Origin: an uncultured bacterium
Lineage (GTDB): Bacteria > Bacillota > Clostridia > Lachnospirales > Lachnospiraceae
Reading direction: 5' to 3'
Assembly (NCBI GenBank): GCA_947651225.1
Contig: CANSYK010000001.1
Location: 1-64,000 of the forward strand
DNA length: 64,000 nucleotides
Made by a program: the position numbers and the translations under genes. Position 1 is the first letter of the stretch. Every line of letters begins with the position of its first letter. Below the pieces are notes generated by a model. The model had not been told where the DNA came from, did not search any database, and saw nothing but the letters and a program-made list of their open reading frames with translations. Positions 1 to 64,000 of the stretch are shown one piece after another.

Positions 1-88
1 AGCGCAAAGTGGGGAGTGCAGATTGTGAGAATGAATTTTCAAACACGCTCTAGTAGTGCATTTTTTATGAGAGGTTAGGAAAAGAACA

Positions 89-814
89 ATGCAGATAGCA
101 ATTTGTGATGATGAGAAGGAAATATGCGTTTTTTTGGCAAAGTGTATAGGAAGGCTTTATCCTGAAGCTGAAATTGCAAAATATTCCTCTGGGGATGAAT
201 TGCTGTTAGCCCATATTTTACCGGATATTTTGTTTTTGGATATTCAGATGGACGGAACAAATGGAATGGAGATTGCAAAAAAGATTCGCAGGAAAAATAA
301 AAAAATGGTGCTTGTTTTTGTGACGGCGATGGAAGAATATGTTTTTCAGGCGTTTGATGTAGGGGCGTTTCATTATCTGGTAAAACCTTTTTCAAAGGAG
401 CAGTTTGACAGTATACTCTGCCGTGCAGTAGAACAATATCAGGAGCAAAATGTTGCCTCTGATTTGCAGGAGGAACCGTGTATTCTGATAAAGGCAAAAG
501 GAGTCTGCACAAAAGTGAAAGCCGCCGACATTGTTTATGCGGAAATTATGAACCGGAAGATTACCATTCATACGGTGGAAGAGGATTTAGAGTATTATGG
601 AAAAATTTCAGAGCTGGAACAACAGTTGGGAAAAGATTTTTACCGGACACACAGGGCATATCTTGTTCATTTCCGGTATGTGGTAAAATATGATGCTTCG
701 GTGGTTTATCTGGAACGGGGAAGTGCAATGATGTCAAAGGGGAAGTTTTCTGATTTTGTAAAGCAGTATTTAAAATACAACCAGAGATGGTTATCAAAAG
801 ATGAAGAAAAATGA
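89..814 (+). CDS. LytTR-family (AgrA/LytR-like) response regulator
   Basis: Receiver domain (MQIAICDDEKEICVFL...DILFLDIQMDGTNGMEIAKKIR...VKPF) followed by LytTR domain (FYRTHRAYLVHFRYV). Confidence 0.9.
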   Translation: MQIAICDDEKEICVFLAKCIGRLYPEAEIAKYSSGDELLLAHILPDILFLDIQMDGTNGMEIAKKIRRKNKKMVLVFVTAMEEYVFQAFDVGAFHYLVKPFSKEQFDSILCRAVEQYQEQNVASDLQEEPCILIKAKGVCTKVKAADIVYAEIMNRKITIHTVEEDLEYYGKISELEQQLGKDFYRTHRAYLVHFRYVVKYDASVVYLERGSAMMSKGKFSDFVKQYLKYNQRWLSKDEEK

Positions 815-841
815 GAAATCTTTTCCGATGTTCTTTCTAAG

Positions 842-906
842 GAACTGTAAATAAATGAAAGGAACAAGTTGCTTGCCTGTTTTTTCATTTAATTATTTAC
901 AGGTTC
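842..906. repeat. Long imperfect inverted repeat / hairpin
   Basis: GAACTGTAAATAA..ATGAAA pairs with TTTCATTTAATTATTTACAGGTTC; inner AACAAG/CTTGccTGTT. Confidence 0.6.
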
Positions 907-1087
907 TAATATCCTTTTAAGACAGAAAAAGGGCATTTCATAACATTTTACTGGAATGGAAAAAAGAAGCTTCCGAAATAAATATTGGCAGGAACAGTTA
1001 TGTTGTTCTTGCATTGCAGCAGAAAAACAATTAAAATGGGACTGGTACAGGGCTTTTGTCTGGTGCCGGTTGAAGGAGGAAAGACGT

Positions 1088-1834
1088 ATGACAGTAGGAA
1101 GTATTAGTGGAAACGGCGTGCAGGCAGCACAGCCGGCCGCAAATCAGTCAAGCGATGCTTTAAGCAAGAGCCTGCAAAAGCAGATTGCAGAAAAGCAGTC
1201 ACAGATGCAGGAACTTTCCGCAAATCAGGAATTGAGTGTGGAAGAAAAAATGAAGAAGCGCCAGGAACTTCAACAGCAGATTTTTGAGCTGCAGAACCAG
1301 CTTAGACAGCATGAGATTGAATTGCGCAAAGAGGCACAGGCGTCACAGGGCAATGAGATGGAAGAAATGCTGGGTGGCAAAAGAGAGACAAAGCAAGCTG
1401 CTTCCGAAGATGGAAAACAGGCTCCTGCTGTGTCCCAGGAGGGAATGGCAGCGATGATTTCTGCAGATTCAGCAGTTTCCCAGGCAAAGGTACAGGGAAG
1501 TGTTGGAAAGAAGATGAAGGGAGAGGCAAGAAACCTTCGTACAGAAGCAAAGTTAGATGGCGGCCGTGGTGGAAATACGGAAGGTAAATTGGCTGCCGCA
1601 GCTACATTAGAACAAAAAGCTTCTCAGGTAGAAGCTTCTCAGGTGAAGGGATTAAATGAAGCTTCCCAAAAGATTTCCGATGCCACAAAGACTGACAGTA
1701 AAAAGACAGAGGAAGCTGCTTCTAAAGAAACAGGAGATATCCGTGTACAATATGGAGATACTGTCGTGATGGAGATTTCTGGTGAAGCAATTGCGGCATT
1801 GGCAGAAAGTAAAAAGGAAGAAGAGGCAGAGTAA
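1088..1834 (+). CDS. Coiled-coil protein, FlxA-like family
   Basis: RBS GGAGG before ATG at 1088; Gln/Lys/Glu-rich coiled coil MQELSANQELSVEEKMKKRQELQQQIFELQNQLRQ. Confidence 0.55.
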   Translation: MTVGSISGNGVQAAQPAANQSSDALSKSLQKQIAEKQSQMQELSANQELSVEEKMKKRQELQQQIFELQNQLRQHEIELRKEAQASQGNEMEEMLGGKRETKQAASEDGKQAPAVSQEGMAAMISADSAVSQAKVQGSVGKKMKGEARNLRTEAKLDGGRGGNTEGKLAAAATLEQKASQVEASQVKGLNEASQKISDATKTDSKKTEEAASKETGDIRVQYGDTVVMEISGEAIAALAESKKEEEAE

Positions 1835-1889
1835 GATTCTGCCAGAAATAGTTAATTTGTAGATAATTATTGCAAAATAAGGCAGGTTT

Positions 1890-2528
1890 ATGATGAATTC
1901 GGTAAAAAACATTATTTTGGATGTAGATGGCACTCTCTGGAATACAACCGAGGTGGTTGCCATAGCATGGAGCAGGGCGATACAGGCAAATGGCAATTCA
2001 AAGGTAACAGTGGATGGGGCAAGGCTCCGTACCCTGTTTGGAAAGCCGATGGATGTTATTGGCAAGGAACTTTTTATTGATGTTTCCGGCAAGGAGCGGG
2101 AAGAGTTACTTGAATCCTGCTGCCAATATGAACAAAAGGCTCTGCATGAAGAGAAAGGGGAGCTTTTGTATCCGCATGTTTCAGAAACGATACAGCAACT
2201 GGCGCTTAAGCAGCAAAGAAAATTATTTATTGTAAGCAACTGCCAAAGCGGCTATATTGAGCTTTTTTTACAGAAAAATAATCTGGCATCCTATATTACA
2301 GATTTTGAATGTTTTGGAAATACCGGTTTGGACAAGGGAAAAAATATTGCTCTTTTAATGGAGCGCAATAAAATTTCTGCCCCAGAATGTGTTTATGTTG
2401 GAGATACGGCCGGAGACTGTGAAGCTGCCAAAGAAGCAGGTGTGCCTTTTATCTTTGCTGCGTATGGCTTTGGAAACGCAACAGGAACAGAGCAGATTCA
2501 GGATTTTGCAGAATTATTAACAAAATAG
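1890..2528 (+). CDS. HAD-family hydrolase (phosphoglycolate phosphatase-like)
   Basis: DVDGTLWNT motif I, VSNCQSGY motif II, YVGDTAGDCEAAKEAG motif IV. Confidence 0.85.
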   Translation: MMNSVKNIILDVDGTLWNTTEVVAIAWSRAIQANGNSKVTVDGARLRTLFGKPMDVIGKELFIDVSGKEREELLESCCQYEQKALHEEKGELLYPHVSETIQQLALKQQRKLFIVSNCQSGYIELFLQKNNLASYITDFECFGNTGLDKGKNIALLMERNKISAPECVYVGDTAGDCEAAKEAGVPFIFAAYGFGNATGTEQIQDFAELLTK

Positions 2529-2552
2529 CTTGCCTTTCCTGGCAAAAAATGT

Positions 2553-2628
2553 TACCCTCAATGAAATGGGACATATGTATTTTCGATAGAAAATGATACG
2601 TATGTTTCCGTTGATTGAGGGTATTTTT
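2553..2628 (+). terminator. Extended hairpin with T-tract between HAD gene and pyk
   Basis: TACCCTCAAT ... ATTGAGGGTA then TTTTTT, with additional pairing inside. Confidence 0.7.
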
Positions 2629-2683
2629 TATGCGATAGGAAATTGCGGCAAACGCAATTAGCAAAACAGAAATGAGGTGGATT

Positions 2684-4111
2684 ATGAGAAAAACAAAAAT
2701 TATCTGTACACTGGGGCCATCTACGGAGGATGACAGTATACTGGAAGCTATGGTTCAGGAAGGAATGAACGTTGCGAGGCTGAATTTTTCCCACGGGACG
2801 CATGAGGGACATGCGAAAAATATAAAAAGGGTGCGGGATTTGTCAGAAAAACACGATATTCCGATAGCGGTTCTGCTAGATACGAAAGGGCCGGAAATCC
2901 GTACGGGAGAGTTAAAGGAGGATAAGATTTTTCTGGAAAGTGGACAGACTTTTACGCTGTATGCAGAACAAAAGAAAGGGGACACCGAAGGCGTTTCCAT
3001 TTCGTTCCCGGATTTGTATCAGGATGTGCATGAAGGAGCAGAGATTTTGCTGGATGATGGGCTTATTTCCCTGAAAGTTACAAAAATCAAGGGAAAAGAT
3101 ATTGTCTGTCAGGCTGGAAATGATGGCTGGCTTTCGGAACATAAGGGAATTAATGTGCCAAATATCCATTTGAATATGCCGTATATGAGTGAACGGGACA
3201 AGAAAGATATCCTTTTTGGAATTGAACAGAAGGTTGATTTTATTGCGGCTTCTTTTGTCAGGACAAGTGAGGATATCAGCGAGCTGCGCCAGTTTTTAAA
3301 TGAAAATGGCGGCCAGTTTATCCGTATTATGTCTAAGATTGAAAATAAAGAAGGAATCCAGAATATTGACGCTATTATCAAGTTGTCAGACGCCATTATG
3401 GTAGCACGTGGCGATATGGGTGTGGAGCTTCCGCCAGAGGAGCTTCCGGCAATCCAGAAAATGATTATCCGCAAGGTCTATGAAGCTGGAAAACAGGTGG
3501 TGACAGCGACGCAAATGCTTGATTCTATGATGAAAAACCCAAGGCCAACAAGGGCAGAGGTTTCTGATGTGGCAAATGCAATCTATGATGGAACCAGTGC
3601 CATTATGCTTTCCGGGGAAACGGCGGCTGGCAAATATCCATTAGAGTCATTGCGTATGATGGTACGGATTACGCAGGAAGCAGAAGCGGCAATTGATTAT
3701 AAATATCTTTTTGAACATCATATGAATAAAACGGAAGGGGATGTTACAGCGGCAATCTGCCATGCGACCTGTACGACATCTTACGATTTAAAAGCAAAAG
3801 CAATTGTTGTGGTAACAAAGTCAGGTTTTTCAGCAAGAATGATATCAAGATACCGCCCGGACTGCATGGTTATCAGTGGAACAACGGAGGAAAGAGTATA
3901 CCATCAGTTAAGTATGTCATGGGGTGTGATTCCGATTCTGGTAGAAGAGAAAAAGGATATTTTTGAATTATTTACCCATGCAATTGATGTGGCAAAAGAA
4001 AAAGGACTGATTGAAAAAGGGGATCTTGTGGTGTTGACTTCTGGTGTTCCGCTTGGAAGGTCTGGCACGACAAATATGTTAAAAGTTGAAATGGTAGATG
4101 AAAACAAATAA
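2684..4111 (+). CDS. pyk: Pyruvate kinase
   Basis: MRKTKIICTLGPSTED; MVARGDMGVELPPEELPAIQKMII; ATQMLDSMMKNPRPTRAEVSDVANAIYDGTSAIMLSGETAAG. Confidence 0.97.
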   Translation: MRKTKIICTLGPSTEDDSILEAMVQEGMNVARLNFSHGTHEGHAKNIKRVRDLSEKHDIPIAVLLDTKGPEIRTGELKEDKIFLESGQTFTLYAEQKKGDTEGVSISFPDLYQDVHEGAEILLDDGLISLKVTKIKGKDIVCQAGNDGWLSEHKGINVPNIHLNMPYMSERDKKDILFGIEQKVDFIAASFVRTSEDISELRQFLNENGGQFIRIMSKIENKEGIQNIDAIIKLSDAIMVARGDMGVELPPEELPAIQKMIIRKVYEAGKQVVTATQMLDSMMKNPRPTRAEVSDVANAIYDGTSAIMLSGETAAGKYPLESLRMMVRITQEAEAAIDYKYLFEHHMNKTEGDVTAAICHATCTTSYDLKAKAIVVVTKSGFSARMISRYRPDCMVISGTTEERVYHQLSMSWGVIPILVEEKKDIFELFTHAIDVAKEKGLIEKGDLVVLTSGVPLGRSGTTNMLKVEMVDENK

Positions 4112-4113
4112 GT

Positions 4114-4890
4114 ATGACAGAGTTAGAAAAATATTATAACAAATTTAATGAAGAGAAACGCCTGACAAGAAGGCATGGAAGAGTAGAATTTATTACTTCT
4201 ATGCACTATATCCATAAGTATCTTGCTAAAATGGAGCATGCTAAAATAATAGATATCGGTGCAGGGACAGGCCGCTATAGCATTGCGCTTGCTAAAGAAG
4301 GCTATGATGTGACGGCAGTGGAGCTTGTAAAATACAATTTGGGGATTTTAAAAGCAAAGGGGAGCAATGTAAAGGCATTTCAGGGAAATGCCTTAAAGCT
4401 CTCCCGTTTTGAAGCAAATACCTTTGATATAACATTGCTTTTTGGGCCGATGTATCATTTATATTCGTTTGAGGATAAAGTAAAAGCGATGAAAGAGGCG
4501 GTACGTGTTACGAAAAAGGGTGGCATCCTTTTCGTGGCATACTGTATGAATGAGTTCTGTGTGATTACCCATGCCTTTAAAGAAAACTTTGCAAAGGAAT
4601 GCCTGGAAAAGGGGAAACTGGCAGAAAATTTCCACAGCATATCAAGCGAAGAGGATTTGTATGACTATGTGCGTACCGAAGATATTGATAAGGTCAATCA
4701 GGCAGCAGGCGGTATCGAACGGATTCAGATTATTGCGGCTGATGGGGCGGCAAATTATATGCGTCCGGTTTTAAACGCAATGGATGAGGAAACCTATGAA
4801 CTTTTTATCCGGTATCATCTGGCAACCTGTGAGCGGCGGGATTTGCTTGGTGCCAGTGCACATACAGTTGATATTCTGCGCAAAAATTGA
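4114..4890 (+). CDS. Class I SAM-dependent methyltransferase
   Basis: IIDIGAGTGRYSIALAKEGYDVTAVELV SAM-binding motif. Confidence 0.9.
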   Translation: MTELEKYYNKFNEEKRLTRRHGRVEFITSMHYIHKYLAKMEHAKIIDIGAGTGRYSIALAKEGYDVTAVELVKYNLGILKAKGSNVKAFQGNALKLSRFEANTFDITLLFGPMYHLYSFEDKVKAMKEAVRVTKKGGILFVAYCMNEFCVITHAFKENFAKECLEKGKLAENFHSISSEEDLYDYVRTEDIDKVNQAAGGIERIQIIAADGAANYMRPVLNAMDEETYELFIRYHLATCERRDLLGASAHTVDILRKN

Positions 4891-4906
4891 TGGAATGAGG
4901 AAAGCT

Positions 4907-5496
4907 ATGGCAAAAATAATTACGCTGTCAGATATTGGAAAGAAATTGAATGTAAGTACGGTCACTGTATCGAAAGCGCTGTCTGGAAAAAAGGGAGTCA
5001 GTGAAAGTTTAAGGGCCGAAATCATCGAGGCAGCAGAGGAAATGGGGTATGTCAGAAAGAAAGATACGCCAGAGTTTAAAAGACGAAAGAGTTATAATAT
5101 CGGTGTGCTTACGGCAGAACGCTATTTAAAGGAGAAGCAGTCTTTTTACTGGCAGCTCTATCAGGATATTTCCCAAATTGGATTAAAAAAGAACTGTTTT
5201 ACCATGTTAGAAGTAGTGACAGCCCAGGAAGAAAAAGAGGCAGAACAACCGGAAAAATAAATTACCTGAAAAAATTTGTGCTTCCAAAAGAGATGCCAAC
5301 GGCTTTTTTTTGCAACTGTGACCTGACAGCAGGCCTTTTAATGGAAAGGCTTAGAGAGGTAGGCTGCCGGGTGCCGGAGGATATATTTGTTGTGGGGTTT
5401 GATAATTATGCCAATGACCAGGTTGCAAAAGTCGGCATTACGACTTATGAGATTGATACAAAGGAAATGTACAGAAAATTTTTAAAAATAATTTGA
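4907..5496 (+). pseudogene. Degraded LacI-family transcriptional regulator (N- and C-terminal fragments)
   Basis: HTH ITLSDIGKKLNVSTVTVSKALSGKKGVSESLR ends at stop 5260; downstream piece encodes GCRVPEDIFVVGFDNYANDQV; central ligand-binding part absent. Confidence 0.8.
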
Positions 5497-5521
5497 CAAG
5501 CACTTTGGAAAGTGCTATGAT
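5493..5521 (+). promoter_or_regulatory. Sigma-A type promoter of the rplU operon with palindromic spacer
   Basis: TTGACA (5493-5498), 17-bp spacer, TATGAT (5516-5521); AGCACTTTGGAAAGTGCT palindrome 5499-5516. Confidence 0.75.
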
Positions 5522-5527
5522 ACACAA

Positions 5528-5655
5528 GTGTCTTGTCTGGATATTGGAAGACAGGGCATTGGTGCCGCTTAACGGGGCAAATTGAAGTCTGTGGTTTGCT
5601 TTTACAGGCGAAAAGACAGACGCCGTAGTTAGCGAGTAATGATAAGGAGGAAAAG
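5528..5655 (+). ncRNA. Ribosomal protein L21 leader
   Basis: Structured 5' UTR directly before rplU ending GCCGTAGTTAGCGAGTAATGATAAGGAGG, resembling the known L21 leader class; boundaries approximate. Confidence 0.65.
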
Positions 5656-5660
5656 AGACT

Positions 5661-5966
5661 ATGTACGCAATTATTGCAACAGGCGGAAAGCAGTACAAAG
5701 TAGCCGAAGGTGATGTTATTCGAGTAGAAAAACTTGGTGCAGAAGCTGGCGAGACTGTTACATTTGACCAGGTGGTTGCTATCAGTGATGGAACGATGAA
5801 AGCTGGGGCTGATGTAGCAAATGCTACCGTTACCGCTTCTGTCGTAAAAGAAGGCCGTGCAAAGAAAGTTATCGTTTACAGATACAAGAGAAAATCAGGT
5901 TATCATAAGAAAAACGGCCATAGACAGAGTTTTACTCAGGTTAAGATTGAAAAGATTAATGCATAA
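5661..5966 (+). CDS. rplU: 50S ribosomal protein L21
   Basis: [25 protein letters not shown]...[14 protein letters not shown]. Confidence 0.98.
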
Positions 5967-5986
5967 TAAGTAAAAGGTGACACAGT

Positions 5987-6340
5987 ATGATACGGATAAC
6001 AGTTTATCAGAATGATGCAGGGCAGTATTGTGGTTTCCGGATGGAAGGCCATGCAGAGTTTGCCGCATATGGCAAAGATATTGTCTGTGCGGGCGTATCG
6101 GTACTGGTTATCAATACGATTAATTCCATTGAGGCATTGACAGACGAGATTTTTGAAAATGCAATACAGCAGGAAAAAGACGTGGTTTCTTTTGAGATTG
6201 TGTCAGATACGGTCAATGAAAAAGCAGAGCTCTTGCTACAGTCATTGGTCCTGGGGCTTAACTCCCTTGCTGATGAATATGGAAAGAAGTATATTCGGTT
6301 GAAATTTAAAAAGAAAGCAGGAGGTATAAAGCGATGTTAA
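5987..6340 (+). CDS. prp: Ribosomal-processing cysteine protease Prp
   Basis: [20 protein letters not shown] motif; located between L21 and L27. Confidence 0.93.
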
Positions 6341-6627
6341 AAATGAACCTTCAGTTATTTGCCCATAAAAAAGGAATGGGTTCTACAAAGAACGGCAGGG
6401 ATTCCGAGTCAAAGAGATTAGGCGCTAAAAGGGCAGATGGACAGTTCGTTCTCGCAGGTACAATACTTTACAGACAGCGTGGAACAAAAATCCATCCTGG
6501 CGTAAATGTTGGACGTGGCGGCGATGACACTTTATTTGCATTGGTAGATGGTGTTGTCCGTTTTGAGAGAAAAGGAAGAGATAAAAAGCAGGCTTCTGTA
6601 TATCCGGTAGAGGCAAAGGAAGCGTAA
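6334..6627 (+). CDS. rpmA: 50S ribosomal protein L27 with N-terminal Prp-cleavable extension
   Basis: [39 protein letters not shown]. Confidence 0.98.
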
Positions 6628-6648
6628 TTTGAAGCGTGTTTAAATACG

Positions 6649-6683
6649 AAAAGAGGCTGTTTTATGGCAGCCTCTTTTCTTTG
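6649..6683 (+). terminator. Hairpin terminator/attenuator between rpmA and obgE
   Basis: AAAAGAGGCTGttttatgGCAGCCTCTTTTCTTT. Confidence 0.7.
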
Positions 6684-6698
6684 AAAGAAGGTGAAACA

Positions 6699-7991
6699 AT
6701 GTTTTCAGACAAAGTGGAAATCATAATCCGTTCTGGAAATGGCGGGGATGGCCATGTAAGTTTCCGGCGGGAGCTTTATGTTGCAGCAGGAGGTCCTGAT
6801 GGTGGGGATGGCGGAAAAGGCGGCGACCTCATTTTTGAAGTGGACCGTGGATTAAATACATTAAATGATTTTCGCCATAACCGAAAATACAGTGCGGGAA
6901 ACGGCATGCCAGGCGGCAGAAGACGCTGCCATGGTGCAAATGGTGCAGATTTAGTTGTCAAGGTGCCCGAGGGAACAGTAGTCCGTGAAAAGGAAAGCGG
7001 CAAAGTGATTGTTGACATGTCCCATGGCTGCATCCGGGAAATCGTTTTAAAGGGTGGACGCGGCGGCAAAGGAAATATGAACTATGCAACGCCAACCATG
7101 CAGGTGCCAAAATATGCACAGCCTGGAAAACCGGGAAAAGAGCTGTCTGTTATATTAGAGCTTAAGACCATTGCAGATGTAGGGCTTTTGGGCTTTCCCA
7201 ATGTAGGAAAATCCACCTTCTTATCCAGAGTCAGCAATGCGAGACCCAAAATTGCCAATTATCATTTTACGACTTTACAGCCAATGCTTGGAGTTGTGGA
7301 CTTAGATGGGGCAGATGGATTTGTCATTGCCGATATTCCAGGATTAATTGAGGGGGCGTCTTCTGGTGTTGGCCTTGGACATGAGTTTTTGCGCCATATT
7401 GAGCGGACAAAACTGTTTATTCATATGGTAGACTCTGCATCAACAGAGGGGCGTGACCCATTAAATGATATTCTTGTCATTAATGAGGAACTAAAAAACT
7501 ACAATGAGGATCTTTTAAGCAGACCGCAGGTGATTGCCGCAAATAAGACGGATGTTTTTTATGGGACAGAGGAAGAAACAGTGATTACACTGCTGAAAGA
7601 AGAGTTTGAGCCAAAGGGAATTCCGGTCTTTCCAATTTCGGCTGTCAGCGGCAAAGGGGTGAAAGAGCTTTTATATTATGTCAGAAAGCGTCTGGATGAA
7701 ATTCCGAAAGAGCCTACAGTATTTGAAAGAGAATATGATATTGAACAGGAGTTAGCTGTGCAGGAAGAGCCGTTTACGGTTACTTTTGACGAAAAAGATA
7801 AGATGTATGTAGTGGAAGGGCCGAGAATTGAAAAAATGTTAGGTTACACCAACCTTGATTCAGAAAAAGGCTTTCAGTTTTTCCAGAAGTTTATGCATAC
7901 CAATGGAATTATTGATGCGTTAGAAACACTTGGGATTGAGGAAGGTGACACTGTTAAAATGTACGAGCTCCAGTTTGATTATTATAAGTAG
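6699..7991 (+). CDS. obgE: GTPase ObgE/CgtA
   Basis: Glycine-rich Obg domain, GFPNVGKSTFLSRVSNARPKIANYHFTTLQP, C-terminal OCT domain. Confidence 0.97.
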   Translation: MFSDKVEIIIRSGNGGDGHVSFRRELYVAAGGPDGGDGGKGGDLIFEVDRGLNTLNDFRHNRKYSAGNGMPGGRRRCHGANGADLVVKVPEGTVVREKESGKVIVDMSHGCIREIVLKGGRGGKGNMNYATPTMQVPKYAQPGKPGKELSVILELKTIADVGLLGFPNVGKSTFLSRVSNARPKIANYHFTTLQPMLGVVDLDGADGFVIADIPGLIEGASSGVGLGHEFLRHIERTKLFIHMVDSASTEGRDPLNDILVINEELKNYNEDLLSRPQVIAANKTDVFYGTEEETVITLLKEEFEPKGIPVFPISAVSGKGVKELLYYVRKRLDEIPKEPTVFEREYDIEQELAVQEEPFTVTFDEKDKMYVVEGPRIEKMLGYTNLDSEKGFQFFQKFMHTNGIIDALETLGIEEGDTVKMYELQFDYYK

Positions 7992-8063
7992 TTACCATTG
8001 ACAGATAAGATGATAAGGGATATTGTATAACACTCTATGCGATATTTCCAGATTTGAGGAATT

Positions 8064-8672
8064 ATGGAAGAATTAATCATAGAATTTATCATATGTGTGG
8101 CAGCGGCAGCAGTTCTTATGGTTGTCCATGAACTTTCTAAGGCAATGGTATATATGGGAATCCAGCGCCGCCGAAAGAACAGCCGGAAATATTCCCATAG
8201 TATATGGGAGGTACACCGTTATCTGGACCCGGTTGGGATTATTTTGTCTGTAACAAGCGGAGTAGCGTTTTCCAGGCCTTTTATGTTTCGGATTCAGGAT
8301 AAAAGGATAAATCGTATTTTAGGGATTACGGGTTTTTTGGTTATAATACTTTGCTTTTTAAGCAGTATGGCAGCTTTACGATGCCATGTATTTGGCGTAT
8401 CAGGAATGGAAACATTAGAAGGACAGGGATTTACAGCCAAAATTATTACTTTGTTTATCCAGTATATTGCAATTGTAAGCTTTGGCATGTTTTGTACTAA
8501 TTTGTTTCCGGTTTCTACTTTTGATATGGGACTTTTAATTGCCGGGTATTCTTCACAAAAGTATCTTGGGATTATTAAAATGGATGCAGTCATTAAGGTG
8601 ATCTTCATGGTTACTGTTTTTCTGGATTTGATTAATTATGGAGGTTACCGGCTGATTTCTTTTTTGCTGTAA
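8064..8672 (+). CDS. Site-2-protease (M50)-like membrane protein with degenerate active site
   Basis: VVHELSKAMVY in place of HExGH; LDPVG; NLFPVSTFDMG in place of NLLPxxxxDGG; multiple TM helices. Confidence 0.6.
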   Translation: MEELIIEFIICVAAAAVLMVVHELSKAMVYMGIQRRRKNSRKYSHSIWEVHRYLDPVGIILSVTSGVAFSRPFMFRIQDKRINRILGITGFLVIILCFLSSMAALRCHVFGVSGMETLEGQGFTAKIITLFIQYIAIVSFGMFCTNLFPVSTFDMGLLIAGYSSQKYLGIIKMDAVIKVIFMVTVFLDLINYGGYRLISFLL

Positions 8673-8700
8673 TGGCTGGTATAGGAGGAGATAGAAGGAT

Positions 8701-9450
8701 ATGAGTATTTCGGTAAAATTGGAGGCGTTTGACGGGCCGCTCGATTTGCTTTTGCATTTGATTGAGAAAAACAAAATTGATATCTTTGACATTCCAATCG
8801 TTGAGATTACGAACCAGTATATGGAATATATTTCTCAGATGGAAACGAAGGATATGGATATCATGAGTGATTTTCTGTTAATGGCAGCAACCCTTCTTCG
8901 GATTAAATCCAAAATGCTCCTTCCAGCAGAGGTAAATGAGGAGGGCGAAGAAGAGGACCCACGTGCGGAACTGGTAGAACGTCTTTTGGAATATAAGACA
9001 TATAAATATGCTTCGATAGAGCTAAAAGATTTACAAGTGGACGCTTCCCGGCAGATTTTTAAAAGCCCAACGATTCCCAAAGAGATTTCTGACTATAAAG
9101 AAGAAGTGGATATTTCAGAATTATTAGAGGACGTGACATTGGCAAAGCTGCAAAAGATTTTCCAGAGTGTTATGAAAAAGCAGATTGATAAGATTGATCC
9201 GATTCGAAGTAAATTTGGAAAAATAGAAAAAGAACAGATTAGCCTTCCAAACCGGATGGAATACATAGAGCAGTACGCAAAAAGCCATCATAAGTTTAAT
9301 TTTAGGATGTTACTGGAAGAGCAGGCAAATAAAATGATGGTTATTGTCAGTTTTCTGGGAATTCTGGAATTGATGAAAGTTGGAAAACTAAAAATTGTAC
9401 AGGAAAATATATTTGACGATATCTGGGTGACCTATGAGGCCGCCAGATAA
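8701..9450 (+). CDS. scpA: Segregation and condensation protein A
   Basis: LEAFDGPLDLLLHLIEKNKIDIFDIPIVEITNQYMEY. Confidence 0.96.
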   Translation: MSISVKLEAFDGPLDLLLHLIEKNKIDIFDIPIVEITNQYMEYISQMETKDMDIMSDFLLMAATLLRIKSKMLLPAEVNEEGEEEDPRAELVERLLEYKTYKYASIELKDLQVDASRQIFKSPTIPKEISDYKEEVDISELLEDVTLAKLQKIFQSVMKKQIDKIDPIRSKFGKIEKEQISLPNRMEYIEQYAKSHHKFNFRMLLEEQANKMMVIVSFLGILELMKVGKLKIVQENIFDDIWVTYEAAR

Positions 9451-9471
9451 AAAAGGAAGGGGGCTTACAGC

Positions 9472-10053
9472 GTGAGTACAGACATGAGTTTGTCAAAACT
9501 ACAGGCTGTGATTGAGGCGATTCTTTTTACGATGGGAGAAGCAGTAGAGTTAGAACGGATTGCAGAAGCTACAGAGCAGAATGAAGATACCTGCCGCCGG
9601 GTGATTCACAATATGATGGACCAGTATGACCAAGAAGACCGGGGAATTCAGATTATTGAGTTAGATGGCGCATTTCAGATGTGTACGAAGGCATCTATGT
9701 ATGAGTCCCTTATAAGGATTGCCCATGTTCCAAAAAAGCATGTGCTGACGGATGTACTGTTAGAAACACTTTCCATAGTGGCCTATAAGCAGCCAGTTAC
9801 AAAGTTAGATATTGAACATATCCGTGGTGTCAAGTCAGATCATCCGGTCAATAAGCTTTTGGAATACGGATTGATTTGCGAAGCAGGCAGACTGGATGCT
9901 CCTGGCAGGCCGATTCTGTTCGCAACAACAGAGGAGTTTTTGCGAAATTTTGGAATCGGTTCCTTAGAAGACCTTCCAGTTGTCAATCCAGAAAAGATTG
10001 AGGACTTTAAACTGGAGGCAGAAAAAGAGGTGCAGCTTGAATTAGAGATCTGA
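9472..10053 (+). CDS. scpB: Segregation and condensation protein B
   Basis: AVIEAILFTMGEAV...ETLSIVAYKQPVTKLDIEHIRGVKSDHPVNKLLEYGLICEAGRLDAPGRPILFATTEEFLRNFGI; GTG start. Confidence 0.95.
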   Translation: MSTDMSLSKLQAVIEAILFTMGEAVELERIAEATEQNEDTCRRVIHNMMDQYDQEDRGIQIIELDGAFQMCTKASMYESLIRIAHVPKKHVLTDVLLETLSIVAYKQPVTKLDIEHIRGVKSDHPVNKLLEYGLICEAGRLDAPGRPILFATTEEFLRNFGIGSLEDLPVVNPEKIEDFKLEAEKEVQLELEI

Positions 10054-10668
10054 TCTGTCCTTCTTTCTGGTTGGTTTGGTATCCATTTTGTGGTCAATAA
10101 TATTTTCAATAATCGTTTTCTTTACCCAGATGTCAAAACTGAGCATACAGATAAAAGAAAAGTTTGTTAATATTTTACGTTCTTCGTCATCTTCTACCTC
10201 GGAAAAGGTTTCGTTTGACTTGTTTAATTTCCGAATCATGTCACGAACCTGGGAGTCAATATTTTCAAGCTGTATATCAAATACTTCCTGATAAATATCA
10301 TCCAGATGAATCCCGTCTTTCTGCTGAAAAAAATTCTTTGAGATCGGATTAATAATTCCTTTCACATCGTTAATGGAAAGGAAGTTTTTAAAATAATATA
10401 TAAAAATTAAAAGAACCATGTGTTCTTTGGAATACTTTTTCCTGTCTGGAGGCGGTAAAAGATCATTTTTGGTATAATTGTTAATCATGGTCTTTGTCAG
10501 AATTTTATCATCTGCAAAACGTTTGGAAGAGTTTAAAGATTCATCCATAAATGTCGTAATCTGATCCATATATAAATCAATTTCTGGAATGGATTCCGGA
10601 GGAATATAATCAATGTTCTGAATACTTCGAATTAATTCTATCATTTCGCTGGTATATTTGTTTGCCAT
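10042..10668 (-). CDS. DUF1836 domain-containing protein
   Basis: LPPPDRKKYSKEHMVLLIFIYYFKNFLSINDVKGII pattern. Confidence 0.7.
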   Translation of the reverse strand: MANKYTSEMIELIRSIQNIDYIPPESIPEIDLYMDQITTFMDESLNSSKRFADDKILTKTMINNYTKNDLLPPPDRKKYSKEHMVLLIFIYYFKNFLSINDVKGIINPISKNFFQQKDGIHLDDIYQEVFDIQLENIDSQVRDMIRKLNKSNETFSEVEDDEERKILTNFSFICMLSFDIWVKKTIIENIIDHKMDTKPTRKKDRSDL

Positions 10669-10806
10669 TCTGTTTCATCCTTTCTGCGTCTTTGGTGAAT
10701 ATTATAACGTAAAAAGATTCTGATAGCAATAGCACTATTGTAGTAACATGATTTTGTCCCTGTCATATAATACAATAATGGAACATAAAATGATAAGGAG
10801 ACAGTT

Positions 10807-11145
10807 GTGAGAAATAGAGGTTCCATGCATCCACCCAGACATAAACATTCAAAAAAATTAAATACAGTCCCCTCCCATAATGAACCGGTTATTGCGGACG
10901 CCCTTTCGAAAAAAATACATATTTCAGAGGATGTCTTAGCACGTGCGCCGATTGTTATGGGATATGGGACACACCGGTTCTGTATAGAAAATTACAGGAA
11001 TATAATAGAATATACACAGGATTTAATCAGGATTCAGACAAAGACGGTACGAATCCATATTACAGGAAAAAATCTTGTGATTGCCTATTTCCGGGACGAT
11101 AGCATGTGTGTAGTAGGCGATATTTTTTCGGTGGAATATCATTGA
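10807..11145 (+). CDS. yqfC: YabP/YqfC-family sporulation protein
   Basis: ENYRNIIEYTQDLIRIQTKTVRIHITGKNLVIAYFRDDSMCVVGDI, followed by yqfD. Confidence 0.8.
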   Translation: MRNRGSMHPPRHKHSKKLNTVPSHNEPVIADALSKKIHISEDVLARAPIVMGYGTHRFCIENYRNIIEYTQDLIRIQTKTVRIHITGKNLVIAYFRDDSMCVVGDIFSVEYH

Positions 11146-11208
11146 CACTTGCTGATCATTCCAGAATGGATTTTTATAAGCAATCTGACTTAAAAAACGA
11201 GGTGCAAT

Positions 11209-12477
11209 ATGATACATAAAATATTTGGCTGGATGGGCGGCTATGTGAAAGTCAGGATTCAGGGAAAGAGAATCGAGCGTTTCGTCAATTTGTGCAGGAA
11301 CAGGGGAATTATCCTCTGGCAGCTTTGTTGGGATACCAATCAGGAGGTTTTATATTTTCGCATTGCTTTAAAAGATTTTTACCGTCTGCGTCCCATGGCA
11401 AGAAAGTGCAAGGTAAGGACGATTGTGGTAGAACGGTTCGGGCTGCCTTTTTTATTAGGGCATATGCAAAAAAGGGCCAGCTTTTGCATTGGGGTTTCGA
11501 TCTGTTTTCTATTGATTCTTTTTTTGTCCACAAGAATCTGGGGGATTTCCGTGGAGGGGCAGTCCTACCATACAAAAGAGAGCATTCTGGAATATCTGAA
11601 TTCGATTGATGTCTATGGCGGAATTGAGAGTAAAACTTTAGAATGTGCTGATTTGGAAGAACAAATCCGCCAGAAGTTTAATGATATTGGCTGGGTTTCT
11701 GTGGAAAAAAAGGGAAGTAAAATCTATATTCGTGTCAGGGAAGTGCTTTTGATTGAAAAAGAGGAGGAAAAACCTCCGGCGCATCTGATTGCGCAACAAA
11801 ATGGAAGAGTCGTTTCTATCGTTACCAGAAGCGGAACAGCAAAGGTAAAAGCTGGGGATAAGGTAAAAAAGGGGGATGTCTTAATTTCCGGGACAGTAAA
11901 AATATATGGGGATAATCAGGAACTGATTGAGAAAAAATATGTTCATGCAGAAGGAACTGTGGTGCTTTCCGTAGAAAAAAACTATCAGGATATATTAAAA
12001 AAAGAGTATCAGAAAAAGGTTTATACAGGGCGTACCAAAAAGATTTATGAGCTGCAGATTGCAGAAAGAAACTTTTTTTGCTATAATCCCCTAAAAAATT
12101 TGGAAACTTTTGAAAAATATGATATAATCCGTGAAGGTGGGCAGTTATGTCCTCTTTTGTCGTTGCGTTTTCCGGTAAAGAGCTATGTAAAAACATTTCG
12201 GGAAATTACGTTTCAAAAGGCAGTATATACGAAAAAAGAAGCAGGTACTATATTAAAAGAACGCCTGGATTACTATTTGCAACAGAAAAAAGAGGCGGGA
12301 TATCGTTTGCAAAAGAATGAGACCGTGCTTCAGACAGGGGACAGTGCTTATCAGTATCAGGGAAATCTTGTGTTTTTAAAAGAACAGAAAAAGCACAAAA
12401 AGATTTCTAAAAATAACAACAATAATAAGAATAACAGGGAAAAAGAAACAGATGGCAATAATGGAAATAGTAATTGA
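11209..12477 (+). CDS. yqfD: Sporulation protein YqfD
   Basis: GYVKVRIQGKRIERFVNLCRNRGIILW...IWGISVEGQSYHTKESILEYL; adjacent to yqfC and phoH. Confidence 0.88.
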   Translation: MIHKIFGWMGGYVKVRIQGKRIERFVNLCRNRGIILWQLCWDTNQEVLYFRIALKDFYRLRPMARKCKVRTIVVERFGLPFLLGHMQKRASFCIGVSICFLLILFLSTRIWGISVEGQSYHTKESILEYLNSIDVYGGIESKTLECADLEEQIRQKFNDIGWVSVEKKGSKIYIRVREVLLIEKEEEKPPAHLIAQQNGRVVSIVTRSGTAKVKAGDKVKKGDVLISGTVKIYGDNQELIEKKYVHAEGTVVLSVEKNYQDILKKEYQKKVYTGRTKKIYELQIAERNFFCYNPLKNLETFEKYDIIREGGQLCPLLSLRFPVKSYVKTFREITFQKAVYTKKEAGTILKERLDYYLQQKKEAGYRLQKNETVLQTGDSAYQYQGNLVFLKEQKKHKKISKNNNNNKNNREKETDGNNGNSN

Positions 12478-13501
12478 GATACCAATAGAACATGAAAAGA
12501 ATATTTTTGGGGATTTTGATGCCCATATCAGAAAGATAGAAAAAAGCCTGAATGTGACCATGGTGGCACGTGACGGCACGTTAAAATTGATTGGTGAGGC
12601 TGGAAATGCAAAACGGGCTGAGGGGATTTTAATGCAGCTTTTAGAACTTTCTAAAAGGGGCAATGTAATAACAGAGCAGAATGTAAATTATGCCATCGGA
12701 CTTGCGCTTGATAATGATAAAACAGATATGGCATCGATTGATTCTGATATTTTGTGTTACACGATTCAGGGAAAGCCAATTAAGCCAAAAACAGCGGGAC
12801 AGAAAGATTACATTGACCAGATACGAAACAAAATGATTGTATTTGGAATTGGGCCTGCCGGGACCGGAAAGACCTATCTTGCGATGGCGATGGCGATTGA
12901 GGCCTTTAAAAGAGACGAAGTGGGAAAGATTATTTTAACAAGGCCGGCAATTGAAGCGGGAGAGAAACTGGGATTTCTCCCAGGCGATTTGCAGAGCAAG
13001 GTTGACCCGTATCTGCGGCCGTTATATGATGCCCTGTACCAGATTATGGGAGCGGACAGCTATCTGCGTAATGTAGAAAAAGGATTAATTGAAGTTGCGC
13101 CGCTTGCCTATATGAGAGGCAGAACATTGGATAATTCTTTTATTATTTTAGATGAAGCACAAAATACGACACCGGCACAGATGAAGATGTTTCTGACACG
13201 TATCGGATTTGGTTCTAAAGTAATTGTCACGGGGGATTTGACGCAGAAGGACTTGCCTTTTGACATCAAATCAGGACTGGAACAGGCACTTGAAGTGTTG
13301 TCAAAAGTGGAGGACATTGGGTTTTCTTATATGACAAACCGTGATGTTGTGCGTCACCCATTGGTGCAGAAAATTGTTACAGCATATGATGATTATGAAA
13401 AAAGACAGGAACGAAAAAATCAGGTTGCGGCGTCAAAAAGAAATCAGTCCCAGCGAGCCAGGGAAGGAAACCATCAGGGCAGGCGCATGCGTGGAAACTG
13501 A
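12452..13501 (+). CDS. phoH: PhoH family ATPase
   Basis: FGIGPAGTGKTYLAMAMAIEAFKRDEVGKIILTRPAIEAGEKLGFLPGDL; FIILDEAQNTTPAQMKMFLTRIGFGSKVIVTGD. Confidence 0.96.
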   Translation: MAIMEIVIEIPIEHEKNIFGDFDAHIRKIEKSLNVTMVARDGTLKLIGEAGNAKRAEGILMQLLELSKRGNVITEQNVNYAIGLALDNDKTDMASIDSDILCYTIQGKPIKPKTAGQKDYIDQIRNKMIVFGIGPAGTGKTYLAMAMAIEAFKRDEVGKIILTRPAIEAGEKLGFLPGDLQSKVDPYLRPLYDALYQIMGADSYLRNVEKGLIEVAPLAYMRGRTLDNSFIILDEAQNTTPAQMKMFLTRIGFGSKVIVTGDLTQKDLPFDIKSGLEQALEVLSKVEDIGFSYMTNRDVVRHPLVQKIVTAYDDYEKRQERKNQVAASKRNQSQRAREGNHQGRRMRGN

Positions 13502-13517
13502 TTAGGAGGGAAATATT

Positions 13518-14732
13518 TTGCAGACAAAAGATAACAAAGCAATAGATCGAATCGGTGTCATTTTGCTGTATACAGCGCCTGCGGTAAGTGTGGGATGCTA
13601 TTGCCTGCTGACGCAGGAAGCAATGATTGATGCTATTTCTGGTATTGTGCCGGCACTGATTTTATCTGCTATGTATTTTACGTTTTTACATGTGAATGAG
13701 GGGTATTTTTATCAGAAAATATCACATAAGATGCTGTTTTTTATCAGTTTTTTTCTCTCTTTTACATTGTTAGGGACGGCAGCAGGATTTCCCCTTGGAG
13801 TTTTGTGGATGGCTGCAGTTGTTATTGCGGCGTTGGACAGTGGCTTGGAATTGGCGGTTGTTACCCATGTGGTTTTAATGATACAGTATGCTTTTTTGAT
13901 TTTGCCACAGGACAATGGTTTCTATCGCTTTTTTTGCTATATTTTGTTTGGTATGGTGGCAGCGTTTTTGTTTTCTCTTTTTAAAGAGTTAAATACCGCT
14001 TTTTATCTGGCGTTGGTTCTTTTGGCGTGTGATGGGGTTTTACAGCTTGTTGTGTGCCGGTTCAGCCTTGCCTTTTTAAAGGAGAACTGGATTACGGCCC
14101 TGGTAGAAACAGGCAGCGTGCTTTTTCTTGTTCTGACAGGAATTTTTTATCTGAAAAAATACGGGACAAGACAGAGGAGTCCTGATTCAGGGGAACCTTT
14201 TCTCATAGCAGAAGAGGCACAGCTGAAAATGCTTACCGCTTCAGACTATGAGCTTATGCTTTGTCTGAAAGGGTATTCTGAGGAGCTTTTGAATCATTCC
14301 TGTAGAATCGGTACTTTGTCAGAACAAGCTGCCGGGGTAGTCGGGGGAAACAAACTGCTTGCAAAAGCAGGTGGTTTGTACCATGAAATCGGACGTATGG
14401 AAGATAAAAAAGATTATATCGAAGCAGGAATCCGTATCGGAAAAGAACATAATTTTCCAGAGAGGCTGTTAGCGGTGATGCGGCAGCACAGCGTTGTTTT
14501 TGAACTTCCGGAAAGTAAAGAGGCTGCAGTTGTGATGTTAAGCGACTGTATTGTTTCTGCCAGTGAATATCTTATGAAAAGCGAAAAGCGGGCAAAGCTT
14601 TCTGATGAGCAGATTGTTAACAATATTTTTCAAAACAGGATAAAAAAGGGAAACCTGAAATCTGCAGGGATGACTTTGGAACAGATTCGGGATTTATGGA
14701 ATTTTTATATTGAAAATGCTTTTTTGGAGTGA
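13518..14732 (+). CDS. 7TM-HD (YqfF/PgpH)-like protein with degenerate HD motif
   Basis: Multiple TM helices then NHSCRIGTLSEQAAGVVGGNKLLAKAGGLYHEIGRM (HE replaces HD); position between phoH and ybeY. Confidence 0.7.
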   Translation: MQTKDNKAIDRIGVILLYTAPAVSVGCYCLLTQEAMIDAISGIVPALILSAMYFTFLHVNEGYFYQKISHKMLFFISFFLSFTLLGTAAGFPLGVLWMAAVVIAALDSGLELAVVTHVVLMIQYAFLILPQDNGFYRFFCYILFGMVAAFLFSLFKELNTAFYLALVLLACDGVLQLVVCRFSLAFLKENWITALVETGSVLFLVLTGIFYLKKYGTRQRSPDSGEPFLIAEEAQLKMLTASDYELMLCLKGYSEELLNHSCRIGTLSEQAAGVVGGNKLLAKAGGLYHEIGRMEDKKDYIEAGIRIGKEHNFPERLLAVMRQHSVVFELPESKEAAVVMLSDCIVSASEYLMKSEKRAKLSDEQIVNNIFQNRIKKGNLKSAGMTLEQIRDLWNFYIENAFLE

Positions 14733-14749
14733 ATAATGGAAGGGGAAAT

Positions 14750-15256
14750 ATGACAGTATTGGTGGAAAAGGAAACCGAGGACGAGCTTGGATTTGACTAT
14801 GAAGAACTTTTAAGGAGGGTGGCACAGGAAGCGGTAGAACAGGAAGACTGCCCCTATTCTTGTGAAATCAATCTGACGTTAACGGACAATGAGGGAATCC
14901 GTACCCTGAACCAGGAGTACAGGGGGTTAGATGTGCCAACAGATGTATTGTCTTTTCCAATGGTGGCATATGAAAAGGCAGGAGATTTTTCCTGTTTGGA
15001 AAAGCCTTTGAATAAGACGATGCATTTTAACCTGGATACGGGTGAATTACTGCTTGGGGATATTGCAATTTCAGTAGAGCGTGCCAAAGAGCAAGCCGAA
15101 GAATATGGCCATTCGTTAGAGCGGGAGATTGCGTTTTTAATGGCGCACAGCCTCCTTCATTTGATGGGCTATGACCATATGGAAGAATATGAGCGGGAGC
15201 AGATGGAACAAAAGCAGGAACAAATTTTGCAAAAGCTTGGGATTACAAGGGATTAA
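14750..15256 (+). CDS. ybeY: rRNA maturation RNase YbeY
   Basis: LNQEYRGLDVPTDVLSFPM; AHSLLHLMGYDHME zinc motif. Confidence 0.95.
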   Translation: MTVLVEKETEDELGFDYEELLRRVAQEAVEQEDCPYSCEINLTLTDNEGIRTLNQEYRGLDVPTDVLSFPMVAYEKAGDFSCLEKPLNKTMHFNLDTGELLLGDIAISVERAKEQAEEYGHSLEREIAFLMAHSLLHLMGYDHMEEYEREQMEQKQEQILQKLGITRD

Positions 15257-15286
15257 ACTTTAATGTGAGAATGGAGAGCAGCTTAA

Positions 15287-16933
15287 ATGGAAGCTTCGGG
15301 AAAAAAGAGAACAAATGATTTTATTAAGCAGGGCAGTGTCCTGGCGGTTGCATCAATTCTGGTGCGTGTGATAGGGCTGATTTACCGCATTCCGATGAAC
15401 AATATTATAGGTGATGAAGGAAATGGTATTTATTCTGCGGCTTATGAAATCTACAATATTCTGTTGATTATTTCTTCTTATGGTATGCCAATGGCAGTAT
15501 CAAAGATGGTTTCGACAAAATGTGCCCAGAAGAGATACCGGAATGCTTATTTTATTTTCCGCTGCTCTATGTTCTTTTCCATTGTTACTGGCGGTGTTGC
15601 AGCTCTTTTTGTTTATTTTGGCGCAGAAATGTTGGAAAACAACTTTTTCTCCAAATATCAGGGCATTTCGATTCCGCTTCGTGTTTTAGCCCCTACCATT
15701 CTGATTGTGGCTGTTATGGGCGTGTTCCGCGGGCTGTTTCAGGGACGGAAAACCATGATGCCAACAGCTGTTTCGCAGATTTTAGAGCAGATTATCAATG
15801 CAATAGTCAGTGTGGCGGCGGCATATTTTCTGATGCGCAGCCACAGCGCTTCACCGGATATTTCTGCCTGGGGAGCAGCGGGCGGAACGATGGGAACACT
15901 TTTTGGTGCAGCTACAGCATTTTTAATCTTGTTTTCTATCTATCTTTTATACCGTCCGGTTATGATCAAACAGATGCGCAGGGACAGGCTGTCGGCCAAG
16001 GAAAATCTTGGAATGACTTATCGGTTGATTTTCAGTACAGTTATTCCGATTATTTTAAGCCAGACCGTTTATCAGTTAAGTGGAATTATTGATGTTACTC
16101 TGTTTAATGCGATGATGGACGTGAAAGGCCATTCTGGAACAACTGTTAGTACACAACTTGGAATTTACAGTACAAAATACCGCACGCTGTCCAATGTTCC
16201 CATTGCCATTTCAACGGCAATGGCATCTTCCATGGTTCCGGGGCTGGTTGCTTCCTTTATGCAGCAGGACATGAAAGAAGTAAGGAGGAGGATTTCTGTT
16301 GTAATCAAATTTAACATGCTGATTGCTTTTCCTTCCGCAATGGGGCTTGCTGTGCTTGCAGAGCCAATTATACGGCTTCTTTTCAGAAATTCCGACTATC
16401 AGACTGGTGCGACCATGTTGATGACAGGTTCTCTCTGTATTATTTTTTATGCACTTTCAACTGTCACCAACGGAGTATTGCAGAGTATTGATAAAATGAA
16501 TCAGCCAGTGTATCATTCTCTGGCTTCGCTGCTGGTTCATGTTATTTTGGTTGTGCTTTTATTGAAATTTACAGATTTAGGAGCTTATGCATTAGTTATT
16601 GGAAATGTGACCTATCCAATGCTTGTCTGTGTCCTAAATGCCAGATCTGTTAACAAAAGCCTGGGCTACAGGCAGGAGATTACAAAGACATTTTGCATAC
16701 CGCTTTTGGCGTCATTTTTTATGGGAATTGTGACCTATGCCGTTTATGAAGGGTTATTTATGCTGACACACCGCATTTATGTTGCGATTTTCCCGGCTAT
16801 TTTTGTGGCGGTATTTGTATATTTTATATTGGTATTAAAGTTAGGGGGACTAAGCCGCAAAGAGCTGTATGAGTTTCCAATGGGACGGCGGATGTCGATT
16901 CTTGCAGATAAATTAAGACTTTTAAGAGATTAA
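15287..16933 (+). CDS. Polysaccharide biosynthesis / SpoVB-like MATE-MVF flippase
   Basis: FIKQGSVLAVASILVRVIGLIYRIPMNNIIGDEGNGIYSAAYEIYNILLIISSYGMPMAVSKMVS. Confidence 0.88.
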   Translation: MEASGKKRTNDFIKQGSVLAVASILVRVIGLIYRIPMNNIIGDEGNGIYSAAYEIYNILLIISSYGMPMAVSKMVSTKCAQKRYRNAYFIFRCSMFFSIVTGGVAALFVYFGAEMLENNFFSKYQGISIPLRVLAPTILIVAVMGVFRGLFQGRKTMMPTAVSQILEQIINAIVSVAAAYFLMRSHSASPDISAWGAAGGTMGTLFGAATAFLILFSIYLLYRPVMIKQMRRDRLSAKENLGMTYRLIFSTVIPIILSQTVYQLSGIIDVTLFNAMMDVKGHSGTTVSTQLGIYSTKYRTLSNVPIAISTAMASSMVPGLVASFMQQDMKEVRRRISVVIKFNMLIAFPSAMGLAVLAEPIIRLLFRNSDYQTGATMLMTGSLCIIFYALSTVTNGVLQSIDKMNQPVYHSLASLLVHVILVVLLLKFTDLGAYALVIGNVTYPMLVCVLNARSVNKSLGYRQEITKTFCIPLLASFFMGIVTYAVYEGLFMLTHRIYVAIFPAIFVAVFVYFILVLKLGGLSRKELYEFPMGRRMSILADKLRLLRD

Positions 16934-16952
16934 GATAACAGGGAGGGACTTG

Positions 16953-19900
16953 ATGATGCAGAAAATTACGCATGAAGCCATACGGCAGATGGCATCTTCG
17001 GAAACAGTGTATTACAGGGGTATGCGTTATTATGCTGCACATGCCGTAACAAAGGTAACCTGGAACGATTCAAACAAACAATATCGTTCTGTAGTAAAAG
17101 GAAGCAATCAATATCTTGTGATGATTCAGCCAGGAGAGGAAGAAATCGTATATGCCTGTAATTGTCCGGCATCTGTAAAATATACGGGTGCCTGTAAGCA
17201 CGTTGTTGCAACGCTTTTATTTATCGCAGATTATCAGCAGAGGCAGGAAATCAGTGAAACAAAGGTTCCAGAAGACCAGACGGCATATCAAATTGTGGAA
17301 TATTTCAGGAAAAGGGAATACCGTCGTCTGACACCGCAATATTACCATGTGCATTTACAGATTACAATTCCAGATTTTTTTAAAGACCATTCGGTAAAAG
17401 CATATCTAAGCATTTTTGCTGGTTGTACCAAGATGTATAAGGTTCCTAATACAAAAAAATTTATTGAAGACTGCTATCAGGAGAATACGATTCGTCTGGG
17501 AAAGGAGTTTTGCTTTATTCCGGGGGAATGTGCTTTTGATGCGGAATCTGTACCAGTGATTGAATATTTGACAGAGATTTATGAGATACAGGAAACGTTA
17601 GGAAAGACCTATTATTCTGATTTATTCAACCGCCAGGAACTTGTTCTTTCCCAGAGAATGCTTTCTAAAATGCTCCATATTATTGCAGGGACAGACTGCA
17701 CTCTTTCTCTGTATGGAAAACCTTTTAGCGAGGTATCTGTTGTAGCAGGAAATCCAGAAACTTCTTTAAAGCTTCAGATAGAAAATGAGAAAATCTTTCT
17801 GAAAAATGACAATGAGAACAAACTTCTCTCTCTCTGCAAAGACGGGAGTATTTTGTTTTATGATAACTGTCTGTACCTTCCAGAAAAGGACTTTATCTGC
17901 AACATTTTACCCTTTTACTCTACTCTTTTTCTGGAAGAGGATAAATCTTTGGAGTTCCGTGGGGAAAATAAAAGTGATTTTATCGAAAAAGTACTTCCAG
18001 TTATTAAAAAGTCTATCCATGTGTCCGTTCCGATGGAATTAAAAGACAATTATATTGTAGAGCCTTTAGCGCCAAAGCTTTATTTAGATGTTGTCTGCTT
18101 AAAAACAAAGTGTTATATCCAGGCTTCTATCCAGTTTGTCTATGGAAACTATCGTGTCAACCCACTTCATTCTTTTTCTTCTGGAAAATATATTCTTGTG
18201 CGGGATAAGGAAGAAGAGGAACGTTTGACAAGGCTTTTGTATAACCTGAATTTTAAAGTATCAGAGGATTGTTTTCTGTTAAAAAAAGAAGAGGATATTT
18301 TTGAATTGATGACAGATAAAATGAATCTTCTAACGGAGAATTTTGAAGTATTTTATTCCAAAGCATATAAATCGGCTTCCCTTCAAAAAACGGGAGTTCT
18401 TTCTGGTAAAATCCGGCTGGAAAGTGGAATTGATTTTTTAGAAATTGATTTGGATTATTCACAAATTCCTAAAGAAGAGTTAGAGGAATTTTTTAAGGCA
18501 ATTCGTTTAAAAAAGAGGTACTATCGTTTAAAAAGCGGGGCATTTGTCAATTTACAGGAACAAAACAGCCAGCTTCGTGCCCTTGCCTGGATGATTGAAA
18601 ATGAACAGGCAGAGGAAAATGGAAGAATTCATCTTCCCAAAACAGCAGCGCTTTTTCTGGAGGAACTTCTTCCAAAAGGAAACAGGATACAAAAGGAAGA
18701 GACGTATCAGAAGCTGGTAGAAAAACTTCATTCGCCGGAAAAGGCAGACTGGGAATTTCCAAAGAATGTGCAGGCAGAACTGCGTCCTTATCAAAAGGTG
18801 GGGTATCAGTGGTTAAAGACGCTTGCATATTATGGAATGGGCGGGATTTTAGCGGACGATATGGGACTTGGAAAGACGTTGCAGGCAATCGTTTATATCT
18901 GTTCAAATCCTAGTGAAAAGACGTTAATTGTCTGCCCAACCTCCCTTGCCTACAACTGGCAGGAGGAATTTGAAAAGTTTGCGCCCTCTGTCCGTACAAA
19001 GATTATATCAGGAACGCCAGAAGAACGATATGCGGCAATTGAAGAAGCAAAGGAAGAAAATGTACTGATTACCACCTACCCATTGATTCGGAAAGATATT
19101 GAATATTACCGCAAGATTACCTTTGATCACTTTTTTATTGATGAAGCGCAGTTTATCAAAAATCCCGGTTCCTTGAGCGCAAAGGCAGTCAAGGCAGTCA
19201 AGGCAAAGCACCGCTTTGCGCTGACTGGGACCCCGATTGAAAATGCACTTTCAGAACTGTGGTCTATGTTTGATTTTATTATGCCTGGATTTTTCCCACG
19301 TTACTCTAAATTTAGTGAAATCTATGAAAAGCCGATTATGCGTGGTGAAGATGAAACGGTCATGCAGGAATTAAAGCTTCGGACGCATCCGTTCATTCTG
19401 CGTAGAATGAAAAAGCAGGTTTTAAAGGAGCTGCCTGATAAGACAGAGAGTATGAGAATGGCAGAAATGACAAAGAAGCAGAGAAAAATTTATCTGTCGT
19501 ATCTTTCCAGAATCCAGGAGGAAATGAAAAATAATGAAGAACTTCAGGCAGGAGGAAGAATCCAGATTCTTTCTGCTTTAACAAGGCTCCGCCAGATTTG
19601 CTGCCATCCCGGAACTTTTGTAGAAAATTATACAGGCGGAAGCGGAAAGTTAGATTTGCTGATGGAACAGCTTCCGGATATTCTGGATGGAGGCCATAGT
19701 GTTATTATCTTTTCACAGTTTACCTCCATGCTTTCTATTATTGCTGAGGGATTGGATGAAACAGGAATTGCCTATTATTATCTTGCGGGTTCAACAAAAG
19801 CGGTAGATAGAAGGCGCTATGTGAAAGAATTTAATGAAGGAAGAGTAAAGGTATTTTTGATTTCTTTAAAAGCAGGCGGCACAGGGCTAAATCTTGTCGG

Positions 19901-20150
19901 GGCAGATACCGTAATCCATTTTGATCCCTGGTGGAATCCGGCAGTCGAAGAACAGGCAACAGACCGTGCATATCGAATTGGACAGGATAAACAGGTCCAT
20001 GTAATTAAATACGTGATGAAAGATTCGATTGAAGAAAAGATTTATCAGCTCCAGCGCCGGAAAAAAGAGCTTTCGGAAAGCGTCATTGATTCGGGAGAGG
20101 TATTTATTAATCAGTTGTCGGAAAAGGAGCTTTTGGATCTGTTTTGGTAA
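16953..20150 (+). CDS. SNF2/Rad54-family helicase with N-terminal SWIM zinc finger
   Basis: [21 protein letters not shown] (SWIM); [68 protein letters not shown]. Confidence 0.95.
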   Translation: [1065 protein letters not shown]

Positions 20151-20202
20151 GGGTTGTATTAACCAGTGGTTTATTAATATTAACTGCAGGAGTAGGATGA
20201 AT

Positions 20203-21339
20203 ATGAAAGTTGTGATTGCAATGGATTCCTTTAAGGGCAGCATGAGTTCTATGGAAGCAGGGAATGCTGCTAAAGCGGGGATTGAAAAGGCCTGCAATGC
20301 CAAAGTGGTTGTAAAACCTCTTGCCGATGGCGGCGAGGGAACGACAGAAGCGTTGGTGGAAGGGCTGGGAGGAAGATTTGTTACAGCAGAAGTTACAGGT
20401 GCCCCTGGAAAAAAGGTTACAGTAAAGTATGGAATTTTACAGGATAATAAAACAGCCATAATGGAGATGGCAGAGGCTGCCGGAATTACGCTTGCAAAAC
20501 AGGAAGAATTAAATCCTTTGACAGCAACTACTTATGGTGTTGGTGAGATGATATTGGATGCTTTAAAACGGGGTTGCCGTAAATTTATGATTGGAATTGG
20601 CGGCAGTATGACAAGCGAAGGCGGTGTCGGCATGCTGCAGGCATTGGGAGCTGAGATTCTTTTGCAGGATGGATGTTTTGCTACGCCAGGAATACAGGAT
20701 TTGGACCGTATTGCATCGATCAATACCAAGAATATGCCAAAGGAACTGCAGGACTGCCATTTTCAGATTGCCTGTGATGTAAAAAATCCTCTTTGTGGGG
20801 AAAATGGCGCAGTCTATGTATTTGGGGCGCAAAAAGGGATCAGAAAAGAGCAAAAAGCTCTCTTTGACAAAAAGATGGCATATTTTGCAGATAAGACAAA
20901 GGAGTACACGGGAAAGGATTATCGGACAGAGGCAGGCGCAGGAGCAGCAGGCGGGCTTGGATTTGCCTTTTTAAGCTATTTTGAAAAGGTGGAATTAAAA
21001 CCAGGAATTGATATTGTTTTAGATGCAATCGGCCTGGAACAGGAAATTAAGGATGCGGACATTGTTATTACCGGGGAAGGGCTTTTGGATTCCCAGACAG
21101 CAATGGGCAAAGCTCCAGCCGGTGTTGCCTGCCTTGCAAAAAAATATGGTGTAATGGTGCTTGCATTGGCAGGGGGTGTAACAAAAGAGGCAGTAGTCTG
21201 TAATGCTATTGGAATTGATGCATTTTTTCCAATTGTCAGAGGGATCACGACACGGGAAGAGGCGATGAAAAAAGAGAATGCAAAAGAAAATATGACATTG
21301 GCTGCAGAGCAGGTATTCCGGCTGCTGCAGCTATCTTGA
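20203..21339 (+). CDS. Glycerate kinase
   Basis: MKVVIAMDSFKGSMSSMEAGNAAKAGI...KPLADGGEGTTEALV...GIGGSMTSEGGVGMLQALG. Confidence 0.94.
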   Translation: MKVVIAMDSFKGSMSSMEAGNAAKAGIEKACNAKVVVKPLADGGEGTTEALVEGLGGRFVTAEVTGAPGKKVTVKYGILQDNKTAIMEMAEAAGITLAKQEELNPLTATTYGVGEMILDALKRGCRKFMIGIGGSMTSEGGVGMLQALGAEILLQDGCFATPGIQDLDRIASINTKNMPKELQDCHFQIACDVKNPLCGENGAVYVFGAQKGIRKEQKALFDKKMAYFADKTKEYTGKDYRTEAGAGAAGGLGFAFLSYFEKVELKPGIDIVLDAIGLEQEIKDADIVITGEGLLDSQTAMGKAPAGVACLAKKYGVMVLALAGGVTKEAVVCNAIGIDAFFPIVRGITTREEAMKKENAKENMTLAAEQVFRLLQLS

Positions 21340-21352
21340 AAGGAATAAAGCA

Positions 21353-22129
21353 ATGACTAATAAGGAAATCTTAAAAATTGCAATGGAACAGTCGGCCATT
21401 GATTTGCAATGTGAGGTACAGGCGTTTTCTCAGACAGAAAATGTTGTGGTATCTTCTAAATGTTCTTCCTGTGCCAGAAAATATCTGGAATTACCATTTC
21501 TCTGTAATCTGGTAAGCTATGGAAGCAATATTGTGGCATCGGCTAGTCCACAATATCGGGAGATTGTAGAATCTTATATTTCAAAATATGAACTCAGCCA
21601 TTGTTTTGAAACACCAAATATCTATGTCCTAAACGAGGCTTTTGCCCCTTTTGGGGCCAAGGTATGTTTTATGGCAGAATATTTTTTGCCAGATGTAAAT
21701 CAATTAAAGATTCTGCCCTGTCAATACGAAACAAGAGTGCTGGGAAGCAATGATTTTGCAGAGCTTTATACCCATGAGTGGTCAAATGCATTGTGTGAAA
21801 AAAGAAAGGAATTGGATGTGCTTGGCGTTGGGGCATATGACCATGGCAGGTTAATCGGGCTTGCTGCCTGTTCTGCAGACTGTGATACCATGTGGCAGAT
21901 CGGAATTGATGTTTTGCCGGAATACCGCAGGCAGGGAATTGCGGCAGCGCTGACAAGTAAATTAGCTGCTGAAATTTTAAATCGGGATAAGGTTCCGTTT
22001 TATTGCTGCGCATGGTCAAATATTAAATCAGCAAGAAATGCTATGCGCAGCGGCTTTTGTCCATCGTGGGTGGAACTGACAGTAAAGACAAATGAATTTG
22101 TAGAGGAAATGAACACAAAGGGCAAATAA
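21353..22129 (+). CDS. GNAT family N-acetyltransferase
   Basis: IGIDVLPEYRRQGIAAALTSKLAAEIL acetyl-CoA binding motif. Confidence 0.8.
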   Translation: MTNKEILKIAMEQSAIDLQCEVQAFSQTENVVVSSKCSSCARKYLELPFLCNLVSYGSNIVASASPQYREIVESYISKYELSHCFETPNIYVLNEAFAPFGAKVCFMAEYFLPDVNQLKILPCQYETRVLGSNDFAELYTHEWSNALCEKRKELDVLGVGAYDHGRLIGLAACSADCDTMWQIGIDVLPEYRRQGIAAALTSKLAAEILNRDKVPFYCCAWSNIKSARNAMRSGFCPSWVELTVKTNEFVEEMNTKGK

Positions 22130-22200
22130 AGACGAGCGTTGAATCACCATAACAAAATAGATGGCGTATGATTGGAAATTTAAGAAAGCAGGGATAAATC

Positions 22201-22488
22201 ATGAAGATGGAACAGGTATATGCACAAATTAGGGACATTGCAAAACAGCATCAGGTGAAAAAAATAGTTCTATTTGGTTCCAGGGCAAGGGGCGATTATC
22301 AGGAAAAAAGCGATATTGACCTGGCAGTCTATGATTGCCAGGATTTCTTTGAATTTTCCTGTCAACTAGAGGAAGAGTTATGGTCATTATTGCGGTTGGA
22401 TCTGATTGATATGAGTGCAATATCCGTGTCGAAAGAATTAATCAAGGAGATAGAGAGAGATGGGGTGATATTATATGAAGCGATTTGA
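22201..22488 (+). CDS. Minimal nucleotidyltransferase (MNT domain, MntA-like antitoxin)
   Basis: VLFGSRARGDYQEKSDIDLAVYD; overlaps downstream HEPN gene. Confidence 0.88.
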   Translation: MKMEQVYAQIRDIAKQHQVKKIVLFGSRARGDYQEKSDIDLAVYDCQDFFEFSCQLEEELWSLLRLDLIDMSAISVSKELIKEIERDGVILYEAI

Positions 22489-22882
22489 TCAGTATCTAAG
22501 GCATTTAGAAGTATTGCAAAGAGCTAACCAGGAAGATTTGGAAAATGAGTTTATTATCAGTGGTATTATTGATAAGTTTTTTATTCAATTTGAGTTAGGC
22601 TGGAAAGTATTAAAACAGCTGCTGCAATATGAAGGGGAAGGGATTTCACGTTCTAGTTCACCTAGGGATATTATCAAGGCGGCATATGTCTGTTTTGATT
22701 TTTTGGATGAAGAAACATGGCTTTGTATGTTGCAGAAGCGTAATGACACAACCCATATTTATAATGAAGATGTCGCCAGACAGTTAGTACAAGAGATATT
22801 AGAAACTTATATTCTTGCGTTCAAACATATGGGTGCTGCAGTACAAAATCGTTATGGAAAAGTTTTGGAGGAAATGCCATGA
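22475..22882 (+). CDS. HEPN-family protein (HI0074/HepT-like)
   Basis: FIISGIIDKFFIQFELGWKVLKQLL; KRNDTTHIYNE (RxxxxH HEPN motif); 14-nt overlap with MNT gene. Confidence 0.85.
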   Translation: MKRFDQYLRHLEVLQRANQEDLENEFIISGIIDKFFIQFELGWKVLKQLLQYEGEGISRSSSPRDIIKAAYVCFDFLDEETWLCMLQKRNDTTHIYNEDVARQLVQEILETYILAFKHMGAAVQNRYGKVLEEMP

Positions 22883-22911
22883 GGGCTTTCCACTTTCTTC
22901 AACAGAAGTAC

Positions 22912-22940
22912 AAAGGCATATGCAGCCAGCATATGCCTTT
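22912..22940. terminator. Bidirectional hairpin between convergent HEPN and Uma2 genes
   Basis: AAAGGCATATGcagccagCATATGCCTTT. Confidence 0.8.
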
Positions 22941-22948
22941 TCTTGTGA

Positions 22949-23512
22949 CTAAGTATTTAGCAGATCGGAAATATCAGAGAAGTTGATAAACAAATCATCA
23001 TAGATATTAACTTTGATTGTGGATTCAAAGGAATACTGGATGTTTAGCAAGTCCCCTTCAAAATAGTTGACCGTTATCATCCGGCGTTTCGGATCCACAA
23101 TCCAGTATTCTCGGACACCGTAATTTTTGTAATAATATGCCTTCCGGATATAATCATCTGACGGATTTCTAAGAGAAACCATTTCAATGATAAAATCTGG
23201 GGCACCATTGCAGCGCTTTCCGTCAAGTTTGTCTTTATCACATACAATCATTAGGTCGGGTTGCACGATTGTAAGTGGGTTATCATTCAATTTCACATCA
23301 AATGGAGCGGGAAATACAGAACAATTGCCGTCTTTTCTCCTGATATAGTTTCGCAATGAGACAAGCAGCTCAGTAAGGATAGTCTGATGTATCTGTGATG
23401 GACTGGCCATGTCGTAGAGGATGCCATCAAAGACTTCCATCCTTTTTTCCTCTGGAAGAGCTGTGTACTGCTCCAGGGTGATTGTTTCTGGCTGTGGTTG
23501 TAATGCTGACAT
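22949..23512 (-). CDS. Uma2 family (DUF820) putative endonuclease-like protein
   Basis: LTIVQPDLMIVCDKDKLDGKRCNGAPDFIIEMVS...KAYYYKNYGVREYWIVDPKRRMITV; paralogue at 61376-61942. Confidence 0.88.
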   Translation of the reverse strand: MSALQPQPETITLEQYTALPEEKRMEVFDGILYDMASPSQIHQTILTELLVSLRNYIRRKDGNCSVFPAPFDVKLNDNPLTIVQPDLMIVCDKDKLDGKRCNGAPDFIIEMVSLRNPSDDYIRKAYYYKNYGVREYWIVDPKRRMITVNYFEGDLLNIQYSFESTIKVNIYDDLFINFSDISDLLNT

Positions 23513-23650
23513 AAGTATCACTTCCTTTTTAAAGTATTGCGTATAGTATTCTCGACAATATAATAACCCTAAATAGGTTGTTCGTCAATTAATAAGGAAT
23601 TGTTTAGAACAGCCTACACGCTGGATATTCTAAAAAAACAATAAACTGCC

Positions 23651-23720
23651 TTGACAACAAAACAGATATCATTATAATTATTAAAGATAGGGGCAGCACA
23701 GATGTGTCTGCCCTTTTCTT
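23651..23720 (+). promoter_or_regulatory. Strong promoter followed at once by a terminator-like hairpin
   Basis: TTGACA-16-TATAAT (23651-23678); GGGCAGCACAGATGTGTCTGCCCTTTTCTT (23691-23720). Confidence 0.6.
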
Positions 23721-23816
23721 CTAAACGAGAGGAACGGATCAGAAAGTATTTGTTTTTTCCAACAGTTTGCGGACTTTATGGCTTCCAATATAAGAAGCAA
23801 TTTTTTTGCGACAGTA

Positions 23817-23843
23817 TTAGCACTCTTTTGATGAGTGTGCTAA
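23817..23843. promoter_or_regulatory. CIRCE-like inverted repeat
   Basis: TTAGCACTC-TTTTGATGA-GTGTGCTAA vs CIRCE TTAGCACTC-N9-GAGTGCTAA (one mismatch). Confidence 0.6.
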
Positions 23844-23985
23844 CAAAATTGTAAGAATTTTTTAACATTAATTTAATATATTATGCAAAAGGCTGCCCTT
23901 TTTGCATGATTTTAAGAAATTGCGGTTAACAGAACAGTAAGTTATTTATTCACCGTTCTTTAGTGAAAATGAAAGGGGGACATTT

Positions 23986-24501
23986 ATGCAGGAATATACA
24001 ACAGAAAAGAAAAAATTAGATATCACAAAGCTTTCCAATGAACTGACCTACCAGAGGTATCTTTTTAACAGAAACCAGATGAAACAGCTTTTTCAAAAGC
24101 TCAGTGTACCAGAATATATTGCGTTGCAGAATATATCAGAAATCAGCAAAGAGTCTGCAATTTATTCTGGCAGGACGTATTTAAAGGATTTAGCAGAAAG
24201 TATGCACCTTACAATCCGCCAGACTTCTAAAATGGTGGGAAATTTGAAGGACAGGGGGCTACTTTTGTGGTCGCATGACGGAGATGGAAGTGAAGGAACA
24301 TATGTAACGATTACCGAATCCGGAGAAATGGTTTTAAGCGAACATGAGGCCTCTCTTGGGGAATATTATAAGAAGGTAATTGCTAAATTTGGGGAAGATA
24401 ATTTAATCCAGCTTCTCCAATTGATGAAGCAGTTAGATACCGTAATGGGCGGCGAGCTTGAAGGATTGGAGGGCGATGAAAAGAATGATACAGATGAATG
24501 A
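23986..24501 (+). CDS. MarR-like winged-helix regulator
   Basis: YLKDLAESMHLTIRQTSKMVGNLKDRGLLLWSHDGDGSEGTYVTITESG. Confidence 0.7.
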   Translation: MQEYTTEKKKLDITKLSNELTYQRYLFNRNQMKQLFQKLSVPEYIALQNISEISKESAIYSGRTYLKDLAESMHLTIRQTSKMVGNLKDRGLLLWSHDGDGSEGTYVTITESGEMVLSEHEASLGEYYKKVIAKFGEDNLIQLLQLMKQLDTVMGGELEGLEGDEKNDTDE

Positions 24502-25810
24502 TTATACTAAGAAGATGGAAGAGGTATGCAAAAAAAACGACAGTGTTGCCAGACGTTTATATGCGGAATATGGAGTAAACCTTGGGCTTCGTGATGAAAA
24601 TGGAAATGGTGTTTTGACAGGGCTTACCAATATTTCGAAAATCGTTTCTTCCCATGTGGTAGGCGGGCAAAAAGTTCCGTGTGACGGGCAGCTCTGGTAC
24701 AGGGGATACCGTGTGGAAAACCTGATTCAGAATTTGGGGAAGGATAAACTGGGGTTTGAAAAAATCGCTTTTCTTTTATTGATGGGAGAGCTGCCTTCCA
24801 AAGAAGAGGAGGCAGAATTTGCAGAGCAGATTGGCAGATGCAGAATCCTCCCAACAAATTTTACAAGAGATGTGATTATGAAGGCTCCCAGTGAGGACAT
24901 TATGAACCTGATGACCAGAAGTATTTTAACGCTTGCTTCTTATGATACAAGGGCAAAAGATACCAGTCTTAGTAATTCTTTGCGGCAGTGCATTCAGTTA
25001 ATCAGTGAATTTCCATTATTGGCGATCTATGGCTATCACGCATATAATCACTTTGAAAGACAGGATAGTATGTATATTCATCATCCAGATCCTGGTCTCT
25101 CAACAGCGGAAAACCTTTTGATGCTGTTGCGTCCAAATCAGAAATACACACACGTGGAAGCAAAAGTTTTAGACACAGCTTTGATTCTTCATATGGAGCA
25201 TGGTGGTGGTAACAATTCTACTTTTACGACAAGAGTAGTAACATCTTCTGGCTCAGATACCTATTCTACGATTGCGGCGGCAATGTCTTCCTTAAAAGGG
25301 CCAAAGCATGGTGGGGCAAACATTAAGGTAATGGAAATGATGGATGATATCAGGCTTCATGTAAGTGATTACTCTGATAAGGAAGAAATTGGGGCATATC
25401 TGGCCAAATTGGTAGATAAAGAAGCATTTGACAAAAAAGGCCTGATTTATGGTATGGGACATGCTGTCTACTCTCTATCTGATCCAAGAGAACTGGTATT
25501 TAAAAAATATGTGGAAGAGTTAGCGCAGGAAAAGGGAATGCAGGAGGATATGGAATTATATCAGAATATTGAAGAAATCGCTCCGCAGATTATTGCAAAG
25601 AAACGCCGCATTTATAAAGGAGTAAGTCCGAATGTAGACTTTTACAGTGGTTTTGTCTATGATATGCTTGGGATTCCACGGGAACTTTATACCGCAATTT
25701 TTGCGATTGCAAGGGTAGTGGGCTGGAGTGCACATCGGATTGAAGAATTAATTTGTGCAGATAAAATTATCCGTCCAGCATATATGAGCGTTATGGTAGA
25801 AAAGGAATAA
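24494..25810 (+). CDS. Citrate synthase
   Basis: LWYRGYRVENLIQ; HMEHGGGNNSTFTTRVVTSSGSDTYSTIAAAMSSLKGPKHGGAN; YGMGHAVYSLSDPR; ATGAATGA overlap with upstream gene. Confidence 0.95.
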   Translation: MNDYTKKMEEVCKKNDSVARRLYAEYGVNLGLRDENGNGVLTGLTNISKIVSSHVVGGQKVPCDGQLWYRGYRVENLIQNLGKDKLGFEKIAFLLLMGELPSKEEEAEFAEQIGRCRILPTNFTRDVIMKAPSEDIMNLMTRSILTLASYDTRAKDTSLSNSLRQCIQLISEFPLLAIYGYHAYNHFERQDSMYIHHPDPGLSTAENLLMLLRPNQKYTHVEAKVLDTALILHMEHGGGNNSTFTTRVVTSSGSDTYSTIAAAMSSLKGPKHGGANIKVMEMMDDIRLHVSDYSDKEEIGAYLAKLVDKEAFDKKGLIYGMGHAVYSLSDPRELVFKKYVEELAQEKGMQEDMELYQNIEEIAPQIIAKKRRIYKGVSPNVDFYSGFVYDMLGIPRELYTAIFAIARVVGWSAHRIEELICADKIIRPAYMSVMVEKE

Positions 25811-25892
25811 ACCTGTTTAAAATGTGGACGGAATACTGTGATTAAGATCTGTGCAGAATAGACAGGTTGTATCAGTAGAGGAACGATGAAAA

Positions 25893-26936
25893 ATGAAATC
25901 AATTTTAGATTATGAAACCGTTGACTATGACAGGGAAAGGCATGCACTGGTCATTATCGACCAGACAAAGCTTCCCAATGATATTACACTATTATCCCTG
26001 ACAACGGCACAGGAAATATGGGATGCCATCTATCAGTTAAAAGTACGTGGTGCGCCTGCAATCGGCGTGGCGGCAGCCTTTGGGCTGGCTGCGCTGGCAC
26101 AGCAGATTTCTTCACAGGAAAAAGAAATTTTTTTGCGGGAATTGAAGGAGAAAAAGGAGTTTTTGAACTCGGCACGTCCAACAGCGGTTAATCTTTCCTG
26201 GGCATTAGATCGGATGATGTCTGTCTGTAAGAAAAAGAAAGAGGCTTCTGTTACCCTTTTAAAGAATAAGCTTGTAGAGGAAGCCTTTTTGATGAAGAAA
26301 GAGGATATTGATGTCTGCAGAAAAATTGGGGAATATGGATTACGTGTTTTAAAACCAAAAGATGGCATTTTAACACATTGTAATGCTGGACAGCTTGCTA
26401 CCTGCAAATATGGCACAGCAACGGCTCCAATTTATCTTGGACAAGAAAGAGGTTATCAGTTCCGTGTCTATGCGGATGAAACCCGTCCTCTTTTGCAGGG
26501 GGCACGGTTAACAGCATTTGAGCTTTATTCTGCCGGAATTGATGTTACGCTTCTTTGTGACAATATGTCAGCAAGCCTGATGCAGCAGGGGGCAGTACAG
26601 GCAGTTTTAGTTGGCTGTGACAGGGTGGCGGCAAATGGTGACACAGCAAATAAAATAGGAACTTCTGTTGTGGCAGCAGTAGCACATCACTATCAGGTAC
26701 CCTTTTATGTATGTGCACCAACCTCAACAATTGATTTTAACACGCCTACTGGCAAAGAGATTGTGATTGAGCAGAGAAATGCCGAAGAAGTTTCTAAAAT
26801 GTGGTATCAAAAGCCAATGACAGCAGAGGGAGTAAAGATTTACAATCCAGCATTTGATGTGACAGACCACAGCCTGATTACAGGCTTTATTACAGAACAG
26901 GGTATTGTAAAATCTCCCACTGGCCTTTTAGGATAG
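25893..26936 (+). CDS. mtnA: S-methyl-5-thioribose-1-phosphate isomerase
   Basis: IKxRGAPAIG-type motif LKVRGAPAIGVAAAFG; HCNAGQLATCKYGTA; VLVGCDRVAANGDTANKIGT. Confidence 0.94.
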   Translation: MKSILDYETVDYDRERHALVIIDQTKLPNDITLLSLTTAQEIWDAIYQLKVRGAPAIGVAAAFGLAALAQQISSQEKEIFLRELKEKKEFLNSARPTAVNLSWALDRMMSVCKKKKEASVTLLKNKLVEEAFLMKKEDIDVCRKIGEYGLRVLKPKDGILTHCNAGQLATCKYGTATAPIYLGQERGYQFRVYADETRPLLQGARLTAFELYSAGIDVTLLCDNMSASLMQQGAVQAVLVGCDRVAANGDTANKIGTSVVAAVAHHYQVPFYVCAPTSTIDFNTPTGKEIVIEQRNAEEVSKMWYQKPMTAEGVKIYNPAFDVTDHSLITGFITEQGIVKSPTGLLG

Positions 26937-26938
26937 CC

Positions 26939-27053
26939 ATAAATAGTAAACGTGAATAGTAACCCTGAATTATTAACACTTCCTAAATCTTGAACAAATC
27001 TGCTTGCAGTTCTGCCAGGAATAGGATATATTGTTACTATTATTGCTATTTAT
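26939..27053. repeat. Intergenic element with imperfect terminal inverted repeats
   Basis: ATAAATAGTAAACGTGAATAGTAAC (26939-26963) vs GTTACTATTATTGCTATTTAT (27033-27053). Confidence 0.5.
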
Positions 27054-27085
27054 AGAGAACGATGAACAAAAAATGTAAGGAGAAA

Positions 27086-27868
27086 ATGATGAAAGAACTG
27101 ATTCAGGTAAAGAATCTTTCCAAAACGTTTTCGCTTTCTGCAAAGCAGCAAAAGATTGAGGGAACGAGAGAAAAGAGGAAAACGGCTGTTAAAGGCTTAT
27201 CTTTTACAGCGTATGAGGGAGAAATTTTTGGACTTTTAGGTCCCAATGGAGCCGGAAAGACGACAACACTTCGAATGTTGGCAACGCTAATCCGGCCGGA
27301 TTCTGGAGATGCTATAATTGATGGAAGCAGTGTGCTGTCAGACGCAGAAGAAGTGCGGAAAAAGATAGCATTTTTAACGACAGATTTAAAATTAGAAGGT
27401 TTTTTTACCCCAAATTATCTATTTGATTTCTTTTCAGAGCTTTACCATGTGCCAAAGGAAACGATAAAAGAGCGCAAGGAAATGCTCTTTCGCACCTTTG
27501 GAATCGACAAGTTTGCGGAAGTAAAGGTCGCAAATCTTTCTACAGGTATGAAACAGAAAGTGTCGCTTTCTATTTCTTTAGTACACTGGCCTAATGTGAT
27601 TATTTTTGATGAGCCAACCAACGGACTGGATGTTCTGACAGCAAAAGTTGTGACAGATTTTTTGCTGGAATTAAAAAATCAGGGCAAGACAGTAATCGTT
27701 TCCACACATATTTTCAGTTTGATTGAAAAGGTCTGTGACAGGGTCGGCGTCATTATTAACGGTGAAATGGCTGTCTGTGACAGCCTAAAGCAGGTACAGG
27801 CTGGTATGGCTTTAGAAGACCGATTTTTTGAAATCTACAAGGAAAGCGTAGGTGATACGGATGAATAA
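27086..27868 (+). CDS. ABC transporter ATP-binding protein, NatA-like
   Basis: GLLGPNGAGKTTTLRMLATLI; NLSTGMKQKVSLS; VIIFDEPTNGLDV. Confidence 0.95.
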   Translation: MMKELIQVKNLSKTFSLSAKQQKIEGTREKRKTAVKGLSFTAYEGEIFGLLGPNGAGKTTTLRMLATLIRPDSGDAIIDGSSVLSDAEEVRKKIAFLTTDLKLEGFFTPNYLFDFFSELYHVPKETIKERKEMLFRTFGIDKFAEVKVANLSTGMKQKVSLSISLVHWPNVIIFDEPTNGLDVLTAKVVTDFLLELKNQGKTVIVSTHIFSLIEKVCDRVGVIINGEMAVCDSLKQVQAGMALEDRFFEIYKESVGDTDE

Positions 27869-29045
27869 CTCTGTTTTGACTATTATGAAAAAAGAACTGG
27901 CACGCTTTTTTGGCGATAAAAAGGTGGTCTTTTCAACGATCCTTCTGCCAGGGCTTATGATTTTTATTCTCTATAGTTTTATGGGAAGCGCAATAACGAG
28001 CCAGTATACCGTAGAAGAAGATTATAAGGCAGGGTGTTATATAAAAAATCTGCCCGATGATGATACATTGCAAATGATGTTAAATGAAAATTTTTCTTTT
28101 CACACGGTTTCTTCCGACGAAGAGATAAAGCAGGCAAAAAAGAAACTGCAGCAGAAAGAAACGGATTTGTGTGTTGTCTTTCCGGAAAATTTTATGGAGA
28201 ATATTGCAGAAGTGTTTCCGGTAACTTCCAATGCGCTTCCACCAGAGGTGCAGATTTTTTATAATTCTTCAGAGACCGCTTCGGAAACGGCATATCAGAC
28301 AATGTCTGGGATTTTAAACGAATTTGAGGGAATACTTTCCAACCGTTTTGATATTAATAAAAGTGATGGTGTAGCATATGATTTGGCAAAAAAGGAAGAT
28401 ATGGTGGGTTCCATTTTTTCTTCTATGCTTCCGATGCTTTTGCTGATTTTTTTATTTTCTGGAACACTTGCTGTTACACCGGAATCAATTGCAGGAGAGA
28501 AAGAACGCGGCACGATTGCAACACTGCTTGTAACGCCAGTGAAAAGAAGCCATATTGCTATTGGAAAGATTTTGGCATTATCGATTATTGCGCTGTTAAG
28601 CGGCGCTTCCAGTACAGTTGGAACGATTTTATCGCTTCCGAAATTGATGGCGGGCGCCGGAGAATTAGATGGGGCGGTCTATTCGGTCACAGACTATCTT
28701 TTACTGGCACTCGTTATTTTGTCAACGGTTTTGGTACTTGTAACGGCTCTTTCGCTGATATCTGCTTATGCCAAAAGCATCAAGGAAGCACAGACTTTTG
28801 CAACACCATTAATGATTCTTCTGATGTTAGTAGGAATTACCGCCATGTTTGGCACAGGTGCAAAAGAAGAGCTTTATTATTACTGTATTCCTGCTTATAA
28901 CAGTGTTCAGTCCATGGTGCGTATCTTCCAGTTTGATGTTACAACAAATACAATATTAGTAACCGTTGCAAGTAACATTGTAGTGACATTTGCTGGTATG
29001 TTTGTGCTGACAAAAATGTTTCAGAGCGAAAGGATTATTGGTTAA
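27861..29045 (+). CDS. ABC transporter permease, NatB-like
   Basis: ABC-2 membrane protein; ITPESIAGEKERGTIATLLVTPVKRSHIAIGKILAL. Confidence 0.92.
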   Translation: MNNSVLTIMKKELARFFGDKKVVFSTILLPGLMIFILYSFMGSAITSQYTVEEDYKAGCYIKNLPDDDTLQMMLNENFSFHTVSSDEEIKQAKKKLQQKETDLCVVFPENFMENIAEVFPVTSNALPPEVQIFYNSSETASETAYQTMSGILNEFEGILSNRFDINKSDGVAYDLAKKEDMVGSIFSSMLPMLLLIFLFSGTLAVTPESIAGEKERGTIATLLVTPVKRSHIAIGKILALSIIALLSGASSTVGTILSLPKLMAGAGELDGAVYSVTDYLLLALVILSTVLVLVTALSLISAYAKSIKEAQTFATPLMILLMLVGITAMFGTGAKEELYYYCIPAYNSVQSMVRIFQFDVTTNTILVTVASNIVVTFAGMFVLTKMFQSERIIG

Positions 29046-29047
29046 TT

Positions 29048-29956
29048 ATGGTTTCTACATCTGTAATGAATTATTTGTTGGAAGTAGGGATTCTGGGGTT
29101 TGTATTTCCGCTTGTGGTATTGATGGCGTGGAGGCTTCGGACAAGAAAGAATCTAATACCGGCGCTTGTTGGAGGAATTGCCTTTTTTGCATTTGGAAAG
29201 CTGTTTGCCTCCGTTCCTTTTATGCTTTTTGTCGGCATAGAGCATCCGCTTTCTGCAGTGATTCGTTCTAATGGGATTATCTATTCCCTTTATCAGGGAA
29301 TAGTTGTTGCGCTTTTGGAGGGGGCAGGCCGTTATCTTGCATTTTCTTATTTTCTGACAAAACAGAGAGAAAGCCGTCAGACTGCCATTATCTATGGAAT
29401 TGGTCATGGCGGTATTGAATGCATGTTTGTAGTCGGTTGGGCAAACCTTCAGTATTACATGGGGGCAATTATTGTAAACAGTGGTGAGAAGGTAACAGAA
29501 AGCCTTCCAAAAGAAATGATACAGGATATGTCAGCTATGACAGTACCATCCTGTGTGATGAACAATTTATCCGGGCTTTTCTTATTTATATTGCAGATTG
29601 CCCTTTCGATTTTGGTATTTCAGGGAGTTCGGAATGCTGCGATACGGAAACGGCTGCTTGGGTATGCAATCTTATTCCATATGTTATTTTATCTGCCGGG
29701 CGGATTGTATCAGGCAAAGGTTGTACCACAGCCTGTAATGGTTGTTTTACAGCTTCTTGTCCTTGCACCAGCATTGATACTGGCAATCAACATTTATAAA
29801 AAAATGGCAGAAAAGGAAAAAAAGAAGGAAAAGGAGCAGCGTTCAAGCACTTCTGCACCGGAGGAAAAAGGCTGGGCATTTGCCAATAAGAAGCTAAGCA
29901 ATATTGAAGAAAACAGTGAAAGAAATCATTCTAAGCCAGAAAAAGGCACTGACTGA
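29048..29956 (+). CDS. YhfC family intramembrane protease-like protein
   Basis: EGAGRYLAFSYFLTKQRESRQTAIIYGIGHGGIECMF; multi-TM. Confidence 0.82.
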   Translation: MVSTSVMNYLLEVGILGFVFPLVVLMAWRLRTRKNLIPALVGGIAFFAFGKLFASVPFMLFVGIEHPLSAVIRSNGIIYSLYQGIVVALLEGAGRYLAFSYFLTKQRESRQTAIIYGIGHGGIECMFVVGWANLQYYMGAIIVNSGEKVTESLPKEMIQDMSAMTVPSCVMNNLSGLFLFILQIALSILVFQGVRNAAIRKRLLGYAILFHMLFYLPGGLYQAKVVPQPVMVVLQLLVLAPALILAINIYKKMAEKEKKKEKEQRSSTSAPEEKGWAFANKKLSNIEENSERNHSKPEKGTD

Positions 29957-30019
29957 GGAATATGTGTGGTATGGTTGAAAGCGTGAAATAAGTGCTTTTT
30001 ACCAGAATGGGGGATTTTG

Positions 30020-32779
30020 ATGTTACAGAAATATTTTCGCTTTACAAAAAAAAGAATCCTGACTTTTACATTATTTTCAATCCTGATTATTACCTTGCAG
30101 GTTCTTTTGACAGGGTCTTTAATTGCCAGGCAGAAAGTGACAGTAGATGCCGGAAATTCAGAAAGTGCTGTTATTGGTATTTTGGACAAAACAGAACTTG
30201 TCCGACAGAAATTTAAGTTTGACAGAAAAATAATTTTATCAGAATTTGCACTAAGCTTTGGTTCCTTTGAGCGGGACGCAGTTGGTGACGACTTAAAAAT
30301 CCAGATGTTGGATGGGAATAACAATCTGGTATATGAGACAACTGTTCCGGTAGATACCATTACACCAAATGCTACCTATCGTGTGGCAATGGATTATACA
30401 GTCACAATACCAAAAGGGGTGACTTGCTGTATACGAATAAGCTGCAGTTCGAAGGGCAGAGAATATGATACGGTTCCAACGCTTAATACAACAAACCGTA
30501 CAGATCCTAATACCTATATGTCTACTTTGAAGATGCAGACACGGAAAAAATGTTTAAATATCTCTTATACGTATTACTATCGGCAGCTTTTTCCAATAAT
30601 TGCTGTTCTTTTAGAGTTTGCTGTTCTTTTTATCCTGTGTTTTGAGCGTGTATCAGAATACAGCATTACTTTCCGCAAAAAAAAGGAAAAAGGGATTCGC
30701 AAGAAAGAACAGGCAAAGCTTTTAGAAGAGCAGGCAAAAGATAAGAGAACACATAGTAAGAATATGTCTGCAAAAGTGAAGTATTCCCGTTCGAATACAA
30801 TGGACAAAAAGAAGCAGAAACGTCTTCACAGGCTGCAAAAAAAGAAGAACAAAGGGCAGCTTGCAAAGGGAAAAAGGTCTTTTTCGTTAAAAGAGTTTGT
30901 CAAGTGGTGCCTGATTGAACCAAAAGTAATCAAAGGGGTGCGGATTACCATGACAATCTTAAATCCTTTGCTGATTATTTTTTGCATCGAGCTGATGAAT
31001 GAAAATTTGCTAATGGGGCCGAATGCATGGATTTTTAACTGGATTTTATTGCTTGCCCTTCAGTTTTTGCTGTTTGCCTTCTTTGGAAATATGTGGGCGG
31101 CGGTACTGGCTTTAAATTGTATTTTATTTCCATCTGGTCTTGCAAACCTTGTACTGATGAATGTCAGGGGAACGCCTTTTTTGCCGTCTGACCTTCTGGC
31201 ATTGCAGACAGCAACAGAAGTGGCAAGTACCTATACCATTTCTCTGACACCAGCACAGTTTGTGATGCTCCCGGCATTTATCCTCTGGTGTTTTATCCTT
31301 TTTCGAATCCGGGATAAGAAAAAGCATCCGAATCTGCGGCAGAAAGTGGTTCGCCATCTGACACCTGCTGTACTTTCCTGCTTTGTAATTGGAATTTTAT
31401 ATATGACACCGGTTTTGGAGACCTGTAAAATTACAGATAATGTCTGGAATAAGGTTGCTTCCAGCAGGACAAATGGATTTTATCTGAACTTTTTTATCAA
31501 TATCCATTATTTAACAGTTTCCAAGCCATCTGGTTATTCACAGGAAGAAGTGGCGGAAATTTTAGAGAACTTTGCAAAGGAACCAAAAGTGGAAGAAGCA
31601 TCTGTTCCCAATACAGGAAACAGTACAGCAAAATTTACGTCAAATAAAGACTACAGTACCAATAAAACCTTAAATGGAAAACAGCCAAATATTATCTTAA
31701 TTATGAATGAAAGCCTTGCCGATTTTGACCAGATTGGACAGACAAATTACAACAAAGATCCTTTGTCATTTTTACATGGCATGACGGAAAATACCATCTA
31801 TGGAAAGGATTATGTTTCTATTTATGGTGCTGGAACCAGTAACTCCGAGTTTGAGGCAATGACTGGCAATACCATGAAATTTTTTCCAAGCGGCTGTAAT
31901 GTCTATCAGCAGTTTATGCATAGCTCAACTTTTTCCATGCCATATTATTTAAAGTCATTGGGTTACAGTACAATTGCTGTTCATCCAAGCAGCGGCGCAA
32001 ACTGGAACCGTATTAACACCTATAATAGTATGCGGTTTGACCGGTTTGTGACAATAGAGGATTTTAAAAATCCAGAATATGTGCGCTATATCAGCGATAA
32101 GGAAAGCTATAAAAAGGTAATTGAGCTGTACGAAGAAAAGGAAGAAGGAACACCTCTTTTTGCCTTTGATATGACAATTCAGAACCACGGCGGTTATCTG
32201 ACCAATACAAAGTGGAACGATCCTGTTTATGTCAAGGGAGCATATTATGAGGAAGCAAAGGAATTCCTTTCTGCGACAAAGGTTTCAGATGATGCGTTTG
32301 CCTATCTGGTTGATTATTTTAAAAAGCAGGAGGAACCAACGATTATCTGTATGTTTGGGGATCACCAGCCTTCGATTGAAACAGAATTTTATGAGGAGCT
32401 ATTTGGGAAAAAACAAAGGGACTGGTCATTTGAGGATATTCAGAAACGGTATGTTACGCCCTTTGTGATCTGGGCAAATTATGATATTGAGGAAGGAAAA
32501 GATGTACTTCTTAGCAACAATTATTTGGAAAATCTGCTTTTAAAACAGGCAGGAGTTGAATTGCCACTTTATAACCAGTATCTTGAGAAAGTTTCGAGAG
32601 AAATTCCTGTCATGAATGTCAATGGTTACATGGATTTGGAGGGAAACTGGCATAAATATGACACCGATGAAACGGAAGTTGTAAAAGAATTGCTTCACAA
32701 TTATGAGTTTTTGCAGTATGCTTATTATAGTGACATGGATAAAGAAAAAATGTGCAGCCTGTTTCAGATGCCGCAATAG
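30020..32779 (+). CDS. LTA synthase family sulfatase-fold membrane protein with N-terminal extracytoplasmic domain
   Basis: PNIILIMNESLADF...YGAGTSNSEFEAMTG...FAFDMTIQNHGGY...ICMFGDHQPS. Confidence 0.88.
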   Translation: MLQKYFRFTKKRILTFTLFSILIITLQVLLTGSLIARQKVTVDAGNSESAVIGILDKTELVRQKFKFDRKIILSEFALSFGSFERDAVGDDLKIQMLDGNNNLVYETTVPVDTITPNATYRVAMDYTVTIPKGVTCCIRISCSSKGREYDTVPTLNTTNRTDPNTYMSTLKMQTRKKCLNISYTYYYRQLFPIIAVLLEFAVLFILCFERVSEYSITFRKKKEKGIRKKEQAKLLEEQAKDKRTHSKNMSAKVKYSRSNTMDKKKQKRLHRLQKKKNKGQLAKGKRSFSLKEFVKWCLIEPKVIKGVRITMTILNPLLIIFCIELMNENLLMGPNAWIFNWILLLALQFLLFAFFGNMWAAVLALNCILFPSGLANLVLMNVRGTPFLPSDLLALQTATEVASTYTISLTPAQFVMLPAFILWCFILFRIRDKKKHPNLRQKVVRHLTPAVLSCFVIGILYMTPVLETCKITDNVWNKVASSRTNGFYLNFFINIHYLTVSKPSGYSQEEVAEILENFAKEPKVEEASVPNTGNSTAKFTSNKDYSTNKTLNGKQPNIILIMNESLADFDQIGQTNYNKDPLSFLHGMTENTIYGKDYVSIYGAGTSNSEFEAMTGNTMKFFPSGCNVYQQFMHSSTFSMPYYLKSLGYSTIAVHPSSGANWNRINTYNSMRFDRFVTIEDFKNPEYVRYISDKESYKKVIELYEEKEEGTPLFAFDMTIQNHGGYLTNTKWNDPVYVKGAYYEEAKEFLSATKVSDDAFAYLVDYFKKQEEPTIICMFGDHQPSIETEFYEELFGKKQRDWSFEDIQKRYVTPFVIWANYDIEEGKDVLLSNNYLENLLLKQAGVELPLYNQYLEKVSREIPVMNVNGYMDLEGNWHKYDTDETEVVKELLHNYEFLQYAYYSDMDKEKMCSLFQMPQ

Positions 32780-32867
32780 CATAAAAAGCGCACTGGCTTT
32801 GCTGGTGCGCTGCAAAAATTGCCTTGCACCCGACAGGCTGTAACAAAGAAGGGAAAGGGTTAGACGA

Positions 32868-33779
32868 ATGGAAAATAAAGAACTGGAAAAAGTGATGAAT
32901 GAAATGAAAGCAAAGGGTAATGGCACATTATCAGAAGAATTTTTTGAGATATTAAAAAGTGCCACAGTCTGTGTTCCGGCAGTAATGCCACGGGATACTG
33001 ACCCGAAAATAATGAAACAGCTTCTTCAAAATCCTGGACAGACACAGGCAATTCCAGAGGGGGCAAGGCCGCAACCGTGTATTCTGGAGAATGAAAAACA
33101 TGAAAAGTTTTTACCTGTCTTTACTTCGGAAAAAGAATTGAATAAGGGAGAAAAGGCTCCAAAATTTCCACTGTTCTTAAATATGGAATTTTCCTCCTGC
33201 CTGGATTTTTTGCAGAAACGTCCTGACATTACCGGAGTGGTTATTAATGCCTATACCCATAATGTAGTATTTCAGTTAAATAAACAGAAAATGAAGCAGG
33301 CGCAGACAAAGACGATTCAGGTATCCCTGGAAGAATTCCATCATTTGACGCGCAATAGGATGGAGTCTTTTCATCTGCCAAAAAAGTTGTTTGAAGGAAA
33401 GGAAGAAGTGATTTCCAGACTCTGCAAGGAGCAGGGAGCGTATATGAAAGAGCTTTATGAGGAACTTTATACAACAGAGGTGGCATGTCCTTATACAGAA
33501 GAGGATTTTGAATTTATGCCATTAAATATCAGCGAAGACCTTCTTTTTGTACAGATTACAATGCCACAGAAGTATCTGATGCTAAATACTTGTCCGTCTG
33601 TCTTTGCGGCATGGGATCAGAAAGAAGAGAAAATATGGTATTATGCGATTGTAATGGAAGGGTCAGAAAAAGGACTTCACCTTCATCAGCTTCAGGAAGA
33701 TGGAAAAGATGCCGATTTGGGAGCAGCGCCTTCTGAGGGCAGTGAATTAAGTACCATATTGGATTTGATTCAGGGATAG
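32868..33779 (+). CDS. SseB family protein
   Basis: LPVFTSEKELNKGEKAPKF...MEFSSCLDFLQKRPDITGVVINAYTHNVVF. Confidence 0.7.
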   Translation: MENKELEKVMNEMKAKGNGTLSEEFFEILKSATVCVPAVMPRDTDPKIMKQLLQNPGQTQAIPEGARPQPCILENEKHEKFLPVFTSEKELNKGEKAPKFPLFLNMEFSSCLDFLQKRPDITGVVINAYTHNVVFQLNKQKMKQAQTKTIQVSLEEFHHLTRNRMESFHLPKKLFEGKEEVISRLCKEQGAYMKELYEELYTTEVACPYTEEDFEFMPLNISEDLLFVQITMPQKYLMLNTCPSVFAAWDQKEEKIWYYAIVMEGSEKGLHLHQLQEDGKDADLGAAPSEGSELSTILDLIQG

Positions 33780-33800
33780 TTTTTTTAATGGAGGAAAAAG

Positions 33801-34745
33801 ATGAAGAAAAAAATACTTATGGCACTTTGCGCCTGCAGCCTGATGTGTTCTACGTTTACCGGATGCAGTAATACGGCGCCATCGGAGGTGATAGCTACAC
33901 CAGAACCGACGCCAAAAGTGGTTGATCACAATGAGGAAAAAAACTCTAATCTTGGACAGTGGGGCAGGGCAATGGGTTCGGTATTAATTTATCTGAATGA
34001 TGGAAGTCCCTATTATTTTGGCGGCTACATGACAACCGAAGAAAATAAAAAATCGGCAATCAATATATTATCCTCCAGTTGGAATATTAGCAGCCGGAAA
34101 AAACTGTTAAAGCAGATTCAGCTTTTGATCGAAACGGGTGATAGAGAAAGTTTTTATGAAGAAGCAAAAGATATGGACCATATGTCAAAAAAAGAATTAA
34201 ATAAAGCAATGAAGCAATTAAGTGGTGATTTGCTTATCCATTACCAGATGCTGCAATATAACTGGGAAACCTGGAATAAGAAAGGGCTTCTTGCATGGGA
34301 TATGTGCAGGGTTTCCCATTTGGTTCAGTGGGGGTATATCGCCGGCTATCTGGACTGCAAAGAAGCACAGGCATTGATTGAACCTGCGGCAGAAAATTTG
34401 AAAAAAAACTTTACAAGTTGGGAAGAAGTTCAAAATAACTGGCTGGACGGCTATTGTCTTTTTGCAAATGTTGACAGAAATGCCTCCAATACGGATTACA
34501 CGAACCGTCTGTCAATTTATCAAACATTAAAGAAGGAACAAAAACAAGAGGATTTGCTGTATGATGACAGCCTTTTTACCAGTGAGCTCGTTCCTGTTTC
34601 TGGTATTTCCTATCAGACGATTCTAAAGGAAATAGAACCAAAGGAAAAGAATACGAAAAAAACGGATACAGCAAAATCTGAAACCGGGAAAACAGATACA
34701 AAGCAGACAGAGATATCGAAAATGGAAACCGGTGCAAAACAGTAG
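33801..34745 (+). CDS. DUF1266 domain lipoprotein
   Basis: Lipobox CSTFTGC; LLAWDMCRVSHLVQWGYIAGYLDCKEAQALIEPAA...SWEEVQNNWLDGY. Confidence 0.8.
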   Translation: MKKKILMALCACSLMCSTFTGCSNTAPSEVIATPEPTPKVVDHNEEKNSNLGQWGRAMGSVLIYLNDGSPYYFGGYMTTEENKKSAINILSSSWNISSRKKLLKQIQLLIETGDRESFYEEAKDMDHMSKKELNKAMKQLSGDLLIHYQMLQYNWETWNKKGLLAWDMCRVSHLVQWGYIAGYLDCKEAQALIEPAAENLKKNFTSWEEVQNNWLDGYCLFANVDRNASNTDYTNRLSIYQTLKKEQKQEDLLYDDSLFTSELVPVSGISYQTILKEIEPKEKNTKKTDTAKSETGKTDTKQTEISKMETGAKQ

Positions 34746-34759
34746 AATGGAGATGATAA

Positions 34760-35329
34760 ATGAAACGGGTTATCTTGGCATCTGCTTCGCCACGGCGCAA
34801 AGAACTGCTTTCTCAGGTAGGAGTTGTATTTGAAACGATTCCCAGTACAGAAGAAGAGGTATGCTCAGAAAGAAATCCTGCCAAGCTGGTAGAAATACTT
34901 GCTGGCAAAAAAGCAGAAAATGTGGCAGAAAAATTGACAGGAGATTATATCGTAATTGGTTCTGATACGATTGTGACAAAGGACGGAAAGGTTCTTGGAA
35001 AACCTTCTGATAGTGAGGAAGCAGTTCAAATGCTTTCCAGGCTACAGGGGGCAGTTCATCAGGTCTATTCTGGTGTTGCATTATATTTTTGCCAAAACGG
35101 AAAAAAAGAGCGACGCTGTTTTCATGTAATGACAGAAGTGGAAGTCCTGCCAATGACGAAACAGCAGATTATAGATTATATTGCAACTGGCGACTGTATG
35201 GATAAAGCAGGCGCTTATGGGATTCAGGGGGCTTTTGCAGAACATATTAAAGGAATTTGCGGGGATTATTATAATGTAGTTGGATTGCCGCTTTCTAAGT
35301 TGATGCAAGAACTACGGCCACTTCTTTAG
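34760..35329 (+). CDS. maf: Maf-family nucleoside triphosphate pyrophosphatase
   Basis: VILASASPRRKELLSQVGVVFE; IGSDTIVTKDGKVLGKP; DKAGAYGIQG. Confidence 0.96.
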   Translation: MKRVILASASPRRKELLSQVGVVFETIPSTEEEVCSERNPAKLVEILAGKKAENVAEKLTGDYIVIGSDTIVTKDGKVLGKPSDSEEAVQMLSRLQGAVHQVYSGVALYFCQNGKKERRCFHVMTEVEVLPMTKQQIIDYIATGDCMDKAGAYGIQGAFAEHIKGICGDYYNVVGLPLSKLMQELRPLL

Positions 35330-35344
35330 GAAAGAGTTTCTATC

Positions 35345-35372
35345 AAAAAAGGCAGCAAGCGCTGCCTTTTTG
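35345..35372. terminator. Bidirectional terminator between convergent maf and argG
   Basis: AAAAAAGGCAGCaaGCGCTGCCTTTTT. Confidence 0.85.
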
Positions 35373-35395
35373 TAATTATCATTTCTACTAGTTCT

Positions 35396-36619
35396 TTAAT
35401 TTTTCAATTCCGCAAAAGCGCCATGTTTCATCGCACGGACTTTAGAAGAAAGGCCAAACAGGTTAATAAAGCCTTCTGCATCTTTATGGTTATAAAGCTC
35501 ACCAGTGGTAAAGGAAGCGATAGATTCACTGTAGATGGAATATGGAGAGGTTGTACCCATCTTAATGATATTTCCTTTATAAAGCTTGAATTTTACTTCT
35601 CCTGTTACATACTTCTGAGTAGACTCAATAAATGCCTGCTCTGCTTCCCGAAGAGGAGTAAACCATTTTCCTTCGTATACAATATCGGCAAATTTATTGC
35701 CCATATCTTTCTTTGCAGTATAGGTGTCACGGTCAAGAATCAGTTCTTCTAACTGCTGATGTGCTTCCATTAGGATGGTTCCACCTGGGGTTTCATAAAC
35801 GCCACGTGATTTCATGCCAACGACACGGTTTTCTACAATATCAATAATACCGATTCCATGTTTTCCACCTAACTGGTTTAAAGTGCGAATAATATCAGAA
35901 ACTTTCATTTCCTTTCCATTGACAGATTTTGGAACCCCTTTTTCAAAGGTCATGGTTACAATTTCGCCTTCTTCCGGTGCTTTTTCCGGAGTAGTCCCCA
36001 GTACAAGAAGATGGTCATAGTCTGGTGCATTAGCAGGATCTTCTAACTCTAACCCTTCATGGCTGATATGCCAGAGGTTTCTGTCACGGCTGTAGCTGTT
36101 ATCAGCAGAAAATGGAAGATTAATACCATGTTCCTTACAATATGCAATTTCTGATTCACGAGAATCCAATGTCCAGTGTTCGTCTCTCCAAGCTGCAATA
36201 ATTTTAATGTCAGGGGCAAGTGCCTTGATCCCGAGTTCGAAACGTACCTGGTCATTTCCTTTTCCGGTAGCACCATGGCAGATTGCCGTTGCGCCTTCTT
36301 TTCTTGCGATTTCCACCAGCCTTTTTGCAATTAGCGGTCGTGCCATAGAAGTTCCAAGAAGATATTTATTTTCATAAATAGCGTTTGCCTGTACACATGG
36401 AATAACGTATTCATCGCAGAATTCATCCGTAACATCTTCAATATATAACTTGGCAGCACCGCAGGAGAGCGCTCTTTCCTCCAAACCGTCCAGTTCACTT
36501 TCCTGTCCTACATCAATGCAGACACAGATTACTTCATAATCATAGTTTTCCTTTAACCACGGAATAATCGCAGTTGTGTCCAATCCGCCAGAATAGGCGA
36601 GAATTACTTTTTCTTTCAT
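35396..36619 (-). CDS. argG: Argininosuccinate synthase
   Basis: KVILAYSGGLDTTAIIPWLKE; CHGATGKGNDQVRFELG. Confidence 0.97.
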   Translation of the reverse strand: MKEKVILAYSGGLDTTAIIPWLKENYDYEVICVCIDVGQESELDGLEERALSCGAAKLYIEDVTDEFCDEYVIPCVQANAIYENKYLLGTSMARPLIAKRLVEIARKEGATAICHGATGKGNDQVRFELGIKALAPDIKIIAAWRDEHWTLDSRESEIAYCKEHGINLPFSADNSYSRDRNLWHISHEGLELEDPANAPDYDHLLVLGTTPEKAPEEGEIVTMTFEKGVPKSVNGKEMKVSDIIRTLNQLGGKHGIGIIDIVENRVVGMKSRGVYETPGGTILMEAHQQLEELILDRDTYTAKKDMGNKFADIVYEGKWFTPLREAEQAFIESTQKYVTGEVKFKLYKGNIIKMGTTSPYSIYSESIASFTTGELYNHKDAEGFINLFGLSSKVRAMKHGAFAELKN

Positions 36620-36759
36620 AATTAAGTTTCCTCCTGTAATCTTATGTTTCCATCTGGAACCGTAACTTCATGCTTTAGTATAAGCAGAAATCTTTTAAAA
36701 TGCAATGGTTTTTCGCATGATATTTCGAATAGATTGCATTTTATAAATATACACTAAAA

Positions 36760-36841
36760 TGAATATTTATGCAATGTATTTTTATAATTTTCTATATTTT
36801 TGAAAAAAAGTCTTGCATAAATATAACTATAGACGTATAAT
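36760..36841 (+). promoter_or_regulatory. argB promoter with ArgR-box-like sites in the argG-argB divergent region
   Basis: TTGCAT-17-TATAAT (36813-36841); TGAATATTTATGCA (36760-36773) one mismatch from TGAATWWWWATTCA. Confidence 0.65.
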
Positions 36842-36906
36842 AGCAGACGGGTTATGAACAATTTAATGACAGCAGTTGATATTTGATTGCGGAAATGAGG
36901 TAAATT

Positions 36907-37821
36907 ATGAGCATCGAAGAAAGAGAAAAGTATATGGATAAAATTACGGTCAAGGCAGAGACGCTGATTGAAGCGCTTCCATATATCCGTGATTTTAATA
37001 ATAAAAGGGTGGTTGTAAAATATGGCGGAAGCGCAATGCAGGACAAGACATTAGAAGAAAGTGTAATTAAGGATGTGGCACTGTTAAAATTAGTCGGCAT
37101 GCAGCCAATCATTGTACATGGCGGCGGCAAGGAAATCAACCAGTGGATTAACCGGCTTGGGATGGAAACCCATTTTGAAGAAGGATTCCGGGTAACCGAT
37201 AAAGATACAATGGAAGTGGTAGAGATGGTTTTAAACCGTGTCAATAAATACCTGGTTCAGATGGTAGAACATCTTGGCGTCAAAGCAATCGGTATCTGTG
37301 GAAAAGATGGCGATATGCTCCATGTAAAGAAAAAGATGCCAAATGGAAAAGATATTGGATATGTGGGAGATGTCGATATGGTCACAACAGATATTTTGGA
37401 TACTTTATTAGAAAACGACTATATCCCTATTATCGCACCGATTGGAATGGACGATAAGGGTGAGACATATAACATCAATGCAGATGATGCGGCATGTGCA
37501 ATAGCCGGTTCCATCCGTGCGGAAAAGCTTGCCTTTCTGACTGATGTGGAAGGAGTATGCATGAATCCAGAAGATTCTTCTTCTCTGGTTCCCGTATTGA
37601 ATTTGATTGAGGCAAATAAATTAATTGAAAGCGGTGTAATCAGCGGCGGTATGCTTCCAAAGGTTAATAACTGTATTCATGCAGTTAACAGCGGCGTTAA
37701 CAGGGTGCATATTCTGGATGGAAGAAGAGAGCACTGCCTGCTTTTAGAGTTCTTTACAAAAAGAGGTATTGGAACAGCAATTATAGGAGACGACAGCGAG
37801 CCATATTCCAGTGAAAAATAG
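36907..37821 (+). CDS. argB: Acetylglutamate kinase
   Basis: [41 protein letters not shown]. Confidence 0.97.
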
Positions 37822-37847
37822 GTTGAAAACTGAAAAATGGCGGATAG

Positions 37848-37881
37848 TACTATTTGAACCGCAAAAGGTGCGGCATGGAGG
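37848..37881 (+). promoter_or_regulatory. Shared hairpin-RBS leader motif (copy 1, before argD)
   Basis: TACTATTTGAACCGCAAAAGGTGCGGCATGGAGG then 6 nt and ATG. Confidence 0.65.
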
Positions 37882-37887
37882 ATGTAT

Positions 37888-39066
37888 ATGACAAAAAATT
37901 TGGATCAGTATTTTATTCATACCTATAATCGGTCGGTTGTTTTTGAAAAGGGTGAAGATGTCTATTTATATGATAACAAGGGGAAAAAATATCTGGATAT
38001 GGGAGCTGGCATTGCTGTTTCTGCGCTGGGCTACAGCAATGAAGAGTTTAAGCAGGGAATCAAAGAGCAGATTGACAAACTCATTCACATTTCCAATCTC
38101 TACTATACAAAGCCGATTCTTAGTGCGGCAGAATATCTGGCAAAGGCTTCTGGTATGGATCGTGTATTTTTTACAAACAGTGGTACTGAGGCAATTGAAG
38201 GAGCTTTAAAACTTGCAAGGAAATATGCTTACTTAAAAGATAACAGCAGCAAAGGGGAGATTATTGCCATGGAACATTCCTTCCACGGCCGTTCTATGGG
38301 AGCGCTTTCTGTCACTGGTACAAAGCACTACCGTGAAGCCTTTGAGCCGCTAATTGGAGGGGTTTCTTTTGCTAAGTATAATGATTTGGAAAGTGTGGAA
38401 AAGTTAATTACAAAGGATACCTGTGCAATTATTTTGGAAACAGTACAGGGAGAGGGCGGAATTTATCCTGCCAGTGAGGAATTTATCAAAGGAATCCGTA
38501 AACTCTGTGATGAAAATGATATTGCAATGATTTTAGATGAAATCCAGTGTGGCATGGGCCGTACAGGAACAATGTTTGCCTATGAACACTATGGAATTTT
38601 GCCGGATATTATAACAAGTGCAAAGGCACTTGGAAATGGTGTTCCAGTTGGTGCCTTTGCGGCTGTTGAAAAGTTTGCCAAAACAATGTGTCCGGGAGAC
38701 CACGGAACAACTTATGGTGGCAATCCATTGGCGGCGGCGGCTGTCTGCAAGGTCTTTGAAATCTATAAAAAAGAAGGAATTTTAGATCATGTGAGGGAAA
38801 TGTCTTCGTATTTCTTTGAAAAGTTGAAGACGCTTTTGGAAAAATACCCTTCGGTTGTTAAAGAGGTTCGAGGGAAGGGATTGCTTTTAGGATTGGAAGT
38901 GTCCTGTCCAAACGGGGAAATCGTGCAAAAAGCAATGGAAAAAGGATTGGTGCTTTTAACAGCAGGTTCCAATGTTGTTCGTATGGCACCACCTCTTGTT
39001 ATTAAAAAAGAACATCTTGATGAATGTTGTCATATTCTGGATGAAATATTATCTGAGATGTCATAG
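37888..39066 (+). CDS. argD: Acetylornithine aminotransferase
   Basis: FFTNSGTEAIEGALKLARKYA; HSFHGRSMGALSVTG; MILDEIQCGMGRTG. Confidence 0.95.
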   Translation: MTKNLDQYFIHTYNRSVVFEKGEDVYLYDNKGKKYLDMGAGIAVSALGYSNEEFKQGIKEQIDKLIHISNLYYTKPILSAAEYLAKASGMDRVFFTNSGTEAIEGALKLARKYAYLKDNSSKGEIIAMEHSFHGRSMGALSVTGTKHYREAFEPLIGGVSFAKYNDLESVEKLITKDTCAIILETVQGEGGIYPASEEFIKGIRKLCDENDIAMILDEIQCGMGRTGTMFAYEHYGILPDIITSAKALGNGVPVGAFAAVEKFAKTMCPGDHGTTYGGNPLAAAAVCKVFEIYKKEGILDHVREMSSYFFEKLKTLLEKYPSVVKEVRGKGLLLGLEVSCPNGEIVQKAMEKGLVLLTAGSNVVRMAPPLVIKKEHLDECCHILDEILSEMS

Positions 39067-39106
39067 TGAATTGTATGATTTTTTAGGTAATGGGAAATAC
39101 TAGGTT

Positions 39107-39207
39107 CAGGTGCAAAAGGATGCGCTTGCCTGGCAGAACTTCTGGTTTTTTCAAACACGTTCCAGGAACTCCTTTTGCGTCAATATTGGCAAAAAAGGAG
39201 TTTTTTT
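39107..39207 (+). promoter_or_regulatory. Candidate structured cis-regulatory leader (riboswitch/attenuator-like)
   Basis: GCAAAAGGA(39112)/TCCTTTTGC(39170); CCTGG/CCAGG; AACTCCTTTT(39167)/AAAAGGAGTT(39193) + T-tract abutting ATG 39208. Confidence 0.5.
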
Positions 39208-39651
39208 ATGTGGGGAATGATCATATCAGTTATTTCAGGTGCTTTGATGGCATTGCAAGGCGTTTTTAATACACAGGTAACGAAACAGACCAGTGAATGG
39301 GTATCCGCTTCTTTTGTTCAGCTTTCTGCTTTGATTGTTTGCCTGGCGGCATGGTTTATCACAGGGCGGGAAAGCAGTTTTAGTGGGATTTTTCATGTCA
39401 GGCCACTCTATCTATTGCTTGGCGGGGTGATGGGAGCCTTTATCACTTATACTGTAATTATTGGAATGGAGCAGCTAGGTCCTGCAAAAGCGACACTTTT
39501 TATTATTGCCGCACAACTGATTGCCGCCTATGCAGTGGACTTGTTTGGCTGGTTTGGAACAAAGCAGGTGGGATTTGACTGGTTTAAACTTGCTGGGGTT
39601 GTTGTGTTTATAGCTGGCATTGTGATATTTAAATGGAAGGAATTGTTCTAA
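39208..39651 (+). CDS. DMT family transporter (YdcZ/DUF606-like)
   Basis: SVISGALMALQGVFNTQVTKQTSEWVSASFVQL; LLGGVMGAFITYTVI; 4-5 TM helices. Confidence 0.8.
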   Translation: MWGMIISVISGALMALQGVFNTQVTKQTSEWVSASFVQLSALIVCLAAWFITGRESSFSGIFHVRPLYLLLGGVMGAFITYTVIIGMEQLGPAKATLFIIAAQLIAAYAVDLFGWFGTKQVGFDWFKLAGVVVFIAGIVIFKWKELF

Positions 39652-39802
39652 AAGTTTTCAAACACGCTCTAGTCAAAAAAACTTAAGAAAGAATTAAGAT
39701 TTTTGTGAATTGTATCTCTTGTAATCGAACTGCAAATTCGTTAAAATAGACTTGGAGTGTGCAGCAAAGTGTATTGTTTTCATAAAGGACAGCGTTTTTC
39801 AT

Positions 39803-39836
39803 TACTATTTAAGCCGCTAAAGGCACGGCATGGAGG
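39803..39836 (+). promoter_or_regulatory. Shared hairpin-RBS leader motif (copy 2, before comEA-like gene)
   Basis: TACTATTTAAGCCGCTAAAGGCACGGCATGGAGG then 6 nt and ATG. Confidence 0.65.
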
Positions 39837-39842
39837 GTTTTT

Positions 39843-40490
39843 ATGAAAAAAGATACACGGATAATACTTGGTTTTTGTCTGCTTTTTTTCATCTTTGCAG
39901 GCGTTCTTTTTGTAAGACAGCAAAGGGAGAGTGCAGTTGTTACAGAAGAGGCTTTTCTGATGCAGGAGGAAGAGAAAAGCCTAGCTCTGCAAAAAAAGGA
40001 AGAACAGGAAAAAGGGCAAAAACAAAACACAGAAATACTGCCGGATGGACAGGAAGAAAAGGAATGTGCCGTCTATATTTCTGGTGCGGTAAAACATGCA
40101 GGATTGTACCGTTACATTGGCACAGCAAGAGTCTGTGATGCTGTGGAATACGCTGGCGGATTTTTAAAAAATGCTGACCAGGCATCCATTAATCTGGCGA
40201 GGACTTTAGAGGATGGGGAACAGATTCATGTGCTAACGAAGGCACAGGCCAAAAAGCAGGCGGCTGTTTCAGAGAAAGCGCCAGGCAGCCAGGCAGCATT
40301 TGTTAATATTAATAACGCTACTTTAGAGGAGTTAATGACTTTACCGGGAATCGGACAGGCAAAAGCGCAGCTTATACTGGATTACCGGACAGAACATGGG
40401 ACTTTTGCCGCAAAAGAAGATCTGATGAAAATATCCGGCATTAAGGATGGCATCTACAATAAAATAAAAGACTTGATAACGATTACATAA
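39843..40490 (+). CDS. comEA: ComEA-like helix-hairpin-helix DNA-binding protein with SLBB domain
   Basis: CAVYISGAVKHAGLYRYIGTARVCDAVEYAGGF; VNINNATLEELMTLPGIGQAKAQLILDYR. Confidence 0.92.
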   Translation: MKKDTRIILGFCLLFFIFAGVLFVRQQRESAVVTEEAFLMQEEEKSLALQKKEEQEKGQKQNTEILPDGQEEKECAVYISGAVKHAGLYRYIGTARVCDAVEYAGGFLKNADQASINLARTLEDGEQIHVLTKAQAKKQAAVSEKAPGSQAAFVNINNATLEELMTLPGIGQAKAQLILDYRTEHGTFAAKEDLMKISGIKDGIYNKIKDLITIT

Positions 40491-40508
40491 TTTAGGGGGA
40501 AACAGGAA

Positions 40509-41198
40509 ATGGCGAGGAAGGTATTAGTCGTAGATGACGAAAAACTGATTGTAAAGGGAATCCGTTTTAGTTTAGAACAGGATGATATGGTAGTGGATTG
40601 TGCATATGACGGACAGGAGGCACTGGATTTGGCTTCCCAAAACCAGTATGATGTCATTTTATTAGATGTAATGCTTCCTATATTTACTGGTTTTGAGGTG
40701 TGCCAGCAAATCCGTGAGTATTCGGATGTCCCGATTATCATGCTGACAGCCAAAGGCGACGATATGGATAAAATCTTAGGACTGGAATATGGTGCAGATG
40801 ACTATATTACAAAGCCTTTTAATATTTTAGAGGTAAAGGCAAGGATTAAGGCCATTATGCGCCGCAGTGAGCCAAAGGCTTCCAAGGCTGCCGAAAGCAA
40901 GGAGCTGTCTTTTGGGGCACTTAAAATTAATACAGAAAGCCGCCGTGGTTATATCAGTGAAAACGAAGTTAATCTGACGGCAAAGGAATTTGACCTGTTA
41001 GAGCTTTTAATGACACATCCTAATAAGGTATATGGCAGGGAAGAACTCTTAAATACGGTATGGGGATATGAATATCCTGGTGATGTGCGTACAGTAGATG
41101 TACATATCCGCCGTTTGCGGGAAAAAATTGAAGATACCCCAAGTGAGCCAAAGTATATCCATACCAAATGGGGGGTGGGATATTATTTCCAGAAATAA
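40509..41198 (+). CDS. OmpR/WalR-like response regulator
   Basis: KVLVVDDEKLIVKGI...VILLDVMLPIFTGFEVCQQIR...YITKPF; winged-helix VYGREELLNTVWGYEYPGDVRTVDVHIRRLREKIE. Confidence 0.95.
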   Translation: MARKVLVVDDEKLIVKGIRFSLEQDDMVVDCAYDGQEALDLASQNQYDVILLDVMLPIFTGFEVCQQIREYSDVPIIMLTAKGDDMDKILGLEYGADDYITKPFNILEVKARIKAIMRRSEPKASKAAESKELSFGALKINTESRRGYISENEVNLTAKEFDLLELLMTHPNKVYGREELLNTVWGYEYPGDVRTVDVHIRRLREKIEDTPSEPKYIHTKWGVGYYFQK

Positions 41199-41284
41199 AT
41201 TATGGATTGGAAGCTATGAAATAGGAAACTGTCAGTAAATTGTCCAAGTCAATCATTGGCAGTTTCTAAGTTGGAGGAACTGTT

Positions 41285-42745
41285 TTGAAGGAGAAATGGA
41301 AAAATCTGTGGTACAGGATACGCACGTTGCGGGTACAGGTATTCTGTGTGATGTTTTTAGTTGGAATTATTCCGATTGTTCTGCTTTCCAACATATTGTT
41401 AAAAGCGTACAATGCCCAGATTATTTCCCAAAAGACAGATGAACTTCAATCTTATGGAAATGTTATTTCAAACCTAATACTTTCTTCGGGCTATCTTTCT
41501 GGAAGGGAATCTAGTGAGGTGGATCGGGAAACAAAAGAGGTGGCAAATGTCTATCAAGGACGTGTTATGATTGTTGACCAGAATCTGAATATTGTAAAAG
41601 ATACCTATGATCTGGAGCAGGGAAAAATTGCGATTTCTACAGAGATTGTTCAGTGTTTCAATGGTTCCAATGAAAAATATGTCAACGAAATCGGTGATTA
41701 TATCCAGCTTACGCTTCCTATCATAGAACCGTCCAGTGAACGCACAATTGGAGTTATTCTGATTAGTTTTTCTACCAAAAATATTCATTTAATTGAGGAA
41801 TCGGTCAATTATCGGGCAATTCTTCTTTTAATTGTTTTTGCAATTTGTATCTTTATTTTTTCCCTTTTGTATTCGTCTCTTTTGTCCAAACCTCTTTTGA
41901 AGGTAACAGAGTCAATTGATGAAATTACAACAGGGGATCTGGATGTTTCTTTGGAACTTAGTACATATTCTGAATTAATATCCGTATCGGATTCTTTCAA
42001 TAAAATGACAGGTTATATACGGGATCAGGATACAGCACGGCAGGAATTTGTTTCCAATGTCTCCCATGAGTTAAAGACGCCTCTGGCTTCTATGAAAGTA
42101 CTTTCTGATTCTCTTTTGTCTCAGGCTGGTATGCCGGAAGAATTGTATCGGGAATTCTTAGTGGATATTACTAATGAGATTGAGCGTATGACAAAAATCA
42201 TTAATGATTTGCTTTCTATGGTGAAAATGGATAAAAACAAAGCGAAAATGGTAATTCACAATACCAGTATCAATGAATTGCTGGAACAACTTTTAAAAAG
42301 ACTCCGCCCCATTGCCGCAAAGCGGAATATTGAATTGCTTTATGAGAGTTACCGCCCGGTTGTCGCTGATGTTGACGAGGTCAAAATATCCATTGCCCTG
42401 AACAATCTGATTGAAAATGCGATTAAGTACAATTATGATGATGGCTGGGTGCGTGTTACTTTAAATGCAGACCATAAATTCTTTTATGTCAAGATAGAGG
42501 ATTCCGGTGTTGGGATTCCAGAAGAGTTGCAGGATAAGGTTTTTGAACGTTTTTATCGTGTTGATAAGGCCCGTTCCCGTGAAACAGGCGGAACAGGCCT
42601 TGGTCTGGCACTGACCAGAAATTCGATTTTACTGCATCGTGGTTCGATTAAACTTTATAGTAAAGAAAAGGAAGGTACGACTTTTACGGTGCGTATTCCA
42701 TTAAATTATGTTGCCTCCGATGCTAGTACAACCCAATTTAATTAA
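41285..42745 (+). CDS. Sensor histidine kinase (HAMP, HisKA, HATPase)
   Basis: FVSNVSHELKTPLASMKVLSDSLL; ALNNLIENAIKYN; VFERFYRVDKARSRETGGTGLGLAL; TTG start. Confidence 0.95.
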   Translation: MKEKWKNLWYRIRTLRVQVFCVMFLVGIIPIVLLSNILLKAYNAQIISQKTDELQSYGNVISNLILSSGYLSGRESSEVDRETKEVANVYQGRVMIVDQNLNIVKDTYDLEQGKIAISTEIVQCFNGSNEKYVNEIGDYIQLTLPIIEPSSERTIGVILISFSTKNIHLIEESVNYRAILLLIVFAICIFIFSLLYSSLLSKPLLKVTESIDEITTGDLDVSLELSTYSELISVSDSFNKMTGYIRDQDTARQEFVSNVSHELKTPLASMKVLSDSLLSQAGMPEELYREFLVDITNEIERMTKIINDLLSMVKMDKNKAKMVIHNTSINELLEQLLKRLRPIAAKRNIELLYESYRPVVADVDEVKISIALNNLIENAIKYNYDDGWVRVTLNADHKFFYVKIEDSGVGIPEELQDKVFERFYRVDKARSRETGGTGLGLALTRNSILLHRGSIKLYSKEKEGTTFTVRIPLNYVASDASTTQFN

Positions 42746-42783
42746 CCATATGTATCAGTCGGTGAGAAGAAAGGGGTATTTTC

Positions 42784-43743
42784 GTGAAAAAAAACAAGAG
42801 AATCCAGTCTTTTCTTAGATATAAAATATTCCTGTTTTCTTCTGTTTTGCTGTTTTCCCTGGCTCTTGCAGGATGTGGGAAGAAAAAAAACAGTGATGCC
42901 GAAGGATTTTATATCTATTGTTTAGATGCCAGTGACACGAAAGTTGCTTTTGAGAGGTACACTCCAATAGGGGAGAGTACCGATGAATTAATTCTTGAAC
43001 TGGTCAGGCGAATGGAAAAAGAGCCAAAGGACATTTCTATGAAAAAAGCAATTCCGGACAATGTAAAATTAGACGAATATTTTTATAATGAGCAAGGTGA
43101 TTTAAGTCTGTACTGGTCTGCTTCATATGGCAATTTTACAGGAGTTTCTGAAATTTTGCGCCGGGCGGCAATTGTAAAGACGCTCTGCCAGATTCCGGAA
43201 ATAAAAAATATCCAGTTTTATGTTGCCGGACAGCCTTTGACCGATTCCAATATGAATGCGATTGGCTTTATGACGGCAGATACTTTTATCGACAATACCG
43301 GAGAAACTGCCTATATGCAGACTGCCTCTTTAATTATGTATTTTGCGGACCACCAGGGAACATGGCTTAGTAAAGTGCCGGTGGAAATTACTTATGATGC
43401 TACGCTTCCTATGGAACAGCTTGCGATGGAACAGTTAATGAAAGGCCCAGACTCTATTGAGGGAGCGAAAAACCTGTTAAAAACAGTGCCAGAGGGAACA
43501 AAAATCAATAAAATCTCAGTAAAAGAAAATACCTGTTATCTGGATCTTTCTTCTGATTTTATGGAGAAGCGTTCTAATATTTCCGATGAAGTTGCTATTT
43601 ATTCCGTTGTAAATACCTTAGTGGAACTTCCGGCTATCAATAAAGTGCAGTTTAGCATTGATGGCAAACAGGTGCTTTTGTTTGATGACAGGGTAAATTT
43701 TGGTGAGCCTTTTGAATGTAATTTAGATCTTGTGAAAAATTAG
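42784..43743 (+). CDS. GerMN domain lipoprotein
   Basis: Lipobox LALAGC; two GerMN-like repeats ending AINKVQFSIDGKQV. Confidence 0.82.
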   Translation: MKKNKRIQSFLRYKIFLFSSVLLFSLALAGCGKKKNSDAEGFYIYCLDASDTKVAFERYTPIGESTDELILELVRRMEKEPKDISMKKAIPDNVKLDEYFYNEQGDLSLYWSASYGNFTGVSEILRRAAIVKTLCQIPEIKNIQFYVAGQPLTDSNMNAIGFMTADTFIDNTGETAYMQTASLIMYFADHQGTWLSKVPVEITYDATLPMEQLAMEQLMKGPDSIEGAKNLLKTVPEGTKINKISVKENTCYLDLSSDFMEKRSNISDEVAIYSVVNTLVELPAINKVQFSIDGKQVLLFDDRVNFGEPFECNLDLVKN

Positions 43744-43769
43744 ATTTTGTTAGAAGGGAGGTGCGCCTT

Positions 43770-46271
43770 TTGATCAGACGCCCATTTTTGTGGGTGGCGG
43801 GCATTCTTTTTACTGCTTTTTTTATGCTGCGTCTTTTTTATGGGGCAGACCTTGACAGGCAGTATTATTCTATGGATTCTTGCTTTGAAGATACTATGGA
43901 AGCAGTGGTATATGGCACATTAGACCATATTGAGCAAAAACCCGCTTCTTACTATTATTTCTTAAAAAAAGTGTCAGTCTGTCCAAAAGACAGCAGACAG
44001 TGTTTTTCTTTTTCTGATTTTCTTGTGATAACAAAAAAGACAGAGGACAAGGAAGGTACAAGTCCTGCATGTTTTTCTTATAATCAAGTGGTTCCTGGCA
44101 ATCTTTTAAAAATATCTGGAACAATCTATCCCTTTTCTTCTGCTACAAATCCTGGCCAGTTTGATGAAAAAAGTTATTATAAAGGGCAAAATCTCTATTA
44201 TAAAATAATGGCAGCCGATATTTTGATTCAGGACAAAAAGGAATATTTCTGGAAAAAATCGCTTTTTAAATTGCGAAATGCCCTTTTTTGTGTCTATCAG
44301 TCTTGTATGAGTGAAAAAAATGCGGGGATTGTTTCGGCGATGTTACTTGGAGAAAAATCATTACTGGATGCAGAGGTAAAATCACTTTATCAGACAAGCG
44401 GCATTGGCCATATCTTAGCAATCAGCGGGCTCCATATCTCGATTCTATGTGCCTTTTTTTCCTGGTTTTTACAGTTCCTGCGAATTCCACACCCATTTCC
44501 TTTTTTCCTAACTGTTTTTTTCATACTTGGATACGGTGCGATGACAGGATTTGGTATCTCGACAAGCCGTGCCATTATTATGATGATTTTTCTTCTGGCA
44601 GGAAAGGAGCTTGGAAGAAGTTATGATGCCCTGACAGCGCTTGCCTTTAGTGCGGTTCTTCTTATTATTCAAAAGCCGTATGCTGTGTATTCTGGAAGTT
44701 TTCTTTTATCCTATAGTGCGGTTCTTGGAAGCGTGGTAACCTATCCGGCACTGAAAAACTTTTTTTATGGTACAAAGAAAGAAAAACAAAGCGATAACCG
44801 CAATCAAAAACGTTTCTTGCGGGAAAAACAGGCAAATAGCCGTTTTCCAAAAGTAGCTGCTTTTCTTTGCCTGCTGCCGCAAAAGATTCTTTCTTCCTTT
44901 CTTTTTAGCTGTGCCATTTGGATTACAACACTTCCAGTTATCCTCTCGCTATTTTATGAAATTCCAGTCTACAGTATTGTATTAAACCTTTTGATACTTC
45001 CTTTTATATCAGTTCTTGTAGTGATTTCTCTTATTGGAGGAATTGTTGGGCTATTTTATCTGCCCATTAGTAGATTTGTTTTAACACCTGCAGAGTGGTT
45101 ACTAAATAGCTATGAGTTTCTTTGCCAGCTTTTTTTAAAACTACCAAAACCAGTTCTGGTGATTGGCATGCCTAAATTGGCGCAGGTTATTTTTTATCTT
45201 CTGATTCTTACACTGCTTCTTTTTTATTGGAATCAGGTATACGAAAAAAAGAATAATTTTGATAAGATTTTGCCAAAAAGATTCTTGAACGGTTTTCCAT
45301 TTAAAAAGCAACAGAACCCATTTTTTATCTTTGAGCGAATTGGCTCGATCTTTCTTTTTCTTCTTGCGGGAGTCATTCTTTTTTACCGTCAACCGTTAAA
45401 AGAACTGCATATAACTATGTTAGATGTCGGCCAGGGAGATGGGATTTTGATACAGTGCGAGGGAAAAACAATTTTAATTGACGGTGGAAGCAGCAGTGTT
45501 ACAAATGTTGGAACTTACCGGATTCTTCCCTGTTTAAAATATCATGGGATAAGAAAAATAGATTATATGATTATGACACATTCCGATGAAGATCATATTT
45601 CCGGGCAGCTTGAACTGTTGCAGAACTGTTCTAAACAGGGAATTTCGATTGGATGTGAGATAATGCCATATCTACCAAAAATGCCTTATACAAAAAATGA
45701 TATCAAATTGCAGAAAGCGGCTGCACAGGCAAATATTCCTGTGCGTTTGATCAGTACCAAAGATTTTATACAGGTTGGGAAGCTTACCCTTTTTTGCCTG
45801 CATCCTGTGAAAGAGTTTACCAGTGATTCAGTAAATGCCTGTTCTACCGTATTAAGTCTTTCCTATCAATCCTTTTCCATGCTTTTTACTGGTGATTTGG
45901 AAGAGAATGGAGAGGAGGCGCTCTACCACCTTTTGGCAGAAAAAAGCAGTGGGGGTATGTTGGCAGGAGAACAGGACAGTAAAAAGAACATTTTTCATTT
46001 GCTGCCAGAAAAATATGATGTGTTAAAAGTATCGCATCATGGATCTAAATATTCCACAAAAGAAGAACTTCTTGCGTATCTTTCACCAAAAGCTGCCCTG
46101 ATTTCCTGTGGAAAGAAGAACCGGTATGGCCACCCTCATAAAGAGTTGCTGGAACGTTTAAAAGCCTGTAACAGCCGAATTTTTCGGACAGATGAGGGTG
46201 GGGCAGTACAGCTTCGCTCTGATGGAACTGATTTTTTTATACATAGCTATCTGTCAGAAGGTATGGATTAA
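43770..46271 (+). CDS. comEC: ComEC/Rec2 family DNA internalization protein
   Basis: ISGLHISILCAFFSWFL; MLDVGQGDGILIQCEGKTILIDGG; FTGDLEENGEE; KVSHHGSKYS; likely TTG start after GGGAGG. Confidence 0.93.
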   Translation: MIRRPFLWVAGILFTAFFMLRLFYGADLDRQYYSMDSCFEDTMEAVVYGTLDHIEQKPASYYYFLKKVSVCPKDSRQCFSFSDFLVITKKTEDKEGTSPACFSYNQVVPGNLLKISGTIYPFSSATNPGQFDEKSYYKGQNLYYKIMAADILIQDKKEYFWKKSLFKLRNALFCVYQSCMSEKNAGIVSAMLLGEKSLLDAEVKSLYQTSGIGHILAISGLHISILCAFFSWFLQFLRIPHPFPFFLTVFFILGYGAMTGFGISTSRAIIMMIFLLAGKELGRSYDALTALAFSAVLLIIQKPYAVYSGSFLLSYSAVLGSVVTYPALKNFFYGTKKEKQSDNRNQKRFLREKQANSRFPKVAAFLCLLPQKILSSFLFSCAIWITTLPVILSLFYEIPVYSIVLNLLILPFISVLVVISLIGGIVGLFYLPISRFVLTPAEWLLNSYEFLCQLFLKLPKPVLVIGMPKLAQVIFYLLILTLLLFYWNQVYEKKNNFDKILPKRFLNGFPFKKQQNPFFIFERIGSIFLFLLAGVILFYRQPLKELHITMLDVGQGDGILIQCEGKTILIDGGSSSVTNVGTYRILPCLKYHGIRKIDYMIMTHSDEDHISGQLELLQNCSKQGISIGCEIMPYLPKMPYTKNDIKLQKAAAQANIPVRLISTKDFIQVGKLTLFCLHPVKEFTSDSVNACSTVLSLSYQSFSMLFTGDLEENGEEALYHLLAEKSSGGMLAGEQDSKKNIFHLLPEKYDVLKVSHHGSKYSTKEELLAYLSPKAALISCGKKNRYGHPHKELLERLKACNSRIFRTDEGGAVQLRSDGTDFFIHSYLSEGMD

Positions 46272-46399
46272 TGTGTCAGTAACAATGGTATACACACGGC
46301 TGCATTTGCAATAAACTATTCGTTTGACGGATTTTGGTTAATACTATAAAATAAGATATTATTATAAAATAATTGCTGCTTTATTTTTGGAGGTCATTT

Positions 46400-48067
46400 A
46401 TGAAGAAAACTTTTTATGCTGTTTTCGCAGTGCTGTTTGTCATTGCGGTAGGAATTTACTATTATGCTACATTTCCTTCTATTAATATCCATGAACCGGT
46501 ATTCTGGGGCGCACTGCTTATAATTTTTATGGTACTGACTATATTTTTTGCGGTAAAAAGCCTGCGGGGAACGTTAAAAAACAACCGTTTTGCGTTTCAG
46601 GACGTAAAAAGCTTTCCAATACTTGCTAAATTTTTTCTGACGCTTTCCATACTTGTTGTGGTATTTTATATCGGAGGAAGTATTGCGGGAAGTACAGTAT
46701 TTCGTGCCAGGGCCTATGCGTCATTATTAACAGTGAAAGAGTATGACTTTAGCGAGGATATCGAAGAAACCAATCAGGTCACTGATATTGCACTGATGGA
46801 TACAGAAAGCGCCAGAAAGTTTGGAAAACGTAAAATTGGTTCTCTGTCTGATGTGGTAAGCCAGTATGAGGTGGAGGATGATTACACCCAGATTAGCATA
46901 CAGGGACATCCCATGAAGGTGTCCGGGCTGAAATATGCCAGCTTTTTTAAATGGTGGAATAACAGAGGCAATGGAATACCAGGCTATGTAAAGGTAAATC
47001 CGGTAAATTCCGAAGCAGAATATGTGGCATTGAAAAAAGGCATGAAATATGTTCCATCAGGATATTTTAACTACAATCTGCAACGTCATGTACAGCTTGC
47101 CTATCCTACCAAAATTATTTCTGGCTATCATTTTGAGATTGATGACGAGGGGAACCCTTTTTATATCTGTCCTACAATGAAACCACGGGTAGGCCTGTTT
47201 GGTGGAATGGATGTCAATGGAGTGATTATCTGTAATCCGGTCGATGGCGTGTGCAGTTATTATCCGGTAAACAAAATCCCTGCCTGGGTAGACTGCGTTT
47301 ATGAGGGAAATCTGCTTACAAAAAAATATGACTGGTTTGGTACTTTTTCTGGTGGATTTATCAACAGTATCATTGGCCAGAAAGGCTGTAAAATTACGAC
47401 CGATGATTTTGGATATAAAATTATTGGGGATGATGTATGGGCATATACGGGTGTTACTTCCGTAAATGGCGACCAAAGTAATATTGGGTTTGTATTAATG
47501 AACCAGAGAACCAGTGAGGCAAAATATTATAAGGTGTCTGGGGCAGAGGAACATTCTGCGATGGAGTCTGCCCAGGGAACTGTACAGGAAAAACGGTATG
47601 AGGCTTCCTTTCCAAGTTTGATTAATGTATCAGGGCAGCCAACGTATATTATGGTATTAAAGGATTCTGCCGGGTTGGTAAAAATGTATGCAATGGTAAA
47701 TGTCGAGCAGTACAATATCGTTGCTACTGCCGCCAGCCAGACAGAGGTGTTCTCAAAATACCGGAAAATGATAGCGGCAAATGGGGAAATAACGCCAGAT
47801 GAGGAAAGCTGGCTGGAAAGGACAGTAACAGTAGAAAGTGTGCAGTTTGTTGAAACAGATGATGGTACGGTAGTGTATGTAAAAGATACAGAGCATGGGG
47901 TTTATAAACAGGCATTTCAGGATAATGAAGACCTGATTCGTATCTCAAGAGGAGATGTGATTAAGGTCTACTATGAACAGGTTACGGAAGATGACAATGA
48001 AATTCATCCATTACGGAAATTTGAAATTTTAGCAACGCCGTCACCGGAAATGAATCAACAGCAGTAA
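46400..48067 (+). CDS. Conserved-looking membrane protein of unknown function
   Basis: RBS GGAGG before ATG 46400; three N-terminal TM segments, large extracytoplasmic region. Confidence 0.7.
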
Positions 48068-48170
48068 CCATCATAATACAACAGGTGCTTTTGACGATGA
48101 AAAACAACATGACAAACAGAATGCTTTGTGTTACAATAAGGTAAATTTTGGTCATTTTAGGAGGATAATA

Positions 48171-49199
48171 ATGGATTACAAAAAGGCAGGAGTTGACATT
48201 AAGGCAGGCTATAAGGCCGTAGAGCTGATGAAAGAGCATATTGCGGGTACGATGCGCAGTGAGGTATTAACAGATATTGGTGGATTTTCCGGCGCATTTT
48301 CCATGGAGACTTTTAAAGGCATGGAACAGCCAACACTGGTATCGGGAACAGATGGTGTTGGTACAAAGTTAAAGCTGGCTTTTGAAATGGACAGGCACGA
48401 TACCGTAGGAATTGACTGCGTAGCAATGTGTGTCAATGATATTGCCTGTGCAGGTGGTGAGCCATTATTTTTCTTAGATTATATTGCCTGCGGAAAAAAT
48501 GAACCGGAAAAAATTGCGGCAATTGTTTCCGGGGTGGCAGAGGGCTGCCGTCAGTCAGGTGCGGCATTAATAGGCGGTGAAACGGCAGAAATGCCTGGTT
48601 TTTATCCAGCGGATGAATACGACCTTGCCGGTTTTGCAGTTGGCATTGTAGACCGCAAAGAAATGATTACCGGAAAAAATATCAAAAAAGGGGATGTTTT
48701 AGTAGGAATTGCTTCTTCAGGAATTCACAGCAATGGATTTTCCCTGGTTCGAAAAGTATTTGAGATAAAAAAGGACTCTTTAGATAAAGCATATGAATCG
48801 CTTGGCGGCAAATCGCTTGGCGAGGTCTTGCTTGCACCTACGATTATTTATGTAAAGGCTTTACGTGCGGTGAAAGAGGGCGGCATTACCATCAAGGGAT
48901 GCAGCCATATTACAGGCGGCGGGTTTTATGAAAATATTCCAAGGATGCTGCCGGAGGGCTGCCATGCACAGATTCAGGCAGACAGCTATGAAGTTCCTCC
49001 TGTCTTTGCGATGCTTGCAAAAGATGGTAATATCGCAAGGGAAATAATGTACAATACTTATAATATGGGGATTGGCATGATGCTTGCGGTTGCGGCAGAG
49101 GATGCAGACAAGACAGTTGAATTGATTGCAAAGTCCGGCCAGAAAGGTTTTATTGTCGGGGAAATTACGGACGGGGAAAAGGGTGTTACCCTTGTATAG
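48171..49199 (+). CDS. purM: Phosphoribosylformylglycinamidine cyclo-ligase
   Basis: [66 protein letters not shown]. Confidence 0.97.
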
Positions 49200-49223
49200 A
49201 AAAGAATGCCAATAAATTATGGT

Positions 49224-49256
49224 ACTGTTTGAGCCATAAAAGTGCGGCAGGGAGGA
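49224..49256 (+). promoter_or_regulatory. Shared hairpin-RBS leader motif (copy 3, before purN)
   Basis: TACTGTTTGAGCCATAAAAGTGCGGCAGGGAGG then 5 nt and ATG. Confidence 0.55.
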
Positions 49257-49261
49257 TATTT

Positions 49262-49891
49262 ATGCAGAATATTGCGGTGTGTGTGTCTGGAGGGGGAACA
49301 AACCTTCAGGCAATTATAGATGCGATAGAAGATGGGACAATCAGGGATACTAAGATTGCGCTTGTAGTCAGTAATAAAAAAGATGCGTATGCTTTAGAGC
49401 GTGCCAGAAAAGCAGGAATCGAGGCTAAATATATCAGCCCGAAGGACTATGAGGATTTGGATGATTTCGGATGGGAAATGTCACAGATTTTTTTTGAACA
49501 TAAAGTTGATTTAGTTGTCCTGGCAGGTTATCTGGTGATTATTCCGTATAGCCTGGTCATGAACTATGCAGATAAGATTATCAATATCCATCCATCGTTG
49601 ATTCCTGCGCATTGCGGCAAGGGGTATTATGGGCTGAAAGTCCATGAAAGCGTTCTTGCTGCCGGCAATAAAGTGACAGGGGCTACGGTACATTTTGTGG
49701 ATGAAGATGCTGACCATGGCCCGATTCTTTTACAAAAAGCGGTAGAAGTACAAGAGGGCGATACGCCGGAAATTCTTCAAAAAAGGGTGATGGAACAGGC
49801 AGAGTGGAAAATTTTGCCGCAGGCAATTGATTTGATTGGACAGGGAAGAGTTACCATTACAGACGGGATTGCCCATATAACGGAAAAATAA
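49262..49891 (+). CDS. purN: Phosphoribosylglycinamide formyltransferase
   Basis: AVCVSGGGTNLQAIIDAI; NIHPSLIPAHCGKGYYGLKVHESVLAAGNKVTGATVHFVDEDADHGPIL. Confidence 0.96.
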   Translation: MQNIAVCVSGGGTNLQAIIDAIEDGTIRDTKIALVVSNKKDAYALERARKAGIEAKYISPKDYEDLDDFGWEMSQIFFEHKVDLVVLAGYLVIIPYSLVMNYADKIINIHPSLIPAHCGKGYYGLKVHESVLAAGNKVTGATVHFVDEDADHGPILLQKAVEVQEGDTPEILQKRVMEQAEWKILPQAIDLIGQGRVTITDGIAHITEK

Positions 49892-49915
49892 AGCGAAGAG
49901 AGGAGCGTTGTTTGC

Positions 49916-51190
49916 ATGAAGGTTTTAATCGTTGGAAGTGGCGGCCGTGAGCATGCGATTGCATGGAGTGTCGCACAGAGTAAGCGGGTAGATAAAATTT
50001 ACTGCGCACCAGGAAACGGAGGAATCAGCCAGTATGCAGAATGTGTTTCCATTGGAGCAATGGAATTTGAAAAGCTGGCAGATTTTGCAAAAGAAAAAGA
50101 GATTGATCTGACAATTATCGGAATGGACGATCCGTTAGTCGGTGGAATTGTTGATGTTTTTGAAGAAAGAGGCTTACGGGTATTCGGTCCGCATAAAAAT
50201 GCGGCAATTATTGAAGGCTCTAAAAGCTTTTCTAAGGACCTGATGAAAAAGTACCATATTCCAACCTGCCATTATGAAGTGTTCCACTCGCCAGAGGAAG
50301 CATTGCTCTATCTGGAAACCGCATCGTTTCCAGTTGTTTTAAAAGCAGACGGTTTGGCGCTTGGAAAAGGTGTTTTAATCTGTAATACACTGGAGGAAGC
50401 AGAAACAGGCATCGCTACATTAATGCTTGACAAGCAGTTTGGTTCTGCCGGGGAAACGGTTGTGATTGAAGATTTTATGACTGGACGTGAAGTATCGGTA
50501 CTGTGCTATTGTGATGGAACACATATTAAACCAATGACAAGCGCACAGGACCATAAAAGGGCAAAAGACGGTGACAGGGGATTGAATACAGGTGGTATGG
50601 GAACTTTTTCACCAAGTCCTTTTTATACTGAAGAAATCCAGAAAATCTGTGAAGAGCAGATTTACCAGCCTACTATGGATGCGATGAAAGCAGAGGGAAG
50701 GGATTTTGTCGGAATTCTTTTTGTCGGGTTGATGTTAACAGAAGATGGGCCAAAAGTCTTAGAATACAATGCACGTTTTGGAGACCCGGAAGCCCAGGTT
50801 GTCCTTCCGCGTATGAAAAATGACATCATTGACGTGATGGAAGCATGCGTTGATGGAAAATTACCAGAGATTGACCTTCAGTTCGAGGACAATGCGGCAG
50901 TCTGTGTTGTCTTGGCTTCTGACGGTTATCCGGAAAAATACGATAAAAATAAAAAAATTACCGGTCTGGAAAAATTTGAAAATAAGGATGGTTATTATGT
51001 TTTCCATGCTGGTACGAAAAAAACAGACGATGGCGTTTTTACAAACGGCGGGCGGGTGCTTAGCGTGACGGCAAAGGGAGCTACGTTACAGGAAGCAAGA
51101 AAGAACGCTTATCAGGCAACAGAATGGATTTCCTTTGAAAATAAGTACATGAGAAATGATATTGGTAAAGCAATTGATGATGTAGAATAG
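49916..51190 (+). CDS. purD: Phosphoribosylamine-glycine ligase
   Basis: MKVLIVGSGGREHAIAW; KRAKDGDRGLNTGGMGTFSPSPFY; EYNARFGDPEAQVVLPRM. Confidence 0.97.
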   Translation: MKVLIVGSGGREHAIAWSVAQSKRVDKIYCAPGNGGISQYAECVSIGAMEFEKLADFAKEKEIDLTIIGMDDPLVGGIVDVFEERGLRVFGPHKNAAIIEGSKSFSKDLMKKYHIPTCHYEVFHSPEEALLYLETASFPVVLKADGLALGKGVLICNTLEEAETGIATLMLDKQFGSAGETVVIEDFMTGREVSVLCYCDGTHIKPMTSAQDHKRAKDGDRGLNTGGMGTFSPSPFYTEEIQKICEEQIYQPTMDAMKAEGRDFVGILFVGLMLTEDGPKVLEYNARFGDPEAQVVLPRMKNDIIDVMEACVDGKLPEIDLQFEDNAAVCVVLASDGYPEKYDKNKKITGLEKFENKDGYYVFHAGTKKTDDGVFTNGGRVLSVTAKGATLQEARKNAYQATEWISFENKYMRNDIGKAIDDVE

Positions 51191-51203
51191 GAGGTTATAA
51201 CAA

Positions 51204-52445
51204 ATGTATTCATTGAAAGAAGTAGAAAAATTTGATTCTGAGATTGCACAGGCAATCGAAAACGAGACAGGCAGGCAAAGAGAAAATATTGAGCTGATTG
51301 CTTCTGAAAATCTGGTCAGCAGGGCCGTTATGGCAGCAATGGGAAGTACACTGACCAATAAATATGCGGAAGGATATCCGGGAAAGCGTTATTATGGCGG
51401 CTGTGAGCATGTAGATGTAGTAGAAAATCTGGCCCGGGACCGTGCCATGAAGCTTTTTGGCTGCACCTATGCCAATGTGCAGCCTCATTCTGGCGCACAG
51501 GCAAATATGACCGTATTTTTTGCCTTGATGGAACCTGGTGATACCTTTATGGGAATGAATCTGGATCATGGAGGACATCTGACACATGGAAGCCCTGTTA
51601 ATCTGTCTGGAAAATATTTTAACTGTGTTCCTTATGGTGTTAATGATGAGGGCTTTATTGATTATGATGAAGTAGAAAAAATTGCGAAGGAATGTAAGCC
51701 AAAGGTAATTGTGGCAGGTGCAAGTGCCTATGCACGAAAAATTGATTTTAAGCGTTTCCGTGAAATCGCAGATTCTGTCAACGCTTATCTGATGGTGGAT
51801 ATGGCACATATCGCAGGACTGGTTGCTTCCGGATATCATGAAAGCCCGATTCCTTATGCCCATGTGACAACAACAACAACCCATAAGACACTTCGTGGCC
51901 CGCGTGGTGGCATGATTCTATCCAGTGAAGAGTTTGCAAAAGAAATTAACTTTAATAAAGCACTGTTCCCGGGAATTCAAGGTGGCCCGTTAATGCATGT
52001 TATTGCGGCAAAGGCCGTTTGCTTCAAGGAAGCCCTGGAACCAGGTTTCAAAGAATATGGTAAAAGCATTATCGATAATGCACAGGCTCTTTGTAAGGGA
52101 CTGCAGAACCGTGGCATTAAGATTGTTTCAGATGGTACAGATAACCACCTGATGTTGGTTGATCTTGCAGATAAGGGACTGACAGGAAAAGAAGTAGAAA
52201 AGTGGCTTGATGCAGCACATATTACCTGTAATAAGAATACGATTCCAAATGATCCACAGTCTCCATTTGTGACAAGCGGCATCCGCCTTGGGACAGCAGC
52301 CGTATCTACCCGTGGTTTTAAGACGGATGATATGGATAAAGTAGCAGAGGCAATTGCTATGGTGATTGCTGATCCGGAAGGAAATAAAGCGAAAGCAACA
52401 GAGATTGTAAAATCCTTGACCGATAAATATCCTTTGTATGAATAA
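51204..52445 (+). CDS. glyA: Serine hydroxymethyltransferase
   Basis: [62 protein letters not shown]. Confidence 0.98.
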
Positions 52446-52495
52446 AATCTTGTTTGTCTTGTAAATATTGGCTTTATAAGGAAGGGAGGCTTACT

Positions 52496-53137
52496 ATGTC
52501 ACCAAAAGAGCAAAATTACGAAAATCTGGCAGAGGGCATTATTGAAAAGCTGGCACACCGGAATATGGAAGGGTATTACTGTAAAGACCGCGAGGAGGCA
52601 AATGCAAAAGTAAAGCGTTTTCTAACACCAGACTGTTCGATATCATGGGGCGGTTCGGAAACAATAAAAGAAATTGGGCTGTTAGATGATTTGTATGAGG
52701 CAGAGGGGGAATATGAGCTGTTAGACCGCAAAAAGCCTCATCCGGGCATATCAGAGAAAGAATTTTATGGCAAAATGGTAACAGCAGACTTTTTTCTGAT
52801 GAGTACCAATGCAATTACAATTGATGGCGAGTTAATAAATATTGATGGAAATGGAAATCGTGTGGCATGTCTTTGCAATGGCCCGTCCAATGTTATTATT
52901 GTTGCGGGTATGAATAAAGTAGTATCGGATGTTAAAAGCGGAATTGCCCGTGTAAGAAACATTGCTGCGCCGCCAAATGCAGTAAGGCTTCAGACAAATA
53001 CACCATGCATGGAATATGGAAGATGTGCAGACTGCCTTTCTGACGGATGTATGTGCTGCCATACGGTTGTCACCAGAATGTCCCGTACACCAGGAAGAAT
53101 CAAAGTGATTCTTGTCGGTGAAGAACTTGGTTATTAA
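52496..53137 (+). CDS. LutC/YkgG-like (DUF162) lactate utilization family protein
   Basis: DCSISWGGSETIKEIGLLDDL; DFFLMSTNAITIDGELINIDGNGNRVACLCNGPSNVIIVAGMNKVV. Confidence 0.85.
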   Translation: MSPKEQNYENLAEGIIEKLAHRNMEGYYCKDREEANAKVKRFLTPDCSISWGGSETIKEIGLLDDLYEAEGEYELLDRKKPHPGISEKEFYGKMVTADFFLMSTNAITIDGELINIDGNGNRVACLCNGPSNVIIVAGMNKVVSDVKSGIARVRNIAAPPNAVRLQTNTPCMEYGRCADCLSDGCMCCHTVVTRMSRTPGRIKVILVGEELGY

Positions 53138-53148
53138 GGGGAGTTTCG

Positions 53149-54189
53149 GTGGACACTATAAAATTAATTGAAAAACTGGGGCAGGAGCATATTCTGGAAA
53201 AAGAGGAATATATTTATCTGATTACATCCTGCCAGAAAGAAGAAACAGAGCTATTATTTGAAAAAGCAAGGAGCCTGCGGGAAACGTATTATCAAAAAGA
53301 AGTATTCAGCCGTGGATTAATTGAATTTACGAATTACTGCAAAAATAATTGTCTGTATTGTGGTATCCGCAGTAGAAATACCAAAGCAGAACGTTACCGC
53401 TTGAGCAAAGAAGAAATTCTTTCCTGCGCAGACGAAGGATATCAGCTTGGATTTCGTACTTTTGTCTTACAGGGCGGGGAAGATAATTTTTACAGTACAG
53501 AGGAAATTGGCAGCCTGGTTTCAGAAATCAAAAAGAGGTATTCAGACTGTGCGGTTACTCTTTCTGTTGGAGAACGGGAGCATGAAGCTTATCAATATTG
53601 GCATGATTGTGGGGCAGACCGCTATCTGCTCCGTCATGAAACAGCCACAAAGGAACATTATGAGAAGCTTCACCCGCCGGCCCTTTCTTTTGAACACCGG
53701 ATACAATGCCTGTATGATTTGAAAGCAATTGGTTATCAGGTTGGAGCCGGATTTATGGTAGGTTCCCCGTATCAGACAGCAGAATATCTGGCAAATGATT
53801 TGTTGTTTCTCAAAAAATTAATGCCGGATATGGTGGGGATTGGGCCATTTATTGCACAAAAGGATTCCCCTTTTGCCGGGTTTCCCAACGGGACATTGGA
53901 ACAGACGTTATTGTTGCTGGCAATTATCCGCCTGACGCTTCCAAATGTGCTATTACCATCAACAACTGCACTTGGAACGATTCATCCCAAAGGCCGTGAG
54001 CTTGGAATTTTAGCGGGGGCAAATGTTGTAATGCCAAATCTTTCCCCAGTGTCTGTACGCAAAAAATATGAGCTGTATGATAATAAAATCTGTACAGGCG
54101 AAGAATCGGCACAGTGCCTTGGCTGCTTGTCAAACAGGATGGATTCGATAGGCTATCAGCTTGTTTCCAAGCGTGGGGATAGGGTTTGA
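53149..54189 (+). CDS. hydE: [FeFe] hydrogenase H-cluster radical SAM maturase HydE
   Basis: FTNYCKNNCLYCGIRSRN radical SAM CxxxCxxC; LQGGEDNFYSTEEI; PNLSPVSVRKKYELYDNKICTGEE. Confidence 0.9.
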   Translation: MDTIKLIEKLGQEHILEKEEYIYLITSCQKEETELLFEKARSLRETYYQKEVFSRGLIEFTNYCKNNCLYCGIRSRNTKAERYRLSKEEILSCADEGYQLGFRTFVLQGGEDNFYSTEEIGSLVSEIKKRYSDCAVTLSVGEREHEAYQYWHDCGADRYLLRHETATKEHYEKLHPPALSFEHRIQCLYDLKAIGYQVGAGFMVGSPYQTAEYLANDLLFLKKLMPDMVGIGPFIAQKDSPFAGFPNGTLEQTLLLLAIIRLTLPNVLLPSTTALGTIHPKGRELGILAGANVVMPNLSPVSVRKKYELYDNKICTGEESAQCLGCLSNRMDSIGYQLVSKRGDRV

Positions 54190-54280
54190 AGTTTGTCTAG
54201 TGCATGAAAAACCATGCTAAAAGGAACAAAATGTTTGGTGCGGTTTTTTATGTCAAATCTAAAAAAGGAGGTAAAAGGTT

Positions 54281-54466
54281 ATGTGTAAATGTAGAGGTAA
54301 GGCAGGAAGTCTTGCAAATGCAAAAAATGAGGCTTCTGTCTGTGTGACAGTAAATGTAACAAATATCGTAAAATATATTTGTTTTGCAGGGATTGCTATT
54401 GTAGGAATTATTTTTGGCACAAAATGTTATGCAGAGTGTACCCGGGAAAACAGGAAAGAGGAATAA
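54281..54466 (+). CDS. Small Cys-containing single-TM protein of unknown function
   Basis: RBS AAAGGAGGTAAAAGGTT-ATG; MCKCRGKAGSLANAKNEASVCVTVNVTNIVKYICFAGIAIVGIIFGTKCYAECTRENRKEE. Confidence 0.55.
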   Translation: MCKCRGKAGSLANAKNEASVCVTVNVTNIVKYICFAGIAIVGIIFGTKCYAECTRENRKEE

Positions 54467-54473
54467 GGAGTTT

Positions 54474-56588
54474 ATGGGCAAAGATTTATTTATCGCCGAA
54501 AAACCGAGTGTTGCCAAAGAGTTTGCCAAAGTGCTTGGTGTTAATGGAAATGCCGGAAATGGGTATCTGGAATCGAATGATTCTGTTGTTACATGGTGTG
54601 TTGGCCATCTTGTGACAATGAGTTATCCGGATGCCTATGATCCGGCACTGAAAAAATGGTCGTTACAGACACTGCCGTTTTTACCGGAAACCTTTCTCTA
54701 TGAACTGATTCCTGATGTAGAAAAGCAGTTTCGAATTGTAGCAGGGCTTTTAAACCGGAAAGATGTTACACGAATTTATGTCTGCACAGATTCTGGGCGG
54801 GAAGGAGAATATATTTACCGTTTGGTGGATCAGATGGCAAACGTTCCAAAGACAAAGGAAAAACGGAGAGTCTGGATTGATTCCCAGACAGAGGAAGAAA
54901 TTCGGCGTGGAATTGCACAGGCAAAGCCCCTGGCAGCATATGACAACCTTTCAGATTCTGCTTATTTAAGGGCAAAAGAAGATTATCTGATGGGAATTAA
55001 TTTTTCCCGGATACTTTCCCTGAAATATGGCAGGGCGGTGATGGATTATCTGAACAATGGCAAGTGGACAGCGATTTCTGTCGGGCGTGTTATGACTTGT
55101 GTTCTTGGTATGGTAGTCCGCAGGGAACGGGAAATCCGAAGTTTTGTGAAAACACCATTTTATCGTGTAACAGGAAGTTTTTCGTATGCCGGACAGTCCT
55201 TTGATGGGGAATGGAAGGTAACGGAGGAATCCAAATATTATCAGACTCCGGTTCTTTATAAGGAAAACGGTTTTAAAGAGAAAAAGGACGCCATGGAACT
55301 TTGTGGTTTTCTTGGTTTTTTGGAGCCGCTTTCTATACATACTGACAAAGAGTCAGGGCAGGACGTTTTTGGCGGTACCGGAGTAAAAGCAGTTGTCACT
55401 AATGTAGAAAAAAAGAAGGAGAAGAAAAATCCGCCTCTTTTATTTAATCTTGCAGAACTCCAAAATACTTGTTCGAAACTTTTTAAAATCAGCCCGGATG
55501 AAACTTTAAAAATCGTACAGGAACTCTATGAAAAAAAACTTGTGACATACCCCCGTACCGATGCCAGAGTGCTCTCTACAGCAGTTTCAAAAGAAATCCA
55601 GAAAAATATTGACGGTCTTTGTAACTATCCGGTTGTTTCTGAAATTGCAGCAGGTATTTTAGCACAGAAAAGCTTTCAGGGACTTGCAAAAACACGCTAT
55701 GTCAATGACAAACAGATTACAGACCACTATGCGATTATCCCTACCGGACAGGGGCTTGGCGCTTTAAACAGCGTCAGCCTGACAGCCAAAAGAATGTATG
55801 AAGTGATTGTGCGGCGCTTTTTATGTATCTTTTACCCACCAGCAGAATATCTAAAATCCAGTATTGTGACAGAATGTAAAAAGGAATCTTTTTTTGCAAA
55901 CTTCAAGGTAATGACCAATGCCGGTTATTTGGAAATTGCCTCTGCCTCATTTGCCAAAAAAAAAGCAGGAGAAGAAGATTCCGTAAAATCGGAAGATTCG
56001 TCATCAGAAGAGCAGACCATTGACCAGGCTGTGCTTTCTATGATTCATGGATTAAAAAAAGGCATGGAAATTGATTTTTCTTCTACCGCAATCAAAGAAG
56101 GGGAGACTTCTCCCCCTAAGCGGTACAATTCTGGTTCCATGATTCTTGCTATGGAAAACGCCGGACAGTTAATTGAAGATGAAGATCTTCGTTCCCAGAT
56201 TAAGGGAAGCGGAATTGGTACAAGTGCGACCAGGGCAGAAATACTAAGTAAATTAGTTAAGATAAAATACCTGAATTTAAATAAAAAAACGCAGGTCATT
56301 ACACCAGAGCTTTTGGGAGAGATGGTATATGATGTTGTCAATACCTCTATCCGTCCCCTGTTAAACCCAGAGCTTACCGCAAGCTGGGAGCTTGGACTTA
56401 CGCAGGTAGCGGAAGGTACGATTACAACCGAAGAATATATGGATAAATTGAATGGATTTATTACAAGGCGGGTGCAGGCAGTACGGCAGACGAATAACCA
56501 GGTGATGCTTCATCAGATGTTTGATCAGGCTGCCGCCTATTATAAGACAGTTTCCAAAAAGGCAAAAACACGCCAAAACGGGAGGTAA
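54474..56588 (+). CDS. topB: DNA topoisomerase III
   Basis: LFIAEKPSVAKEFAKVLG; CTDSGREGEYIYRLV; YPRTDARVLS; GSGIGTSATRAEILSKL. Confidence 0.94.
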   Translation: MGKDLFIAEKPSVAKEFAKVLGVNGNAGNGYLESNDSVVTWCVGHLVTMSYPDAYDPALKKWSLQTLPFLPETFLYELIPDVEKQFRIVAGLLNRKDVTRIYVCTDSGREGEYIYRLVDQMANVPKTKEKRRVWIDSQTEEEIRRGIAQAKPLAAYDNLSDSAYLRAKEDYLMGINFSRILSLKYGRAVMDYLNNGKWTAISVGRVMTCVLGMVVRREREIRSFVKTPFYRVTGSFSYAGQSFDGEWKVTEESKYYQTPVLYKENGFKEKKDAMELCGFLGFLEPLSIHTDKESGQDVFGGTGVKAVVTNVEKKKEKKNPPLLFNLAELQNTCSKLFKISPDETLKIVQELYEKKLVTYPRTDARVLSTAVSKEIQKNIDGLCNYPVVSEIAAGILAQKSFQGLAKTRYVNDKQITDHYAIIPTGQGLGALNSVSLTAKRMYEVIVRRFLCIFYPPAEYLKSSIVTECKKESFFANFKVMTNAGYLEIASASFAKKKAGEEDSVKSEDSSSEEQTIDQAVLSMIHGLKKGMEIDFSSTAIKEGETSPPKRYNSGSMILAMENAGQLIEDEDLRSQIKGSGIGTSATRAEILSKLVKIKYLNLNKKTQVITPELLGEMVYDVVNTSIRPLLNPELTASWELGLTQVAEGTITTEEYMDKLNGFITRRVQAVRQTNNQVMLHQMFDQAAAYYKTVSKKAKTRQNGR

Positions 56589-56595
56589 CTACATA

Positions 56596-57264
56596 ATGTA
56601 TGAGCAATTAAAAAATAAGACTTTATTTAATTTGGATGAAACAATTGCAAAAGATATTTTTAAAGATGTAACATTTCCATGGGAAGTTCTTCCCCTGATT
56701 AAAGATTTTATCATTACACTTGGCGAAAGTCTGCCAAAAGAGGATTATGAACATCCAGAAGAGGACATATGGATTGCCAAAACAGCATCAGTTGCAGCAA
56801 CAGCTTCCATTAGCGGACCATGCATTATCGGAAAAAATACAGAGGTACGCCATTGTGCATTTATCCGTGGCAGTGCAATTGTCGGGGAAAACTGCGTTGT
56901 AGGAAATTCCACAGAGTTAAAAAATGTGCTTTTGTTTAATAATGTACAGGTACCTCACTATAATTATGTCGGTGATTCTATTCTTGGCTATAAATCCCAT
57001 ATGGGCGCCGGTTCTATTACCTCCAATGTAAAATCCGACAAAACACAGGTGACAATCCAGTATGAAGGAGATGTCATTCATACCGGACTGAAAAAAATGG
57101 GGGCTGTTCTTGGGAATTATGTGGAGGTCGGCTGCAACAGCGTCTTAAATCCTGGTTCTGTAATTGGAAGTAATACAACGATTTATCCGCTGTCCATGGT
57201 ACGCGGTTTTATCCCCAAAGGAAGCATTTATAAAAAGCAGGGCGAAATTGTAGGAAAATTGTAA
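56596..57264 (+). CDS. Left-handed beta-helix (hexapeptide) acyltransferase/GlmU-like protein
   Basis: Hexapeptide repeats SISGPCIIGKNTEVRHCAFIRGSAIVGENCVVGNSTELKN. Confidence 0.8.
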   Translation: MYEQLKNKTLFNLDETIAKDIFKDVTFPWEVLPLIKDFIITLGESLPKEDYEHPEEDIWIAKTASVAATASISGPCIIGKNTEVRHCAFIRGSAIVGENCVVGNSTELKNVLLFNNVQVPHYNYVGDSILGYKSHMGAGSITSNVKSDKTQVTIQYEGDVIHTGLKKMGAVLGNYVEVGCNSVLNPGSVIGSNTTIYPLSMVRGFIPKGSIYKKQGEIVGKL

Positions 57265-57361
57265 AAAACAGGTAGACGAAACTGCAAATTTGTCCTAAAA
57301 TATAGAGAAGGACTGCGACTTGTTTCGCAGATAAAAAGCATAATTGAAAGGAGCAGAAAAC

Positions 57362-58069
57362 ATGATTTATTCACAGGAAGTAGAAAACATGTGCCCAGTT
57401 GCTCAGGGTGTTAACCACGGTTGCGCACCAATCCCTGAAGAAGCAAAGTGGGTTAAGGCAAAAGAAGTAAAAGATATCTCTGGTTTTACACATGGTGTAG
57501 GCTGGTGTGCACCACAGCAGGGTGCCTGTAAACTGTCTCTGAATGTAAAAGAGGGTATTATTCAGGAAGCACTGGTTGAGACAATCGGATGTTCTGGTAT
57601 GACACATTCTGCAGCTATGGCTGCTGAAATTCTTCCAGGACGTACTGTAATGGAAGCTTTAAATACCGATTTGGTATGTGATGCAATCAATACAGCTATG
57701 AGAGAGCTTTTCTTACAGATCGTTTATGGCCGTTCCCAGAGTGCATTTTCAGAGGATGGCCTGGCAGTTGGCGCAGGTCTTGAGGATCTTGGTAAGGGAC
57801 TCCGCTCGCAGGTTGGTACAATGTATGGTACTTTAAAGAAAGGTCCACGTTATCTGGAGATGGCAGAAGGCTATGTTACAGCAATTGCTTTGGATGCAGA
57901 TGATTTAATCATTGGTTACAAGTTCGTTAGCCTCGGTAAGATGACCGACTTCATCAAGAAGGGTGATGATCCTAACACAGCATGGGAGAAGGCTTCCGGG
58001 CAGTATGGTCGTGTAGATGATGCTGTTAAGCTGATTGACCCAAGAACAGATAAAGAAATCGAAAAATAA
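57362..58069 (+). CDS. Iron-sulfur cluster assembly scaffold-like protein
   Basis: GVGWCAPQQGACKLSL...VETIGCSGMTHSAAMAAEILPGRTVMEALN; paired with GGGtGRT gene. Confidence 0.7.
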   Translation: MIYSQEVENMCPVAQGVNHGCAPIPEEAKWVKAKEVKDISGFTHGVGWCAPQQGACKLSLNVKEGIIQEALVETIGCSGMTHSAAMAAEILPGRTVMEALNTDLVCDAINTAMRELFLQIVYGRSQSAFSEDGLAVGAGLEDLGKGLRSQVGTMYGTLKKGPRYLEMAEGYVTAIALDADDLIIGYKFVSLGKMTDFIKKGDDPNTAWEKASGQYGRVDDAVKLIDPRTDKEIEK

Positions 58070-58090
58070 TATAAAGGAGGCAAACGAATC

Positions 58091-59101
58091 ATGGCATTAT
58101 TTGAATCATATGAAAGAAGAATTGACAAGATTAATAGCGTATTAAGCAGCTATGGTATTTCTTCGATCGAAGAAGCAGAAAAGATCACAAAAGATGCTGG
58201 ACTTAATGTGTACGATCAGGTTAAAGGCATCCAGCCGATTTGTTTTGAAAATGCATGTTGGGCTTACACAGTAGGCGCAGCAATTGCAATTAAAAAAGAC
58301 TGCCGCCGTGCGGCAGACGCAGCAGCAGCAATTGGTGAAGGATTACAAGCATTTTGTATTCCTGGTTCTGTAGCAGATACCCGTAAAGTAGGTCTTGGAC
58401 ATGGTAATCTCGGAAAGATGCTTCTGGAAGAAGAAACAGAGTGCTTCTGCTTCTTAGCTGGACATGAGTCCTTCGCAGCAGCCGAAGGCGCAATCGGTAT
58501 TGCAGAAAAAGCAAATAAAGTACGTCAGAAACCTCTCCGTGTAATCTTAAACGGACTTGGAAAAGATGCCGCACAGATTATTTCACGTATCAATGGATTT
58601 ACATTTGTAGAGACAGAATATGATCCATACACCAACACCGTAAAAGAAGTGTTCCGTAAGGCATACTCTGACGGGCTTCGTTCTAAAGTTAACTGCTATG
58701 GTGCAAATGATGTTTGCGAAGGTGTTGCAATCATGCATAAAGAAGGTGTTGACGTATCTATCACAGGTAACTCAACAAACCCAACACGCTTCCAGCATCC
58801 AGTAGCTGGTACATATAAGAAAGAATGTATAGAACAGGGTAAGAAATACTTCTCTGTAGCATCTGGCGGTGGTACAGGCCGTACGCTCCATCCAGATAAT
58901 ATGGCTGCAGGTCCAGCCTCCTATGGTATGACAGATACTCTTGGACGTATGCACTCTGACGCTCAGTTCGCTGGTTCTTCTTCTGTACCTGCCCATGTAG
59001 AAATGATGGGACTGATTGGTGCCGGCAATAACCCAATGGTTGGTATGACTGTAGCAGTGGCCGTTTCCATCCAGGAAGCAGCGGACGCTGGGAAATTCTA
59101 A
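58091..59101 (+). CDS. GGGtGRT protein (unknown function)
   Basis: FSVASGGGTGRTLHPDNMAAGPASYGMTDTLGRMHSDAQFAGSSSVPAHVEMMGLIGAGNNPMVGMT. Confidence 0.8.
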   Translation: MALFESYERRIDKINSVLSSYGISSIEEAEKITKDAGLNVYDQVKGIQPICFENACWAYTVGAAIAIKKDCRRAADAAAAIGEGLQAFCIPGSVADTRKVGLGHGNLGKMLLEEETECFCFLAGHESFAAAEGAIGIAEKANKVRQKPLRVILNGLGKDAAQIISRINGFTFVETEYDPYTNTVKEVFRKAYSDGLRSKVNCYGANDVCEGVAIMHKEGVDVSITGNSTNPTRFQHPVAGTYKKECIEQGKKYFSVASGGGTGRTLHPDNMAAGPASYGMTDTLGRMHSDAQFAGSSSVPAHVEMMGLIGAGNNPMVGMTVAVAVSIQEAADAGKF

Positions 59102-59193
59102 GAAATATCCATTTTTAGGGGATTCCGTTGTCATAGAATGTCAGAAAAAGCTACGGATTTTTCCACGTAGCACACAAATATTAAGCATAAAAA

Positions 59194-59230
59194 GACCGTT
59201 ACCCAAAGCAGGAGGGTAGCGGTTTCTTTT
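59194..59230 (+). terminator. Intrinsic terminator after the GGGtGRT gene
   Basis: ACCGTTACCCaaagcaggaGGGTAGCGGTTTCTTTT. Confidence 0.85.
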
Positions 59231-59352
59231 TGGAATGAATAAAGGGCATCTGCATTTTACAGATACCCTTTAATATGGTTTTATGTAACGGTCATTCCCC
59301 ATACTTAGAATATTGTGCCAGACAGCAAGGAATAATCCTTTAAATGCTCTAA

Positions 59353-59583
59353 AATGATATTCTGGACATATTCAAGAATGGCAGCAGTATCATAAGAGAG
59401 CATGAGTATTTTTCTTTAGATGATGTGATGGCGATAAGCGGGGAGAGACGAGAAGAACTTTTGCAAAGGATAGAGCAATGCAGACAGGAATTGATAGAAG
59501 CCGGAGAAAACCCGGACGAATATTTCAAGCCTGTAGAGTCACAGAGGGCAGAAGTCTATTACTTTCCTAACGGTTTGCATTAA
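59353..59583 (+). pseudogene. C-terminal fragment of a mobile-element-type protein
   Basis: Open frame without start: NDILDIFKNGSSIIREHEYFSLDDVMAISGERREELLQRIEQCRQELIEAGENPDEYFKPVESQRAEVYYFPNGLH*. Confidence 0.4.
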
Positions 59584-59632
59584 CGGTAATTTGTACTTGA
59601 AACAAAAGCTGAAACATGATATATTATAGATA

Positions 59633-59720
59633 CAAAAGAGGAAACAACCGCCCACAAAGTGGTTGACCTCCGGTAGCAGTAAAGCCTACCTTCACCGGGC
59701 AAGTGACAAGGTAGGCTTAT
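59633..59720 (+). ncRNA. Candidate antisense antitoxin RNA of a type I toxin-antitoxin locus
   Basis: Promoter TTGAAA-17-TATATT (59597-59625) and terminator AAGCCTACCTT...AAGGTAGGCTT (59682-59718) convergent with the toxin ORF. Confidence 0.5.
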
Positions 59721-59816
59721 TTATTTTCGCTTATTATTCCTATCTATGTAGGTAAGCAGTGCAACAAGAAACGTTCCGAAAAGAATTAACAGCGTTAAAA
59801 CTTCGTATGTACTCAT
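59721..59816 (-). CDS. Putative holin-like toxin (type I TA, 31 aa)
   Basis: GGAGGTGGTGTAT-ATG; MSTYEVLTLLILFGTFLVALLTYIDRNNKRK*; resembles putative holin-like toxin (Hol_Tox) small ORFs. Confidence 0.8.
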   Translation of the reverse strand: MSTYEVLTLLILFGTFLVALLTYIDRNNKRK

Positions 59817-59956
59817 ATACACCACCTCCCCTCTTTTTCAAGTTTAGGGAGGCTACCACCTTGCAACACGATTGTTCCTCCCCGATATTTTACCATATTC
59901 TTTCTTTTGTGACAATTCCCTATCAAATTTTATTGACACAGCTTTATGTGATGTAT

Positions 59957-60073
59957 AAACCGTCAAAATATCTTTTCTTGTTATTGTTGTTATGAAAACC
60001 GTCAAAATATATCGACAAATAGACTAAATGACAGTATGATAGAACTATCAAAATATCTATAGTTTATTTGATA
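59957..60073. promoter_or_regulatory. Repeats and 28-bp imperfect palindrome upstream of recombinase (candidate res site)
   Basis: AAACCGTCAAAATAT twice (59957-59971, 59996-60010); TATCAAAATATCTATAGTTTATTTGATA (60046-60073). Confidence 0.5.
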
Positions 60074-60092
60074 AAAGAAAGGCGGTATTATT

Positions 60093-60590
60093 ATGTGTAA
60101 TGTATATAGTTATATGAGAATAAGCACATCAGAGGAAAGAGATTTACAGAAGTTTACCCGTCAAGAAAGTGCATTGCAAAGATATGCGAAAGAAAATGAT
60201 ATTGAATATCTATTAGAGTTTAGGGAAGATAAAAGCGGAAAGAATTTTACAGAGCGTAAGCAATGGCAAAAGCTAGAGAGCACAGTGCAGCCAGGAGAAT
60301 TGATTTTTATTGATAATCAGACAGTAAGCACGCCATATATCAAGCAGTTACTGAATGTGGCAAAGGCACAGAATTTAGTAGCGAGGACAAGCCTTGAAAG
60401 TACTGTAAAGCTATCGCTGATTGTGGAGCTGGACAGAGTAGAGCAGGAAAGAAAAATAACAGTTCAAAGAATTAAGGACGGAATAGAAGCCAGTAGCAAA
60501 CGTAGTGGCAGAGCAACAGGGAAACTTGATAAAATGTCAGACGAACTGGAAGCGGATATACAGTTCTTTATTAAAGATTTGACAGGATAA
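60093..60590 (+). pseudogene. Serine recombinase/resolvase with internal deletion and altered C-terminus
   Basis: YSYMRISTSEERDLQKFTRQESALQRYA ... PGELIFIDNQTVSTPYIKQLLNVAKAQNLVARTSLESTVKLSLIVELDRVEQERKITVQRIKDGIEASSKRSGRATGKL; mid-catalytic segment missing. Confidence 0.75.
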
Positions 60591-60610
60591 GACAGATTAA
60601 GGAAAAGGGC

Positions 60611-60835
60611 TTGCGAAAGCTACGAACAGGCTGGGCAAAGCGTGAGTTGTTAGAAAAATTTGATATTGTGGAAGCCGGGGCATACAGAAACAGTATGAAT
60701 AAATTCAATGAACATGGGTTTACTTCTACGGTGGAGTATATCGCTTTACGCAAGGCAGAATTACAGACCGAGTATGAAAAGCATAAAAGACAGGTAGAAA
60801 TTATGCTTGAACAGAGAAAAAGAAAGTGTTTGTAA
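60611..60835 (+). pseudogene. Short mobile-region ORF fragment
   Basis: KLRTGWAKRELLEKFDIVEAGAYRNSMNKFNEHGFTSTVEYIALRKAELQTEYEKHKRQ; frame opens upstream without clear RBS. Confidence 0.35.
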
Positions 60836-60906
60836 GTGTTCAAAAATAGATAAAAATTTAGATGCGTTACACACAAGTAGTGCACAGGTAACGCACATGA
60901 GGCTTG

Positions 60907-60949
60907 AAGGTACCGTAATCTACCAAGGGGGATGCGGTACCTTTTTTTG
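60907..60949 (+). terminator. Intrinsic terminator
   Basis: AAGGTACCGtaatctaccaagggggatgCGGTACCTTTTTTT. Confidence 0.8.
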
Positions 60950-61045
60950 TACTACTGGCCAGAAATGGAAAGTCGTTTTAAGTTTGCATTAATGGAAATA
61001 CTTGAAGAAATAGGTACAAAAGACAGAAGTTTAATGCCCTGAAGT

Positions 61046-61258
61046 TTACCATTCACGTTCGCCGATAGCGTCTTCCACATCCAGATCAATGTCAAACCAT
61101 TTTAGAATATATTCTACTGCTTCGCCGATGCTTTCTCGTGCGCCGGTTTCTAATTCGCTGTCATTCTCTTCGAATTCTTCCTGTAAATCATTTATTGCCA
61201 GCGTCATTTCGTCAAATTTATTTTGTATTGTTTCTAAATCTTTTTCTCCTGTTTCCAA
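61046..61258 (-). CDS. Small acidic hypothetical protein
   Basis: 70-aa ORF, Asp/Glu-rich: ...LQEEFEENDSELETGARESIGEAVEYILKWFDIDLDVEDAIGEREW. Confidence 0.4.
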   Translation of the reverse strand: METGEKDLETIQNKFDEMTLAINDLQEEFEENDSELETGARESIGEAVEYILKWFDIDLDVEDAIGEREW

Positions 61259-61331
61259 AAAAACTATAACATTTTGTACTAATTCTTTTACTTTGTCTAC
61301 CAGGAAATCTGGAAAGCTTGAGTATTTTTGC

Positions 61332-61360
61332 TTTGTTACTATTCCGTGAATAGTAACAAA
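61332..61360. terminator. Perfect 13-bp stem hairpin downstream of second Uma2 gene
   Basis: TTTGTTACTATTC-CGT-GAATAGTAACAAA. Confidence 0.75.
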
Positions 61361-61375
61361 GCCTTTTCTTATGTT

Positions 61376-61942
61376 TTAAATACCTAATCGTTTGCAGATC
61401 TCTGTAAAGTTGATATACAAATCATCATAGATATTGACCTTGATAGCTGATTCAAAGGAAAGCTGGATGGAAACCTCATTTTTCTCAAAATAATTAACGG
61501 TAACCGTTTTTCGCCTTGGGTCAACAATCCAGTATTCCCGTACTCCGTAATTCTTGTAGTAGTATGCTTTTTTGATATAATCATCAGATGGATTGCATGG
61601 AGAAACAATTTCAATAATAAAGTCAGGGGCTCCATTACATCGTTGTTCATCCAGTTTGTCCTTGTCACATACAATCATAATATCCGGTTGAACGATGGTA
61701 AGGGGTTCCTTTGATAGTATTACATCAAAGGGAGCAGGAAAGACTTCACAATTTCCATTCTTTTTTTGGATGTAAGTATAAAATGTCGTTATTAAGTCTG
61801 TAATCAGGGCTTGATGAATGCGTGATGGGCTTGCCATGTCATAGACGATACCTTCAAAAACTTCTACACGTTTATCATCCGGCAGGGCTTCATACTCTTT
61901 AAGAGTAATATATCCTGGCTGTGGCTGTAATGCTGATGCCAT
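61376..61942 (-). CDS. Uma2 family (DUF820) putative endonuclease-like protein, paralogue of 22949-23512
   Basis: LTIVQPDIMIVCDKDKLDEQRCNGAPDFIIEIVSPCNPSDDYIKKAYYYKNYGVREYWIVDPRRKTVTVNYFE. Confidence 0.88.
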   Translation of the reverse strand: MASALQPQPGYITLKEYEALPDDKRVEVFEGIVYDMASPSRIHQALITDLITTFYTYIQKKNGNCEVFPAPFDVILSKEPLTIVQPDIMIVCDKDKLDEQRCNGAPDFIIEIVSPCNPSDDYIKKAYYYKNYGVREYWIVDPRRKTVTVNYFEKNEVSIQLSFESAIKVNIYDDLYINFTEICKRLGI

Positions 61943-62199
61943 GGTATCACTTCCTTTCCTGGTTATGGTATGTGGCTATATAGGCATAACGGTTGCCGCT
62001 TAACGGAATATTGTTGTCAAGCTGAGCAATATTGGTAGCTTCCATGCAAAAAATAAATTTATTTTCACCATTAAATCACCTTCAATATAAAGCATATGAT
62101 TGAAGATTGCAAGCATAAAATTAAAATAATCAGGCAAAAACTATATCATATCGTCCTTCCTGAACGACCTTATCTACAATCTATCCCGATAACTGAACC

Positions 62200-62825
62200 A
62201 CTACCGGCTAAAGCCGGTAGGTTCGAATTGCTGCTAAAGCAGCCTAAAGTTGTCTCTGCTCAAGGTTATTGATTTTCTCCTCCACTCTTATCCTATTTCA
62301 AAGTTATCTGAATTGCTGCTCTCTTGAATATCTTGATTTCGAATATACTCCCTGATAATTTCATCTGTTACATTTCCACTGCTCGCAACAAAATATCCTC
62401 CCGCCCACAAATGCTGTCCCCAGAATTGTTTGTTCAATTCTTTATACTCCATTTGCAGTTTTCTGGAAGTATTCCCTTTCAGATACTGTACTAATTTACT
62501 GGCTGACAAACGCGGAGGAACTGAAACCAATAAATGTATGTGGTCACTCCCTACATGCCCTGCTAATATTTCCACTTCATTATTCTGGCAGATCATTCGT
62601 ATCAGTTCCCTTGTTCTCAATGCTATCTTCCCTGTAATCACTGGCTTTCGGTATTTTGTTATCCAAACCAGATGATACTTGATATCATATGTGCAATGTG
62701 ACGATTTTCTGTAATTTTCCATATAGCTCACCTCAAGTTTAGTATTCCAACTTTTCTTTATTCTAAACTTGAAGCTATGGGGTTGACCTAAAGGTTTCGC
62801 CTTAAGGCGAGGGTTTTAACCCCCT
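62200..62825 (-). mobile_element. IS200/IS605-type insertion sequence (tnpA only), approximate limits
   Basis: TnpA ORF flanked by hairpins CTACCGGCtaaaGCCGGTAG, GCTGCtaaaGCAGC on one side and TCGCCTTAAGGCGA on the other. Confidence 0.7.
62288..62722 (-). CDS. tnpA: IS200/IS605 family transposase TnpA (Y1 HUH)
   Basis: YDIKYHLVWITKYRKPVI; HVGSDHIHLLVSVPP (HUH); GGYFVASSGNVTDEIIREYI (catalytic Tyr). Confidence 0.93.
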   Translation of the reverse strand: MENYRKSSHCTYDIKYHLVWITKYRKPVITGKIALRTRELIRMICQNNEVEILAGHVGSDHIHLLVSVPPRLSASKLVQYLKGNTSRKLQMEYKELNKQFWGQHLWAGGYFVASSGNVTDEIIREYIRNQDIQESSNSDNFEIG

Positions 62826-63044
62826 TATACAGACAATAAAGAAGGGAATATATACGAAGTGTACAATGGTTCTGGGAAAGAGCCTTGGGATAGCGCAAGC
62901 AAAAAAGATAGTCAAAATAACAGACATATGCAGGTTAACAAACTGATGGAGCTCGATAAGATAGTTCCAGACAGCATAAGGATTCCGGCAATCCATGAAA
63001 TAGAAAAAATGAAGCCGGAATATAAAAATAGGAAGAAGCAATAA
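62826..63044 (+). pseudogene. 3' fragment of an ORF apparently truncated at the IS200 junction
   Basis: Open frame YTDNKEGNIYEVYNGSGKEPWDSASKKDSQNNRHMQVNKLMELDKIVPDSIRIPAIHEIEKMKPEYKNRKKQ* starts at the IS boundary. Confidence 0.45.
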
Positions 63045-63810
63045 CATAAAGCACTTTATAAGGCTGAAATTTCATAATAATTTCGTTCACAGTGGAATGT
63101 ACAAAAACGTCTAATTCCTTTTTTGATAGATAAGCGATGCTCTTCCGCGTTTGCAACACCGTTGTATTTTTCAAACAGGCGTTAAACAGAATTGTTTTTT
63201 TGTTAGCAAGTCCTTTGACCGATTTGAGGTAATTATAGAGAAAAATCAGGAACACGGGATAGCATGCTTGAACTCATTGGTGTATGAGAATGCAAGTTTG
63301 GAAAAGCAAAACGACTTCATGTGGAATAAATTTTTCCGGGATATTGTTCATGGTCTTTGAATGTGCGAATAACGGTTTGGTCAAGATTACGCACACGATA
63401 GATGCTGATTAGGATTTGATATAGAAGTATAGTCGGAATGTTGTAGCTTATGACATATTTAATTTTAAATCGCTATAGATAATATAAAGAATATTGTACC
63501 ATACAACTGAAAATAACAGCTAAGAAGGCAGAGATTCAAGAGAGTCCCTGCTTTTTTGTGGGCAAAATTCAACTTCCCTGCCCTTATTTTACCGCAAAGG
63601 GCAGGAGATTTGCATAGCAAAGCACTTTCTTTATCAAAAAAAAATCTTAGGAAAGAAAGAGCGAACCCATACCATTGGTATAAAAAGTAACCAACAATTT
63701 GTATTGCCGATGTGTTCATTATCCATATATAAATAAGTAAGATTATTAGCCCGAGTATCAATCAAGAAGTATATTTGATTTTACAAATAAAATATTACCA
63801 CAATCACAAC

Positions 63811-63845
63811 GCCGGAGCGTACTTGAATTTTCAAACAGCTCCGGC
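63811..63845. repeat. Interrupted palindrome (hairpin)
   Basis: GCCGGAGC-gtac-TTGAA-tt-TTCAA-aca-GCTCCGGC. Confidence 0.7.
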
Positions 63846-64000
63846 AGAATAATAAAAATGTAGGTAATGTGTGCATTGACAGGACGATTTTGCTGTGGCA
63901 ATCAGAAAAAAGACAAGAAAGTTTCTAAAAAAGCCTTATTCTACAGAAAAACATATTTTAATAGAAATAAAACAGCCAACACATACATCAGACCACTGAC

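Follow-up and report, generated by a model that had tools for sequence, protein, structure and literature searches.

Competing helices and a predicted forespore promoter in the leader of a ydcZ transporter gene of Lachnospiraceae

The argD-ydcZ leader and its two helices

We analysed the leader of ydcZ in a 64-kb stretch of DNA (hereafter the window), in which argD is the gene 5' of ydcZ and a gap of 141 nt separates the two (Table 1). The initial annotation had called the downstream gene a DMT transporter, and the profile match assigns it to the YdcZ type. Orthologues came from 28 genomes within the genus (21 of which carry one), 299 genomes of the family, 246 genomes of the class and GTDB contigs (mostly Lachnospiraceae). 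Our searches retrieved no meaningful YdcZ relative among solved structures (best E-value 0.036), no relative on viral contigs and, among the main texts of open papers, none that names YdcZ as a sporulation gene.

Table 1. Features of the argD-ydcZ region, in window coordinates
Feature	Position	Strand	Remarks
argD (acetylornithine transaminase)	37882..39066	+	TIGR00707, E-value 1.3e-151
-35 element GTATG	39073..39077	+	Full match to GHATR
-10 element GGAAATACTA (GGnnAnAMTR)	39093..39102	+	15-nt spacer; kept in nearly all genus leaders
5' arm of alternative stem	39109..39120	+	At predicted 5' end of forespore RNA
5' arm of SD-masking, terminator-like hairpin	39167..39176	+	From pair probabilities
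3' arm of alternative stem	39170..39181	+	Overlaps 5' arm of SD-masking hairpin
3' arm of SD-masking hairpin	39193..39202	+	Includes GGAG (SD) at 39197-39200; T-run 39201-39207 follows
ydcZ (147-aa DMT_YdcZ half-size transporter)	39208..39651	+	PF04657, E-value 3e-30

The core of the alternative stem (the 5' stem) pairs GCAAAAGGA (39112-39120) with TCCTTTTGC (39170-39178) and extends to 12 base pairs, two of which are G-U. The hairpin that masks the Shine-Dalgarno sequence (SD) pairs AACTCCTTTT with AAAAGGAGTT and is followed by seven T and then by the ATG. Positions 39170-39176 are common to both helices, which are mutually exclusive. The initial annotation had read both pairings, their mutual exclusion, the SD within the 3' arm of the hairpin and the T-run abutting the start codon correctly, the outer stem being even longer than it had described.

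With RNA energies computed without ribosomes or proteins, the 146-nt region folded at -45 kcal/mol versus -31.0 (sd 3.3) in dinucleotide shuffles (z -4.25; none of 200 as good). For the RNA spanning 39109-39207, the fold with the SD hairpin reached -29.6 kcal/mol versus -20.7 kcal/mol for the fold with the 5' stem, and since it is lower by about 9 kcal/mol the SD hairpin would be favoured at equilibrium; its pair probabilities were 0.80-1.0 in this RNA and 0.94-1.0 in longer RNAs. In a folding computation on the growing RNA, the 5' stem appeared first (from about 39178 onward) and was replaced by the SD hairpin by about 39198. A generic terminator scan called no terminator at the leader hairpin; an interrupted stem and a long loop are the probable reason, and we regard the predicted termination of transcription at this position as plausible. 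The initial annotation had seen here a terminator and SD sequestration set against a 5' stem; SD masking and the competing stem hold, and the hairpin is terminator-like in form with an empty terminator scan. Neither sequence inspection nor the scan found a canonical terminator between the argD stop and the promoter described below.

We rejected a dispersed palindromic repeat as the origin of GCAAAAGGA and TCCTTTTGC, since their other genomic matches lack hairpin context and look mostly coding-like (GAT GCA AAA GGA) or due to chance. A leader peptide or upstream ORF running through the hairpin was set aside, the reading frame being lost in leader L004.

Leader conservation and the forespore-type promoter

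The pairings were largely not conserved in homologous leaders and extended to about five closest species only. They are present in L002, in L003 (which retains both), as the 5' stem in L007 (3' arm lost) and L008 (where this stem is preferred up to full length, giving an open fold), and partly in L004; they are absent from the other leaders of the genus, including the short leaders L005, L006 and L010, which lack the alternative-stem pairings. In L004 (genome G005), the two arms of the stem are parted by an inverted-repeat insertion of about 0.7 kb (ends ...CCCCACGGAAATCAATTTTCAGTATATA...), which sits some 0.7 kb before ydcZ and separates the promoter from the gene. The remaining leaders of the genus have in common only the block GGGAAATACT and the SD.

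GNATA is found 14-15 nt upstream of this block, and the pair fits the B. subtilis sigma-F/sigma-G consensus; the -35 element of the window differs from GNATA in its last position (GTATG). We searched for GHATR-N14/15-GGnnAnAMTR or GHATR-N17/18-CATAMTA, which we take to be the sigma-F/sigma-G consensus strings of the B. subtilis type. With the consensus applied after the leaders had been inspected (a concern that re-testing on held-out sequences reduced and did not remove), exact matches were found in 35 of 100 distinct ydcZ leaders from Lachnospiraceae (0.3 in shuffles) and near matches in 72 of them (3.6 in shuffles). Upstream of 264 further ORFs from the same loci, used as a control, there were 1 exact and 17 near matches, and in other families of Clostridia the motif preceded ydcZ in 16 of 28 leaders (0.9 expected). 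For spoIIR, known to be under sigma-F control, 15 of 29 upstream regions also held a near match, and in the genome of the window itself spoIIR is preceded by a full match (GCATA-N14-GGCAATACTG) and sigG by GTATA-N14-GTAAATCCTA. C. difficile sigma-F/sigma-G promoters have been described as very similar (PMC3789822).

The window site, 105 nt from the ydcZ ATG, scored 18.0 bits with a position weight matrix trained on other genera only (none of 200 shuffles as good) and was the best site for this matrix in the 64 kb, both strands included; it predicts a transcription start at about 39105-39112. A sigma-70 promoter was rejected for GGGAAATACT, which lacks a -35 consensus and was not called by a promoter scan. 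Judged from its sequence, the conserved block upstream of ydcZ is a sigma-F/sigma-G type promoter. The initial annotation had named two findings that would speak against its own riboswitch reading, namely pairings not conserved in homologous leaders and a hairpin serving as the argD terminator with a separate promoter for the transporter; the lack of conservation and the separate promoter, of forespore type, were both largely borne out.

Among the 299 family genomes, 129 carried both ydcZ and spoIIR, 44 ydcZ only, 19 spoIIR only and 107 neither (Fisher p 1.6e-25, relatedness uncorrected). We rejected spoIIR as the sole sporulation marker on account of the 44 ydcZ genomes with no match to it: 42 of these encode a sigma factor of sigF/sigG grade (E-value 1e-84 or better), so spoIIR is an incomplete marker, and the remaining two (G111 and G136) have ydcZ matches of E-value ~1e-7 only. 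The promoter was found in 26 of the 34 ydcZ-only genomes examined, and no sigF/sigG-grade sigma factor was present in 28 of 29 genomes lacking both genes. ydcZ occurs together with the sporulation sigma factors, as would a member of the sigma-F/sigma-G regulon, and is most likely switched on only within the developing spore.

As a separate observation, many Lachnospiraceae genomes with a sigF/sigG-grade sigma factor (from the 44 family genomes above) give no match to SpoIIR (PF09551), perhaps through loss, divergence or a missed model, although nearly all other spore formers have this protein.

Masking of the ribosome binding site in orthologous leaders

Many ydcZ orthologues have an anti-SD strand in the promoter spacer or in the -10 element, 5' of the predicted start (such as AAAACCGTCC in L176, AAAACCTCTCTGC in L104 and CTCCCTTTGCG in L277), so that only read-through RNA would carry the masking pairing and forespore RNA would be free of it. 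In L010, L012, L104, L168, L176, L267, L277 and L282, the sporulation -10 sits in the loop of a terminator-like, SD-containing hairpin directly before the ydcZ ATG. Roughly one in three of the tested orthologues has a promoter-started RNA without the masking 5' strand; anti-SD strands of this kind, written in a sporulation promoter, could be sought before other forespore genes.

Across 63 leaders, opening the SD cost 5.8 kcal/mol with the native upstream sequence versus 3.5 kcal/mol with upstream sequences swapped between species and 3.4 kcal/mol with shuffled ones; in forespore RNA the cost was 3.0 kcal/mol (p 4e-5). The native upstream ranked above all 12 swaps in 19 of the 63 leaders (4.8 expected). 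For 45 previously unused leaders the values were 6.35 (native), 3.4 (swapped) and 3.3 kcal/mol (forespore RNA; p 5e-5), with 18 leaders beating all swaps versus 3.5 expected and SD partners at -28 to -1. By these sequence statistics, strands embedded in the promoter mask the SD in leaders across the family, and they would act as a shield against read-through.

In B. subtilis, a large hairpin in the sigG leader blocks translation of spoIIG read-through RNA, and sigG also has a small damping hairpin at its ribosome binding site (PMC5942855). The ydcZ arrangement resembles that of sigG in having a forespore promoter between the upstream gene and the SD and a hairpin that would mask the SD in read-through RNA, and in many orthologues, as in sigG, the masking hairpin cannot form in promoter-started RNA. 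It differs in that ydcZ is a DMT transporter gene from another lineage, and in that the full hairpin of the window fits in the promoter-started RNA and competes with the 5' stem. The T4 gene e, soc and I-TevI leaders, which are silent in the long RNA and translated from the short one, likewise have a developmental promoter where the 5' strand of the SD hairpin is encoded, although these are phage late promoters and the passage drawn on here mentions no T-run terminator immediately ahead of the ATG (PMC3014915).

Start site and rival readings of the window leader

In the window, the SD is masked in read-through RNA, with an opening cost of 11.1 kcal/mol (the family means also lie above their controls), and the entire SD hairpin, including the masking 5' strand, is contained in the promoter-started RNA, where opening costs 9.7 kcal/mol. 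At equilibrium both RNAs would consequently be silenced, and the simple shield test fails for this leader, leaving damped expression or help from the 5' stem as the alternatives. The native upstream of the window gave no clear excess over swapped ones (11.1 against 10.3 kcal/mol).

The probability of the 5' stem in nascent RNA was 0.94-0.99 for any start between 39105 and 39112 (0.99 from the promoter), and 0-0.17 in read-through RNA carrying 8-100 nt of extra upstream sequence, depending on its length, because the 5' arm is locked by pairing of CCTGG with CTAGGTTC (ending at 39107). Shuffled upstream sequences were equally low in 2-8 of 30 cases at most lengths and in 16-30 of 30 at others, which leaves the start-site effect not significant and the step built on it conjectural. 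A weaker form of this dependence was seen in L003, and none in L007 or L008.

We propose argD as the source of the read-through RNA that reaches the ydcZ leader. RNA polymerase with sigma-F (or sigma-G) would start the ydcZ transcript at the predicted site, and the hairpin 39167-39202 would silence argD read-through RNA: with the SD enclosed in its 3' arm and a U-run at its end, it could both terminate transcription and block translation. Forespore-started RNA, free of CTAGGTTC, would fold the 5' stem first, and this may let it evade the shield long enough for expression; no ligand would be needed. A forespore-specific ydcZ transcript, with a leader hairpin silencing argD read-through, is in our view the best explanation and a reasonably probable one, all of the evidence being computational and the start sites predicted. 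Both the role of the window hairpin as a shield and its relief by the 5' stem are inferred, and the hairpin may damp sporulation expression as well. The further step from 5'-stem folding to a start-site-dependent switch, in which a forespore start would give the anti-terminator and an open SD and arrival from argD the terminator and a closed SD, is weakly supported by these computations and we put it forward tentatively, as doubtful. If true, a developmental sigma factor would be the input in place of a riboswitch ligand.

The hairpin could instead merely damp translation of the forespore RNA, like the small sigG hairpin of B. subtilis, with read-through and the 5' stem irrelevant. This precedent (PMC5942855) and the position of the hairpin within the forespore RNA, at about 9.7 kcal/mol to open, agree with such a role; yet the window hairpin is far stronger than the sigG one (roughly -6 kcal/mol) and would nearly abolish expression, and L005, L006 and L008 show no SD masking (1.0-2.2 kcal/mol), and we consider damping alone unlikely. 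If the hairpin were simply the intrinsic terminator of the argD operon, overlapping the ydcZ SD by accident, and the 5' stem were due to chance, this would account for the U7 tail, for the lack of any other terminator between the two genes and for the canonical terminator that the relative L126 has there instead. Lying 3' of the ydcZ promoter, however, such a terminator would stop the gene's own transcript too, and the 5' stem survives in L007 and L008, whose terminator fold is disfavoured or gone, which makes an accidental terminator improbable.

A ligand-binding riboswitch, as the initial annotation had suggested, or a protein-responsive attenuator controlling the transporter shares with the ydcZ leader a pair of mutually exclusive helices, one holding terminator and SD, both retained in L003, but we give it very little credence: the window has no Rfam match at gathering score (best local E-value 4-10, chance level), the pairings are broken in two of the about five close species beyond which they are not conserved, and the leader has no conserved aptamer-like core. 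In a riboswitch class the conserved part is expected to be the riboswitch itself; here it is the promoter block rather than the pairings, so the riboswitch reading is unlikely. Terminator and anti-terminator helices exclude each other in transcription-terminating riboswitches and attenuators as they do here, whereas in the ydcZ leader the start site could decide instead of a ligand.

Under the forespore reading, the supposed orphan riboswitch becomes a testable developmental arrangement, and YdcZ emerges as a putative conserved forespore gene product in Lachnospiraceae and other Clostridia, raising the question of which substrate this DMT protein would move across the forespore membrane.

Elsewhere in the window, positions 62288-62731 (- strand) encode a protein resembling IS200/IS605-type TnpA transposases, whose flank at about 62200-62250 bears hairpins (ACCGGCTAAAGCCGGT, GCTGCTAAAGCAGC), and positions 61376-61942 (- strand) encode a 188-aa protein that resembles Uma2/DUF820 nucleases in sequence appearance only.
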